DNA of 51,808 bases, from assembly GCA_949292525.1 (NCBI GenBank), contig CASEZJ010000007.1:1-51808 (forward strand), read 5' to 3'. The notes under the pieces were generated by a model. The model was not told the DNA's origin. It worked only from the letters and a program-made list of their open reading frames with translations, and did no database searches. The translations under genes were made by a program, and so were the position numbers. Origin of the DNA: an uncultured bacterium (GTDB lineage: Bacteria > Bacillota_I > Bacilli_A > Acholeplasmatales > Anaeroplasmataceae). Positions 1-51,808 of this stretch are shown in pieces. Positions within the stretch are counted from its first letter, which is position 1; every line of letters starts with the position of its first letter.

Positions 1-81
1 GTAAGCATTGTTCCAATTATTGCTTTTTTGATAAAAATAATTTACGTAATTCAAATCTTCATGATAAATATTACCTCATAA
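1..81. other. Unresolved left-edge coding remnant
   Basis: Two readings are possible and I cannot decide between them. On the plus strand frame 1 is open from base 1 to a TAA at 79-81 and gives 26 mostly hydrophobic residues (starting VSIVPIIAFLIK), which could be the end of a membrane protein. On the minus strand a GAGGT-like ribosome site precedes ATG at 62-60, but that frame stops after three codons; an overlapping frame starting at TTG is open to the edge. The promoter at 99-124 points leftward, which favours a minus-strand gene beginning here. Confidence 0.25.
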
Positions 82-98
82 AATTTAGTTTTTATGTA

Positions 99-124
99 AT
101 TATACCCCCCCCGTATTTTGTCAA
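99..124 (-). promoter_or_regulatory. Leftward promoter with G8 spacer
   Basis: Read on the minus strand, a perfect TTGACA (-35, bases 119-124) is followed by a 14-base spacer and a perfect TATAAT (-10, bases 99-104). The spacer holds eight consecutive G (105-112 as C on plus). Fourteen bases is shorter than the usual 16-18, so tract expansion by about three G would make it optimal. This is the layout of slipped-strand, phase-variable promoters. The controlled gene lies beyond the left edge. Confidence 0.5.
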
Positions 125-330
125 CAACTCTTGTTTTTGATAGTTTTGAATTTCCCCAAAATTAATTGTAACTGTAACTTATAAAGTTGTACCCACCACA
201 TATTTTTCATATTTTTTTACTTTCATTAATTAAATTCACCGGATCCGTTACTTTGCTGGGGGTAATTACAGAAAAAATATAATTTTTACCGGATTTAGAG
301 ACATTTCCCCCGGTTTTTATCCGTAAAATT

Positions 331-353
331 AAAAAAACCGGCAATTTAGCCGG
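331..353 (-). terminator. Intrinsic terminator of the natAB-like operon
   Basis: On the minus strand CCGGC and GCCGG (338-342 and 349-353) form a GC-rich stem with a 6-base loop, followed by a run of seven T (331-337). It lies about 125 bases after the stop of the ABC permease gene. Other CCGG-containing inverted segments at 240-325 are less clearly structured. The stretch 354-477 holds no gene I can support, only a possible degraded minus-strand tail near 362-400. Confidence 0.65.
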
Positions 354-477
354 AAAAATACATATTTATTCAACTTTAATTTTAATATTATCTGGTATCT
401 TTATAACTCACTAATAAAAAGTGGTAAATTTTATTATTTCCTAGTTGTCAAATTAATTAAATCTTATACAAGCATTT

Positions 478-1611
478 TTATTTATTAAACATGATTTTTT
501 CTGAATTAAACATTTTACCTAAAACAACACCAATAAGTACAGCATAAACCAAATTGCTTATTATTGATATTAATATTCCTGCTATATTAGCTTCTAAGGC
601 TAAAATAGTAGACATAGCTACTACGCTATTATAAATAGGGATAAAATAAACACCAGTGTTATTAGTAGGTAAAGAACCTGCCATAGATAATACACCAATT
701 ATAATTACTATTATCATAATTGGTGTTGAATAGGCTGAAGCTTCTTTAACACTTTTAGCAATAGCACTAATAACACTATATAATCCAACAAATAAGAATA
801 AAATAGAGATTATAATGAATAATAGATAAATATAATCAACTGGTGTATAAAATAATCCTATATCACCTTGGGTACTCATCAAGTTTGGTAATGACAAAAT
901 CACACCAACAAAACTTGAAATACCACCAACTAACGAAATTATTGCTAAACTTATAATTTTACCTATTGCTAGATATGTTCTTTTAAGCGGTGTTACAAGT
1001 AGGGTGGCGATTGTTCCCCTATCTTTTTCACCAGCTATACTTTCAGGAGCTACAGACATAACACCTGTGCATAAGAAAACTAGTAATAAGAATGGTAACA
1101 TCATTGAAATAAATGTTGAACTTGTTTGTTCAGCTGTAGCTAAATCGTTTGGTAACAATGTAAACTTATAATCAATAGGATCTACTTGTAGTTGAGATAA
1201 GATTGTTGAAGTTGAAAGATAGATGGTTTGTGATTCAGTTTTAGCACTATTGTAGTATAAATTTATACTTAGTTTAGTTCCTTGTTCTACGAATTCAACA
1301 ATTAAATCTGCATTTTCTTGTTCTATTTTTGGTTTAACTTCTGTTAGACTATCAGCAGTATTAAATGTTACGTTATATTCTAGTGCTTCAAATCCCGTTT
1401 CTAGGGCTGTAAGATAGTTTTCATTTTCACCAACTATATAAACTTGATAATTATAATCCTTACTAGCTGAAAAATTAGAGTTAATGATTGGACCCATAAA
1501 ACTATAAATTATATAAATTAGAATACCAGGAAGAATCATTGCTAGTAACATTCTATAATCAGTAAAAAATCTTTTTAATTCTTTTTTTAATACAACTAAA
1601 ATGTCTTTCAT
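478..1611 (-). CDS. ABC-2 type transporter permease (NatB-like)
   Basis: Membrane subunit of an ABC exporter of the NatB/ABC-2 class, 377 aa. One membrane segment lies near residues 20-42, then a soluble extracytoplasmic stretch to about residue 165, then about five closely spaced hydrophobic helices to the C-terminus (first near MMLPFLLLVFLCTG). The conserved ABC-2 segment with APESIAGEKDRGT follows the second helix. Its ATG overlaps the stop of the upstream ATPase gene (ATGA), so the two are translationally coupled. Substrate is not evident; NatAB exports sodium in Bacillus, but many relatives move other compounds or peptides. Confidence 0.85.
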   Translation of the reverse strand: MKDILVVLKKELKRFFTDYRMLLAMILPGILIYIIYSFMGPIINSNFSASKDYNYQVYIVGENENYLTALETGFEALEYNVTFNTADSLTEVKPKIEQENADLIVEFVEQGTKLSINLYYNSAKTESQTIYLSTSTILSQLQVDPIDYKFTLLPNDLATAEQTSSTFISMMLPFLLLVFLCTGVMSVAPESIAGEKDRGTIATLLVTPLKRTYLAIGKIISLAIISLVGGISSFVGVILSLPNLMSTQGDIGLFYTPVDYIYLLFIIISILFLFVGLYSVISAIAKSVKEASAYSTPIMIIVIIIGVLSMAGSLPTNNTGVYFIPIYNSVVAMSTILALEANIAGILISIISNLVYAVLIGVVLGKMFNSEKIMFNK

Positions 1612-2387
1612 TCTTGTTCACCACCCACATTTTCTTTATAAATGTCGAAAAATACGTCTTCTAAATTACGATCTTTACATAGTGATTTAACATCATCTGA
1701 TACTACTAGTTTGCCGTTAATTATAATTCCAACTCTATCACATAGTTTTTCTACTAAAGAAAAAATATGCGTAGATAAAATGATTGTTTTACCTTCATTT
1801 TTTAAATCTATTAAATAATCAGTAACTATTTTAGCTGTTAAAACATCAAGCCCGTTTGTAGGCTCATCAAAAATAATAATACTAGGATCATGACAAATAG
1901 CAATGACGATACTTAATTTTTGTTTCATACCAGTAGATAGATCAGCTACTTTAACTTCTCTAAATTCATCTATGCCAAACTTTTTAAATAATTTTTCTTT
2001 TCTTTCTTTGATTGTTTCTTCATTAATGTGATGTAATCTAGCAAAAAAATCAAATAAATAATTAGGTGTAAAAAAATCTTCTAGCTTTAATTCACTAGTT
2101 AAAAAGCCTATATTTTCTCTTACTTTATCAGCCTCTTTTATGATGCTAAAACCATTAACTAATGCATCACCACTATCTGGTTTAATTAAGGTAGATAACA
2201 TTCTTAATGTTGTTGTTTTACCGGCACCATTTGGCCCAAGTAAGCCATATATTTCTCCTTTATGAACATTAAAAGAAATATTATTAACTGCTACTTTAAC
2301 TTTTATTTTTGTTTTTTCTAGTTTTTGTTGTTTGCGTGACATATTAAATGTTTTACGTAGGTTATTAACAATTAAAATATCTTCCAT
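1608..2387 (-). CDS. ABC transporter ATP-binding protein (NatA-like)
   Basis: ATPase partner of the downstream permease, 259 aa from the chosen start. Walker A GPNGAGKT is at residues 51-58; the signature appears as LSTGMKQKLS, Walker B and D-loop as IIIFDEPTNGLD, and the H-loop as ILSTH. I place the start at the ATG preceded by AAGGAG (spacing about 8 bases); a longer open frame upstream adds 19 residues without a ribosome site. An unusual lysine-rich insert (residues 17-31) sits between the A-loop strand and Walker A. The family drives export from the cytoplasmic side. Confidence 0.88.
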   Translation of the reverse strand: MEDILIVNNLRKTFNMSRKQQKLEKTKIKVKVAVNNISFNVHKGEIYGLLGPNGAGKTTTLRMLSTLIKPDSGDALVNGFSIIKEADKVRENIGFLTSELKLEDFFTPNYLFDFFARLHHINEETIKERKEKLFKKFGIDEFREVKVADLSTGMKQKLSIVIAICHDPSIIIFDEPTNGLDVLTAKIVTDYLIDLKNEGKTIILSTHIFSLVEKLCDRVGIIINGKLVVSDDVKSLCKDRNLEDVFFDIYKENVGGEQE

Positions 2388-2502
2388 AAACTCAACTCCT
2401 TTGCGTATAATTTTATCATAAATCCACGGAAAAAAAAAGCACATTTCTATATTTTTACATTTAATTTACAGTTATAATTAAACCAATCATTATATTATAT
2501 AT

Positions 2503-2543
2503 AAAAGACATACTTCTACGCTTTTTATAGAAGTATGTCTTTT
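2503..2543 (-). terminator. Bidirectional intrinsic terminator after purE
   Basis: A perfect 15-bp stem (2503-2517 pairing with 2529-2543, AAAAGACATACTTCT and its complement) with an 11-base loop and A/T-rich flanks lies directly after the purE stop. It ends the fhs-to-purE unit and separates it from the natAB-like operon. Confidence 0.75.
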
Positions 2544-2544
2544 A

Positions 2545-3012
2545 TTATTCTAGTGTCGTATTTAAAACTGTATTTGTTTGCTTATTTCTAAACTGTTCTA
2601 GCTTTTCAGCTGTTTCTTTATTATTAAGGGCTAAAATACTAATAGCACTTAATGCTGCGTTTTTAGCACCATTAATAGCTACAGTTAAAACTGGAATACC
2701 CGCTGGCATTTGGACTATTGAAAGTAAAGAGTCAAGACCATTTAAAGCTCTAGATTTTACTGGTACACCGATAACAGGAACTATTGTGTTTGCCGCTAAC
2801 ATACCTGGTAAATGGGCTGCCCCACCTGCCCCAGCAATGATTACATCAATTCCTCTTTCTTTAGCTTCTTTTGCATATTTAACTAATAAATCAGGAGTTC
2901 TATGCGCAGATACAATTTTCTTTTCATAAGGAATATTAAATTCTTCTAAAATAGTACAGGCTTCTTTCATAACTTCATAATCGGAAATACTTCCCATAAC
3001 TACGCCAACCAT
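2545..3012 (-). CDS. purE: N5-carboxyaminoimidazole ribonucleotide mutase PurE
   Basis: Converts N5-CAIR to CAIR in de novo purine synthesis; cytoplasmic. The 155-aa length and the motifs VVMGSISD (N-terminus), VSAHRTPD and [11 protein letters not shown] are those of class I PurE, which works with PurK. The start is the ATG following an AGGAGG that lies inside a slightly longer open frame. It begins one base after the stop of the upstream P-loop gene. No purK is visible in the window. It shares purine synthesis with guaA, guaB, purB and purD at the far right end. Confidence 0.95.
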
Positions 3013-3013
3013 T

Positions 3014-4726
3014 TTATTCCTCCTCAAGTTTCTTTAATAAAATTTCAGCCATCTTATGTGGTCCGTTTTGTTCATAACCTGGAATAGCAAGTCTAGTGTA
3101 CATTTCGCCAACAGGAATTTTATTTTCAAATAATTTTGTATATATTTTATCCAAGATAACTCTTGTTTCTTCTTCCATTTGAACAGGGCCAAAAGGGTTA
3201 GCAAAAAAAGACTTAGTAAGGCCGATTTCTCCAGTTGTTCCTTTTGCCATTCTTGCGCCTTCAATAAAGATTTGTAAAGCTTCATCTTTTGTGTTAAATA
3301 ACTTCAACTCTTCTTTATCTTCATAATTATTAGCATATAAAACCATATCAACTTTATAGCCATACATTATTTGATAATAAGTAGATACAGGAATTACTAA
3401 ACGTGAATTTATCTTATCAGGATTTAAGAATATTGCTCTATCCATTTCTTTATAAGCATAATCACTAGACATATCATCTAATCTAACAAAAGCCCCAATT
3501 TCTGTACCATAAGCCATAACATTACCTTTTTCAATTTTAAATGTACCCATATCGTCAAAGATTGTTGACATTGAAACTATTTCATCACCGGCTACAGCCC
3601 TTAGAGCTTCTAGTGTTTCTGATTTACCTGCCCCACTATCACCAATTATAACTAGCGTTTTAGTTGTATTATCTTTAAGCTTAATTTGAACACAAGCTCC
3701 ATGAATTGGTAAATTGCCTTCTTTAATCATTTTAGTATTATATAATGTTAATAACATTTTTTTCATATAACCAAAATAATCAACATCATCACTTAACGGA
3801 GCTACCCCAACATAAATATCATTTTCTTTATCATAATAATAAGTTGATTCCTTATCACCATAGCCAAATAAATATACTAATTCAGGTTTTTCATTTTCTA
3901 AGTCTGTTAAACTTGCAGCCTCAAATAAATTAGATAAGGTAATTCCATGTGTCATAAAGTGTTTATGAAAATAAACAAATGCTAAGGCACTACCTACTTT
4001 AATTGGATAACATAGGTAATCATTTGGATTTATTTTAATATTTTTTAAAGGGTTTTCCTTAGCAATAGGATAAACACCTGTCCTTTTGTTCTTTTTAGTA
4101 TAAGAAATAAATGGTGGTCTAATTAAAACTGATTCTATACAAGGTACTTCATTAAATTGAGCATAGAGACTTTCTTCTTTTGCCCAATTATAATGACTTA
4201 TTAACATTGCCGCATTTATACCTGCAGGTAATTGACGATAAACTTGAAATTTATGACCTGCAATTTTTTCGGAAATTGAACGATAAGTTTTTAAAATAAC
4301 TTCAGTAAATGTTTGATTGGTTGCTAAAAAAACACCACTTTGAACTCCACCTTCAACTTTTTTAGCAACAATATAACTATAACGTTCAAGTTTACGCCAA
4401 TAATCATAAAATTCTTCTACTAATTCATATAATGATCCTCTTTCTTTTAAAACTCGAGAAAACTTAGGATTAATGTCTTCTACTTCTTCATAATCAAAAC
4501 TATGAAGTAATCTAAATAAATCAATAAAATCATCAATAGGATTAGCTGTTAAATCTAATGTTTTTAATATATCTAATTTTTCATGTTTTTTACAATGTCT
4601 AACAAAACCAGAAAAAACATCTTTAAAACAATCACTATTTAAAACTTCAGTTGCACTTTTACAATAGACTTTAGTGAAGTTTAAAATAAGCATTTTATCC
4701 GTTAAATTATAACCATATTTTCGCAT
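3014..4726 (-). CDS. PEPCK/HPr kinase-like P-loop protein
   Basis: A 570-aa protein with a P-loop GDSGAGKSE at residues 362-369 in the style of HprK (GESGxGKSE) and ATP-dependent PEP carboxykinase, followed by FDDMGTF and [12 protein letters not shown]. The C-terminal stretch GTTGEIG...FFANPFGP resembles the PEPCK nucleotide-binding half. The first 350 residues match nothing I recognise. The start follows AGGGGG at 5 bases. It lies between fhs and purE with gaps of 9 and 1 bases, clearly one transcript. It could be a divergent PEP carboxykinase or a kinase of the same fold; the exact reaction is inference. Confidence 0.55.
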
Positions 4727-4735
4727 AATAACCCC

Positions 4736-6391
4736 CTAAAACAATCCTTCTGCTTTACCGTTTACAACATCCATTTTCATAGCAGCTGGTTCTTTTGGTA
4801 AGCCTGGCATACGCATTATTTCACCAGTTAAACATACTATAAAACCAGCTCCTACTGATGGCGTTACATCTCTTATCTCCATTGTAAAATCTTCTGGAGC
4901 ACCTAGCAATTTTGGATTATCACTGAAGGAATATTGTGTTTTTGCCATACAAATAGGCAATTTATCATATCCTAATTTTGTTAATTTAGCTAAAGCATTT
5001 TTGGCAGCTTGAGAATAATTAACTTCTTTAGCTCGATATATTTCTTTGCAAATTTTATTAATTTTTTGTTTTAAAGTTAAATTTAAGTCATATAGATAAA
5101 CAAAATTATTAGCTTTAGAACAAGCTTCTAAAACTTTATTAGCTAAATCTAAACCACCTAAACTACCTTTAGCAAAAACTTCAGATAAAGAAACAACATA
5201 ATTGTTTTCTTTAGCAAATTCTTCTAATGCTTCTATTTCTGCTTCGGTATCTGAATTAAATCTATTTATAGCAATAACAAATGGCAAATTATATTTACTA
5301 ATATTCTCGCAATGTCTTTTAAGATTACTCAAACCTGTCTTTAAAGCTTCAACATTTTCTTTAGCTAAATCTTCCTTAAGAACACCACCATGCATTTTAA
5401 GAGCTCTAATAGTAGCTACTATTACTACTGCATTAGGGACTAATTCACCAACTCTACATTTAATATCTAAAAACTTCTCAGCTCCTAAATCCGCACCAAA
5501 TCCAGCTTCAGTAACAACATAATCAGCTAATCCTAAAGCCATTTTTGTAGCAATTAAACTATTACAGCCATGAGCTATATTAGCAAATGGCCCACCATGG
5601 ACAATAGCTGGTGTATGTTCTAATGTTTGAACCAAATTAGGCTTTAGGGCATCTTTCATAACTAAAGAAATAGCTCCTGCACAACCTAGATCAGCAACTG
5701 TAATTGGACTTTTATCATAAGTATAAGCAACAAGCATATTGTTAATGCGTTCTTTAAAATCTTCTTCATTCTTAGCTAAACATAAAATTGCCATCACTTC
5801 ACTAGCTACTGTTATATCAAAATGATCTTCTCTTGGAACACCATTAGTTGAACCACCTAAACCGATAACAATATTTCTTAAAGCTCTATCATTCATATCA
5901 AGAACACGATGAATCAAAACTCTAGTTGGATCAATATTTAATTTATTACCTTGATAAATATGATTATCAATAATCGCACAAATTAAATTATTAGCTGTTG
6001 TTATTGCATGTAAATCCCCTGTAAAATGAAGATTAATGTCTTCCATTGGAATAACTTGGGCATAACCACCACCACAAGCTCCGCCCTTAACACCAAAAAC
6101 CGGACCTAAACTAGGTTCTCTTAAACAAACAGAAGTTTTCTTGCCTAATGAACTTAAGGCATCTGCTAAACCTATTGTTGTTGTTGATTTACCTTCGCCT
6201 GCTGGGGTTGGTGAAATTGCTGTTACTAATATTAATTTGCTGTCGTTTTTAGTTTTGTTTAATAATTCTAAGCTTAATTTAGCTTTATCATTACCATACA
6301 TTAATAACATATCTTCACTAATATTTAATTTATTAGCTACATCTTTAATATTTAAAGCTTTAACACTTTGAGCAATCTCTAAATCTGTCAT
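4736..6391 (-). CDS. fhs: Formate-tetrahydrofolate ligase
   Basis: Makes 10-formyl-tetrahydrofolate from formate, ATP and THF; the product feeds the two formyl-transfer steps of purine synthesis. The 551-aa length and the nucleotide-binding TPAGEGKST (residues 62-70) are typical, as are the conserved stretches [22 protein letters not shown] (in part) and [15 protein letters not shown]. The start is the ATG after an internal AGGAGG; the open frame extends 7 codons further. First gene of a unit with the P-loop protein and purE. FolD, encoded at the other end of the window, interconverts the same folate pool. Confidence 0.96.
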
Positions 6392-6551
6392 TTGAAACCT
6401 CCTAAAAAACACGTATTTATTCTAGCATAATTTTATGTTATTTAAAAGATTAAATAATAAACCATATCTAGACAATTTGTTAACTTTGTTTTTTTATTTG
6501 TTATGATATACAAGTTTTAAGTAATAAATTTACTATTATAGGAGTGATTAA

Positions 6552-6971
6552 AGTAAAAAAATATTTTATATAGTATTCTTTATATTATTATTCCTTACAG
6601 CTTGTAATAATAATAGTCCAAATAGTAATTTGAATCAATCTATAAAAAACAATCATACTATAACTATTAATTATGGTGGTGCTAAATATAATGACTATAA
6701 TTATTATACAATAGCTTTTGACAAGGCCTCTATTTCTTTTGAAGAGTTACCATATACAAAGTATTTTATGAATATTAAATTATTCTTAGATGCTAAACAA
6801 ACAATCATCTACACTAAAGACAATTTTGAAAATGGTGCCCCTATTTATATGAGTTATGAATATAATCCAGATTTTTGTTATACTAAAGAATTATCTAAAT
6901 TAGCATATTATTGTTACGTAAAATATAATTATTATAAATATTATGGTGTTCCTATTTGTGCTTATTATTAT
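6552..6971 (+). pseudogene. 5' part of a lipoprotein gene split by the transposon
   Basis: Encodes a lipoprotein signal peptide (KKIFYIVFFILLFLTAC, lipobox LTAC) and about 120 residues rich in Tyr and Asn. The start codon is damaged: GGAG at 6541-6544 is followed by GT plus seven A, where the intact paralogue at 27999 has GTG plus seven A, so a single G appears lost and the frame has a TAA just upstream. At 6972 an IS66 end begins; the open frame runs 9 codons into it and stops at 6996-6998. The matching 3' part is at 27713-28002, beyond the starch locus. Function unknown. Confidence 0.75.
6964..6971 (+). repeat. Left copy of the 8-bp target duplication
   Basis: ATTATTAT directly before the outer end of the left IS66-type element. 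The same 8 bases directly follow the outer end of the right element at 27705-27712. IS66-family insertions duplicate 8 bp. The low-complexity sequence alone would be weak evidence, but the reading frame of the interrupted gene is restored when the two copies are merged. Confidence 0.75.
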
Positions 6972-7053
6972 GTAAGCGTGAAAAATAAAACTAATTAAAT
7001 AAATAACTTCTTTTCTTTATAATAATTATAAAAAAGCTAAGGAGTTGTTTTGT

Positions 7054-7158
7054 ATGAATAAATATTCTAAAGAGTTTTATAATGAACTATATAATGAATT
7101 TAATAATTTTAATTTAAATGTTAATGATTTTTGTAAGAAACAAGGAATTGCCCCATAA
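7054..7158 (+). pseudogene. Truncated IS66 TnpA-like protein
   Basis: Thirty-four codons from ATG after AAGGAG. The product (NLNVNDFCKKQGIA near its end) aligns with residues of the longer TnpA at 26838 (SNYSVVDFCNLKGIAKSTFY) and stops just before the recognition helix, where the palindrome at 7151 begins. It cannot be functional as a DNA-binding protein. Confidence 0.7.
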
Positions 7159-7195
7159 GCCTTTCTAGTATTTTCTACTAGTCCAACTTATGGGG
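7151..7195. repeat. Palindromic repeat, copy 1
   Basis: CCCCATAAG (7151-7159) pairs with CTTATGGGG (7187-7195) and an inner CTAGTA pairs with TACTAG. The 41-base core matches the hairpin at 45045-45088 with two substitutions and one 2-base gap, loops included. Here it sits inside the left IS66 remnant where tnpA breaks off. It lacks the T-run of the second copy, so termination is less likely here. Confidence 0.7.
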
Positions 7196-7323
7196 TTCAC
7201 TATATTAGTTTACAAAGCTAAAAGTAATCCTTATTTTTTTAGTTACGTTTCATTTTACACGCTTACGTTATAAATCAAAAACATCCGACAAATATCGTTA
7301 AAGTTTACAGCAATATTGAGTAA

Positions 7324-7352
7324 AAAATCCCGGCTATAAAAACCGAGATTTG
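7324..7352 (-). terminator. Terminator of the starch operon
   Basis: On the minus strand an AAATC-CGG arm pairs with CCG-GATTT with one mismatch and a loop of about 9 bases, followed by a T-rich tract (7322-7330 as A on plus). It lies some 25 bases after the stop of the last operon gene. Between 7267 and 7323 I see no gene. Confidence 0.6.
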
Positions 7353-7374
7353 TTTAAAGAGGTTATTTAAAGGA

Positions 7375-8685
7375 TTACTCTGTAACTGCTGTAATAGTAA
7401 GAGATGGAGTTGAATCTAAATTAGATACAACAATTTGATATGTACCTGCTGTAAGAACAGTAATATTGCCATCGGCAGCTTTACTAAATGCAGCACCTAA
7501 TTCATCTGAACTAACTTCACCAGACCAACCTGCTTGAGCAATCTTAAATACATCATCTACTGCAAGAGTAACGGTGATTGTAGCTGTCATAGTTTCTTCA
7601 TCAATAGCTAATTTATAAGCTTCTTCAAAAGTCCAATTAACAGTTCCAAATTTACCAACTATGTAAAACTCAGGTAGACCTAAGTCTACTTCAACGGCTG
7701 TAAATACACCATCTTTGTAGTTACCATATGAAGCGGTTAAGTCAGCCAATATAACAACACAGTTAGCGCCAGCTACTGCTGTAATGTTTTGAGATTGTTC
7801 GCCAGATTCTACACCATCGACTGTAACTTTATTATTTGCAATATATGTAGTAGCATCTTCAGGCACTTCTACACTATATATATTATAAGATTCACCATTT
7901 ACTTCTACTTCACCAACTTTAGTAGAAGCAACACCTGGCCATGTAGAATCGCCAAGTTTAGAACCCCAATAATGAATATTTAAAACATCCCAACCATTTG
8001 TATCAACTACGTATAAAGTTATCATTTCAATTGGATCACTAGCTTCTGGTTTAGCTAATTCAGGATCATCAGCTTTAGCTTGATAAGATGTATAAGTAAC
8101 TTCATATTTATTGTCAGAGTTTAGAACATCAAATCTTAACGCATTACGTTCTGGAGAATATGCAACATCTACAGTTTGAGATGAGCCATCATTAATGATT
8201 ACATTGTCAACACCTGCAGGCAATGTATAACCATATAAATGTTCTGATTCATTAACTAAAGTCATTTCAACACCTGGCCAAGCTACTGCATAGCTTGATT
8301 CTAAATTTTCGCCCCAATAATAGATATTTACTGTTTCAAAATCAGCTGGAACATATGCATAGAATGCTGTAAAGTCTGTTGTTGCACCAAATGTAGGTGT
8401 TAACATAGGAATTTCTTCAGTTCCTTTATAACCACAAACTGTACAAGTGTGTTCTTGTAAACCTTTTTCATCTAATGTGGCTTCTTTTGTTACTTTCCAT
8501 TCTCCCCACACATGGGCATCCCATCTAGTTTCTTCTCCACATTCTGTACAAACTTGACGATGTTTTGTTGCATCACTTTCATAAATATAACTATGTTGAT
8601 GTTCTTCTTCAGAACATGATGCTAATGCTAATACTGTACATAATGTAGTAAGTACTAACATTATTGTTTTAATAACATTTTTCAC
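7375..8685 (-). CDS. Starch-binding surface lipoprotein (CBM26-like)
   Basis: A 436-aa lipoprotein (lipobox LASC, Cys about residue 24) starting at GTG after AGGAGG. Residues 30-95 hold two CxxCG pairs with nearby His and Trp (TECGEE, TVCGYKG), a small module often found on Gram-positive surface proteins. Then come two repeats with YYWG or HYWG followed by AWPGV or TWPGV, the pattern of CBM26 starch-binding modules, and a C-terminal domain (VGKFGTVNWTFEEAYKL) like SusE/SusF-type or starch-binding outer domains. No catalytic site is seen. It ends the starch operon and probably captures starch at the cell surface. Binding to starch is inferred. Confidence 0.75.
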   Translation of the reverse strand: MKNVIKTIMLVLTTLCTVLALASCSEEEHQHSYIYESDATKHRQVCTECGEETRWDAHVWGEWKVTKEATLDEKGLQEHTCTVCGYKGTEEIPMLTPTFGATTDFTAFYAYVPADFETVNIYYWGENLESSYAVAWPGVEMTLVNESEHLYGYTLPAGVDNVIINDGSSQTVDVAYSPERNALRFDVLNSDNKYEVTYTSYQAKADDPELAKPEASDPIEMITLYVVDTNGWDVLNIHYWGSKLGDSTWPGVASTKVGEVEVNGESYNIYSVEVPEDATTYIANNKVTVDGVESGEQSQNITAVAGANCVVILADLTASYGNYKDGVFTAVEVDLGLPEFYIVGKFGTVNWTFEEAYKLAIDEETMTATITVTLAVDDVFKIAQAGWSGEVSSDELGAAFSKAADGNITVLTAGTYQIVVSNLDSTPSLTITAVTE

Positions 8686-8744
8686 TATTTACCTCCTATT
8701 AATGTTATTATTTATTTTTAGACTTACTCACAAGTCTTAAGCCC

Positions 8745-11408
8745 TTATAAATCTTTATAAAGAATTAGAGTTTGATAATTACTAATAGTAGTTTCATTTG
8801 TTAATTCAATATTTCCTGGTAAAGTATTTAAATAAATGCTATAGCCTGTTAAATCTAATACTTTATCAGTAGCACTAACACCATTAGAATGAATAATTAA
8901 ATATTCTCTATTAGCACTATTATCTGTTAATTTATAATAAATCATTGAACCATCTTTATTAGTGTTAATTACTAATTCTTTTGCAGATAGACTATCTAAA
9001 CCAAATAGATTACTATTTTGTTTAATAGCTATTAATTTTTGATAATTAGCAAATACATCGCTATTTTTAATTTTTAACGCATAATTTAATTCATTAACTT
9101 TATAGCTTGCATTATATGAATTCTCATTGCCTTGTTTAGTTCTTAATAATTCTTCACCAGCTAGCATAAATGAAATACCTTGAGATGTAAATACTACTGA
9201 ATTTGCTAATACTGCCATTTTCTTTATTGTTGTTTCATCTTTTATGCCGGCTGCTTTAATTCTGTCATACAATGTATAATTATCATGACAAGTTGCATAA
9301 TTTACACATTTTTCAACTTCTAAAGTCTTATTAGTGCTTAATATTAAACCAGTTAAACCGTTCTTAATATTCTTTACATCTGATGTAGAAACTTTAGAAT
9401 TATTAGTTATCCAACCTTTTGAAGTTGCAGCATTTAGACCACCTTTTATTAAGGCATCACGCATCTTATCGTTAAAACAGCCATAGCCTTCATACTTATT
9501 CATATTAGCTTGGCTTGCTTGCATACTAGATGATAAAGCTGCAGTGCCACCAGTCCATGGTTCGCCATAAACTGTAATAGCTTCATTAACATTTTCATGT
9601 AAGTTTTTAGCTAACTCATTCATTGTTTTTAAATCATGAACAGCCATTAAGTCAAATCTAAAGCCACCAAGTTTATATTCGCTAGCCCAAAACTCTGTTG
9701 AATCAACCATAAATTTGCGATACATTGAACGTTCACTAGCTGTTTCATTACCGCAACCACTACCATTAGAAGGTGAACCGTTACTATATCTAAAGTAATA
9801 GCCTGGCATTAAAACATCAAAGTTAGAACCACCTAATCCATTAACGTGGTTATAGACTACATCCATAATTATGTTAATTCCAGCTTCATTATAAGCCTTA
9901 ACTAACTCTTTAAATTCTTTAATTCTTACATAACCATCTGATGGATCAGATGAATAAGAACCTTCTAAGGTATTATAATTTAATGGATTATAACCCCAAT
10001 TAAATACCATTGTGCTTTCTGTATTGGCTTGATCAAAGATTGGTAATAATTGAACTGCATTAACACCTAATTCTTTAATATGATCAAAGCCTGTACTTAC
10101 TGTTATGCCATTTGAGCTTGTATAAGTTGTGCCTGTTTCGTAAAAGCCTTTAAATTTCTTAGCATTTTCACTACTACCACCCCAGGTAGAGCTACTAGTT
10201 AAGTCAGATATATGAGTTTCATAAACTGTTAAGCTAGTTGATGCATAATTATGAACATTAATATTATCCCAGCCTTCAGGGTTTGTCTTACTAAAGTCAA
10301 CAACCATACCTCTTAAACCATTTATGCCAGTTGATTTAGCATATGGGTCTACAACTTCACGATTAGAATATGTTGAATTAGTAACTACATATGTATAATA
10401 CTTACCCTCATTATCGCCATTTAAAACGTATTCAAAAACCCCGTTTTCAATCTTTTTCATCGCATATTCTTGATAGTTATTATTACCACCAAGGCTAGAA
10501 GGAATACCTGTATCATATATTCTTAAACTAATTTTTGAAGAAATAGGAGACCAAACTCTAAATGTTGTTTTTTCACTAGTATAAATAGCCCCAAGTTCGC
10601 CACTATATGTATATAATTCTTCAAATTCTTTGCTAGAATAGATAACTTGTTTATCGCACATCTTAGTTAATGTTTTACCAGATTTAAAAGTAACATTTAA
10701 AATGTAGTCATCTAATAAGCTAGGCAATTCATTACCTAACTCATATATTACTCTTTTACCTGTGTTTGACGATAACATATCAGATGGAGTATTACTGTCA
10801 AATAAAATTTCATTTCCTAATTTAATTTCATAACTTGCAAATTCTCTATTAGTCTGAAACCAAATAGAAAAGCCAGTTTTTGTATTATAAGCTAATTCAA
10901 AATGTGAAATCATCTCAAGTAATTCTCCTTTGTCATTAATATAGATATTTGAATCACCATTTTTTAAATAAATATTATAATAACCATATTGGTCTCTTTC
11001 TAAGACACTAAAATCAACATATCGGTCATCATCACCATCTTTAGAAGGCGAATCTTCCCAAGGCTTATTTTCTTTTACTATAAAACCTAGACCACTGCTT
11101 TCAGCTGTTGGAAAATCAGCCCAAGAAAATCTTGCAACTAAGCCATAACTATCTGTTTCTGTAAAATAATAATCAGCACCATCTTTTGTGTCTTCCCATA
11201 ACCACAAATTCCAAGTATAATCACCATTTGTCTTTGTAGTTATATCATAATGAATCGCAAAACCTAAGTTTTCATCAGTTATAGGCAAATTTGGGTCATT
11301 GTTTTCTTCTTCATTTGGTTTTGGGTCTTGGTCTATAATCTTGTTATTACAAGCTACAATTGCTAAAGAAAGGATGAACAATAATAATATATTTAATATT
11401 TTTTTCAT
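8745..11408 (-). CDS. pulA: Type I pullulanase, lipoprotein
   Basis: Debranching enzyme that cuts alpha-1,6 links of pullulan and starch, 887 aa, exported and lipid-anchored (signal to VAC, Cys about residue 20). Domains in order: CBM41-like (GDYTWNLWLWED near residue 65), a short beta region, CBM48/pullulanase N-terminal domain (about 270-370), GH13 catalytic barrel, C-terminal beta domain. The pullulanase signature FNWGYNPLNY is present, with nucleophile Asp in GFRFDLM, acid Glu in VYGEPW and third Asp in TCHDNY. Second from last gene of the operon. Confidence 0.92.
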   Translation of the reverse strand: MKKILNILLLFILSLAIVACNNKIIDQDPKPNEEENNDPNLPITDENLGFAIHYDITTKTNGDYTWNLWLWEDTKDGADYYFTETDSYGLVARFSWADFPTAESSGLGFIVKENKPWEDSPSKDGDDDRYVDFSVLERDQYGYYNIYLKNGDSNIYINDKGELLEMISHFELAYNTKTGFSIWFQTNREFASYEIKLGNEILFDSNTPSDMLSSNTGKRVIYELGNELPSLLDDYILNVTFKSGKTLTKMCDKQVIYSSKEFEELYTYSGELGAIYTSEKTTFRVWSPISSKISLRIYDTGIPSSLGGNNNYQEYAMKKIENGVFEYVLNGDNEGKYYTYVVTNSTYSNREVVDPYAKSTGINGLRGMVVDFSKTNPEGWDNINVHNYASTSLTVYETHISDLTSSSTWGGSSENAKKFKGFYETGTTYTSSNGITVSTGFDHIKELGVNAVQLLPIFDQANTESTMVFNWGYNPLNYNTLEGSYSSDPSDGYVRIKEFKELVKAYNEAGINIIMDVVYNHVNGLGGSNFDVLMPGYYFRYSNGSPSNGSGCGNETASERSMYRKFMVDSTEFWASEYKLGGFRFDLMAVHDLKTMNELAKNLHENVNEAITVYGEPWTGGTAALSSSMQASQANMNKYEGYGCFNDKMRDALIKGGLNAATSKGWITNNSKVSTSDVKNIKNGLTGLILSTNKTLEVEKCVNYATCHDNYTLYDRIKAAGIKDETTIKKMAVLANSVVFTSQGISFMLAGEELLRTKQGNENSYNASYKVNELNYALKIKNSDVFANYQKLIAIKQNSNLFGLDSLSAKELVINTNKDGSMIYYKLTDNSANREYLIIHSNGVSATDKVLDLTGYSIYLNTLPGNIELTNETTISNYQTLILYKDL

Positions 11409-11418
11409 TATTTTCCCC

Positions 11419-12177
11419 TTATAGATTTATTAATTTGTTAATTGGAATATTATATTCACATTCGATAGTTGTTAGAATTTCCATACTATAATCTCTTGTA
11501 AAAGCTCTAGATGTTAAACTTATAATCATGCCATAACGATCTACTGTAAAACTGTGCATATTAATTAGTTCTTTACCATCTTCTGTTTCACTTTTAGTAT
11601 TTACGCTATAAGTGAGTTCTGTTTCATCATCATTTAATGAAAAGAAGTGATAATAATTTGCTACATTAGCTAGAACATAATCACCATAGTAAACACCTCC
11701 ACTATGGTAATTAGATGTTACATCTGAATAGAAAAAACTTTTAACTGAATCAGTAACATCTTCTTCACTATAAGAAACATTATCTAATATTCCGTCTGTT
11801 TTTTGATAGACTACTACGTTATTCGCTTCGTCAAAATAAGATAGAATTTCTTGTTGATAAAAATTATAATCATCTTTGTCATTACCAAAATAACTACCAC
11901 TAACTTCTTTTAAGGTATAGTAATACATGCTATCTTTATCAATATAGGTAGTAAGTACTACTTTGCCATCTTCAACTTTATTTTCATAATAAGTAGAGGT
12001 TATCACACTTTTACCAGTTTTAATATATTCATAACTTTTATCATAATCGATTTCCATGACAAAATCTTTAATATTACCTTCTGGTATTTCACTAGCACAA
12101 GAAGTTAGCGCAAAACTAACTATAACTAATAAGATAAATATTAAGATTTTATCTAAATGTATAGTTCGCTTCGCCAT
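11419..12177 (-). CDS. Unknown lipoprotein of the starch operon (252 aa)
   Basis: Signal peptide with lipobox LTSC (Cys about residue 27), then about 225 residues rich in Tyr, Asp and Ser with no motif I recognise. Its start overlaps the previous gene by about 28 bases, and AAGGA sits 8 bases upstream, so it belongs to the operon. Segments SVKSFFYSD and HSFTVDRYGMIISLTS look distantly like SVKSYYFST and IIKFNTFGYVTSMEM in the lipoprotein at 45549, suggesting a shared family. Position between the ATPase and pullulanase genes suggests a surface role in starch use, unproven. Confidence 0.7.
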   Translation of the reverse strand: MAKRTIHLDKILIFILLVIVSFALTSCASEIPEGNIKDFVMEIDYDKSYEYIKTGKSVITSTYYENKVEDGKVVLTTYIDKDSMYYYTLKEVSGSYFGNDKDDYNFYQQEILSYFDEANNVVVYQKTDGILDNVSYSEEDVTDSVKSFFYSDVTSNYHSGGVYYGDYVLANVANYYHFFSLNDDETELTYSVNTKSETEDGKELINMHSFTVDRYGMIISLTSRAFTRDYSMEILTTIECEYNIPINKLINL

Positions 12178-12796
12178 AACAACAATCCTTTTTATTATTA
12201 TCTTTAGTATTTACCGTTTCAAAAAATTCTCTTACTAAATAACCCTTTGCATCATATTCGATTTCAATATTCCATTTAGCGTTACAAGTTATTTCACTAG
12301 GTCTATAAATTCTTAATTCTTTATTAGCCCCAAATGCTTTAACAATAAATCCGCCACCCTCAGTTTCATAATAGTAAACTTTATCGATACTAGCTGGTCT
12401 TATTATTCTAGATTCTAAAACATATCTAGTAGCAATGGATCTACCATTAGTTTCATCTACTGCCTCTGTATTCCAATTTGTTTGAGTAAGATGTAGTGGA
12501 ATTCTTAAAAAGTGAGATGAACAACTATTTGCAAAAACATCAGGAGAATCAGTAAATTCAACATTTGTTCTAGAAACAGTACTTGGCATACTATCTAGAT
12601 TAAAATAGTTAAAATTACCAATTACTGAATAATTAGTATATGTTGAACTATATTCAAAATTACTAACTATTTCTAATAATCTATCTTCAGATATATAACC
12701 TTCTTCTGGTTTCTTATGGTCAGAACAACCTGTAACAAGACTTATTAAGAAAACTGAAATGATGACAAATAGTGCTTTTAAACTTTTCTTCATCAT
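12149..12796 (-). CDS. Unknown lipoprotein of the starch operon (215 aa)
   Basis: Lipobox VTGC after a Lys-initiated hydrophobic signal (MMKKSLKALF). I use the ATG preceded by AAGGAAG; the open frame continues 22 codons upstream into the ATPase gene. The mature part has about six Cys in total and ends near CCYG. IEIEYDAKGYLVREFFET resembles the pattern seen in other small lipoproteins of this window, a strand-turn-strand with a conserved G-Y/M. No function can be named. It follows the MsmK-like gene by 10 bases. Confidence 0.7.
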   Translation of the reverse strand: MMKKSLKALFVIISVFLISLVTGCSDHKKPEEGYISEDRLLEIVSNFEYSSTYTNYSVIGNFNYFNLDSMPSTVSRTNVEFTDSPDVFANSCSSHFLRIPLHLTQTNWNTEAVDETNGRSIATRYVLESRIIRPASIDKVYYYETEGGGFIVKAFGANKELRIYRPSEITCNAKWNIEIEYDAKGYLVREFFETVNTKDNNKKDCCYGEANYTFR

Positions 12797-12806
12797 AATC
12801 ACTTCC

Positions 12807-15344
12807 TTAGTAGATCTTAATGTCCATAGACTTTTCAGTAATATGAATCTTTGAAATATCAAATAATACTTTTATATCTTTACCTACAAGAGACATATCG
12901 CTAGATTCAATATATAAATCTTTAATACCTGCTCCATCATCAATTTCGCAATGTAAATATTGTTTTTTTCCATAATCTAGACCTTCTACAACTTTAACAA
13001 CTAAACCTTCATCACCAATTTTGTAGGCATCATGAGGTATTTCTAATAAATATTCTTTAGTAAATACTTTAACCCCTAAAGATTGAACCATCTTATTAGA
13101 AATTTGGTCACTAGATAGTGTAACTAAGTCATTGATTTTAAAGAAAAATAAGATTTTAGCTAAATTAGTTTGATGAGTGTATTCTTTTTCTAATTCTTTT
13201 AATTCTTTATTATATGCTTTAGTTAAATTCTTAACTGGATACGCTTCATTATCACATTCTTTAATAAATTCTTCATAATCTTTCTTTAAACCTTCAACAG
13301 TTCTTTTATAAATATTTTTTAAAGAATTAATTTCACTATCATATCTTAAAGATTCTAAATTTAATCTCTTTTCTAATTCGTTTTTCTTTTCAAGAGAAAA
13401 ATTATTCTTAAATACTCTAATTTCAGCTGCTCTCTTGCGATAGCTATCTTTATCTTTGTTTATCTTTTTAAATGATTCAAAAGCACCAATTTCGTCATTG
13501 TAGATCTTAGTATACATTTCATTAACTTCTTGGCTTATTTTCTTAACTATTTCTTTATGTTCTAAAGTTTTTTTCTTCGAATTATTTTTTAATTCTTCTT
13601 TTAATTTAGTTAAAGATGAATTTAATATTTGTTTTTTATCAGCTATTAAAGGTTTATTTTTTTCTATTACAACTTCTGAATCTATATGACTAGCGCTAGC
13701 TATATTAGCTTCATAGTTAGATTTTAATTCATTAATTAAGCCTTCATATTTTTCTTTTACTGCTTCAACTCTTCTATTTAAAAAATCTTCATATTTATTA
13801 CCTACAAATGATTTAGCTGTTTCATAATTTAAGAAAATTGAATTAATTTTGTCATAACTTGAGATAGCTTTAGAAACCACTTGGTTGTCTTTAGAAAATT
13901 CAATTTGAGTAAAATCAATATCTAAACTAGCAGCACTTGCACTATATTCATTATCAATTGTGAATAATAATTGTTTAGATGTTCCTAAACTTAATACTTT
14001 TTTACCTTCAATATCTTCACTATTTATAACTTTAACTATATTTTGTTTGCCGTTTGTTAATTTAATGGCTTCAATTGGAAATAAAAGATTATATTTACCA
14101 TCTTCTAATTTAATTGCTTTAGGTAAATCATATTCGAGATTATCAATTAAAAGCTTACCCGATTTAACTTCACCTTCGATTAAGTTATCTTGAGGAATAC
14201 GAGAATTAATAGTTTCTTCAGTTATAGAATCAAACATATGAATGCGATCAATATTAACTGCAGCTTTTGCAAATTCCCCTTTAACAAGGCCATAATTTGA
14301 TGTTCCTTTAATGATTACTCTAGTTGATGTTTCACTAAATCCATCGCCTTCTTTGTTAATATCGGCATAAATTAGAGTTTCATTACCTAATTCTTCAAAG
14401 TGAGATATTCTAACATTCAATAAATACTTAGATTTTTCTACTACTTCAGGGTCTAAGCTTAAATGTTCACAACGAATACCAAATACTACTTCACACTTGC
14501 CATCTAAATATTTAGCTTTTACTTTAGCTAATTTAGAATAGGGAATATCTAGAGTTTCTTCAGACCATTTAAATGTTACATGAACATTATCACCATCTTT
14601 TAATAAATATGATCTAAAGAAATTCATTTGAGGTGTACCGATAAAACCAGCAACGAATAAATTATTAGGATAATCATATAAATTTTTCGGTGTATCGATT
14701 TGCATAATACGACCTAATTTCATAACAACTACTCTTGTACCAAGAGTCATAGCTTCTACTTGGTCATGTGTTACATAGATAAATGTAGTTTTAAGTTGGT
14801 CATGTAATTTAGCTATTTCTGAACGCATTTGACTTCTTAATTTAGCATCAAGGTTTGATAATGGTTCATCTAATAACATAACTTTAGGTTTTCTTAAGAT
14901 TGCTCTACCTAAAGCCACTCTTTGTCTTTGACCACCAGACATAGCTTTTGGTTTACGGTCTAAATATTCTGTTAAATCTAAGACTTTAGCTGCCCAAATT
15001 ACTCTTTCATGAATTTCCGCATTTGGAACATGTCTTAGTTTAAGACCGAAAGCCATATTTTCATAAACTGTCATATGTGGATATAAGGCATAATTTTGAA
15101 ATACCATCGCGATATCTCTATCTTTTGGTTCAACATCATTTACAATATCATTACCAATATATAATTCGCCAGCACTAATATCTTCAAGACCTGCAATCAT
15201 TCTAAGGGTTGTTGACTTACCACAACCTGAAGGTCCTACAAATACAATGAATTCTTTATCTTTAATTTCCAATGTAAAGTCTGATACAGCTTTAGTGCCA
15301 TTAGGATATACCTTATATACATGTTCTAATCTTAAATCAGCCAT
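12807..15344 (-). CDS. MsmK/MalK-type sugar ABC ATPase with long C-terminal extension
   Basis: The first 370 residues are a standard sugar-import ATPase: Walker A GPSGCGKS (37-44), signature MSGGQRQRV, Walker B VMLLDEP, H-loop YVTHDQ, then a TOBE/OB regulatory domain. Family members stop near 360-380 aa; this one has 845. Residues about 385-490 look like a second beta-rich, TOBE-like unit, about 500-735 are highly charged Lys/Glu-rich helices with coiled-coil character, and about 745-845 end in another beta segment (KIGDEGLVVKVVEG, LFDISKIHI) like the end of MalK. It sits in the operon of MalEFG and should power them. The extension may sense metabolites or bind a partner; that is inference. 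Confidence 0.85.
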   Translation of the reverse strand: MADLRLEHVYKVYPNGTKAVSDFTLEIKDKEFIVFVGPSGCGKSTTLRMIAGLEDISAGELYIGNDIVNDVEPKDRDIAMVFQNYALYPHMTVYENMAFGLKLRHVPNAEIHERVIWAAKVLDLTEYLDRKPKAMSGGQRQRVALGRAILRKPKVMLLDEPLSNLDAKLRSQMRSEIAKLHDQLKTTFIYVTHDQVEAMTLGTRVVVMKLGRIMQIDTPKNLYDYPNNLFVAGFIGTPQMNFFRSYLLKDGDNVHVTFKWSEETLDIPYSKLAKVKAKYLDGKCEVVFGIRCEHLSLDPEVVEKSKYLLNVRISHFEELGNETLIYADINKEGDGFSETSTRVIIKGTSNYGLVKGEFAKAAVNIDRIHMFDSITEETINSRIPQDNLIEGEVKSGKLLIDNLEYDLPKAIKLEDGKYNLLFPIEAIKLTNGKQNIVKVINSEDIEGKKVLSLGTSKQLLFTIDNEYSASAASLDIDFTQIEFSKDNQVVSKAISSYDKINSIFLNYETAKSFVGNKYEDFLNRRVEAVKEKYEGLINELKSNYEANIASASHIDSEVVIEKNKPLIADKKQILNSSLTKLKEELKNNSKKKTLEHKEIVKKISQEVNEMYTKIYNDEIGAFESFKKINKDKDSYRKRAAEIRVFKNNFSLEKKNELEKRLNLESLRYDSEINSLKNIYKRTVEGLKKDYEEFIKECDNEAYPVKNLTKAYNKELKELEKEYTHQTNLAKILFFFKINDLVTLSSDQISNKMVQSLGVKVFTKEYLLEIPHDAYKIGDEGLVVKVVEGLDYGKKQYLHCEIDDGAGIKDLYIESSDMSLVGKDIKVLFDISKIHITEKSMDIKIY

Positions 15345-15358
15345 ATATTATTTCTCCT

Positions 15359-16957
15359 TTATTTAACTATAGCTATACTATATGATGGTAATAAAATTGT
15401 GCCACTTTTTAACATACCTATATATCTAGTGTCATTATCTACTACTAGTTGACCTACAACATCATTAAAGCCATATGACTTATAATCTACTTCAAGGTCA
15501 TCACTAGGTGAGAAATTAAAGACAATACCTATTTCACTACCATTATAAGTTTTCTTGATAAATAATAATTTGTTATCTCTATCCATCGCTATTTTAGTTA
15601 CTTTTCCTCTAGCAATTTCAGGATTTTGATTTCTTATTAATAGACATTTTTTATAATAATTATAAATTGAAGTTTTAACTTTCATTTGAGTACTTACATA
15701 ACCATGAGGATAACTTTCAACTGTCGCGCCACCTAAACTTGAACATTGACCAACTCCGTCACCCCACATAATTGGAATTCTTACATTTTGGTCTGGTAAG
15801 TCACCAGCATTAGAGCCAGTCATGCCAACTTCATCACCATAATAAGTAAATGTTGAACCATTTAACATTTGAAGTAAGGCATATTGAAACTTATTTTTTC
15901 TAACATCAGTACCAGATGTTGTATATCTAGGTGTATCATGGTTATCAATAAATGGAGCAGGAATATTATTGCCAGCCATTTCTTCATTAGAAACTAAAGC
16001 ATCATAATAGCTATTTAACATTCTACCTTCTTGATTTACTGAATTAATAATTCCACTTGATGGGTTTGACACGCTTACATTAAAGTTAAAGAATGAATCA
16101 ATGCCACTTTCATAATATTGGCTAATAGCATCAGTTGATATGTCCCACATTTCACCAACAACATAAGCATTAGGATTTTTATCTTTAACACATTTGTTAA
16201 TGTATGATAATAATTCAACATTTTTACTAGTGTTATTTAAATAATAATATTTGACCGCATCTAGTCTAAAGCCATCAAGTCCCATATCTAGATAATATTC
16301 GATTATGTTTTTAAATTCTTCTCTAACATATGGACTATCACAATTAAATTCAGGCATACCAGAATCAAAATTAGATTCATAATAATAACCTTTACCATTT
16401 ACTTCAGTATAACCACTTTTTTGAGTCGTTGAAAACACATAAAAATCTTTAAATTTTTCATCTTCTTCAGTTAAAGTTTGATTATTTAAAGTTTTTTCAT
16501 AAGCTTCTTTAGCTTTAATAAACCATGAGTTATTACTTGCTGAATGGTTTAGTACTAAGTCTATAATTAATTTAATACCACGTTTGTGGCATTCATTTAT
16601 TAGATTTTTAAAATCATCCATTGTGCCATAAGATGGGTCTATTTCATAATAATCTTTTACATTATATTTATGATAACTAGACGATGTATTTATTGGCATT
16701 AACCAGATACCATTAAACCCTAAGTCTTTTATATAGTCTAGTTTAGCTGTAACACCATTTAAATCACCAATTCCATCACCATTTGAATCATAAAATGATC
16801 TAACATATATTTCATAATAATTACGATAATTATCATCTATTATGTTAGTTGTAGTTAAATCTTCTTCTATTTCTTTGCCATATGGCGAATCACTACAACT
16901 TATTATTGTAAGAGCTAATATTACCGTTGAAATTAAAAGTAATATTTTTTCAATCAT
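15359..16957 (-). CDS. GH13 alpha-amylase family lipoprotein
   Basis: Cell-surface glycoside hydrolase, 532 aa from the ATG after AAAGG. Lipobox IISC (Cys 21). The GH13 set is complete: VLNHSASN region I, nucleophile Asp 233 in GFRLDAVK, acid Glu 269 in VVGEMW, Asp 341 in DNHDTPR. NGDGIGDLNGV near residue 60 is typical of oligo-1,6-glucosidase/neopullulanase/alpha-amylase subfamilies, so the precise specificity (alpha-amylase, or maltodextrin-cleaving) is open. It lies 4 bases after malG and supplies maltodextrins to the transporter. Confidence 0.88.
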   Translation of the reverse strand: MIEKILLLISTVILALTIISCSDSPYGKEIEEDLTTTNIIDDNYRNYYEIYVRSFYDSNGDGIGDLNGVTAKLDYIKDLGFNGIWLMPINTSSSYHKYNVKDYYEIDPSYGTMDDFKNLINECHKRGIKLIIDLVLNHSASNNSWFIKAKEAYEKTLNNQTLTEEDEKFKDFYVFSTTQKSGYTEVNGKGYYYESNFDSGMPEFNCDSPYVREEFKNIIEYYLDMGLDGFRLDAVKYYYLNNTSKNVELLSYINKCVKDKNPNAYVVGEMWDISTDAISQYYESGIDSFFNFNVSVSNPSSGIINSVNQEGRMLNSYYDALVSNEEMAGNNIPAPFIDNHDTPRYTTSGTDVRKNKFQYALLQMLNGSTFTYYGDEVGMTGSNAGDLPDQNVRIPIMWGDGVGQCSSLGGATVESYPHGYVSTQMKVKTSIYNYYKKCLLIRNQNPEIARGKVTKIAMDRDNKLLFIKKTYNGSEIGIVFNFSPSDDLEVDYKSYGFNDVVGQLVVDNDTRYIGMLKSGTILLPSYSIAIVK

Positions 16958-16961
16958 ATTT

Positions 16962-17849
16962 CTAACCTTTAACTGCGCCACCTGTAACACCTTCTACATA
17001 ATAACTTTGTAAACAGAAGAATAATATAACAATTGGAATAGATACAACTACACCTGCTGCGCAGAATACTGGGAAGTATTGAGTACCAGCTTCTTTTGAT
17101 AGCATTTGTTGTAAACCTACAGCCACATTCATAAGTTCTGTTCTACCACCAGCCATAACTGAAGCAAGCATATAATCGCCCCATGGAGCTGTAAATGCAA
17201 GCAAAATAGTATAAACAACTATTGGTTTAGATAAAGGCATAATAACGCGCCAGAATATGGTGTTTTTATTTGCTCCATCTAGCATGGCTGCTTCATCTAA
17301 TGAACGACTAATAGTGTCAAAGAAACCTTTAGCTACATAATAGTTCATTACACAACCGGATGTGTAAACTAAAATTAAACCAAACAAACTTGGCATACCA
17401 TTAGCAAGCCCGATTGAACTTAACATATAATAAGTTATAATCATACCTAAGAAACCTGGGAACATTCCAATTATTAAGATAACTTTCATATATCCTTTTC
17501 TAGTTTTAAATCTTAATCTAGAAAATGAATAAGCACTAACTAATGTTAAGACTGTATTTAACACTGAGACAATTAATGCTATACAAAATGTATTCAAATA
17601 CCATCTCCAAAAAGGATAAGTCTTATCAGTGAATAAGAAAATATAATTATCAAAGGTAAATTCTTGAGGTATTAATAAGTTAGATTCATAAGTTACCGCA
17701 AATGATTGAATTAATAAATAAACGAAAGGACAAATCCAAATAATTGCTAAAAGAATTAAAAAGATATAAATAACTGTTTTAGATATTATTTCCTTTGTTC
17801 TTTTACCACCTGACATATTAGGGTCTTGAAATACACTAAACTTTTTCAT
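16962..17849 (-). CDS. malG: Maltodextrin ABC permease MalG-like
   Basis: Inner membrane component of a carbohydrate importer (CUT1), 295 aa with six predicted helices. The cytoplasmic EAA loop reads EAAMLDGANKNTIFWRVIMP, which docks to the ATPase. TAATG joins it to malF, so translation is coupled. Neighbours (malF, split malE, MsmK-type ATPase, amylases) support maltodextrin as substrate. Confidence 0.9.
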   Translation of the reverse strand: MKKFSVFQDPNMSGGKRTKEIISKTVIYIFLILLAIIWICPFVYLLIQSFAVTYESNLLIPQEFTFDNYIFLFTDKTYPFWRWYLNTFCIALIVSVLNTVLTLVSAYSFSRLRFKTRKGYMKVILIIGMFPGFLGMIITYYMLSSIGLANGMPSLFGLILVYTSGCVMNYYVAKGFFDTISRSLDEAAMLDGANKNTIFWRVIMPLSKPIVVYTILLAFTAPWGDYMLASVMAGGRTELMNVAVGLQQMLSKEAGTQYFPVFCAAGVVVSIPIVILFFCLQSYYVEGVTGGAVKG

Positions 17850-19390
17850 TATTGGAAATCCCCCTCATTCTTAACTGCATTAGTTCTGCTATAGAAAAAT
17901 AGAGATAATGTAGCTACAACAACGAATACAATAATACCAATAACTGAAGCTACACCATAATCTTTAGATACTTCACCCATTGCTAGCTTATATAACCAAG
18001 TGATTAATAAGTCGGTTTGACCAGCGCCATATACATATGTGCTTAGTGGTGCACCATTTACAGTTGTAAATGAAGGACTACCACCAGATAATAGGTAAAT
18101 AATATTAAAATTATTGATATTGCCAACAAAGTTAGATATTAAATATGGACCAGTTACAAATAGCATATATGGTAAGGTAATCTTAGCATACATCTTAAAT
18201 GGACTAGCTCCATCAATACGAGCTGATTCATATAAGTCTTGAGGAATATTCATTAAGATACCAGAACACATTAGCATAGTATATGGAATACCTATCCACA
18301 TGTTAACTACAATTATAGTAATCTTAGTGATTAATCCATCTTCTAAGAATCTAATATTTTCACTAATTATTCCGACATTTCTTAATAAAGCATTAAGACC
18401 GCCAGTTTCAGTTTTTAAAAATTGTGATAAGAATAATAAAGATATAAATTGAGGAACAGCGATAGTTGTGATTAAAACTGTACGCCATAGCTTTTTAAAT
18501 CTAATACCCTTCTTATTGATAATCATAGCTACAATCATACCTAAAAAATAGTTTGTGAATGTAGCAAATATTGCCCAAATCAAAGTCCATAATAAGATTT
18601 GCATGAAAACCCCTGCGAATTGACTAGAATCTCCTCCAGCCATACCAAATAGCTTTTGGAAATTATAAGTGCCAACCCAATCAAACAAAACTCTTGGATT
18701 TTGATATGTCGATGAATAGTTAGTAAAACCAACTAAAATCATTACAAATAATGGGATTATGGTAAACATCACAACCCCAAGTGTTGGGAAAGCAAGTAAG
18801 ACTTTGTGAAAGTTTTTACCTACTAAACTATTTAAAGTTTCTTTATCACCAACATGTTTACCAATTTTTTCTAAATTTTCTAATTCTCTATTTTCATTAA
18901 TTTGAATAGACCATAAGAAAATTAAAATACCTATTAATATTAAGGTTATAACAAAATTTAATAAAATTAATAAACTATCATCTCTAAATTCCGCTATTTC
19001 AATACCTAAATTAGTATCAACATAAACTGTTTGGGCTACATAACCAAATGTCGCAATCTTAGCTATTGCGTTAGCACCAACAGTTACCATAAAGATGACA
19101 AAGGCTATTTCATAAATTAAATACATACATCCTTTAATTAATGATTTTCTTGATAAGTGTCCAAACCCCATAACTAGATAACTAGTTCTTGTCTTATAAT
19201 CACCACTAACAAAAATTTCATATAAATTAACAAAGTAATTTATGATAGCGCTACCAATTTTTTTGAATAAAATAACTAGAGTGCTGCTAAAGAATTTAGC
19301 AATTCCTCTAGGTATTGCCTTAAAAAAATCTAAAATTTTATATAAAATTCTCTTATAACTAGGGAGTGCAAGGTATTCGATTGTCGTCAT
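17849..19390 (-). CDS. malF: Maltodextrin ABC permease MalF-like
   Basis: CUT1 permease, 513 aa, longer than most Gram-positive MalF-like proteins (about 430). The first 190 residues add a basic cytoplasmic stretch and about three helices (one near ISLKGCMYLIYEIAFVIF-type sequence, one near LLILLNFVITLILIGILIF), while the transport core starts around residue 195. The EAA loop is YESARIDGASPFKMYAKITLP. A large extracytoplasmic segment precedes the core helices. Ribosome site AAGGAGGAG is strong. Downstream of a hairpin separating it from malE. Confidence 0.9.
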   Translation of the reverse strand: MTTIEYLALPSYKRILYKILDFFKAIPRGIAKFFSSTLVILFKKIGSAIINYFVNLYEIFVSGDYKTRTSYLVMGFGHLSRKSLIKGCMYLIYEIAFVIFMVTVGANAIAKIATFGYVAQTVYVDTNLGIEIAEFRDDSLLILLNFVITLILIGILIFLWSIQINENRELENLEKIGKHVGDKETLNSLVGKNFHKVLLAFPTLGVVMFTIIPLFVMILVGFTNYSSTYQNPRVLFDWVGTYNFQKLFGMAGGDSSQFAGVFMQILLWTLIWAIFATFTNYFLGMIVAMIINKKGIRFKKLWRTVLITTIAVPQFISLLFLSQFLKTETGGLNALLRNVGIISENIRFLEDGLITKITIIVVNMWIGIPYTMLMCSGILMNIPQDLYESARIDGASPFKMYAKITLPYMLFVTGPYLISNFVGNINNFNIIYLLSGGSPSFTTVNGAPLSTYVYGAGQTDLLITWLYKLAMGEVSKDYGVASVIGIIVFVVVATLSLFFYSRTNAVKNEGDFQ

Positions 19391-19419
19391 AAAATACTCC
19401 TCCTTTATAACAAGAAATA

Positions 19420-19448
19420 CATAGTAGGGCTTTAAAGCCCATACTATG
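19420..19448 (-). promoter_or_regulatory. malE-malF intergenic hairpin
   Basis: CATAGTAGGGC (19420-19430) pairs with GCCCATACTATG (19437-19448) around TTTAAA, with one bulged base. No T-run follows in the direction of transcription. It sits between the binding protein gene and the permease gene, where such stems commonly protect upstream mRNA or lower downstream expression so that binding protein exceeds permease. Confidence 0.5.
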
Positions 19449-19465
19449 CATTATTAAATTGTTTT

Positions 19466-20706
19466 TTATTGACTAGCTTTAATAGAATCATTTAAAGTTT
19501 TAGCATAAGTTGCTATTTCTTCTAAAGTAAATGAACCATCTTGCATTGCTGTATAAAGAGTATTTGGAGCTGTCCAGAAGTTTGCTGGTACTGCAGTTTG
19601 AGCATGTGCGAATTCTTGTTGAGCAACTAAAGCTTGAACATTTGGATCTGACGTTACTTTAGAGTTTGCTGCAGCAGCTTTATTACATGGTGCAATGCCA
19701 TTTTCTTCAAATCTAGCTAATTGTGATTCTTCGCCTGATAAATATTTAGCTAATTCATGAGCAGCCACTATAATCTATCATTATCACCTTGACTAACTTG
19801 AGGGTTAACGCCTAATAATTTACCACCTAAGAAAGCACCTAAGTGTTTTGTATCGCCATCAACTGTTACTGTTGGCATTACAGCACAACCATAATTGTCG
19901 CCTAATGCTTCTTTATATGCTGCAATATCCCAAGTACCTGCTATACAAGCTACTAAGTTATTAGTTGGAGTTGGAGCAGCCATTTCATTTTGCCATGCTG
20001 GACTTTGCATAATTTGATACATAGCTTTAATAGCTTTTTGACCAGCTTCGCCATCAAAGTCAGCAGAAACACTAGTTATAGCGCCGTCTTCATCAAATAC
20101 CATTTTATAATCAGCACCATATGTAAATAGTGCGCCAGCTGACCAGAATGCTTCACCTAGGTTATAACCTACTCTCTTACCAGCTTCGGCTGCCTTATCT
20201 AACATAGTTTCAATAGATTTAACATCCTCAGCTGTATAGAATGATGTATCATATTGAACATAGTATGTATTATCACCGGTATATGGATAAGCATATAAGT
20301 TTTCATTAAATGTCGCTAAAGATACACCAAGTTCTGAGTTGTTTTCTGTTACGAAATCAGCATTATCACCAACTAGTCTAGCTAATGCACCTTTTTGATA
20401 TAAGACTGTAATTTTATCTGATGCAAATTCATATACATCTGGTCCTACTACCCAGTCTAATACTTCACTATCAACCTTATCAGCACCATGTGCTACATAT
20501 GTGATATTATAAGTATTTTCATCACCTAAAGATTTACGATATTGTTTAAATTTTTCAAATAAACTCTCATTAAATTCTTGGTCAGATGCCGCACCTGAAT
20601 AAGTTAAGTTAATAGTCTTTGGACCATCATTTTCTTCGCCACCACCACAGGCAGCTAAGCTTAGTGTTAATAAACTAACACCCATTAAAGCAAATAATTT
20701 TTTCAT
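19466..20706 (-). pseudogene. malE: Maltodextrin-binding lipoprotein MalE-like, frameshifted
   Basis: Periplasmic-type solute-binding lipoprotein (lipobox LAAC, Cys 20) of about 413 residues once repaired. The first frame runs 312 codons and ends at TAG after GDNDRL; the second resumes at once with AAHELAKYLSGEES, exactly where a MalE continues, and runs to the stop at 19466. Adding one base near 19769-19770 joins them. There is no homopolymer at the site. Everything else (strong AGGAGG, start, spacing, neighbours) looks intact, so either a recent mutation or a sequencing/assembly slip. Without it the importer has no visible binding protein in this window. Confidence 0.85.
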
Positions 20707-20746
20707 CCTTTTTTACCTCCTAATATTAAAATATTTGCTGTTTTGA

Positions 20747-21439
20747 TTAATCTATTGCTAGATTAATTTCCTTAATTAATTTTGCTATCTTCTTAGAATC
20801 AAACCCTTTTAATTTTTCTTTATAATCGTTTTTTGGTGTTAAATTTGATTCTATAAAGATAGTTTTAAAATTTAATGATTTAGCTGGTAATATATCGCAT
20901 TCTAAATCATTACCTATCATTAAATAATGACTAGCCATAGGGGTTTTTAGTTTGGCTTTTTTAAAGAATTCTAAATTAGGTTTTTTAATACCATAATCAC
21001 TTGATATGAAGATTTTCTTAAAATAATCTTTAATTCCTAATTCTTCTAATTCTTTTAAGGTAAAGATTGTTTGAGCATTTGATAAAACATAAAGATTATA
21101 ATCATTATTGTTTTTTAGTTCTTCTAATAGTTCAATTACCCCGTCATATAATTTAATGTATTTAGTTGATAATTTGCGAAAATTATAAGCTATATCATCA
21201 ATTATTAACATTTTATCTATTCCCTTAAATAATTTTGTAAATACATCAATTAGTTCAATTTCTTCTTTTTTCTTTTCTAATTTTTTAACTAACTTATAAT
21301 ATTTTTTCTTTAGTTTTAAAGGTTTATATATTTTGTATTTAGAAACGTATTTACTAAAATTATTCCAAAAAGTTATATCTTCTTCATCTGTACAAATATC
21401 TATTAAAGTTCCATATAAATCAAAATAAATATTGGTTAT
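20747..21439 (-). CDS. HAD-family hydrolase with a non-standard start
   Basis: Phosphatase-like HAD protein. The frame extends 76 codons upstream of the first in-frame ATG (21211) and contains the catalytic motif FDLYGTL; without this part the protein would lack its nucleophile Asp. It ends with motif III/IV (KIFISSDYGIKKPNLEFF, MIGNDLECDI). No ATG, GTG or TTG opens the long frame: I place the start at ATA (21439-21437), 5 bases after AAGGGGGGGG, giving 230 aa, the family's normal size. ATA may be a mutated ATG. It lies between glgP and malE; it could dephosphorylate a sugar phosphate, unproven. Confidence 0.65.
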   Translation of the reverse strand: MTNIYFDLYGTLIDICTDEEDITFWNNFSKYVSKYKIYKPLKLKKKYYKLVKKLEKKKEEIELIDVFTKLFKGIDKMLIIDDIAYNFRKLSTKYIKLYDGVIELLEELKNNNDYNLYVLSNAQTIFTLKELEELGIKDYFKKIFISSDYGIKKPNLEFFKKAKLKTPMASHYLMIGNDLECDILPAKSLNFKTIFIESNLTPKNDYKEKLKGFDSKKIAKLIKEINLAID

Positions 21440-21444
21440 GTATA

Positions 21445-21452
21445 CCCCCCCC
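21445..21452 (-). promoter_or_regulatory. G8 tract serving as ribosome binding site
   Basis: Eight G on the minus strand, preceded by AA and 5 bases before the ATA proposed as start of the HAD gene. It replaces the usual AGGAGG. The same 12-mer (TATACCCCCCCC on plus) occurs at 101-112. A homopolymer here could vary in length and alter translation. Confidence 0.4.
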
Positions 21453-21482
21453 TTATATTTTTTACCTAAAAAAAACTAAAGT

Positions 21483-23780
21483 TTATTTTAGATGCCAAAT
21501 CAGTTTATTATAATCAAGGATTGAACGGTCTGATGAAAATTTAGCAGCTGATGCCATATTTATTAAACATTTTTCATAGAATATATCTTTACCATAATCT
21601 TGATTGGCTATTAATTTAGTTTTAATATAAGAATCAAAATCTGCTAAAACTAAATAATTATCTGGGTTGTTGCCATTTAATAATGAATCATAAATAGCTT
21701 TAAATACCCCGCTTCCTAAATCATCAAGTGTACCATCAATTAAAGATTCAACCACTCTTTTTAATTTTGGATTATTTTCTAATAATTCATAAGGATTATA
21801 ATTTTCTTTTACTTTAGCTACTTCTTCAACATTTAAGCCAAAAATGTAGTTATTATTAAACCCAGCTTCTTCTGCTATCTCAACATTAGCTCCATCTAGT
21901 GTCCCAATTGTAGGGGTACCATTTAACATAAACTTCATATTAGAGGTTCCGCTAGCTTCCATTCCGGCCATTGAAATTTGTTCAGATAAATCAGCTGCAC
22001 AAACTATTTTTTCAGCATATGATACATTATAGTTAGCTACAAACACAACTTTTAATATTTTGCTAACCTCAGGATCATTATTTACTAAGTCCGCTATCGT
22101 GTTAATATATTTAATGATAGCTTTAGCCATATAATAACCTGGTGCTGATTTAGCGCCAAAAATAAAGGCTGTAGGTTTAAAGTCTTTAATTGAGCCATCT
22201 TTAATACCATAATAGATATATAGAATGCTAAAGGCATTTAAAAGTTGTCTTTTATATTCGTATAATCTTTTTACTTGAACATCAAACATAAAGTCAGTTG
22301 GTATTAAGATGTTATCATGTTTATAAATATAATCACTTAAAATCTTTTTATTTTTTTGTTTTATAATTTTAAATTTTTCTAAGAATCTTTTATCAGTTAC
22401 ATAGCTTTTGACTTTAGATAATTCATCTAAATTACAAATCCATTTATCTCCAATTAAAGAACAAATTTCTTTAGTTAAATTTGGGTTATTCAATACTAAC
22501 CATCTTCTTGGCGTTATTCCATTTGTTACATTTTCAAACTTATCGGGATATAAGTTATACCAATCTTTAAAAGTATCAGCTTTTAAAATATTAGTATGAA
22601 TCTCAGCTACCCCATTTACTTTAGCTGCTACAAAGATTGCTAGATTAGCCATATGTACTAAATTATCTTTAATAATGTAATATTTAGTATTATCTAATGT
22701 GTTATCAATAATATCTTGTAATTTGATAATTTCAGTTAATACATCAGGTAAATATTTTTCTAACATCTCAACTGGCCATTTTTCTAATGCTTCACCCATT
22801 ATTGTATGATTAGTAAAGTTAAATGATTGATGACATATCTCTAAAGCTTCATTAAAAGACAAACCTTCTTTTTGTAACAATCTTAAATATTCTGGTATAG
22901 CTAGAGTTGGATGAGTATCATTTAATTGGAATATTTGATATTTAGCTATATCTTTTAAACTATGTTTTTTCGTTTTATATTTAGCTAAAATATCTTGAAG
23001 TGAGGCCGAAACCATAAAATATTCTTGTCTTAATCTTAAAACTTTACCAAGATATGTATTATCATTAGGATATAAGACAGCTGTGATTTCTTTAGCATTA
23101 TATTCATTAATTGCATTTTCGCTACCTTGCATATTATCAAAGGCTTTAAAATCAAAATCTTCATAAGCTTCGCTTTGCCATAGTCTTAAAGTATTAACTA
23201 CCTTACTATCATAACCAATAACTGGCATGTCATAAGGGATAGCCTTTACCTTCATATCTGAAAATTCAACTATTCTTGCATCTTCATCACGTCTAATTGA
23301 GAATGGGTCACCCCACTTTAGCCAATCATCAGCTTCTTCATTTTGAAAACCATTGATAAAGTTTTGTTTAAACAAACCGAAACGATATCTTATGCCATAA
23401 CCATCTAAAGGAATACCTTTAGTGGCTGCTGATTCTAAAAAACAAGCTGCAAGCCTTCCGAGACCACCATTACCTAAAGCGGCATCTTCAACTTCTTCAA
23501 ATTCATTTAAATCAATATGAAAATTAGCTAGTGAGTTTTTAACATCTTCAGTCATTTTCATATTTAGTAAGTTAGCATATACAAGTCGTCCTATTAAGAA
23601 TTCGGCAGAGAGATAACCACATTTCTTAATGTCGGCACATCTTGTATTATGCCAATCATTACTTACTTTTAACATTATTAATTTAGATATTACATTATAA
23701 AGCTGTTTGACATTAGCTTCTTTTACATCTATTTGATATTCTAACCTCATCAGTTCTTCTATTTCTTTTGTATAATCCAT
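21483..23780 (-). CDS. glgP: Glycogen/maltodextrin phosphorylase
   Basis: Releases glucose 1-phosphate from alpha-1,4-glucans in the cytoplasm; GT35, 765 aa (E. coli MalP about 797; the N-terminal regulatory part is short). The pyridoxal phosphate Lys lies in EASGTSNMKFMLNG; ALGNGGLGRLAACFLES and NVTNGITPRRW are conserved substrate and cofactor stretches. Follows malQ by 2 bases. With MalQ it forms the classic intracellular maltodextrin route. Whether it prefers glycogen or maltodextrin is suggested only by context. Confidence 0.93.
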   Translation of the reverse strand: MDYTKEIEELMRLEYQIDVKEANVKQLYNVISKLIMLKVSNDWHNTRCADIKKCGYLSAEFLIGRLVYANLLNMKMTEDVKNSLANFHIDLNEFEEVEDAALGNGGLGRLAACFLESAATKGIPLDGYGIRYRFGLFKQNFINGFQNEEADDWLKWGDPFSIRRDEDARIVEFSDMKVKAIPYDMPVIGYDSKVVNTLRLWQSEAYEDFDFKAFDNMQGSENAINEYNAKEITAVLYPNDNTYLGKVLRLRQEYFMVSASLQDILAKYKTKKHSLKDIAKYQIFQLNDTHPTLAIPEYLRLLQKEGLSFNEALEICHQSFNFTNHTIMGEALEKWPVEMLEKYLPDVLTEIIKLQDIIDNTLDNTKYYIIKDNLVHMANLAIFVAAKVNGVAEIHTNILKADTFKDWYNLYPDKFENVTNGITPRRWLVLNNPNLTKEICSLIGDKWICNLDELSKVKSYVTDKRFLEKFKIIKQKNKKILSDYIYKHDNILIPTDFMFDVQVKRLYEYKRQLLNAFSILYIYYGIKDGSIKDFKPTAFIFGAKSAPGYYMAKAIIKYINTIADLVNNDPEVSKILKVVFVANYNVSYAEKIVCAADLSEQISMAGMEASGTSNMKFMLNGTPTIGTLDGANVEIAEEAGFNNNYIFGLNVEEVAKVKENYNPYELLENNPKLKRVVESLIDGTLDDLGSGVFKAIYDSLLNGNNPDNYLVLADFDSYIKTKLIANQDYGKDIFYEKCLINMASAAKFSSDRSILDYNKLIWHLK

Positions 23781-23782
23781 TT

Positions 23783-25282
23783 TTACCTCCTATACTTTGT
23801 CACCAAGCTAGCAAGTCTTAAAGCTAATTCATTTGACAAATTTTCCTTTAAAATTCGGTAAGACCAGTTATCAGTAGAAACTGTAGAAGGTAGATTCATT
23901 CTAGATTTGCCATCTTGACATAATAAGTCTTGCATTGGAATTATACAAGTATCTGCTTTAGATGCATAAGCAAGTTCAATTACACATTCAACTAATTTAT
24001 GTGGTTCTTCACCTAAATATTTAACATTTAGAAGTTCGCATTCTTTTTCTAAATCTTTATAGTAAATCTCAAGTTCTTCTTCTTTTAAGTCTAAAATATA
24101 TTGATACAAAGGCATATTATCATGGGTACCTGTATAGACAACATAATTATTAGTGTAATTTGATGGTTTATGTTCATTATCACTATGGCCATCAAAAGCA
24201 AACTCAATTATCTTCATGCCAGGATATCCTACTTGCTTCATTAAGGTTCTAACACCCTCATCAATTGTGCCCAAGTCTTCCGCTACAATATTAAGGTCTA
24301 ATTTATCTTTAAATAAATCAAATTTAGGTCCATCTTGCCAACTACCTTTTCTTGCGTTTACATGTCCATATGGTATAGCATAATATCTATCAAATCCTCT
24401 AAAATGATCTATTCTTAAAATATCATATAGGGCAAAAGCTTTTGATATTCTCTCATTCCACCATTTATAACCATTATCTTTCATATATTGCCAATTATAG
24501 ATTGGATTACCCCATAACTGACCATCATCAGTAAAGGCATCTGGTGGACAACCTGCTACTAAAGTTGGAACTTTATTTTGATCAAGCAAGAACATTTCAG
24601 GATGCATCCAAACTTCAACACTATCATAAGCAATATAAAGTGGCATATCACCCATTATCTCGATACCATTATCGTTAGCATATTTATGTAATTTGTTCCA
24701 TTCATCTAAAAATTCATATTGAGTCCAAATCCAAAATAAGTATTCTTTATAATAATCATTAATAATTCCTTCTTCTAATTCTTTAGAATAATTTTGATAT
24801 GTTTTATCCCATTTATCCCAAGATATGTAGTTATGAATTTTCTTAATAGTCATAAAGACTGCAAAATCTTTATATTCTCCTTTAGCTACAAAATCTAAAA
24901 AGTCTTTATTGTTACTATCAAAATTTAAGAAAGCTTTATATAACATTTCTATTTTACCATTAAAAAGTAAGCTATAATCTACTTTATTATCTTCATAACC
25001 TAATTTAACATCTTTGTAATCACTTAATTTTAATAATCCTTTTTCTCTTAAAATATCAAAGTCTATAAAATAATAATTTAGGGCTGTAGAAGATACAGAT
25101 TGATAAGGAGAATCACCATAATTAGTTGGAACAATCGGCAAAACTTGCCAAATTTTTAATTTAGCTTTTTTTAGCCAATCTACAAAATGATAAGCTTCTT
25201 CTCCTAATGTTCCTATTCCATATTTACTAGGTAATGAACTAATATGTAAAAGTAGTCCAGCCTTTCTTTCGTTTTCTTTCAT
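23783..25282 (-). CDS. malQ: 4-alpha-glucanotransferase (amylomaltase)
   Basis: GH77 enzyme that transfers glucan chains between maltodextrins, releasing glucose; cytoplasmic, 499 aa (typical for bacterial type). Starts RKAGLLLHISSLPSKYGIGTLG, the family hallmark; nucleophile Asp in LRIDHFRGF, acid Glu in VAEDLG, third Asp in GTHDN. First gene of the starch operon, 40-60 bases after the operator and promoter region, with GGGG as ribosome site. Confidence 0.95.
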   Translation of the reverse strand: MKENERKAGLLLHISSLPSKYGIGTLGEEAYHFVDWLKKAKLKIWQVLPIVPTNYGDSPYQSVSSTALNYYFIDFDILREKGLLKLSDYKDVKLGYEDNKVDYSLLFNGKIEMLYKAFLNFDSNNKDFLDFVAKGEYKDFAVFMTIKKIHNYISWDKWDKTYQNYSKELEEGIINDYYKEYLFWIWTQYEFLDEWNKLHKYANDNGIEIMGDMPLYIAYDSVEVWMHPEMFLLDQNKVPTLVAGCPPDAFTDDGQLWGNPIYNWQYMKDNGYKWWNERISKAFALYDILRIDHFRGFDRYYAIPYGHVNARKGSWQDGPKFDLFKDKLDLNIVAEDLGTIDEGVRTLMKQVGYPGMKIIEFAFDGHSDNEHKPSNYTNNYVVYTGTHDNMPLYQYILDLKEEELEIYYKDLEKECELLNVKYLGEEPHKLVECVIELAYASKADTCIIPMQDLLCQDGKSRMNLPSTVSTDNWSYRILKENLSNELALRLASLVTKYRR

Positions 25283-25302
25283 ATAAAATACCCCTTTTTT
25301 GT

Positions 25303-25312
25303 AAAACGTTTT
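25303..25312. promoter_or_regulatory. CG-centred palindrome, operator candidate
   Basis: AAAACGTTTT, a perfect 10-bp palindrome, just downstream of the -10 of the leftward operon promoter. LacI/MalR-type repressors bind CG-centred palindromes and such a site would block transcription initiation. The divergently transcribed regulator is the likely ligand. Confidence 0.55.
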
Positions 25313-25322
25313 CGTATGTATT

Positions 25323-25350
25323 ATTTTAAACTAATAAAAAAAATTTGCAA
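25323..25350 (-). promoter_or_regulatory. Promoter of the starch operon (malQ onward)
   Basis: On the minus strand TTGCAA (25345-25350) and TAAAAT (25323-25328) are separated by 16 bases, followed by the palindrome at 25303-25312 and malQ. A partly palindromic GCAAGCGTTTTTAC overlaps the -35, so it may also be an operator. Confidence 0.55.
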
Positions 25351-25363
25351 GCGTTTTTACTTG

Positions 25364-25373
25364 TTTTCGAAAA
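25364..25373. promoter_or_regulatory. CG-centred palindrome, operator candidate
   Basis: TTTTCGAAAA, perfect 10-bp palindrome upstream of the malQ promoter and 30 bp from an identical copy at 25394. Confidence 0.45.
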
Positions 25374-25393
25374 GTCTCAAAACAACGCATTTA

Positions 25394-25411
25394 TTTTCGA
25401 AAAAATTTCGA
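25394..25411. promoter_or_regulatory. CG-centred palindromes, operator candidate
   Basis: A second TTTTCGAAAA (25394-25403) merges into TCGAAA-AAA-TTTCGA (25397-25411). It lies 8 bases upstream of the -35 of the lacI-type gene promoter. Two identical copies 30 bp apart (about three helical turns) would suit cooperative binding of a dimer pair. These sites could serve autoregulation as well as the operon. Confidence 0.45.
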
Positions 25412-25418
25412 GAATAAA

Positions 25419-25446
25419 TTGAAAAAAGCATAAATTAGTATATAAT
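25419..25446 (+). promoter_or_regulatory. Promoter of the lacI-type regulator
   Basis: TTGAAA (25419-25424), 16-base spacer, perfect TATAAT (25441-25446). It produces a leader of about 165 bases before the regulator's ATG. Confidence 0.6.
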
Positions 25447-25483
25447 AGTAATGGTGATAGCCTAAAAATAAAATGTATTTAAT

Positions 25484-25547
25484 CTAAGCACGAGCATAAA
25501 AAGGGCTTAAATGTGATCTGTAGTTTACAATAGCTCCTCGTGCTTAG
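25484..25547 (+). ncRNA. Structured leader stem, unknown function
   Basis: An uninterrupted 11-bp stem, CTAAGCACGAG (25484-25494) with CTCGTGCTTAG (25537-25547), closes a 42-base internal region (GGGC, GTGATCTG) in the 5' leader of the regulator. No T-run follows, so it is not a simple terminator. It does not match a riboswitch I know. It is GC-rich compared with surroundings, which suggests selection for structure. Confidence 0.45.
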
Positions 25548-25575
25548 CTTATAACAAAAAATTATTTTCATAGCT

Positions 25576-25594
25576 ATGTGTGTCTTCGACACAT
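25576..25594 (+). promoter_or_regulatory. Small hairpin before the regulator's ribosome site
   Basis: ATGTGT and ACACAT flank a 7-base loop containing CTTCG. It ends about 4 bases before AAAGGAA, and so may modulate ribosome access. Confidence 0.35.
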
Positions 25595-25616
25595 GAGAAA
25601 GGAATGTGAGGTTAAT

Positions 25617-26600
25617 ATGAAAATAAAAGACATAGCCTACGACTTGCATCTATCAGTCTCTACAGTTTCTAAGGCATTAAATGGTGCTTTTGATGTCTCT
25701 AATGAAACTAAACAGCTAGTTCTAGACTATGTTAAAAAGGTTGCTTATAAAGCTAGAGACCAAAGACTAAAGACGACAAAAAAAAGAAGGTTATGTGTTA
25801 TCCACAATGTCGATAATTTAACAAATCCTTTTAGTTTATTTATGGCGCTTAGCGCCGCTTTTTCAAAATATGCTGGGGAAAATAATTTTGAAGTGATTCA
25901 CGTAAGTGCTCATCAAATTGGGGAAAGTTATGATGATTATTTAAAAGATAATCATTTTGATGGGGCTTTTATTTTAGGATTAAATTATGAAAGTCCCTTA
26001 TTGAATAAAATTAAAGGAACTAATATACCTACTGTTTTATTTGATAATATAGTTGAAGGTGATAAAATATCTTCAATAAACAATGAAAATTTAAATACAA
26101 TTTCTAAATTAGTAACTCTATTACATAATAAAGGTCATAATAAAATTGGTTTTATTCATGGTGATAGGAGCTCTTTTATATCTAACGAAAGATATGCAGG
26201 TTACATTATTGGACTTGAAATGAATGGTATAGCCTATAATCCAAATTATATTTATTTTGGTTCATATAATGAAGAATCAGGTTATAAAGCCGCATCTTTT
26301 TTCAAAAATACTGATGTTTCAGCTATAGTTTGTTCATCAGACAGTATCGCAATAGGTCTAATTAGAGGACTTAAAGATATTGGGATTAGTTGCCCTGAAG
26401 ACGTTTCAATCACTGGTTATGATGATCTTGAAATAGCTAGTTATTTTACTCCGCCTTTAACTACAGTCCGTCAAGACCTAGACCTAATAGGAAATAGAGC
26501 TTTTGACTTGCTTGTCAGTATGTTAATGAATAGAACAAATCAAAGAATTGTTATATTTTCAGATATTATAATTAGAGAGTCTATTAGAAATATTTTATAA
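25617..26600 (+). CDS. LacI-family transcription regulator (MalR-like)
   Basis: A 327-aa regulator: N-terminal LacI helix-turn-helix (MKIKDIAYDLHLSVSTVSKA, hinge ALNG) then a periplasmic-binding-protein-like sugar domain ending in LTTVRQDLDLIGNRAFDLL. I start at the ATG where the HTH begins; the upstream open frame (13 codons) contains AGGAA and GAGG. Divergent from malQ and close to CG-centred palindromes, so it should repress the starch operon and perhaps itself, with maltose or maltodextrin as inducer by analogy to MalR. Effector not visible from sequence. Confidence 0.88.
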   Translation: MKIKDIAYDLHLSVSTVSKALNGAFDVSNETKQLVLDYVKKVAYKARDQRLKTTKKRRLCVIHNVDNLTNPFSLFMALSAAFSKYAGENNFEVIHVSAHQIGESYDDYLKDNHFDGAFILGLNYESPLLNKIKGTNIPTVLFDNIVEGDKISSINNENLNTISKLVTLLHNKGHNKIGFIHGDRSSFISNERYAGYIIGLEMNGIAYNPNYIYFGSYNEESGYKAASFFKNTDVSAIVCSSDSIAIGLIRGLKDIGISCPEDVSITGYDDLEIASYFTPPLTTVRQDLDLIGNRAFDLLVSMLMNRTNQRIVIFSDIIIRESIRNIL

Positions 26601-26621
26601 AAACTAGTAATAAAGATTTCA

Positions 26622-26680
26622 AGACTATAATAATCAGGATAATACCACCAGCTATAACAGTCTTATTTTTATGCTTTTTG
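26622..26680 (+). terminator. Weak terminator candidate after the regulator
   Basis: AAGACT (26622-26627) pairs with AGTCTT (26658-26663) across a 30-base loop, followed by two T-rich tracts. The long loop makes it weak. The rest of 26601-26754 shows no gene. Confidence 0.3.
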
Positions 26681-26837
26681 TTCTAATTTTTACTATTTTT
26701 TCGGACAAAACTCACAAATTTTTTTAAAAAAATGATTAAATCTAATTATGTTAAGTAAGCGTGAAAAATACGACGGATTTTAAATAGAACCATCATTTTA
26801 TATGATGTAAGTATAATATATAAAGGTGGTTTTTATT

Positions 26838-27113
26838 ATGGCAAAATTTACAGATGAAGAATTTCTTACATTATATGAAGAGTATTGTAATTCAAATTAT
26901 AGTGTAGTTGATTTTTGTAATTTAAAGGGAATTGCTAAATCAACATTTTATAAAAAGATAGCTAGAATTAATCGTAAAGAAAAGTTTATTGATATTACTG
27001 ATAAATTAACAGTTCATTCAGAGTTTAGACTTAATTTAAAAACTATGGATATCATAATTGATAAAAATAGTGATTTAGATCTTTTGAAAGAAGTCATAAG
27101 GAAACTTAGTTAA
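26838..27113 (+). CDS. tnpA: IS66 TnpA-like accessory protein
   Basis: A 91-aa protein with a helix-turn-helix (YSVVDFCNLKGIAKSTFYKK, residues about 23-42) as in the first gene of IS66 elements. AAAGGTGG precedes the ATG; a 4-codon-longer frame exists upstream. It ends 1 base before tnpB's ATG. TnpA is needed with TnpB and TnpC for transposition in known IS66 elements. Confidence 0.8.
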   Translation: MAKFTDEEFLTLYEEYCNSNYSVVDFCNLKGIAKSTFYKKIARINRKEKFIDITDKLTVHSEFRLNLKTMDIIIDKNSDLDLLKEVIRKLS

Positions 27114-27114
27114 T

Positions 27115-27456
27115 ATGATTGATTTAAATACTATTAAAAAGATTTATATAATGCCTGGTTATACAGATTTACGTCTTGGCATTGATGGATATGCTGCTAT
27201 TGTCAAATATCAGTTTAATAATAATCCATTTGATGGTTCATTATATATCTTTTGTAATAAACAAAGAGATAAAATTAAAATACTTCATTTTGAATATGAT
27301 GGCTTTTGGCTTTATTATAAAAGACTTGAAACAGGTAGAATTAAATGGCCCAAAAATGATCAAATAACTAACATTGAAACAAGGCAATTAAGGTGGCTTT
27401 TAGATGGTTTAAAAGTAAATCAAAAGGCTTTAAAAAATGTGAAGCAAATCAAATAA
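27115..27456 (+). CDS. tnpB: IS66 TnpB-like protein
   Basis: A 113-aa IS66 Orf2 (TnpB) protein: YIMPGYTDLRLGIDG at the N-terminus, IFCNKQRDKIKILHFEYDGF, then YYKRLETGRIKWP. Length and motif order fit the family. Translation is likely coupled to tnpA. Its biochemical role is unknown even in the characterised elements. Confidence 0.9.
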   Translation: MIDLNTIKKIYIMPGYTDLRLGIDGYAAIVKYQFNNNPFDGSLYIFCNKQRDKIKILHFEYDGFWLYYKRLETGRIKWPKNDQITNIETRQLRWLLDGLKVNQKALKNVKQIK

Positions 27457-27547
27457 TATAATAGCTTAAAGGTCGAAAAATGTTGTAATTTCGGCGTTTT
27501 TTTGGGTATAATATAAACAATAAAAAGAAAGGTTTTGGTGCTTAATT

Positions 27548-27604
27548 ATGTTATTAGCTCACCCTGTTCCAAGTAAAGAAGAATTAAAAAAATCAACTGA
27601 ATAA
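27548..27604 (+). pseudogene. Residual ORF at the former tnpC position
   Basis: Eighteen codons (starting MLLAHPVPSKEEL) after AGAAAGG at the position where tnpC would start. It may be the joined remnant of tnpC; similarity is too short to be certain. A promoter-like TATAAT lies upstream (about 27511). Confidence 0.35.
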
Positions 27605-27628
27605 GGCTTTTTAAGAATGAAATTATAA

Positions 27629-27673
27629 AAGAGAATTACTAAAATAGCTTATAAAGCTAAAGGTAATTCTCTT
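27629..27673 (+). terminator. Hairpin at the IS66 right end
   Basis: AAGAGAATTAC (27629-27639) pairs with GTAATTCTCTT (27663-27673), with a nested AGCTT/AAGCT pair and a T-run downstream. It probably ends the transposase transcript and stops read-through. Confidence 0.65.
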
Positions 27674-27704
27674 TTTTTATCTACGTAGCATTTTACACGC
27701 TTAC

Positions 27705-27712
27705 ATTATTAT
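27705..27712 (+). repeat. Right copy of the 8-bp target duplication
   Basis: ATTATTAT directly after the outer end of the right element, identical to 6964-6971. Confidence 0.75.
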
Positions 27713-28002
27713 GGCAATTACAATGAATATGAGGCTTTTTAACAACATGTCCTTTAGGTGGCTATGAAACATCTAGTGATATATATAAAATAGGTAAATA
27801 TACATTTGTCGTTTCTGCTCCTTGTATTATTGGTGTTGGTAATAATAAAGGTGAAGTTTATGAACTAAGTGAAGCTTATAATAAAAATATCTTAAACGAT
27901 AATGATATTGAAGACATTTATAATCTATATAATATATGTAATAAAATTTCTGCATATCCTTGGTGGAAAAATTATTTAGTGGTTGTGGAGGGATTAGAGT
28001 GA
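27713..28002 (+). pseudogene. 3' part of the lipoprotein gene split by the transposon
   Basis: Reads YNEYEAF, then after one missing base (TTTTT where six T are expected) continues TTCPLGGYETSSDIYKIGK, through GEVYELSEAYNKNIL, to TGA at 28000-28002. It aligns with the second half of the neighbouring lipoprotein (NVYDLDEAINNNILSNDEI). It has no start or signal peptide; those are at 6552-6971. Its stop overlaps the GTG of the next gene (GTGA), the mark of an original tandem pair. Confidence 0.75.
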
Positions 28003-28631
28003 AAAAAATATTTACATTTATATTGCTTATTCCGCTCTTGTTTATCATAGGATGTAATCAAAATAAAAAAACTGAATATATAAATATTCATTATTTTGAC
28101 TATGTAATTAAAGTAGATAAATCGACACTAGATTTAAATAATTTACCTTATACCAAATCACTAAAATGGAAAAGTTTTGCCGATAAAAACTACACTACAC
28201 CTTATGTAGCTAAAAATTATATTAATAATGATGAGATTTATGTAGCTTATCATTTTGGTAATTTCAATGACTATTATGTAATTTTAGTCTATGATAATTG
28301 GTGGTATAAAACTTTTTCTTATAATTATGGTGAAGAATATATCAAAGACTTCAATAATTTATCTTTAATAGACCATTATTATAAAAATTATAACTTTAAA
28401 TTGCGCGAACATGATGAAATTGTGTTTTATAATGGTGAAAATGTGTATGATTTAGATGAGGCTATAAATAATAATATTTTAAGTAATGATGAAATAACTA
28501 ATTTATTTAATGCCTATAATATTTATTATTACTATTGCCAAAGTCAAATCACAAACCTTACTTATTCTCTTAATGTTTTCCCTGGATATCAGGATATAGA
28601 TGATCCTTATTTTAAAAATCCTTATATATAG
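27999..28631 (+). CDS. Unknown Tyr/Asn-rich lipoprotein, intact paralogue
   Basis: Starts at GTG after GGAGGG (6-base spacing). Signal peptide KKIFTFILLIPLLFIIGC, lipobox IIGC. The 210-aa protein has no known domain. It resembles the split gene in ELPYTK/NLPYTK, the YHFGNFNDYY and VYDLDEAI blocks, so the two were a tandem duplication. Function unknown; surface location inferred. Confidence 0.75.
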   Translation: MKKIFTFILLIPLLFIIGCNQNKKTEYINIHYFDYVIKVDKSTLDLNNLPYTKSLKWKSFADKNYTTPYVAKNYINNDEIYVAYHFGNFNDYYVILVYDNWWYKTFSYNYGEEYIKDFNNLSLIDHYYKNYNFKLREHDEIVFYNGENVYDLDEAINNNILSNDEITNLFNAYNIYYYYCQSQITNLTYSLNVFPGYQDIDDPYFKNPYI

Positions 28632-28633
28632 AT

Positions 28634-28655
28634 AAAAGGCGGTAATCCGCCTTTT
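28634..28655. terminator. Bidirectional intrinsic terminator
   Basis: AAAAGGCGG and CCGCCTTTT with a 4-base loop, between the convergent lipoprotein and pseudouridine synthase genes; A and T runs on both sides serve both directions. Confidence 0.85.
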
Positions 28656-29547
28656 ATTTAAATAAATTATAAAATAAAACTGGTGTTTTAGCTATAATAT
28701 CTATTTCTTTGTGATTATAGGGGTTAATAAATACTAATCTCGAGGCGTGTAAACCTAATCTTTTACATGTTTCTTTATGACCATATTTATCATCACCTAT
28801 AATTGGGTGACCTAAATTTGCTAGTTGAACTCTAATTTGGTTTTTTCTACCCGTATCTATATTTATATCTAATAGGGAAAAGGTTTTATTTTCTTTTATT
28901 ACTTTATAATGCGTAATAGCCAATTGATCGTTTCTATTATTTGAAACATATACCAAATTATATTCATTATTAGCTAAATAGTTTTTAATAGTTCCTTCTT
29001 TTTCTTCTAAAAGGCCTTCACATATAGCAATATAACCACGATATTTAACAAATTTATTCCATTCTAAACGAAGTCGAGACTGTAATTTAACATTAGTAGT
29101 AAATACTAACACTCCTGATGTTTCTTTATCTATTCTATGGATAACATAGGGTCTTTTATGTTTAGTTTTTAAATAGTTAAAAACTTGACTATAGGCCGTA
29201 TCTTCTAATTCTTTATCTGTTGCTACTGAGAGTATGCCTGCAGGTTTATTAACAGCTATAAAGTCTTCATCTTCATAAATTATGTCTAGATGAAGCTTTT
29301 TTTCTTGTCTTTTAACTTGTGGTAATGTAGTAACAGGAAATTTAGTTAAAGAGACTTCATCTTCATTAGCTAAAGGAAAGTTAAATTGACTAACTTGGTT
29401 ACCATTTACTAAAACTTGTTTATTTGATAAAAGATGTTTTACATTATTTCTCGAAGTATTTAATTTTTCTAATAAGAATGTCATTAATTCACTTGATCTT
29501 TTTACTTTATATTTTGCAGTAACAATTATTTTATTATCCTTAGCCAT
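28654..29547 (-). CDS. RluD-type pseudouridine synthase
   Basis: RNA-modifying enzyme of the RluA/RluD family, 297 aa. An S4 RNA-binding domain at about residues 15-60 (NVKHLLSNKQVLVNG) precedes the catalytic domain with the nucleophile Asp in VIHRIDKETSGVLVF. Target (23S rRNA helix 69 or another site) cannot be told. Stands alone between the lipoprotein and ribosomal regions. Confidence 0.88.
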   Translation of the reverse strand: MAKDNKIIVTAKYKVKRSSELMTFLLEKLNTSRNNVKHLLSNKQVLVNGNQVSQFNFPLANEDEVSLTKFPVTTLPQVKRQEKKLHLDIIYEDEDFIAVNKPAGILSVATDKELEDTAYSQVFNYLKTKHKRPYVIHRIDKETSGVLVFTTNVKLQSRLRLEWNKFVKYRGYIAICEGLLEEKEGTIKNYLANNEYNLVYVSNNRNDQLAITHYKVIKENKTFSLLDINIDTGRKNQIRVQLANLGHPIIGDDKYGHKETCKRLGLHASRLVFINPYNHKEIDIIAKTPVLFYNLFK

Positions 29548-29621
29548 TAAGATCCCTCCTGTTTTGAGCCTATTAATTATACTACATTTTAATTCTAAAA
29601 AAAATAGAAAACTTAAAATAA

Positions 29622-29645
29622 AAAGAGACTTTTAAAAGCCTCTTT
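29622..29645 (-). terminator. Terminator of the ribosomal supercluster
   Basis: AAAGAG and CTCTTT arms with inner CTTTT/AAAAG pairing and a T-rich tail on the minus strand, immediately after rplQ. Confidence 0.6.
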
Positions 29646-29652
29646 AATCTTA

Positions 29653-30012
29653 TTATTCAACCCATTCAATAATAGCCATAGGTGCTGCATCACCACGACG
29701 GAAACCAGTTTTAATAACTCTAGTATAACCACCGTTGCGGTTTGCAAATCTAGGAGCTATTTCATCAAATAATTTTTGAATAGCATATTTATTATTGTCG
29801 TCTTTTTCAAAACGAATTAAAGTAGCTGCTTGTCTACGAGAATGTAGAGTATTAGTTTTACCTAATGTAACCATCTTATCAGCTAATCTTTTTAATTCTT
29901 TAGCTTTAGTTTCTGTAGTTTCAATTTTACCATTTAAAATTAAATCAGTAATTAAATCACGAAGTAAAGCTTTTCTTTGAGCACTGCTACGACGTAGTCT
30001 AGAATAAGACAT
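29653..30012 (-). CDS. rplQ: Ribosomal protein L17
   Basis: Large-subunit protein near the exit tunnel, 119 aa, with the usual start [20 protein letters not shown] and end [17 protein letters not shown]. Last gene of the alpha operon part, 15 bases after rpoA. Confidence 0.97.
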
Positions 30013-30027
30013 GTTGTATCCTCCTTG

Positions 30028-30981
30028 TTATTCTTTATGGAAACCTAAGTTTAATTGTTCTAATTTTTCTTTGATTTCTTTTAATGATTTACGTCCTAAA
30101 TTACGAACCTTCATCATATCTTCTTCTGATTTAGCTATTAAATCAGCAACTGTATTAATACCAGCTCTTCTTAAACAGTTATATGAACGAACAGATAAAT
30201 CTAAGTCTTCAATTGTTTTTTCCATTTTTGAATTCTTATTTTCTTCTTCTTTTTCAGCCATATAACTATTTGCTTCTGCTTGTTCAGAAATAGCATTTAC
30301 AACTTCTAGATGTTCAATCATCATTTTAGCTGCAATACCAATTGCATCAACAGCTGAAATAGAACCATTAGTTGTAACATTAACTGTCAATTTATCAAAT
30401 GAAGCATCATTATCAACGATATCTTTTGTTATTTCATAAGATACATTAGTAACAGGTGTATAGATAGAATCAATAGCTATAGTAGATTCATCTATTACAT
30501 ATTGTTTATTTTTGTCTGCACTAACATAACCTACACCACGGCGAACCTTTAAGAACATATTAATGCTGCCACCTGCAGCTACAGTACAAATATGTTGTTC
30601 TGGGTTAACTACGCTTACGTCTAGATCATGAATAATATCTCCAGCTGTTACTTCACCTTCATCTTTGTTTATTTCTAAAATTGTTTCAAAATTAGGATCT
30701 GTTGATTCAGTTTTTAAAACAACTCTTTTTAAATTTAAGATGATAGTAATAACATCTTCAACAACACCTGAAAGATTTTCAAATTCATGTTGAACGCCTT
30801 CGATTTTAGCACTAACAAAAGCTGTACCTGGTAAAGATGATAACATAATTCTTCTTAAAGCATTACCAATAGTAAGACCAAAACCTCTTTCTAAAGGTGC
30901 TACTTCAAATGAACCATATGATTTATCTTCTGATAAATATTTAACAATAGCCTTTGGCTTTTCAAATTTTAATTCCTTCAT
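30028..30981 (-). CDS. rpoA: RNA polymerase alpha subunit
   Basis: Assembly scaffold of RNA polymerase and contact for UP elements and activators, 317 aa. N-terminal dimerisation domain (APLERGFGLTIGNALRRI), a flexible acidic linker (about 232-248) and the C-terminal domain with RRAGINTVADLI and VRNLGRKSLKEIKEKL. Standard position after rpsK. Confidence 0.98.
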   Translation of the reverse strand: MKELKFEKPKAIVKYLSEDKSYGSFEVAPLERGFGLTIGNALRRIMLSSLPGTAFVSAKIEGVQHEFENLSGVVEDVITIILNLKRVVLKTESTDPNFETILEINKDEGEVTAGDIIHDLDVSVVNPEQHICTVAAGGSINMFLKVRRGVGYVSADKNKQYVIDESTIAIDSIYTPVTNVSYEITKDIVDNDASFDKLTVNVTTNGSISAVDAIGIAAKMMIEHLEVVNAISEQAEANSYMAEKEEENKNSKMEKTIEDLDLSVRSYNCLRRAGINTVADLIAKSEEDMMKVRNLGRKSLKEIKEKLEQLNLGFHKE

Positions 30982-31002
30982 AATCGGCCTCGCTTTTTAT
31001 GA

Positions 31003-31386
31003 TTAACCACGAGGACGTTTTGGTGGACGACATCCGTTATGTGGAACTGGTGTACAATCTTTAATTGATGTAATTTCTAATCCGGCTACTTCAAGAGAAC
31101 GAATAGCAGCATCACGTCCTTGACCTGGACCTTTAACTGAAACTTCTACTTTTACTACACCTTGATCTAAAGCTGATTTTGCTGCAGCTTCACTAGCTGA
31201 TTGAGCAGCAAAAGCTGTAGATTTACGGCTGCCTTTGAAACCTAATGCACCAGCACTGCTCCATGCAATAACATTACCAGCAGGATCAGTAATTGTAACT
31301 ATTGTATTATTAAAACTTGCGTGAATATGAGCAACACCCACAGGGCAATTTCTCTTAACACGACGTTTTGTAACCTTACGTGCCAT
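31003..31386 (-). CDS. rpsK: Ribosomal protein S11
   Basis: Small-subunit platform protein, 127 aa. Motifs [18 protein letters not shown] and [16 protein letters not shown] are characteristic. Ribosome site AGGAGGATT. Confidence 0.98.
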
Positions 31387-31399
31387 AATTTAATCCTCC

Positions 31400-31765
31400 T
31401 TATTTCTTTTTATTTGCGATAGTACGTGCTGGACCCTTACGAGTACGAGCATTATTACGTGTATTTTGACCACGAACAGGAAGACCTTTACGATGTCTTA
31501 AGCCGCGGTAACAACCAATTTCCATTAATCTTTTAATGTTAAGAGCTACTTCTCTACGTAATTCACCTTCAATTTTATATTTTGAAATTTGAGATCTAAT
31601 ACGTGTTAATTCATCTTCAGATAAATTTTTAACTCTAGTATCTTCACTAACATTAGCATCTTTTAAAATGTTTTTAGCGATTGTTGGACCAATACCATAA
31701 ATATATTGTAATGATACAACAACACGTTTTTCATTTGGAATATCTACACCTGCAATACGTGCCAT
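31400..31765 (-). CDS. rpsM: Ribosomal protein S13
   Basis: Small-subunit head protein that contacts the P-site tRNA, 121 aa. [20 protein letters not shown] start and [19 protein letters not shown] near the basic tail are typical. Confidence 0.98.
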
Positions 31766-31785
31766 AATTTAATCCTCCTAAAATT

Positions 31786-31899
31786 CTATCCTTGTCTTTG
31801 TTTATGTTTTGGATTTTCGCAAATAACCATAACGCGTCCTTTACGTTTGATTACTTTACATTTATCGCACATTGGTTTAACTGATGGTCTAACTTTCAT
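31786..31899 (-). CDS. rpmJ: Ribosomal protein L36
   Basis: A 37-aa protein too short for most ORF tables: [20 protein letters not shown], then [13 protein letters not shown]. Four zinc ligands (two in CDKC, one C, one H) mark the zinc-binding form. Ribosome site GGAGG about 8 bases before the ATG. Confidence 0.95.
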
Positions 31900-31918
31900 T
31901 TTATTACCTCCGTTATCT

Positions 31919-32140
31919 CTACTTATGTCTATAAGTGATTCTGCCACGTGTTAAATCATAAGTTGATAATTCAACTGTAACCTTATCACCTGGTAAAATG
32001 CGTATGTTATTCATGCGGATTTTACCAGAAACGTGGGCCAAAACTTGATGATCATTTTCTAATTTTACAATAAATTGAGTGTTAGGTAATACATCTACTA
32101 CTTTTCCTTCTAACTCAATAACATCGTCTTTTTTTGCCAT
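31919..32140 (-). CDS. infA: Translation initiation factor IF-1
   Basis: OB-fold protein that binds the A site during initiation, 73 aa. [20 protein letters not shown] and [18 protein letters not shown] are diagnostic. Follows adk directly, with no map gene between. Confidence 0.97.
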
Positions 32141-32177
32141 TTTTCCTCCTAAATTAAAGCTTAAGTTTTAGTTTGGC

Positions 32178-32197
32178 CGTCCTCGTTTAAGAGGACG
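32178..32197 (-). promoter_or_regulatory. Hairpin between adk and infA
   Basis: CGTCCTC and GAGGACG around GTTTAA form a strong stem in the 92-base gap. There is no T-run, so it may be an attenuator, a processing site or a protein-binding leader ahead of infA. Confidence 0.4.
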
Positions 32198-32232
32198 ACT
32201 TAATACTAATAACAATGTGCTAAATTATTGTA

Positions 32233-32877
32233 TTATTTAGCTAAAACTTCTTTAATATCTTCAAATACTTTTGCAAAATCTTGATCACCATTTACTGTCT
32301 TTAATAAATGTTGATCTCTATAATAATCTAGTAAAGGAGCTGTTTTTTCATCATAAACCTTTAAACGGTTATAAGCTGTATCATAAGTATCATCAGCTCT
32401 TTGAATTAAGTTGTTTCCGCATTTATCACATACACCTTCAACTTTTGAAGGGTTGTTTTTAATATGATATGTAGCACCACAACTTGGACAAACTCTTCTA
32501 CCTACTATACGATCAATTAATACTTCTGGTTTTACATCGATATCTAAAACAGCATCTAATGCATCATTATTTTCTTTTAAGAAAGCATCTAAGGCATAAG
32601 CTTGTTCTAGATTTCTAGGGAAACCATCTAATAAGAAACCAGATTTACAATCAGCTTGGCTTAATCTATCTTTAACTAATTCAATAGTTAATGAATCAGG
32701 AACAAGTTCACCTTTATCCATATAGCCTTTAGCTAATAAACCTAATTTTGTTTGTTGTTTTAAGTTTTCTCTAAATATATCCCCTGTTGAAATATGAGGA
32801 ATATGATAGTATTCTCTAATATTTACGGCCTGAGTACCTTTACCAGCACCAGGACGACCCATAATTAATAATTTCAT
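32233..32877 (-). CDS. adk: Adenylate kinase
   Basis: Balances AMP, ADP and ATP. 214 aa, P-loop GRPGAGKGTQ (residues 7-16), DGFPRNLEQA, and a LID domain with two Cys pairs (CPSC, CDKC), the zinc form common in Gram-positive bacteria. Located after secY as usual. Confidence 0.97.
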   Translation of the reverse strand: MKLLIMGRPGAGKGTQAVNIREYYHIPHISTGDIFRENLKQQTKLGLLAKGYMDKGELVPDSLTIELVKDRLSQADCKSGFLLDGFPRNLEQAYALDAFLKENNDALDAVLDIDVKPEVLIDRIVGRRVCPSCGATYHIKNNPSKVEGVCDKCGNNLIQRADDTYDTAYNRLKVYDEKTAPLLDYYRDQHLLKTVNGDQDFAKVFEDIKEVLAK

Positions 32878-32880
32878 AAA

Positions 32881-34188
32881 CTACTCCAAAAAGCCTCGAT
32901 AATCTTTTGTTTCTGAAGCTGTTTCTAATTGATTACATGTTTCTAAGGCAACACCAACAACGATAATTAATGATGTACCACCAACTGTAATAATTGAAGC
33001 TTCAGTAGTTGTAAAACCAAATGCTAGAGAAACAATAATAGGTACTAATGCTACAATAGCTAAATAAGTAGCACCTAGAAGTGTTGTTCTAAATAATATT
33101 CTAGCTAATTGATTTTTTGTTTCTTCGCCTCTTCTATAACCTGGAATATAAGCTCCTTGCTTGTCTAAATTTTCACTTATTTTTTCAGGATCAACCATCA
33201 TAAATGAATAGAAGAATGAGAAGAAGAAAATTAATAAGATGTATAAAGTCATACCAATAGGTTCATGATACGAGAATACATTGTTAACCCAGATACCAGC
33301 TACTGTATTACTTTGACCTAACATACCTACTATTGTAAGTGGGATAGATAAAATAGTTGAAGCAAAGATAACAGGGATAACGCTAGCACTATTTAACTTA
33401 ATAGGTAAATCACTGTTTCCACCTTGTTGACGGTTAGCATATTGAATTGGAATTCTTCTTTTTGCACCTTCAAAGAATACAACGGCGAAAATCATTAAAA
33501 TGTATAATACAATTATTACAATAAAACAAGTAATATTGCCAGCATTAGCGGCTCCATCAGCGATATATTTTGTCCATAATGTAGTAAACATTGATGGTAC
33601 TGAAGTAATAATACCAGCAGCAATAATCATTGATGAACCATTACCAATACCATGACGAGTAATTAAATCAGCTAACCACATTGTAAAACATGAACCAGCT
33701 GTAATTACTATAGCCATATAGATATAGAATAACCAGAATAGGTTTTCATATTGAATAGCATCAGCTACTAAAATGTTTTCCGGACGAGCTCCTAAACCAA
33801 ATAATAGGGCTAAACCTTGAACTAAAGCTAAAACTATTGAAACATATCTTGTTATACGATTTAATTTTTGTTTACCAACTTCACCTTGTTCTGACCATTC
33901 TTTCCATTTAGGAATTACTACTTGTAACATTTGAATAACAATTGATGAAGTGATATATGGTGAAATACCTAATGCTAAAATAGAGAAATTAGATAAACCA
34001 CCGCCTGAAAAGGCGTTTAAGATGGTAAGGAAGTTGTTATTAACTATTTCTGCTCGAATAGCTAATGTATCTACCATCGGAATAGGAATGTAAGTTCCAA
34101 TTTTAAATACTAAAAGAATTAGAAACGTGAATATTAATTTTCTTAATATTTCACGATTACTGAAAATCTTTTTAATTTTTTCTAACAA
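32881..34188 (-). CDS. secY: Protein translocase subunit SecY
   Basis: Pore-forming channel of the Sec system, 435 aa with ten predicted helices. Conserved GISPYITSSIVIQML near residue 72, the plug region, and IPGYRRGEET in the cytoplasmic loop. Exports the lipoproteins of the window. Between rplO and adk. Confidence 0.97.
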   Translation of the reverse strand: MLEKIKKIFSNREILRKLIFTFLILLVFKIGTYIPIPMVDTLAIRAEIVNNNFLTILNAFSGGGLSNFSILALGISPYITSSIVIQMLQVVIPKWKEWSEQGEVGKQKLNRITRYVSIVLALVQGLALLFGLGARPENILVADAIQYENLFWLFYIYMAIVITAGSCFTMWLADLITRHGIGNGSSMIIAAGIITSVPSMFTTLWTKYIADGAANAGNITCFIVIIVLYILMIFAVVFFEGAKRRIPIQYANRQQGGNSDLPIKLNSASVIPVIFASTILSIPLTIVGMLGQSNTVAGIWVNNVFSYHEPIGMTLYILLIFFFSFFYSFMMVDPEKISENLDKQGAYIPGYRRGEETKNQLARILFRTTLLGATYLAIVALVPIIVSLAFGFTTTEASIITVGGTSLIIVVGVALETCNQLETASETKDYRGFLE

Positions 34189-34189
34189 C

Positions 34190-34627
34190 TTACATCACCT
34201 CTACAGTTCCACCAGCTTCTAATATAGCTTCTCTCGCTTTTGTAGAGAATTTATCGGCCTTAACTGTTAGTTTTTTTGTAAGTTTGCCATTTCCTAATAC
34301 TTTAACACCATCGTTAACTTTTTTTACTAAACCAGCTTCTTGTAAAGCTTTTACATCAACAACAGCACCATCTGCAAATACGTTTAAATCTTCCACATTT
34401 ACTACGCTATATTCAACGCGATTAACATTGTGGAAACCTCTCTTAGGTAAACGTTGGAATAAAGGTAATTGTCCACCTTCGAAACCAGGTCTTACGCCAC
34501 CGCCTGAACGAGCATTTTGACCTTTGTTACCTTTACCAGCAGTTTTACCAGTACCGCTACCAATACCACGGCCAATACGTTTTCTTGCATGTCTAGCACC
34601 AGGAACAGGTTTTAATTCATTTAACAT
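34190..34627 (-). CDS. rplO: Ribosomal protein L15
   Basis: Large-subunit protein, 145 aa; Gly-rich N-terminus ([20 protein letters not shown]) and RLPKRGF are typical. Confidence 0.97.
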
Positions 34628-34644
34628 TTTGAGGCACCTCCTTA

Positions 34645-34818
34645 TTACTTAATTTCAACTTTTACCATATGAGCTATGGTAACGATCATTCCTTTAATTG
34701 CTTCATTTTCCTCTTTTTCTACACTTTGACCAATCTTAGTAAGACCTAGAGCTTTTGCAGTCTTTACTTGATTAGGTTTACGACCAATTAAACTTTTAAC
34801 TAATGTAATTTTATACAT
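34645..34818 (-). CDS. rpmD: Ribosomal protein L30
   Basis: 57 aa from ATG to [23 protein letters not shown], then [20 protein letters not shown], ending MVKVEIK. Short but clearly L30, between rpsE and rplO where it belongs. It is not long enough for ordinary ORF cut-offs. Confidence 0.95.
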
Positions 34819-34823
34819 AATTG

Positions 34824-35333
34824 TTACCTCAAAATCTCTTCTACTGTTTTGCCACGTCTTGCGGCAACAGCTTCTACAGAATTTAATTGTTTTAATCCAT
34901 CAACTGTAGCTCTAATAACGTTGATTGGAGTTTTAGATCCTAATGATTTTGATAAAATATTAGAAATACCAGCTAGTTCAACAACTGCACGAACAGGACC
35001 ACCAGCAATAACACCGGTACCTTGAGCAGCAGGTTTTAATAAAACATGACCAGCACCATATCTACCTTCTACAGTATGAGGAATTGTAGTGTTTACTATA
35101 GAAACAGCAAATACATTTTTCTTAGCATTTTCAACTGCTTTTTTAATTGCATCAGGTACTTCGCTAGCTTTACCTGTACCAAAGCCTACGTTACCTTTAC
35201 GATCTCCAACAACTACTAAAGCAGAAAAACGCATAGTTCTACCACCTTTAACAACCTTTGTAACACGATTAATAGCTACAACACGTTCTTCGTATTCTGG
35301 TTGTACGTCTTTAACTTCTTTATCTTGACGCAT
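34824..35333 (-). CDS. rpsE: Ribosomal protein S5
   Basis: Small-subunit protein of the mRNA entrance, 169 aa. [20 protein letters not shown] and [19 protein letters not shown] are diagnostic. AAGGAGG ribosome site overlaps the end of rplR. Confidence 0.97.
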
Positions 35334-35343
35334 GATAACCTCC

Positions 35344-35666
<323 letters not shown>

Positions 35667-35685
35667 AATGTGTACCCCTTTCTAA

Positions 35686-36225
35686 CTACTTCTTAGCAGT
35701 TTTACCTTCCTTACGACGAATATGTTCATCGCTATATTTAATACCTTTACCTTTATATGGTTCAGGTTTACGAACTTCTCTAATTTCAGCAGCGAATTGA
35801 CCTACTAATTGTTTATCAATACCTGATACATTAACAATTGTATTTTTAGGTAATTCAACTTTTAATCCAGCTGGAATTTCAAGTTCAACTTGATGTGAAT
35901 AACCAACACTTAGAACTACTTTATTTCCTTGTAAAGCAGCACGGTAACCTACACCGTTAATTTCTAATGATTTTGTAAAACCTTTAGAAACACCTTCTAC
36001 CATGTTATGAACTAAAGCACGAGTTGTACCATGAATAGTTTTCATCCATTTAGTGTCATCAGGACGTTTAACATGTAATTCGTTTCCTTCAACAACTACA
36101 CTTAAGTTTTTGTCGAAATCAAAACTCAACTCTCCCTTAGGACCTTTAACGTCGATATGATTATCTTTAATAGTAACGTTAACGTCTGCAGGAAGTAAAA
36201 TTGGCTTATTTCCAATACGTGACAT
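35686..36225 (-). CDS. rplF: Ribosomal protein L6
   Basis: Large-subunit protein, 179 aa with two L6 repeats; ends with [20 protein letters not shown], diagnostic. Confidence 0.97.
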
Positions 36226-36246
36226 TTTAATTTTCCTCCTAAAATA

Positions 36247-36639
36247 TTACCAAACGTAAGCTAAAACTTCGCCACCGATATTTAACTTACGTGCTTGCTT
36301 ATCAGTCATTACTCCTTGAGAAGTAGAAATGATAGCAATACCTAAACCGTTTAAAACCTTAGGTAATTCATCTGCTTTTGCATATACTTTTAACCCTGGT
36401 TTTGAAACAGATTTAAGTCCTTTGATTACACTTTCTTGATTATCAGTGTATTTTAATGTAACAGTAAGTGTACTCTTTACACCTTCAGTAGCTTTATAAG
36501 ATGCAATATAGCCTTCATTCTTCATTACTTCAAGAATAGCTTGTTTCATTTTTGAATTAGGCATTTCTACTGTTGGATGACCAATTTGTTTAGCATTACG
36601 AATACGAGTAAGCATATCTGCAATTGGATCTGTCATCAT
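36247..36639 (-). CDS. rpsH: Ribosomal protein S8
   Basis: Binds 16S rRNA helix 21, and regulates its operon in some bacteria; 130 aa. [14 protein letters not shown] start and [20 protein letters not shown] end are diagnostic. Two Met stand in tandem at the start; AGGAGG precedes the first. Confidence 0.97.
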
Positions 36640-36664
36640 AATTAATTTCCTCCTTTAGATGATA

Positions 36665-36850
36665 TTACCAGCTGGCTTTTTTAACGCCAGGGATTTGTCC
36701 TTTATATGCTAATTCACGGAAGCATAAACGGCAAAGTTTAAAATCTCCCATAACAGCATGAGGACGACCACAACGTTCGCAACGTGTATATTTACGAGCG
36801 CTATATTTTGGTTTTCTATGATTTTTAACAATTAATGATGTTTTTGCCAT
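36665..36850 (-). CDS. rpsN: Ribosomal protein S14, zinc type
   Basis: 61 aa, the short C+ form: CERCGRPH and CRLCFRELA give four Cys zinc ligands. Typical of Gram-positive genomes. Confidence 0.97.
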
Positions 36851-36862
36851 AATATATCCTTT

Positions 36863-37402
36863 CTACTTTCTAAAAGGCATACCTAATAATTGTAATAGGG
36901 TACGTCCTTCTTCATCGCTTTTTGCAGTAGTAACAATAACAATATCCATACCTCTTACTTTTTTAACTTTATCAAAGTTAATTTCAGGGAAGATTAATTG
37001 TTCTTTAATACCTAAAGTATAGTTACCGCGACCATCGAAAGCATTGCCATTAATACCACGGAAATCACGAACACGTGGTAATGCAATTGATACAAGTTTA
37101 TCTAAGAATTCATACATTCTTTCGCCTCTTAAAGTTACTTTACAACCAATAGGCATACCTTCTCTTAATTTGAAGTTAGCAATTGATTTCTTAGCTTTTG
37201 TAACAATTGGCTTTTGGCCAGAAATTTGAGTTAATTCTTCAACAGCATCATCTAAGACTTTAGCATTAGCTACAGCATCACCAACACCCATGTTGATAAC
37301 GATTTTTTCTAACTTAGGGATTTCCATTGAAGATTTATAATTAAACTTTTTAGCTAATTCTGCTTTAACAGAAGTTTGATAAGCTTCTTGTAAACGATTC
37401 AT
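36863..37402 (-). CDS. rplE: Ribosomal protein L5
   Basis: Binds 5S rRNA, 179 aa. I start at MNRLQEAY after AGAGGAGG; a longer frame adds 11 residues that contain the ribosome site. [12 protein letters not shown] and [19 protein letters not shown] are conserved. Confidence 0.97.
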
Positions 37403-37421
37403 ATAGTTTCCTCCTCTTCTA

Positions 37422-37772
37422 TTACTTGAATTCATAACCAGATTTTTTAGAAACTCTAACCTTTACAACTTTACCCTTAACTTCTTTTTCTACTAAATTA
37501 ACTCTAGTAGGAACATTTTTCTTTGGATCTAATAACATAACGTTAGAAGCATCGATTGGAGCTTCTTTTTCTACGATAGAACCACTTTGGTTTTGTTGAG
37601 TTGGTTTTTGGTGTTTCTTAACAATGTTTACGCCTTCAACTATTACTCTATTTTCTTTAGGGAAAACTTTAAGAACTTTACCAGTCTTAGGAATTTTATT
37701 ACCTTTTTTATCGGTAGTAAATCTATCTTTACCAGCGATAACAACTACTGTATCGTTAACTTTAATATTCAT
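37422..37772 (-). CDS. rplX: Ribosomal protein L24
   Basis: Assembly initiator of the large subunit, 116 aa (a little longer than the usual 103). KOW motif near [34 protein letters not shown] is conserved. Confidence 0.96.
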
Positions 37773-37787
37773 ACCTAAGCCTCCTCC

Positions 37788-38156
37788 TTAAAGTACTTCT
37801 GGAGCAAGAGAAACAATTTTCATGAAATTCTTATCACGTAATTCTCTAGCAACAGGACCGAAAATACGGCTACCACGAGGTGTACCATCTTCACGGATGA
37901 TAACTGCAGCATTTTCATCAAATTTAATATATGAGCCATCTTTACGTCTTAAACCATTTTTAGTACGAACGATAACGGCTTTAACTACATCGCCTTTTTT
38001 AACTGCGCCGTTAGGAGCAGCTTCTTTAACAGAACATACAACGATGTCGCCAACATTGGCATAACGGTGTAAAGCACCGCCTAAAACTTTTATAATTAAT
38101 AACTCACGTGCACCTGAATTATCAGCTACAGCAAGTCTTGTTTCTTGTTGTACCAT
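37788..38156 (-). CDS. rplN: Ribosomal protein L14
   Basis: Large-subunit protein at the factor-binding site, 122 aa. [18 protein letters not shown] and [20 protein letters not shown] are diagnostic. Confidence 0.98.
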
Positions 38157-38170
38157 AATTGTTACTCCTT

Positions 38171-38437
38171 TCAGAAACTAAATTGATTCTCTTTTTTAAC
38201 CACTTCGATTAAACGATAAAATTTAGTTTTTGAAAGTGGTCTAGTTTCCATGAAGCGAACAACATCGCCAACTTTAGCACTATTGTTTTCATCATGAACA
38301 TGAAATTTAGATGTTTGTTTAATACGTTTTTTATAGATGCGGTCAGTTTTAAAACTGTCTACAGCTACAACAACAGTCTTATCCATCTTATCTGAAACTA
38401 CAGTTCCTTGAAAAACTTTACGACTATTACGTTCCAT
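38171..38437 (-). CDS. rpsQ: Ribosomal protein S17
   Basis: 88 aa; [15 protein letters not shown] and [15 protein letters not shown] are typical. Thirteen bases from rpmC. Confidence 0.97.
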
Positions 38438-38449
38438 GTTGTCCTCCTA

Positions 38450-38653
38450 CTACTCTTTTGCCGCATTTTGTTTTTCTGTTAATACAGTTAACATGCGGGC
38501 AATTGTTCTTTTAATTTCCTTCATTTTTGAAGGATTTTCAGCTGTACCTAAAGCAGCTTGAAAACGAATATTAAATAATTCTTCTTTTAAATCTGCAATT
38601 TTCTTATTGATTTGTTCAACGCTTAATTCGCGGATTTCACTAGTTTTCATCAT
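38450..38653 (-). CDS. rpmC: Ribosomal protein L29
   Basis: 67 aa helical hairpin protein at the tunnel exit. Start is the first of two Met (MMKTSEIRELS) after GAGGTG; a longer frame upstream overlaps rplP. KIADLKEELFNIRFQAALG is diagnostic. Confidence 0.95.
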   Translation of the reverse strand: MMKTSEIRELSVEQINKKIADLKEELFNIRFQAALGTAENPSKMKEIKRTIARMLTVLTEKQNAAKE

Positions 38654-38655
38654 GT

Positions 38656-39069
38656 TTAGGCACCTCTTTTCACAAATTTTGTTTTGCAAGGTAATTTATG
38701 AGAAGCTAATCTTAAAGCTTCACGAGCTACTTCTTCGCTAACACCAGCAACTTCAAATAAAATTAAACCAGTTTTAACTACAGCAACCCAAGATTCAGGA
38801 GCACCTTTACCAGAACCCATACGAACTTCTAGAGGTTTATGAGTTTTAGCTAAATGTGGGAATACCTTAATCCATACTTGACCTTGACGATTCATATAAC
38901 GAGTAATCGCAACACGGGCTGCTTCAATTTGTCTATTTGTTAACCAACAACCTTCAGTTGCTCTTAAACCATATTCACCAAATGCTAATTCAGTACCGCC
39001 CTTTGCTAGTCTATCACGATAATAAACTCGATGTGGACGACGAAATTTAACTCTTTTAGGCATTAACAT
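38656..39069 (-). CDS. rplP: Ribosomal protein L16
   Basis: 137 aa. [14 protein letters not shown] start, [17 protein letters not shown] and [16 protein letters not shown] are diagnostic. Near the A site of the large subunit. Confidence 0.98.
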
Positions 39070-39071
39070 AA

Positions 39072-39851
39072 TTATTTACCTCCCTTAGAGTCATCTTTTT
39101 TTGCAGGAGCTTTAGCTTCTTTAGCAGGTTTTTTATTTTCAGTACCTTTTTGTTGAGGACGTGGTTTTCTAACTTTACGTTCTTCAACTTGACGAGGTTT
39201 TACTTCTAAAACTTCACCTTTATAAATCCAAACTTTAATACCTAATTTACCATAAGTAGTTAAAGCTTCAGCTACTGCATAATCGATATCAGCACGAAGA
39301 GTATGTAGAGGAACTTGTCCTTCAATATAACCTTCGCTACGTGCCATTTCAGCACCAGCTAAACGACCAGAAATAGATGTTTTAACACCCTTAGCTCCAG
39401 CCTTTAATGCACGTTGAATTGCCATCTTTTGTACACGACGGAAAGATGCACGATTTTCTAATTGTTCAGCCATTGATCTAGCAACTAAAGTTGCATCTAA
39501 TTCAGGCTTTTTAATTTCAACAACATTAATTATAATGTCTTTTTTAGTTCTATATGCTAATTCTTTAACGACAGCATTTTTAGTTTCTGCATCACGGCCA
39601 ATAACTGAACCAGGTCTTGCAGTATAGATAGTAATTTTTACTCTATCTTTATGATCTTTACCAACGCCGTTTAAACGTTCAATAATAACACGTGAAACTT
39701 GAGCTTTCTTATATACTTCATCTAAATATTTTCTGATTTTTACATCTTCTAGTAATAAATCAGCCACTTTAGTTTTATCAGCATACCATGCAGCATCCCA
39801 ATCACGAATAATACCAACACGTAATCCGACTGGACTAACTTTTTGACCCAT
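39072..39851 (-). CDS. rpsC: Ribosomal protein S3
   Basis: Small-subunit head protein at the mRNA entrance, 259 aa from [14 protein letters not shown] after AGGAGGAG. KH domain in the first half; the C-terminal 35-40 residues are a Lys/Pro/Gln-rich tail ([19 protein letters not shown]) longer than in E. coli (233 aa). Confidence 0.97.
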
Positions 39852-39861
39852 GATACTCCTC

Positions 39862-40197
39862 CTACTCTCTTTCAGCAACAACTACTGTGATGTTGCAATA
39901 TCTTTTAATAATGATGTCGCCTCTACCTTTAGCACGAGGGAACATTCTTTTTAAACGCATGCCATCATTTACATAGCAAGCTTTAACATATAAATTATCT
40001 TTATTTAAACTGTGGTTATTTTCTGCATTAGCTACTGCAGAATTTAATACTTTCATTACTGCTTCACAAGCTAGCTTATTAGTTAATCTTAATATAGCAT
40101 TAGCTTCCATAACATTTTTGTTACGAATTAAGTCAACAACTAAACGAGCTTTACGAGGAGTAATACCAACATTTTTTGCTACTGCTTTTACTTCCAT
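39862..40197 (-). CDS. rplV: Ribosomal protein L22
   Basis: Lines the exit tunnel, 111 aa. [20 protein letters not shown] and [14 protein letters not shown] (usual RAxGRAxxIxKR) are typical. Only GDIIIKRYC differs slightly from the common tunnel-side pattern. Confidence 0.96.
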
Positions 40198-40208
40198 AAT
40201 TATCCTCC

Positions 40209-40475
40209 TTATTTAGCTGCCTTCTTATCGTCACCATGACCATGCGTAGGAGCGAATTCACCAAGTTTATGACCAACCATATCTTCAGTAATATATACTG
40301 GAGTGTGTTCACGACCATTATATACGGCAATTGTATGACCAACAAATGCAGGGAAAATAGTTGATCTACGTGACCAAGTTTGAATTACTTTCTTTTCACC
40401 AGACGCGTTTTGTGCTTCTACTTTTTTCATTAAATGATCATCACAAAAAGGTCCTTTTTTAATTGAACGAGCCAT
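40209..40475 (-). CDS. rpsS: Ribosomal protein S19
   Basis: 88 aa. [19 protein letters not shown] and [20 protein letters not shown] are diagnostic. Confidence 0.98.
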
Positions 40476-40494
40476 CTTTCATTTCCTCCTTACA

Positions 40495-41269
40495 TTATTT
40501 GTCATTTCTTCTACGAACAATTAACTTGTTAGAAGCTTTTTTATGTTTACGTGTCTTTAAGCCTAAAGCTGGTTTACCCCAAGGAGTAACAGGAGAAGGA
40601 CGACCAACTGGTGATTTACCTTCACCACCACCATGGAGCACGACCAGCTTTACCAATGTTAACTAATTCATGTGTTTCATTACCAACTTCACCGATTGTA
40701 GCTAAACAAGTTGCTAAAACTTTTCTAACTTCACCAGACATTAAACGAAGTAATACATAATTATCTTCACGGCCTAAGATTTGAGCTGAAGCACCAGCTG
40801 AACGAATTAATTGACCACCTTTTCCTGGGTGTAATTCAATATTATGAACTAAAGCACCAACAGGTATTAAATTGATAGGTAAAGCATTACCAGTTCTAAT
40901 TTCAGCATCTTTACCAGACATAACTACATCGTTAACTTTTAATCCTTTTGGTGCTAAAATATATCTCTTTTCGCCATCTTTATAAACAACTAAAGCGATA
41001 TTAGCACTACGATTTGGATCATATTCGATTGTAGCTACACGTCCAGGGATACCAAATTTATTTCTTTTAAAATCAATAATACGATATTTTTGCTTAACAC
41101 CGCCGCCTTGATGACGAACAGTGATTCTTCCTGAATTGTTACGTCCTGCATTCTTTTTATGAGGAGCTAATAATGATTTTTCAGGAGTTGTACAAGTGAT
41201 TTCTTCAAATGTAGAAACACTCATATTACGTCTACCATTAGACGTTGGCTTATAAACTCTTACTGCCAT
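40495..41269 (-). pseudogene. rplB: Ribosomal protein L2, internal out-of-frame deletion
   Basis: Core large-subunit protein required for subunit joining. Normal up to VNIGKAGRA, then the frame breaks at 40635-40636 and reads PWWW-stop. The true C-terminus ([20 protein letters not shown] to RRRNDK) follows in another frame and ends at 40495. The conserved RWLGRRPTVRG and NPVDHP segment (about 20 codons, some 59 bases) is missing. This segment is near universal in bacteria, so a living cell should have it; an assembly error is the leading reading. Confidence 0.92.
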
Positions 41270-41281
41270 TTATATTTCCTC

Positions 41282-41566
41282 CTATATTTCAAATGCTTCT
41301 ATTTTTTGACCATCTGCAAGTTTGCAAACAGCTTTCTTATAAGCAGCTGTATAACCTACATGTTGTCCTACTCTTTTACGTTTAGGTAAGACATTAATAG
41401 TAGCAACGCTTAATACTTTTACTTTAAAGATTTCTTCAACAGCTTGTTTAATTTGAATTTTGTTAGCTTTTTTATCTACTTTGAAAGTATATTTGTTGAA
41501 ATCTTCTTTTAATTTCATTGATTTTTCAGTGACAATAGGTCCTTTAATAATATCTCTAGCATCCAT
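41282..41566 (-). CDS. rplW: Ribosomal protein L23
   Basis: Tunnel-exit protein that contacts signal recognition particle and trigger factor, 94 aa. [18 protein letters not shown] start and [19 protein letters not shown] are typical. Confidence 0.96.
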
Positions 41567-41567
41567 A

Positions 41568-42197
41568 TTACTTCAAAACCTCCTCAAAATAAGCTACAGC
41601 TTTTTCAGTGATAACTAATTTATCAAAGCATAACATATCGTATACTGCACAATTATCACAACATACAAGTACTACACCAGGAACATTTCTTGATGAGCAA
41701 ATTGCATTTTCATTAAATTCATCTCTAGCACATACAACCATAGCTTTACCTTCTACTTTAATGTTAGCTAAAAATTTAATGAAATCTTTAGTTCTTTTAG
41801 CATCAAATACAATTGTATCAACAGCTACCATCTTATCATTTTTAACTTTATAAGATAATGCTGATTTCATACCTAATTGTTTAACTTTTTTATTTAATTT
41901 GAATGCATAACTTCTAGGAGTTGGGCCAAATACTACGCCACCTCCACGCCATTGTGGAGCTCTAGTTGAACCTTGACGAGCTCTACCTGTACCTTTTTGT
42001 CTCCATGGTTTCTTACCGCCACCGCTTACTTCAGAACGGTTTTTAACGTCATGAGTACCTTGACGCATAGCTGCGCGTTGGCAATTAACAACATCGTAAA
42101 CTACTTGTTGATTAGGTTCGATACCAAAGACTTCTTCATTTAATACTAAATCTCTTACTTTATCTCCAGCTTGATTTAATAATGCAATAGTAGGCAT
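41568..42197 (-). CDS. rplD: Ribosomal protein L4
   Basis: 209 aa. [19 protein letters not shown] and [19 protein letters not shown] are diagnostic. L4 is the classic autoregulator of the S10 operon in E. coli and has a leader site in some Gram-positive bacteria. Confidence 0.97.
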
Positions 42198-42216
42198 AAT
42201 AAATCTCCTTTCCTAA

Positions 42217-42858
42217 TTAATTAGATTTTACGGCTGTCTTAATCATAACTAAACCTTTTTTAGGTCCTGGTACATTACCACGAACTAAAATAAGATTGCG
42301 TTCTGTATCTACAGCAGCAATTACTAAATTTTGTAATGTAACTCTTACGTTACCCATATGACCAGGCATCTTCTTGCCTTTCATGTTACCTTTAATAGGT
42401 CCCATAGAACCAACGATACGATGACATGCAGATGTACCATGGCTCATAGGTAAACGGTGATGATTGTATCTCTTAATAGTACCTGCAAAACCTTTACCTT
42501 TTGAAGTGCCTGTAACATCAACGATATCACCAGCACTAAATATATCACATTTAACTTCTTGACCAACGTTATAAGATGTTAACTCGTTCCCGCGATCTTC
42601 TGAGAAACGAATTTCTCTTATGAAGCGCTTAGGAGCAGTGTTAGCTTTTAAAACGTGACCTTTTTCTGGTTTGTTACTTAAAGATTCGCGTTTATCTTCG
42701 TAACCTAATTGAACAGCTACATAACCATCATTTTCAACAGTTTTTTGTTGTAAAACAACGTTTGGTGTAGCATCAATAACTGTTACTGGAATTAAATTTC
42801 CAGCTGCATCGAAAATTTGAGTCATGCCCAATTTTCTGCCTAAGATTCCCTTAGCCAT
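42217..42858 (-). CDS. rplC: Ribosomal protein L3
   Basis: 213 aa. [16 protein letters not shown] start, [19 protein letters not shown] and [20 protein letters not shown] are diagnostic. Preceded by an unusually long gap of about 150 bases from rpsJ. Confidence 0.98.
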
Positions 42859-42896
42859 TTTGTTTTACCTCTTTCTTAATTTGTTTATTTTTAGCA

Positions 42897-42925
42897 TAGT
42901 AAGAGTTTAGCGTTACTTCTTACTA
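42897..42925 (-). promoter_or_regulatory. Stem in the rpsJ-rplC gap
   Basis: TAGTAAGA (42897-42904) pairs with TCTTACTA (42918-42925) about 40 bases before rplC, in an otherwise gene-free gap (42859-43010). Possible leader or processing hairpin. Confidence 0.35.
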
Positions 42926-43010
42926 ATTTTTACGTTACTCGGTTTTCTAAGACGCTTCCTTTCACCTCCAGAAGTTTAACGACATTATGGCTGGTCGATT
43001 ATTAACTAAA

Positions 43011-43284
43011 TTACTTCTTTAATACGATATCAATACCTGAAGGTAAATCGATATGCATTAAGGCATCAATTGTTTGAGATGTTGGATTAACGATCTCAAT
43101 TAATCTCTTTATTTACGTGTGGTGAACGTAAGATTGTGAATATTTCTCTTTCAGTTGGTAATGGAATAGGACCATTAACTTCTGAACCAGTTTTTTTAAC
43201 ACTATCAACAATTTTCTTTGCTGATAAATCTAATAATCTGTGATCATAAGATTTTAAACGAATTTTAATTTTATCTTTTGCCAT
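43011..43284 (-). pseudogene. rpsJ: Ribosomal protein S10, internal out-of-frame deletion
   Basis: First gene of the S10 operon; also the NusE factor of antitermination. Starts at ATG (43284) after AAGGAG; a longer frame exists. It is normal to ILRSPHVNK, where it breaks at 43107. The correct tail ([20 protein letters not shown] to VLKK) follows in another frame and ends at 43011. The conserved stretch that should hold REQFEMRTHK (about 12 codons, some 35 bases) is missing. S10 is essential, so artefact is likely. Confidence 0.9.
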
Positions 43285-43340
43285 TTTTATTTTCTCCTTC
43301 CGCCTATAATCAAGCATAGACTAGCTCCATGGAAAAACCT

Positions 43341-43380
43341 AACACACTGTATGACAACGCTCTTCGGTGTGTCAACAACC
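43341..43380 (-). promoter_or_regulatory. S10 operon leader hairpin region
   Basis: ACACAC (43342-43347) can pair with GTGTGT (43367-43372), and TGACAAC with nearby GTTGTTGAC in an alternative fold. It lies within the about 135-base leader ahead of rpsJ, a usual position for an L4-responsive regulator. The class cannot be assigned by eye. Confidence 0.35.
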
Positions 43381-43420
43381 TCCCACTTCAACGCCTTATT
43401 TTTTGCTCGAAAGCTTTTAC

Positions 43421-43449
43421 ATTATATACTACTTAATTACAATATGCAA
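43421..43449 (-). promoter_or_regulatory. Promoter of the S10 operon
   Basis: On the minus strand TTGCAT (43444-43449), 17-base spacer, perfect TATAAT (43421-43426). Confidence 0.65.
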
Positions 43450-43510
43450 CCCTTTTTTTATTTATTTTTTTCTTTTTATATATATATAATAAGGTAGAGC
43501 AATTTAAGCC

Positions 43511-43539
43511 TTGCTAGTTATAATTTTAAAAGCTATAAT
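43511..43539 (+). promoter_or_regulatory. Promoter of the SGNH esterase gene
   Basis: TTGCTA (43511-43516), 17-base spacer, perfect TATAAT (43534-43539), then CTGGAGG and ATG at 43561. Confidence 0.65.
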
Positions 43540-43560
43540 TAAACTACTGGAGGTATATAT

Positions 43561-45012
43561 ATGGAAAATAAACCTGAAATTTATGTAGTTGGTGACTCAA
43601 CTTTATCTAGTTTTAATGATGAATATTACTATCCTCGTTACGGTTATGGGGCAAAACTAGACCAATATTTTAATTTAAAAGTTCATAATTTAGCTCTATC
43701 TGGTCGAAGTTCAAAATCCTTTTTAATTGAGGATAATTATAAAATACTTAAAAATAATCTCAAACCTGGAGATTTCTTAATAATTGGCTTTGGTCATAAC
43801 GATGAAAAATATGAAGATCCTAATCGTTTTACCGCTGCAAATTTAGACATTTCTAACCCTAATTCATTTCAATATCATCTTTACAATTATTATGTTAAAT
43901 TAGCCTTATCTAAAAAAGCTATTCCTATTTTAGATTGTCCTATCGTTAGATGTAATAAGGCTAACGATTTCTCTGCTGAAAACGGCCATATTACTAAATA
44001 TGGTGATTATCGTAAAGCTATAATTGATTTAGGAATAGAAACTAACACAACTGTAGTTGATCTTACAACTGCCACTAAAAACCTATATCTTGATCTTGGT
44101 TATGAAGAAGCTATATTTTTACATGCTTGGCCAAAAGCTAAGCCTGAAACAGTTGATACAACCCATTTAAATATTTATGGTGCTAAAATGGTTGCTTATC
44201 TATTTGCTAAAATAATTCAAAGCGGAACTAACCCTTTAGCTAAATATATAAAAGAAACCTTAGTCATGCCAATTAAAGAAAATGATTTAGTGGCAAATCC
44301 TAATTATATCGAGGCTCCTTATAAACCATTTGTTTCTAATGAATATCACCCAAGTCAAAACTTTAAACTAAATAATAAAGATTGGTTTGCAACAGCATTT
44401 GGTGATAATGGCAGTAATCCATTATTATTAGCAACAGGATATTTTGTAAAAGAAGATAATAATAATTTAATCATCGGTCAAGATGGGGATTATTTAAAAG
44501 GTACAATAAGTGAAACTGAAGGAATAGTTATTGCATTTAAGCAAATTAGTAAAGAAAAGAACTTTATAATAACAACTGATGTTGAAGTTTTAAATAAAAA
44601 AGTTGATTTAGCAGCCGGATTTGGTTTAATGTTAAGAGATGATATTTACACTGATCAATCAATTCCTGATAGTTCTATTTTATCTAATTATGTAGCTTGT
44701 GGCTTTTATAATGATGAAAATAAAACAAATATTATTTATAGCAGGGAAAACAAAAAACTCTTACCTTCTTCTTTTAATTCTTCTTATTATGAAGTCGGGG
44801 ATAAAGCAAAACTTGAACTTGCACGAATTGGCCAAGTTGTAAATTTAAAAGTACTTTATAAAGGTAAAACTTATACTAAAACTTACACTGATTTCGATTT
44901 CTTTGCTATTGATAACAATTTCTTTTATTTAGGCCTTTACGCAACTAGAGGTACAACTGTTAAATTTAGCAATATTGATTTTAAATATACTGGTATTTCA
45001 CAAGGCGCATAA
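43561..45012 (+). CDS. SGNH/GDSL esterase, rhamnogalacturonan acetylesterase-like
   Basis: A 483-aa hydrolase without signal peptide, so cytoplasmic or exported by another route. Block I is VVGDSTLSS (nucleophile Ser), block II LALSGRSSKS (Gly), block III GFGHND (Asn), block V DTTHLN (Asp and His), the order of rhamnogalacturonan acetylesterases (RGAE). Residues about 255-480 form a second beta-rich domain with no motif I recognise, maybe substrate-binding. Substrate is inferred: an acetylated plant polysaccharide fragment. Confidence 0.8.
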   Translation: MENKPEIYVVGDSTLSSFNDEYYYPRYGYGAKLDQYFNLKVHNLALSGRSSKSFLIEDNYKILKNNLKPGDFLIIGFGHNDEKYEDPNRFTAANLDISNPNSFQYHLYNYYVKLALSKKAIPILDCPIVRCNKANDFSAENGHITKYGDYRKAIIDLGIETNTTVVDLTTATKNLYLDLGYEEAIFLHAWPKAKPETVDTTHLNIYGAKMVAYLFAKIIQSGTNPLAKYIKETLVMPIKENDLVANPNYIEAPYKPFVSNEYHPSQNFKLNNKDWFATAFGDNGSNPLLLATGYFVKEDNNNLIIGQDGDYLKGTISETEGIVIAFKQISKEKNFIITTDVEVLNKKVDLAAGFGLMLRDDIYTDQSIPDSSILSNYVACGFYNDENKTNIIYSRENKKLLPSSFNSSYYEVGDKAKLELARIGQVVNLKVLYKGKTYTKTYTDFDFFAIDNNFFYLGLYATRGTTVKFSNIDFKYTGISQGA

Positions 45013-45041
45013 TAATATTTATGATCTTAAGAGCATAAACA

Positions 45042-45090
45042 AAAAACCATAAGTCTTTCTAGTATTTTACTAGTCTAACTTATGGTTTTT
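45042..45090. terminator. Terminator and palindromic repeat, copy 2
   Basis: AAAAACCATAAG (45042-45053) pairs with CTTATGGTTTTT (45079-45090) over 12 bp; an inner CTAGT pairs with ACTAG. It terminates the esterase gene and the convergent membrane-protein gene. The core (45045-45088) is nearly the same as the palindrome at 7151-7195, loops included, so it may be a dispersed repeat. Confidence 0.75.
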
Positions 45091-45098
45091 TATATAAT

Positions 45099-45458
45099 TT
45101 AATTTTTTCTTCTAAATATTCTAAATATAATGCTTGTTAACACCATAAATATTAATGGGGCAATAGTGACAATTATATCTATATATTCAACGATACTTTC
45201 ATCTATTTCTAAATGCATTAACATCAAATTTGTAAAAGTTGTTGGAACAATTATAGCATATGACATATATTCATATAATGTTTTATAAAAATCAGTATCA
45301 CCAATAATTCTACCAAATAATGTATATATTCCAGCAAAAATAAAATACCAGCATAAGGTTACAATAAACCCTTGTAAAAAATTAATCCTCCGTGCTGAAA
45401 TTGAACCAAATAAAATAGGTATAGCAAATACTATTAAAGCAATAATTGGCTTTTCCAT
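45099..45458 (-). CDS. Small membrane protein of unknown function
   Basis: 119 aa with about four hydrophobic segments (around residues 5-22, 29-50, 66-85 and 92-112) and a basic C-terminus (FRIFRRKN). The ribosome site AAGGAG is 11 bases upstream. No motif recognised. Convergent with the esterase gene. Confidence 0.6.
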   Translation of the reverse strand: MEKPIIALIVFAIPILFGSISARRINFLQGFIVTLCWYFIFAGIYTLFGRIIGDTDFYKTLYEYMSYAIIVPTTFTNLMLMHLEIDESIVEYIDIIVTIAPLIFMVLTSIIFRIFRRKN

Positions 45459-45548
45459 AATCAGTCATCTCCTTTACACAATGGCTATTATACTAAAAGA
45501 ATATTAATTTTTAAAGTTTAAATTTCATAATATATAGTATTAACGAAT

Positions 45549-46466
45549 ATGGAGGAACAAAATAAAAAAATATTATTAATCTTATTAGGACTGCTTTCAA
45601 TCTTTTCCCTTACTAGCTGTTCAACAAGAGAAACAATAAGCGATGAAGAGGCTGAAGAAATTAAGTCTAAGTTTGCAAGACAAGACTACAAAACTATTGT
45701 TGGTGTTTGCAGCTTTCTTGTTGATGTTAGAATGACTGCTACTATAGGCGAAGATAGGAGCACTTATAATGAATCTACTGAACAAAATACATCTTTAATT
45801 ATTAATGGTAGTGATAGCAGTGATTTATATAGTTTTACTAGTTCATTTTCAGCTTCAGAAGATAACCAAACTTTTGCTGAAGAATATGCAGTTATGATTT
45901 CAGAAATGACAAAGAAGCCAAGCACTACTGATAGTGAAGATGAAACAGTTTATGTTGAAAATACTATTTATAATGTCGACGATAATCTTTTTGAAGATAC
46001 TCCTATTGAGCACCAAGCTAATAGTGCTTCTAACATTGTTAATGATGATTTAAAAGAATCTGTTAAGTCTTATTATTTTTCAACATATATGGCTCAAGGC
46101 GCGCAAATATATGATAATATTGAATATGGCAAAGATGGCGAAAACTTGGTTGTGTATGCCTCATTAACTGAAGATGCGCTAGATCCTTTTATTCCTGGAA
46201 TAGGCATGTATTTTGATTTAGAGTTTGTTGTTGTTGGCGATATAATAATTAAGTTTAACACTTTTGGTTATGTAACTAGTATGGAAATGGATATCAATGC
46301 TTCTCTTAGTACTAATAATACACAAGAAGTTGAGCTTAATGGTAGTATTGATATGAAAGCTACTTTAAATGTTGCCTATGATGATACTATATCACATAAT
46401 TCTAGAATTGATAGTACTATAACTAATATAGAAAAAGAATATAGTGCTTTTAACAAAATGTTTTAG
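45549..46466 (+). CDS. Unknown lipoprotein (305 aa)
   Basis: Signal peptide KKILLILLGLLSIFSLTSC, then an acidic, Ser/Thr-rich mature part. Distant similarity in pattern (SVKSYYFST, IIKFNTFGYVTSMEM) to the lipoprotein at 11419. The start is odd: ATG at 45549 has no ribosome site, while GGAGG lies inside the frame at codons 2-3; the sequence that follows, AAAAT plus seven A, looks like AAAATG plus seven A that lost its G. The true N-terminus may therefore have been MKKILL. Confidence 0.65.
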   Translation: MEEQNKKILLILLGLLSIFSLTSCSTRETISDEEAEEIKSKFARQDYKTIVGVCSFLVDVRMTATIGEDRSTYNESTEQNTSLIINGSDSSDLYSFTSSFSASEDNQTFAEEYAVMISEMTKKPSTTDSEDETVYVENTIYNVDDNLFEDTPIEHQANSASNIVNDDLKESVKSYYFSTYMAQGAQIYDNIEYGKDGENLVVYASLTEDALDPFIPGIGMYFDLEFVVVGDIIIKFNTFGYVTSMEMDINASLSTNNTQEVELNGSIDMKATLNVAYDDTISHNSRIDSTITNIEKEYSAFNKMF

Positions 46467-46468
46467 TG

Positions 46469-46498
46469 AAAATAACCGCTCAATTGAGCGGTTATTTT
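46469..46498. terminator. Bidirectional intrinsic terminator
   Basis: A 13-bp perfect stem (AAAATAACCGCTC with GAGCGGTTATTTT) and a 4-base loop between the convergent lipoprotein and guaA genes. Confidence 0.85.
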
Positions 46499-46499
46499 C

Positions 46500-48041
46500 T
46501 TATTCAAATTCAATTGTTGCTGGTGGTTTAGATGTAAAATCATATAACACTCTATTTACACCTTTAACTTCATTTACTATTCTTCTTGATATTATGTCCA
46601 TAACATCATAAGGAATACGTGCCCAATCAGCAGTCATAAAATCACTAGTATTAACTGCTCTTAAAGCTATAGCGTATTCATATGTTCTTTCATCACCCAT
46701 AACCCCAACAGACTGCATGTTTGTTAAGGCGGCAAAATATTGACCTAATTCTTTATCAATTCCCGCCTTAGTTAATTCTTCACGATAAATATAATCAGCT
46801 TCTTGAACTATTTTTATTTTTTCTTTTGTTACTTCGCCAATTATTCTTATTCCAAGGCCTGGCCCTGGAAATGGTTGACGGTATACTAAGTTACTTGGTA
46901 TACCTAATTCTAAACCAACTTTTCTAACTTCATCTTTAAATAAAAGTCTTAACGGTTCAATAATTTCTTTAAAATCTACGACAGATGGTAGGCCACCAAC
47001 ATTATGATGTGATTTAATCACTGCTGATTTTCGTAAGCCTGATTCAATAACATCTGGATAGATTGTACCTTGAACTAAATAATCAACATGGCCTATATTT
47101 TTAGCTTCATCTTCAAAAACTCTAATAAATTCTTCGCCAATTATTTTTCTTTTTCTTTCTGGTTCTGTTACACCTTTAAGCTTTTGGTAGAATCTTTCAC
47201 TAGCATCTACTTTAATGAAATTTAATTTATATGACCCTTTAGGTCCAAATACTTCTTCAACTTCTTTAGCTTCATTTTTACGTAATAAACCATGGTCAAC
47301 AAAAACACAGGTCAATTGTTTACCAATAGCATTAGATAATAATACGGCAGCTACACTTGAGTCTACCCCACCTGATAGGGCACATAAAACTTTGCCATCA
47401 CCTATTTTTTCTTTTAAATCTTTAATACTTTGTTTAACGAAATTTGCCATTTGCCAATCACCACGGCAACCACAAATCAAATAAACAAAGTTTTTAAGCA
47501 TCATTTTACCCTCTACTGTATGCATAACTTCAGGGTGAAATTGTACAGCGTATAATTTGTGCTTTTCATCTTCCATAGCCGCAATCGGACAATCATCAGA
47601 ATAAGCTGTAACAACGAAGTTTTTTGGCTGTTCTTTTATATAATCAGTATGGCTCATCCACACTGTTGTTTGTCTATGACAATCGTCAAATAATTTAGAA
47701 TCACCAACAATGTTGATTTCAGTTTTACCATATTCGGAAACATCAGCTTTTAAAACTTTACCACCTAATAAATGTGCCATTAATTGTGAACCATAACATA
47801 TACCTAAAATAGGTATATCAAGTTCAAATATTTCTTTATCTATTACTGGTGAGTTTGGTAAATAACAAGAATTTGGACCACCTGTAAAAATAATTCCTTT
47901 AGGATCAAACTCTTTAATTTTTTCTAAGCTCATTGTATAAGGATGTACTTCACAATAGACATTTAATTCTCTAACTCGTCTAGCAATTAGTTGATTATAT
48001 TGTCCACCAAAGTCTAATACTAATATTTTTTCATGTTTCAT
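46500..48041 (-). CDS. guaA: GMP synthase, glutamine-hydrolysing
   Basis: Amination of XMP to GMP. 513 aa: glutamine amidotransferase (Cys in [18 protein letters not shown] catalytic pair), then ATP pyrophosphatase ([14 protein letters not shown]) and a dimerisation domain ending in [11 protein letters not shown]. Directly after guaB in the transcript. Confidence 0.97.
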
Positions 48042-48048
48042 AAAATAC

Positions 48049-49512
<1,464 letters not shown>

Positions 49513-50817
49513 TTATTTCTCCTCCTTTATTCCCGCTTTTTCATAAATGTAATCAACATTTTTAAAATAATACTCTAAAGTGAAACAATCTTCTAATTCA
49601 GATAATGTTAATTTTTCCCTTACTTTAGGGTTTTTCTTTAATAATTCTTCATAATCTAAATCATTATTATATGCTTCCATAGCTATTGGTTGAACTAAGT
49701 CATAAGCTTCTTCTCTAACTAATCCTTTATTAATTAAAGCATTCATAACTCTTTGAGCAAAAATCACTTTATTTGTCATATATATATCTTTTAACATCTT
49801 GTCTTCATAAACAACTAAATTACTAATAATATTTGTAAATCTATTAAGCATATAATCAAGTAAAGCAGTAGCATCAGGTAAAATAATTCTTTCAGTTGAG
49901 CTATGAGAGATATCTCTTTCATGCCATAAGGCAACATTTTCATAGGCTGTAACCATATATCCTCTTAATACCCGTGCACACCCACATATATTTTCACTAC
50001 CAATTGGGTTACGTTTATGTGGCATAGCTGAACTACCTTTTTGTCCTTTTCTAAATGCCTCTTCTGCTTCATGAACTTCTGTTCTTTGTAAATTTCTAAT
50101 CTCAGTTGCCATTTGTTCTAAACTTGAACCTATTACAGCTAAAGTGGCTAAATAATAAGCATGACGGTCTCTTTGTAAAACTTGAGTTGAAACCTTAGCA
50201 CTTTCAAGTCCTAAGTTTTTACAAACTTCTTCTTGAATAAATGGAGGAATATTACAAAAATTACCAACTGCCCCACTTAATTTACCAGCTTCAACATGTT
50301 TAGAAGCTTCATCAAATCTTGTTAGATTACGCATCATTTCTTCATGCCATAAAACAAATTTTAAACCAAAATATGTGATATCAGCATGAATACCATGAGT
50401 TCTACCAATGCATGGTGTTTTTTTATATTCTAATGCTTTTGTTTTTAAGACGTCTAAAAAATTAATTATATCTTCTCTTAAAATCTTATTAGCTTGTTTT
50501 AAAATATAACCATTAGCTGTATCAACAACATCAGTAGAAGTAAGACCATAATGAACCCATTTGCGTTCTGGTCCTAATGTTTCAGATACTGCCCTAGTAA
50601 AAGCAACAACATCATGACGAGTAACTTCTTCAATTTCTTTAATTCTATCAACATTAAAGCTTGCTTTTGCTTCAATTAATTCAACATCTTCCTTAGGTAT
50701 AATTCCTAATTTAGACCAAGCTTTACAAGCTTCAATTTCAACTTTAAGATAAGCATTAAATTTAGCCTCATCAGTCCAAATGTCATGCATTTCTTTTCTA
50801 CAATATCTGTCAATCAT
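49513..50817 (-). CDS. purB: Adenylosuccinate lyase
   Basis: Acts twice in purine synthesis (SAICAR and adenylosuccinate). 434 aa from [10 protein letters not shown] after AAAGGAGA; a longer frame adds 6 residues. Signature [10 protein letters not shown] and substrate-binding GRTHG are present. The stop abuts guaB by a few bases. Confidence 0.96.
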
Positions 50818-50831
50818 AGTATTCTCCTTTA

Positions 50832-51692
50832 TCAATTACGCTTAAATTGATTTAAATAAGCAATGTATGTGTTTTCTAATAAACAACAAATGGTCATTGG
50901 ACCAACTCCACCAGGAACTTTAGTTATATAACTTGTTTTAGGTTCTACATTAACAAAATCAACATCACCGCATAATTTGTTAGTATCTTTATCCCTATTG
51001 ATACCAACATCAATAACTGTAGCTCCTTCTTTTACCATAAAATCTTTAATAAATTTAGGTTTACCAAGACAAGCAATTAAAATATCTGCCTCACTTGTTA
51101 TTTGTTCTAAATTTTTAGTTTTAGAATGGCAAATTGTAACCGTTGCGTTTCTATCTAATAACATTTTAGCAAGTGGCATACCAACAATATTAGATCTACC
51201 AACAACCACGGCTCTTTTTCCTTCTATTGTAATGTTTTTACTATCTAAAATAGCAATTACACCTTTAGGTGTACAAGGCAATATACCTTCATGTTTTAAA
51301 TATAGAGATGCGACATTATAAGGATGGAAACCATCAACATCTTTTAATGGTGAAATTAAATCAATTATTTTATCTTGTTCAATATGTTTAGGTAAAGGTA
51401 ATTGAACTAATATACCATCTATCGTATTGTCGTGATTTAAACTTATAATCTTATCTTCTAATTCTTTTTCTGATATATTATCTTCATAATGATATGTAAT
51501 TATATCAATTCCAACTTCAGCCGCAGCCTTTTCCTTACCTTTAACATAAGATAAACTGCCAACATCGTTGCCAACTAAAATAACTGCTAATTTTGGTACT
51601 CTATCATATTTTTCTTTAGCCTTAATTATGGCTTCTTTAAGCGTTTCTTTTCTTATTGTTGCTAGTTTAGTTCCACTAATTACAATTCCCAT
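50832..51692 (-). CDS. folD: Bifunctional methylene-THF dehydrogenase/cyclohydrolase
   Basis: Interconverts 5,10-methylene- and 10-formyl-THF, the formyl donor of purine synthesis. 286 aa. Catalytic Lys near [23 protein letters not shown], and the NADP site [17 protein letters not shown]. Works together with Fhs at 4736. Confidence 0.96.
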
Positions 51693-51713
51693 AAAAATCC
51701 TCTTTCTTTGAGG

Positions 51714-51808
51714 CTAAATAAATTTTAATCCTATATCTTTACGATAGTACAAATTTTTTGTATCTATTTGTTTAACCATTTCATAAGCGTTTATTCTAGC
51801 TTCCTCTA
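51714..51808 (-). CDS. purD: Phosphoribosylamine-glycine ligase PurD, C-terminal end
   Basis: Only the last 31 codons or so are in the window: EEARINAYEMVKQI, then YYRKDIGLKFI and TAG at 51714-51716. ARxxAY and YRxDIG are the hallmarks of the PurD C-terminus. The rest lies beyond the right edge, upstream in the purD-folD-purB-guaB-guaA transcript. Confidence 0.8.
   Translation of the reverse strand, partial: EEARINAYEMVKQIDTKNLYYRKDIGLKFI

Follow-up and report, generated by a model that had tools for sequence, protein, structure and literature searches.

A putative phase-variable promoter with a poly-G spacer in an uncultured member of Anaeroplasmataceae and similar promoters in other Bacilli

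The window, which is the whole analysed stretch of 51,808 nt from an uncultured bacterium of the family Anaeroplasmataceae, bears close to its first base a promoter of sigma-A type that is probably phase-variable, with its spacer length set by a slippery G tract. Judged from sequence comparisons, this reading has a probability of roughly 83%. On the minus strand, positions 124..99 consist of TTGACA, AAATAC, eight G, and TATAAT, with a spacer of 14 nt, which is what the original prediction described (both hexamers perfect, 14 bases apart, eight G between them). Promoters of the same architecture recur in related genomes, they precede mainly genes of secreted or surface proteins, and their tracts differ in length between sister loci with unchanged flanks. 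On this comparative evidence, a homopolymer-switched promoter is the preferred reading, which for the promoters taken as a family is well supported.

Promoter and its setting

The genome of the bacterium (designated here as G000) is a draft of 1.24 Mb in 60 contigs, and the window starts at the first base of contig C7. The following features were recognized around the promoter:

1..98, minus strand: predicted leader or gene start, truncated where the contig ends (from contig position)
60..77, minus strand: GAGG (77-74) and ATG (62-60), possible start of a downstream gene (from sequence)
99..104, minus strand: -10 hexamer TATAAT (from sequence)
105..112, minus strand: G8 tract, flush with the -10 hexamer (from sequence)
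113..118, minus strand: AAATAC, first part of the 14-nt spacer (from sequence)
119..124, minus strand: -35 hexamer TTGACA (from sequence)
122..127, minus strand: possible weak alternative -35 hexamer, TTGTTG, with 3/6 matches and 17-nt spacing (from sequence)
338..353, minus strand: hairpin resembling an intrinsic terminator, between the ABC genes and the promoter (one in positions 1-600; mean of 0.2 in shuffles)
478..1611, minus strand: ABC-2 permease, located upstream of the promoter and used as syntenic anchor within the genus (Pfam PF12698, synteny)
1608..2444, minus strand: ABC transporter ATPase, adjoining the permease (Pfam PF00005)

The promoter sits beyond the 3' end of the ABC-2 permease/ATPase pair (478-2444) and points toward the contig end, and the contig stops 98 nt past the -10 hexamer. 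The original prediction expected a gene start directly to the left. GAGG and ATG could represent such a start, but the last 98 nt hold no clean frame and the gene is cut off. The frame of the ATG (62-60) reaches TGA after three codons, no clean gene start was recognized in any frame up to the contig end, and the three minus-strand frames of positions 1-104 are interrupted or without canonical start. When positions 1-400 were searched against the own genome, the sole match was the query itself; among the loci compared, none had an intergenic region that could be aligned with that of this promoter, and the leader pattern gave no match in viral contigs. The intergenic stretch 178-266 is 79% identical to G007 contig C9, positions 49008-49098, and it is possibly a dispersed repeat.

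The region beyond the ABC pair was compared with that in congeners. In G007, the ABC pair is followed by a phosphoesterase-like gene and then by a G9 promoter (17-nt spacer) with a secreted-protein operon. The arrangement in G003 is the same except for three more genes behind the phosphoesterase-like gene (named in both genomes by eye from sequence), and the promoter carries G8, also with a 17-nt spacer. Behind both tract promoters, the operon opens with a secreted-looking protein of 205-208 aa. A homologous operon is at the same place in G005, with the promoter TTGACA-N18-TATAAT, from which the tract is absent. The closest congener across the ABC region, G002 (91%), has an unrelated gene alongside and no tract at that place. 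Because a syntenic secreted-protein operon lies beyond the ABC pair in G003, G007, and G005, a secreted protein is a plausible product of the gene left of the window promoter. Relatives of the window ABC pair are present also in L015, a record from more distant Bacilli, where they stand directly behind a G9 promoter, the spacer of which is likewise 14 nt.

Contig C56 of the own genome (3,239 bases) was considered as the missing operon and rejected: for the AAA-type protein encoded in that operon, the own genome has only distant matches, located on C56 (36% and 35% identity), and the eight ORFs listed for the contig include no secreted first gene beside a promoter. An identical stretch of 28 residues of an AAA-type protein is encoded at both ends of C56 (locus L238), which looks like a circular contig or a collapsed tandem repeat.

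Occurrence of the promoter in Bacilli

Genomes were searched with the pattern TTGAC-N3..15-G7-N0..1-TANAAT, and the same pattern reversed served as control. Among 160 genomes of the order, 43 sites were found in 18 genomes, all of which belong to this family (55 genomes); the reversed pattern gave no site in the same 160 genomes, and a C7 version of the pattern was present in none of the 55 family genomes. After one site pair with identical surroundings was merged, 42 distinct family sites remained. Of the 134 runs of at least eight G in the family, 42 fit the pattern, and the 43rd site carries G7. The tract is flush with the -10 hexamer in 39 of the 42 distinct sites, and one base stands between them in three. 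When 395 genomes were drawn from the class, 32 matched, with 19 of these outside the order in seven other families, and in a draw of 392 genomes from the phylum (same class only, and overlapping with the class draw) 21 matched; the reversed control was zero in each. On viral contigs, the G8 promoter pattern was found once and the C8 pattern never.

Three distinct runs of at least seven G are present in the own genome, every one exactly G8, and two of them are inside perfect TTGACA..TATAAT pairs. The second of these promoters, TTGACA-AAAGTATACC-G8-TATAAT with a spacer of 18 nt, is upstream of a secreted-looking protein of 190 aa and a signal peptidase. Genome G252 has nine dispersed copies of the promoter, with G9 or G10.

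We lean, with clearly less confidence than for the window promoter itself, toward a wider proposal. Uncultured Bacilli (MAGs of Acholeplasmatales and members of at least seven further families in the class) may share an undescribed poly-G promoter cassette, in which G on the non-template strand, flush with the -10 hexamer, would combine a G-rich contact at -13/-15 with a slippage rheostat; spread over unrelated surface-protein genes and, in some genomes, paralogue families, it would give each population a combinatorial surface repertoire. No reports of such promoters in this lineage were found in titles and abstract openings of open-licence literature, which is weak evidence of novelty. The principle is already known, and the possible novelty is the occurrence in this lineage.

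Other G runs had different surroundings. The window contains two G8 runs (105-112 and 21445-21452), as originally predicted, with an expectation of about 0.03. Dinucleotide shuffles had a mean of 0.07, and one of 100 shuffles contained at least two, which makes the count alone only modestly unusual; the strong signal is the position of the G8 run and not the number of runs. The second run is not in such a promoter and belongs to a different element (minus strand, 21437-21452). An ATA codon (21439-21437) follows 5 nt after the run and is in open frame with a HAD-like hydrolase (ORF 20747-21211), in which the stretch DLYGT, HAD motif I, is included only with a start upstream of the listed ATG. 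In relatives, this site has G8 (G002) and G9 plus T (G005), and the 30-nt upstream flanks are identical. The run may serve as a ribosome-binding site for translation from an AUA codon. Six loci of one genus (L174, L179, L184, L187, L190, and L194) have TTATACT or ATATACT, G10, and TATATT or TATACT, with no TTGACA at promoter distance, and perhaps represent another tract-bearing promoter type. At L146, L147, L151, L153, L155, and L166, five of which are from one genus and one from another, CCTTGCC is followed by G8-G11 and then by TAAT or TAAC.

Tract length variation

The tract promoter of the 190-aa protein gene has G8 and a spacer of 18 nt in G000 vs. G6 and a spacer of 16 nt in G002. The two proteins are 95% identical, and the flanks are identical over 30 nt upstream and 24 nt downstream of the tract. 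More distant homologues have G8 and a spacer of 17 nt in G003 (76% identity), G8 and 15 nt in G004 (42%), and G9 and 18 nt in G007 (32%), and the promoter of the G005 homologue (35%) is without tract. Within a genome, an array of paralogues on contig C6 of G481, which is from another family of the class, consists of seven copies, one with G8 and six with G9, the flanks of which are 92-100% identical; the encoded proteins have a common secretion-like N-terminus, each with its own copy of the same tract promoter. Between G026 and G024, a change from G10 to G12 is accompanied by other changes, one of them in the -10 hexamer. The original prediction had proposed comparison of strains, and the comparison among relatives turned out in its favour, as tract length differs between sister loci while the flanks are unchanged (G8/G6 and G8/G9). 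From these differences between genomes and within an array, switching is proposed.

When all flank-matched pairs with at least one member of G7 or longer were counted, 16 of 57 differ in length and 41 are equal, although many of the pairs are from one array and not independent, a few are not promoters, and tract lengths in draft assemblies could be off by one base. The orthologous copies at L086, L097, and L100 all have G8. As most pairs, including these copies, are equal in length, slow drift fits the data too.

Spacer lengths and proposed mechanism

For ordinary TTGACA/TATAAT pairs, searched at 12-22 nt, the spacer is 16 or 17 nt in 85 of 138 among the matches listed (four of five genomes, the last of them maybe incomplete, with overlapping duplicates and G-tract sites dropped). 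Spacers of the 42 family G-tract sites range from 13 to 21 nt, with a mode of 18 nt (18/42), and their tracts from G7 to G11. At 34 G-tract sites outside the family, the spacer is 19 nt in 16 and 12 nt in four. If the comparison is limited to spacers of 15-21 nt, those of the family G-tract sites exceed the ordinary ones in length (Mann-Whitney p = 7e-6). The G-tract spacers are not scattered round the usual optimum but are about one nucleotide too long, which counts against the switch reading; for many copies, one or two slips may be enough to reach the optimum.

Repeats between the -35 and -10 hexamers are described as affecting the docking of sigma factor (PMC4081817). In the mechanism proposed here, replication slippage would add or remove G and change the distance between the hexamers, and transcription of the gene to the left would go up or down, heritably and reversibly. 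The spacer of the window copy is the second shortest among the 42 distinct family sites. With 14 nt at G8, the assembled sequence probably represents an off or weak state of this copy, in which the alternative hexamer TTGTTG (127-122) might leave residual activity. Tracts of G10 to G12 would restore a spacer of 16-18 nt. The claim that slippage by three gives the optimal spacing agrees with this, as G11 corresponds to a spacer of 17 nt and is within the observed lengths (5/42 family sites).

Among 74 ordinary promoters from three genomes, G makes up 31% at each of positions -13, -14, and -15 vs. 7-18% further upstream, and C is not enriched. Since the tract always presents G at -13 to -15, whatever its length, this may explain the use of G and not C in the tracts beside the -10 hexamer.

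Genes behind the promoters

A hydrophobic N-terminus was recognized in 52 of 61 first downstream proteins vs. 9 of 40 window proteins. The background in the same retrieved loci was 148 of 430 (Fisher p about 3e-14 vs. 52/61). The score was home-made, with a Kyte-Doolittle mean of at least 1.8 over 14 residues within the first 45, and of 76 distinct sites it covered the 61 with a Shine-Dalgarno-like start within 160 nt (the other 15 were excluded); 16 of the 61 scored proteins are cut by the locus end. Pfam domains among the 61 proteins were BspA-type LRR (7), Listeria-Bacteroides repeat (5), MBG (3), Big_3_5 Ig-like (3), fibronectin III (3), and N-methylation motif (2), and single cases included an IclR regulator and an ABC ATPase. 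Most promoters of the set appear to precede genes of secreted or surface proteins. The IclR-type regulator is preceded by a G9 promoter (L062, G007), by which a switch could act on a regulon.

The name TasA/CalY-like was considered for the 190-aa protein, for which no match to Pfam or NCBIfam was found. Next to it, a signal peptidase is encoded (TIGR02228, 52.1 bits vs. a cut-off of 51.85); with the SipW model it reached 54.4, below the cut-off of 190. In the own genome (L243, minus strand), a second copy of the leader and first codons of the gene for the 190-aa protein stands immediately upstream of that gene, and G002 is without this duplication.

Alternative explanations

The tract could be a fixed structural or regulatory element (stiff spacer, surrogate of an extended -10, or regulator site) and not a switch. 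The G enrichment of ordinary promoters would agree with such a role, as a flush tract supplies the G's at -13 to -15 and could explain the absent C tracts, and so would the 41 of 57 flank-matched pairs that keep one length. A fixed element is difficult to reconcile, however, with tracts that differ in length between identical flanks (G8/G6 and G9/G8) and range from G7 to G11 over 42 family sites. Furthermore, two G005 loci have homologous genes without a promoter tract, so the element is dispensable. This explanation is regarded as unlikely, and a slippery, phase-variable tract is preferred to it.

Errors of sequencing or assembly (two-colour poly-G, adapter read-through, or contig-end error) deserve attention, as the window begins at a contig start and some contig-end runs of relatives follow A-runs and adapter-like sequence (L180, L189, and L192) or are part of poly-G masses (L171); the poly-G runs of these four loci are probable sequencing artefacts of draft genomes. 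The window run is nevertheless followed by 98 nt of further sequence past its -10 side, and the same architecture occurs inside long contigs of many genomes, which makes an artefact very improbable here. Slightly less probable still is chance, by which promoter-like hexamers of an AT-rich genome would happen to flank G8. The number of G8 runs in the window is by itself only modestly unusual, and ordinary hexamer pairs have a real background, with 209 forward vs. 41 reversed matches in five genomes; in the own genome, 29 perfect pairs with 12-22 nt spacing were found vs. 12 when the pattern was read backwards. The reversed pattern with the tract included, on the other hand, was absent from the overlapping draws of 160, 395, and 392 genomes. 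Among 137 runs of at least seven G in the retrieved loci, both hexamers are perfect in 31, against a mean of 0.01 with shuffled flanks, and at most two hexamer mismatches are present in 56, against a mean of 2.2 with shuffled and 1 with reversed flanks. Chance is refuted for the promoter set, although a single copy could be a relic.

Comparison with known systems

Most knowledge of phase variation through simple repeats comes from cultured pathogens. If the homopolymer-switched promoter is real, a surface switch covering many genes is present in uncultured commensal Bacilli; it could be followed in existing metagenomes by counting G's in the reads, and within-host surface variation of ungrown organisms would become directly testable.

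Promoter homopolymers that alter the expression of a surface protein are present also at Neisseria meningitidis opc and Bordetella pertussis fim, the fim promoters carrying poly-C. The tracts of both systems are of C, whereas C tracts at that position were found in 0 of 55 genomes of this family. In Mycoplasma hyorhinis, the vlp promoters have a poly-A spacer. They resemble the present case as a set of surface lipoprotein genes in a Mollicute, each with its own slippery promoter, but the tract is poly-A and not poly-G, and the present promoters serve several unrelated types of protein. The vlp genes are named among the cases of promoter repeats (PMC3899988). Read-level variation of repeat length at BspA-like genes was described in another uncultured Mollicute, Candidatus Mycoplasma girerdii (PMC5476646), and 7 of the 61 proteins here have BspA-type LRR. 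The repeats of that organism are mostly dinucleotides judged by reading frame, and the word promoter is absent from the main text (PMC5476646).

The closest similarity is to meningococcal porA, where poly-G is likewise situated between the -35 and -10 hexamers, in agreement with the predicted likeness to known homopolymer-switched promoters. The level of PorA transcript in N. meningitidis follows the number of G in this spacer, and one nucleotide suffices (PMC3899988). The porA tract serves one gene of a Gram-negative pathogen, whereas here many loci per lineage of uncultured Bacilli are concerned and the tract is flush with the -10 hexamer. By analogy, the best reading of the window promoter is that it works like that of porA, with slipped-strand changes controlling the spacing of its hexamers.
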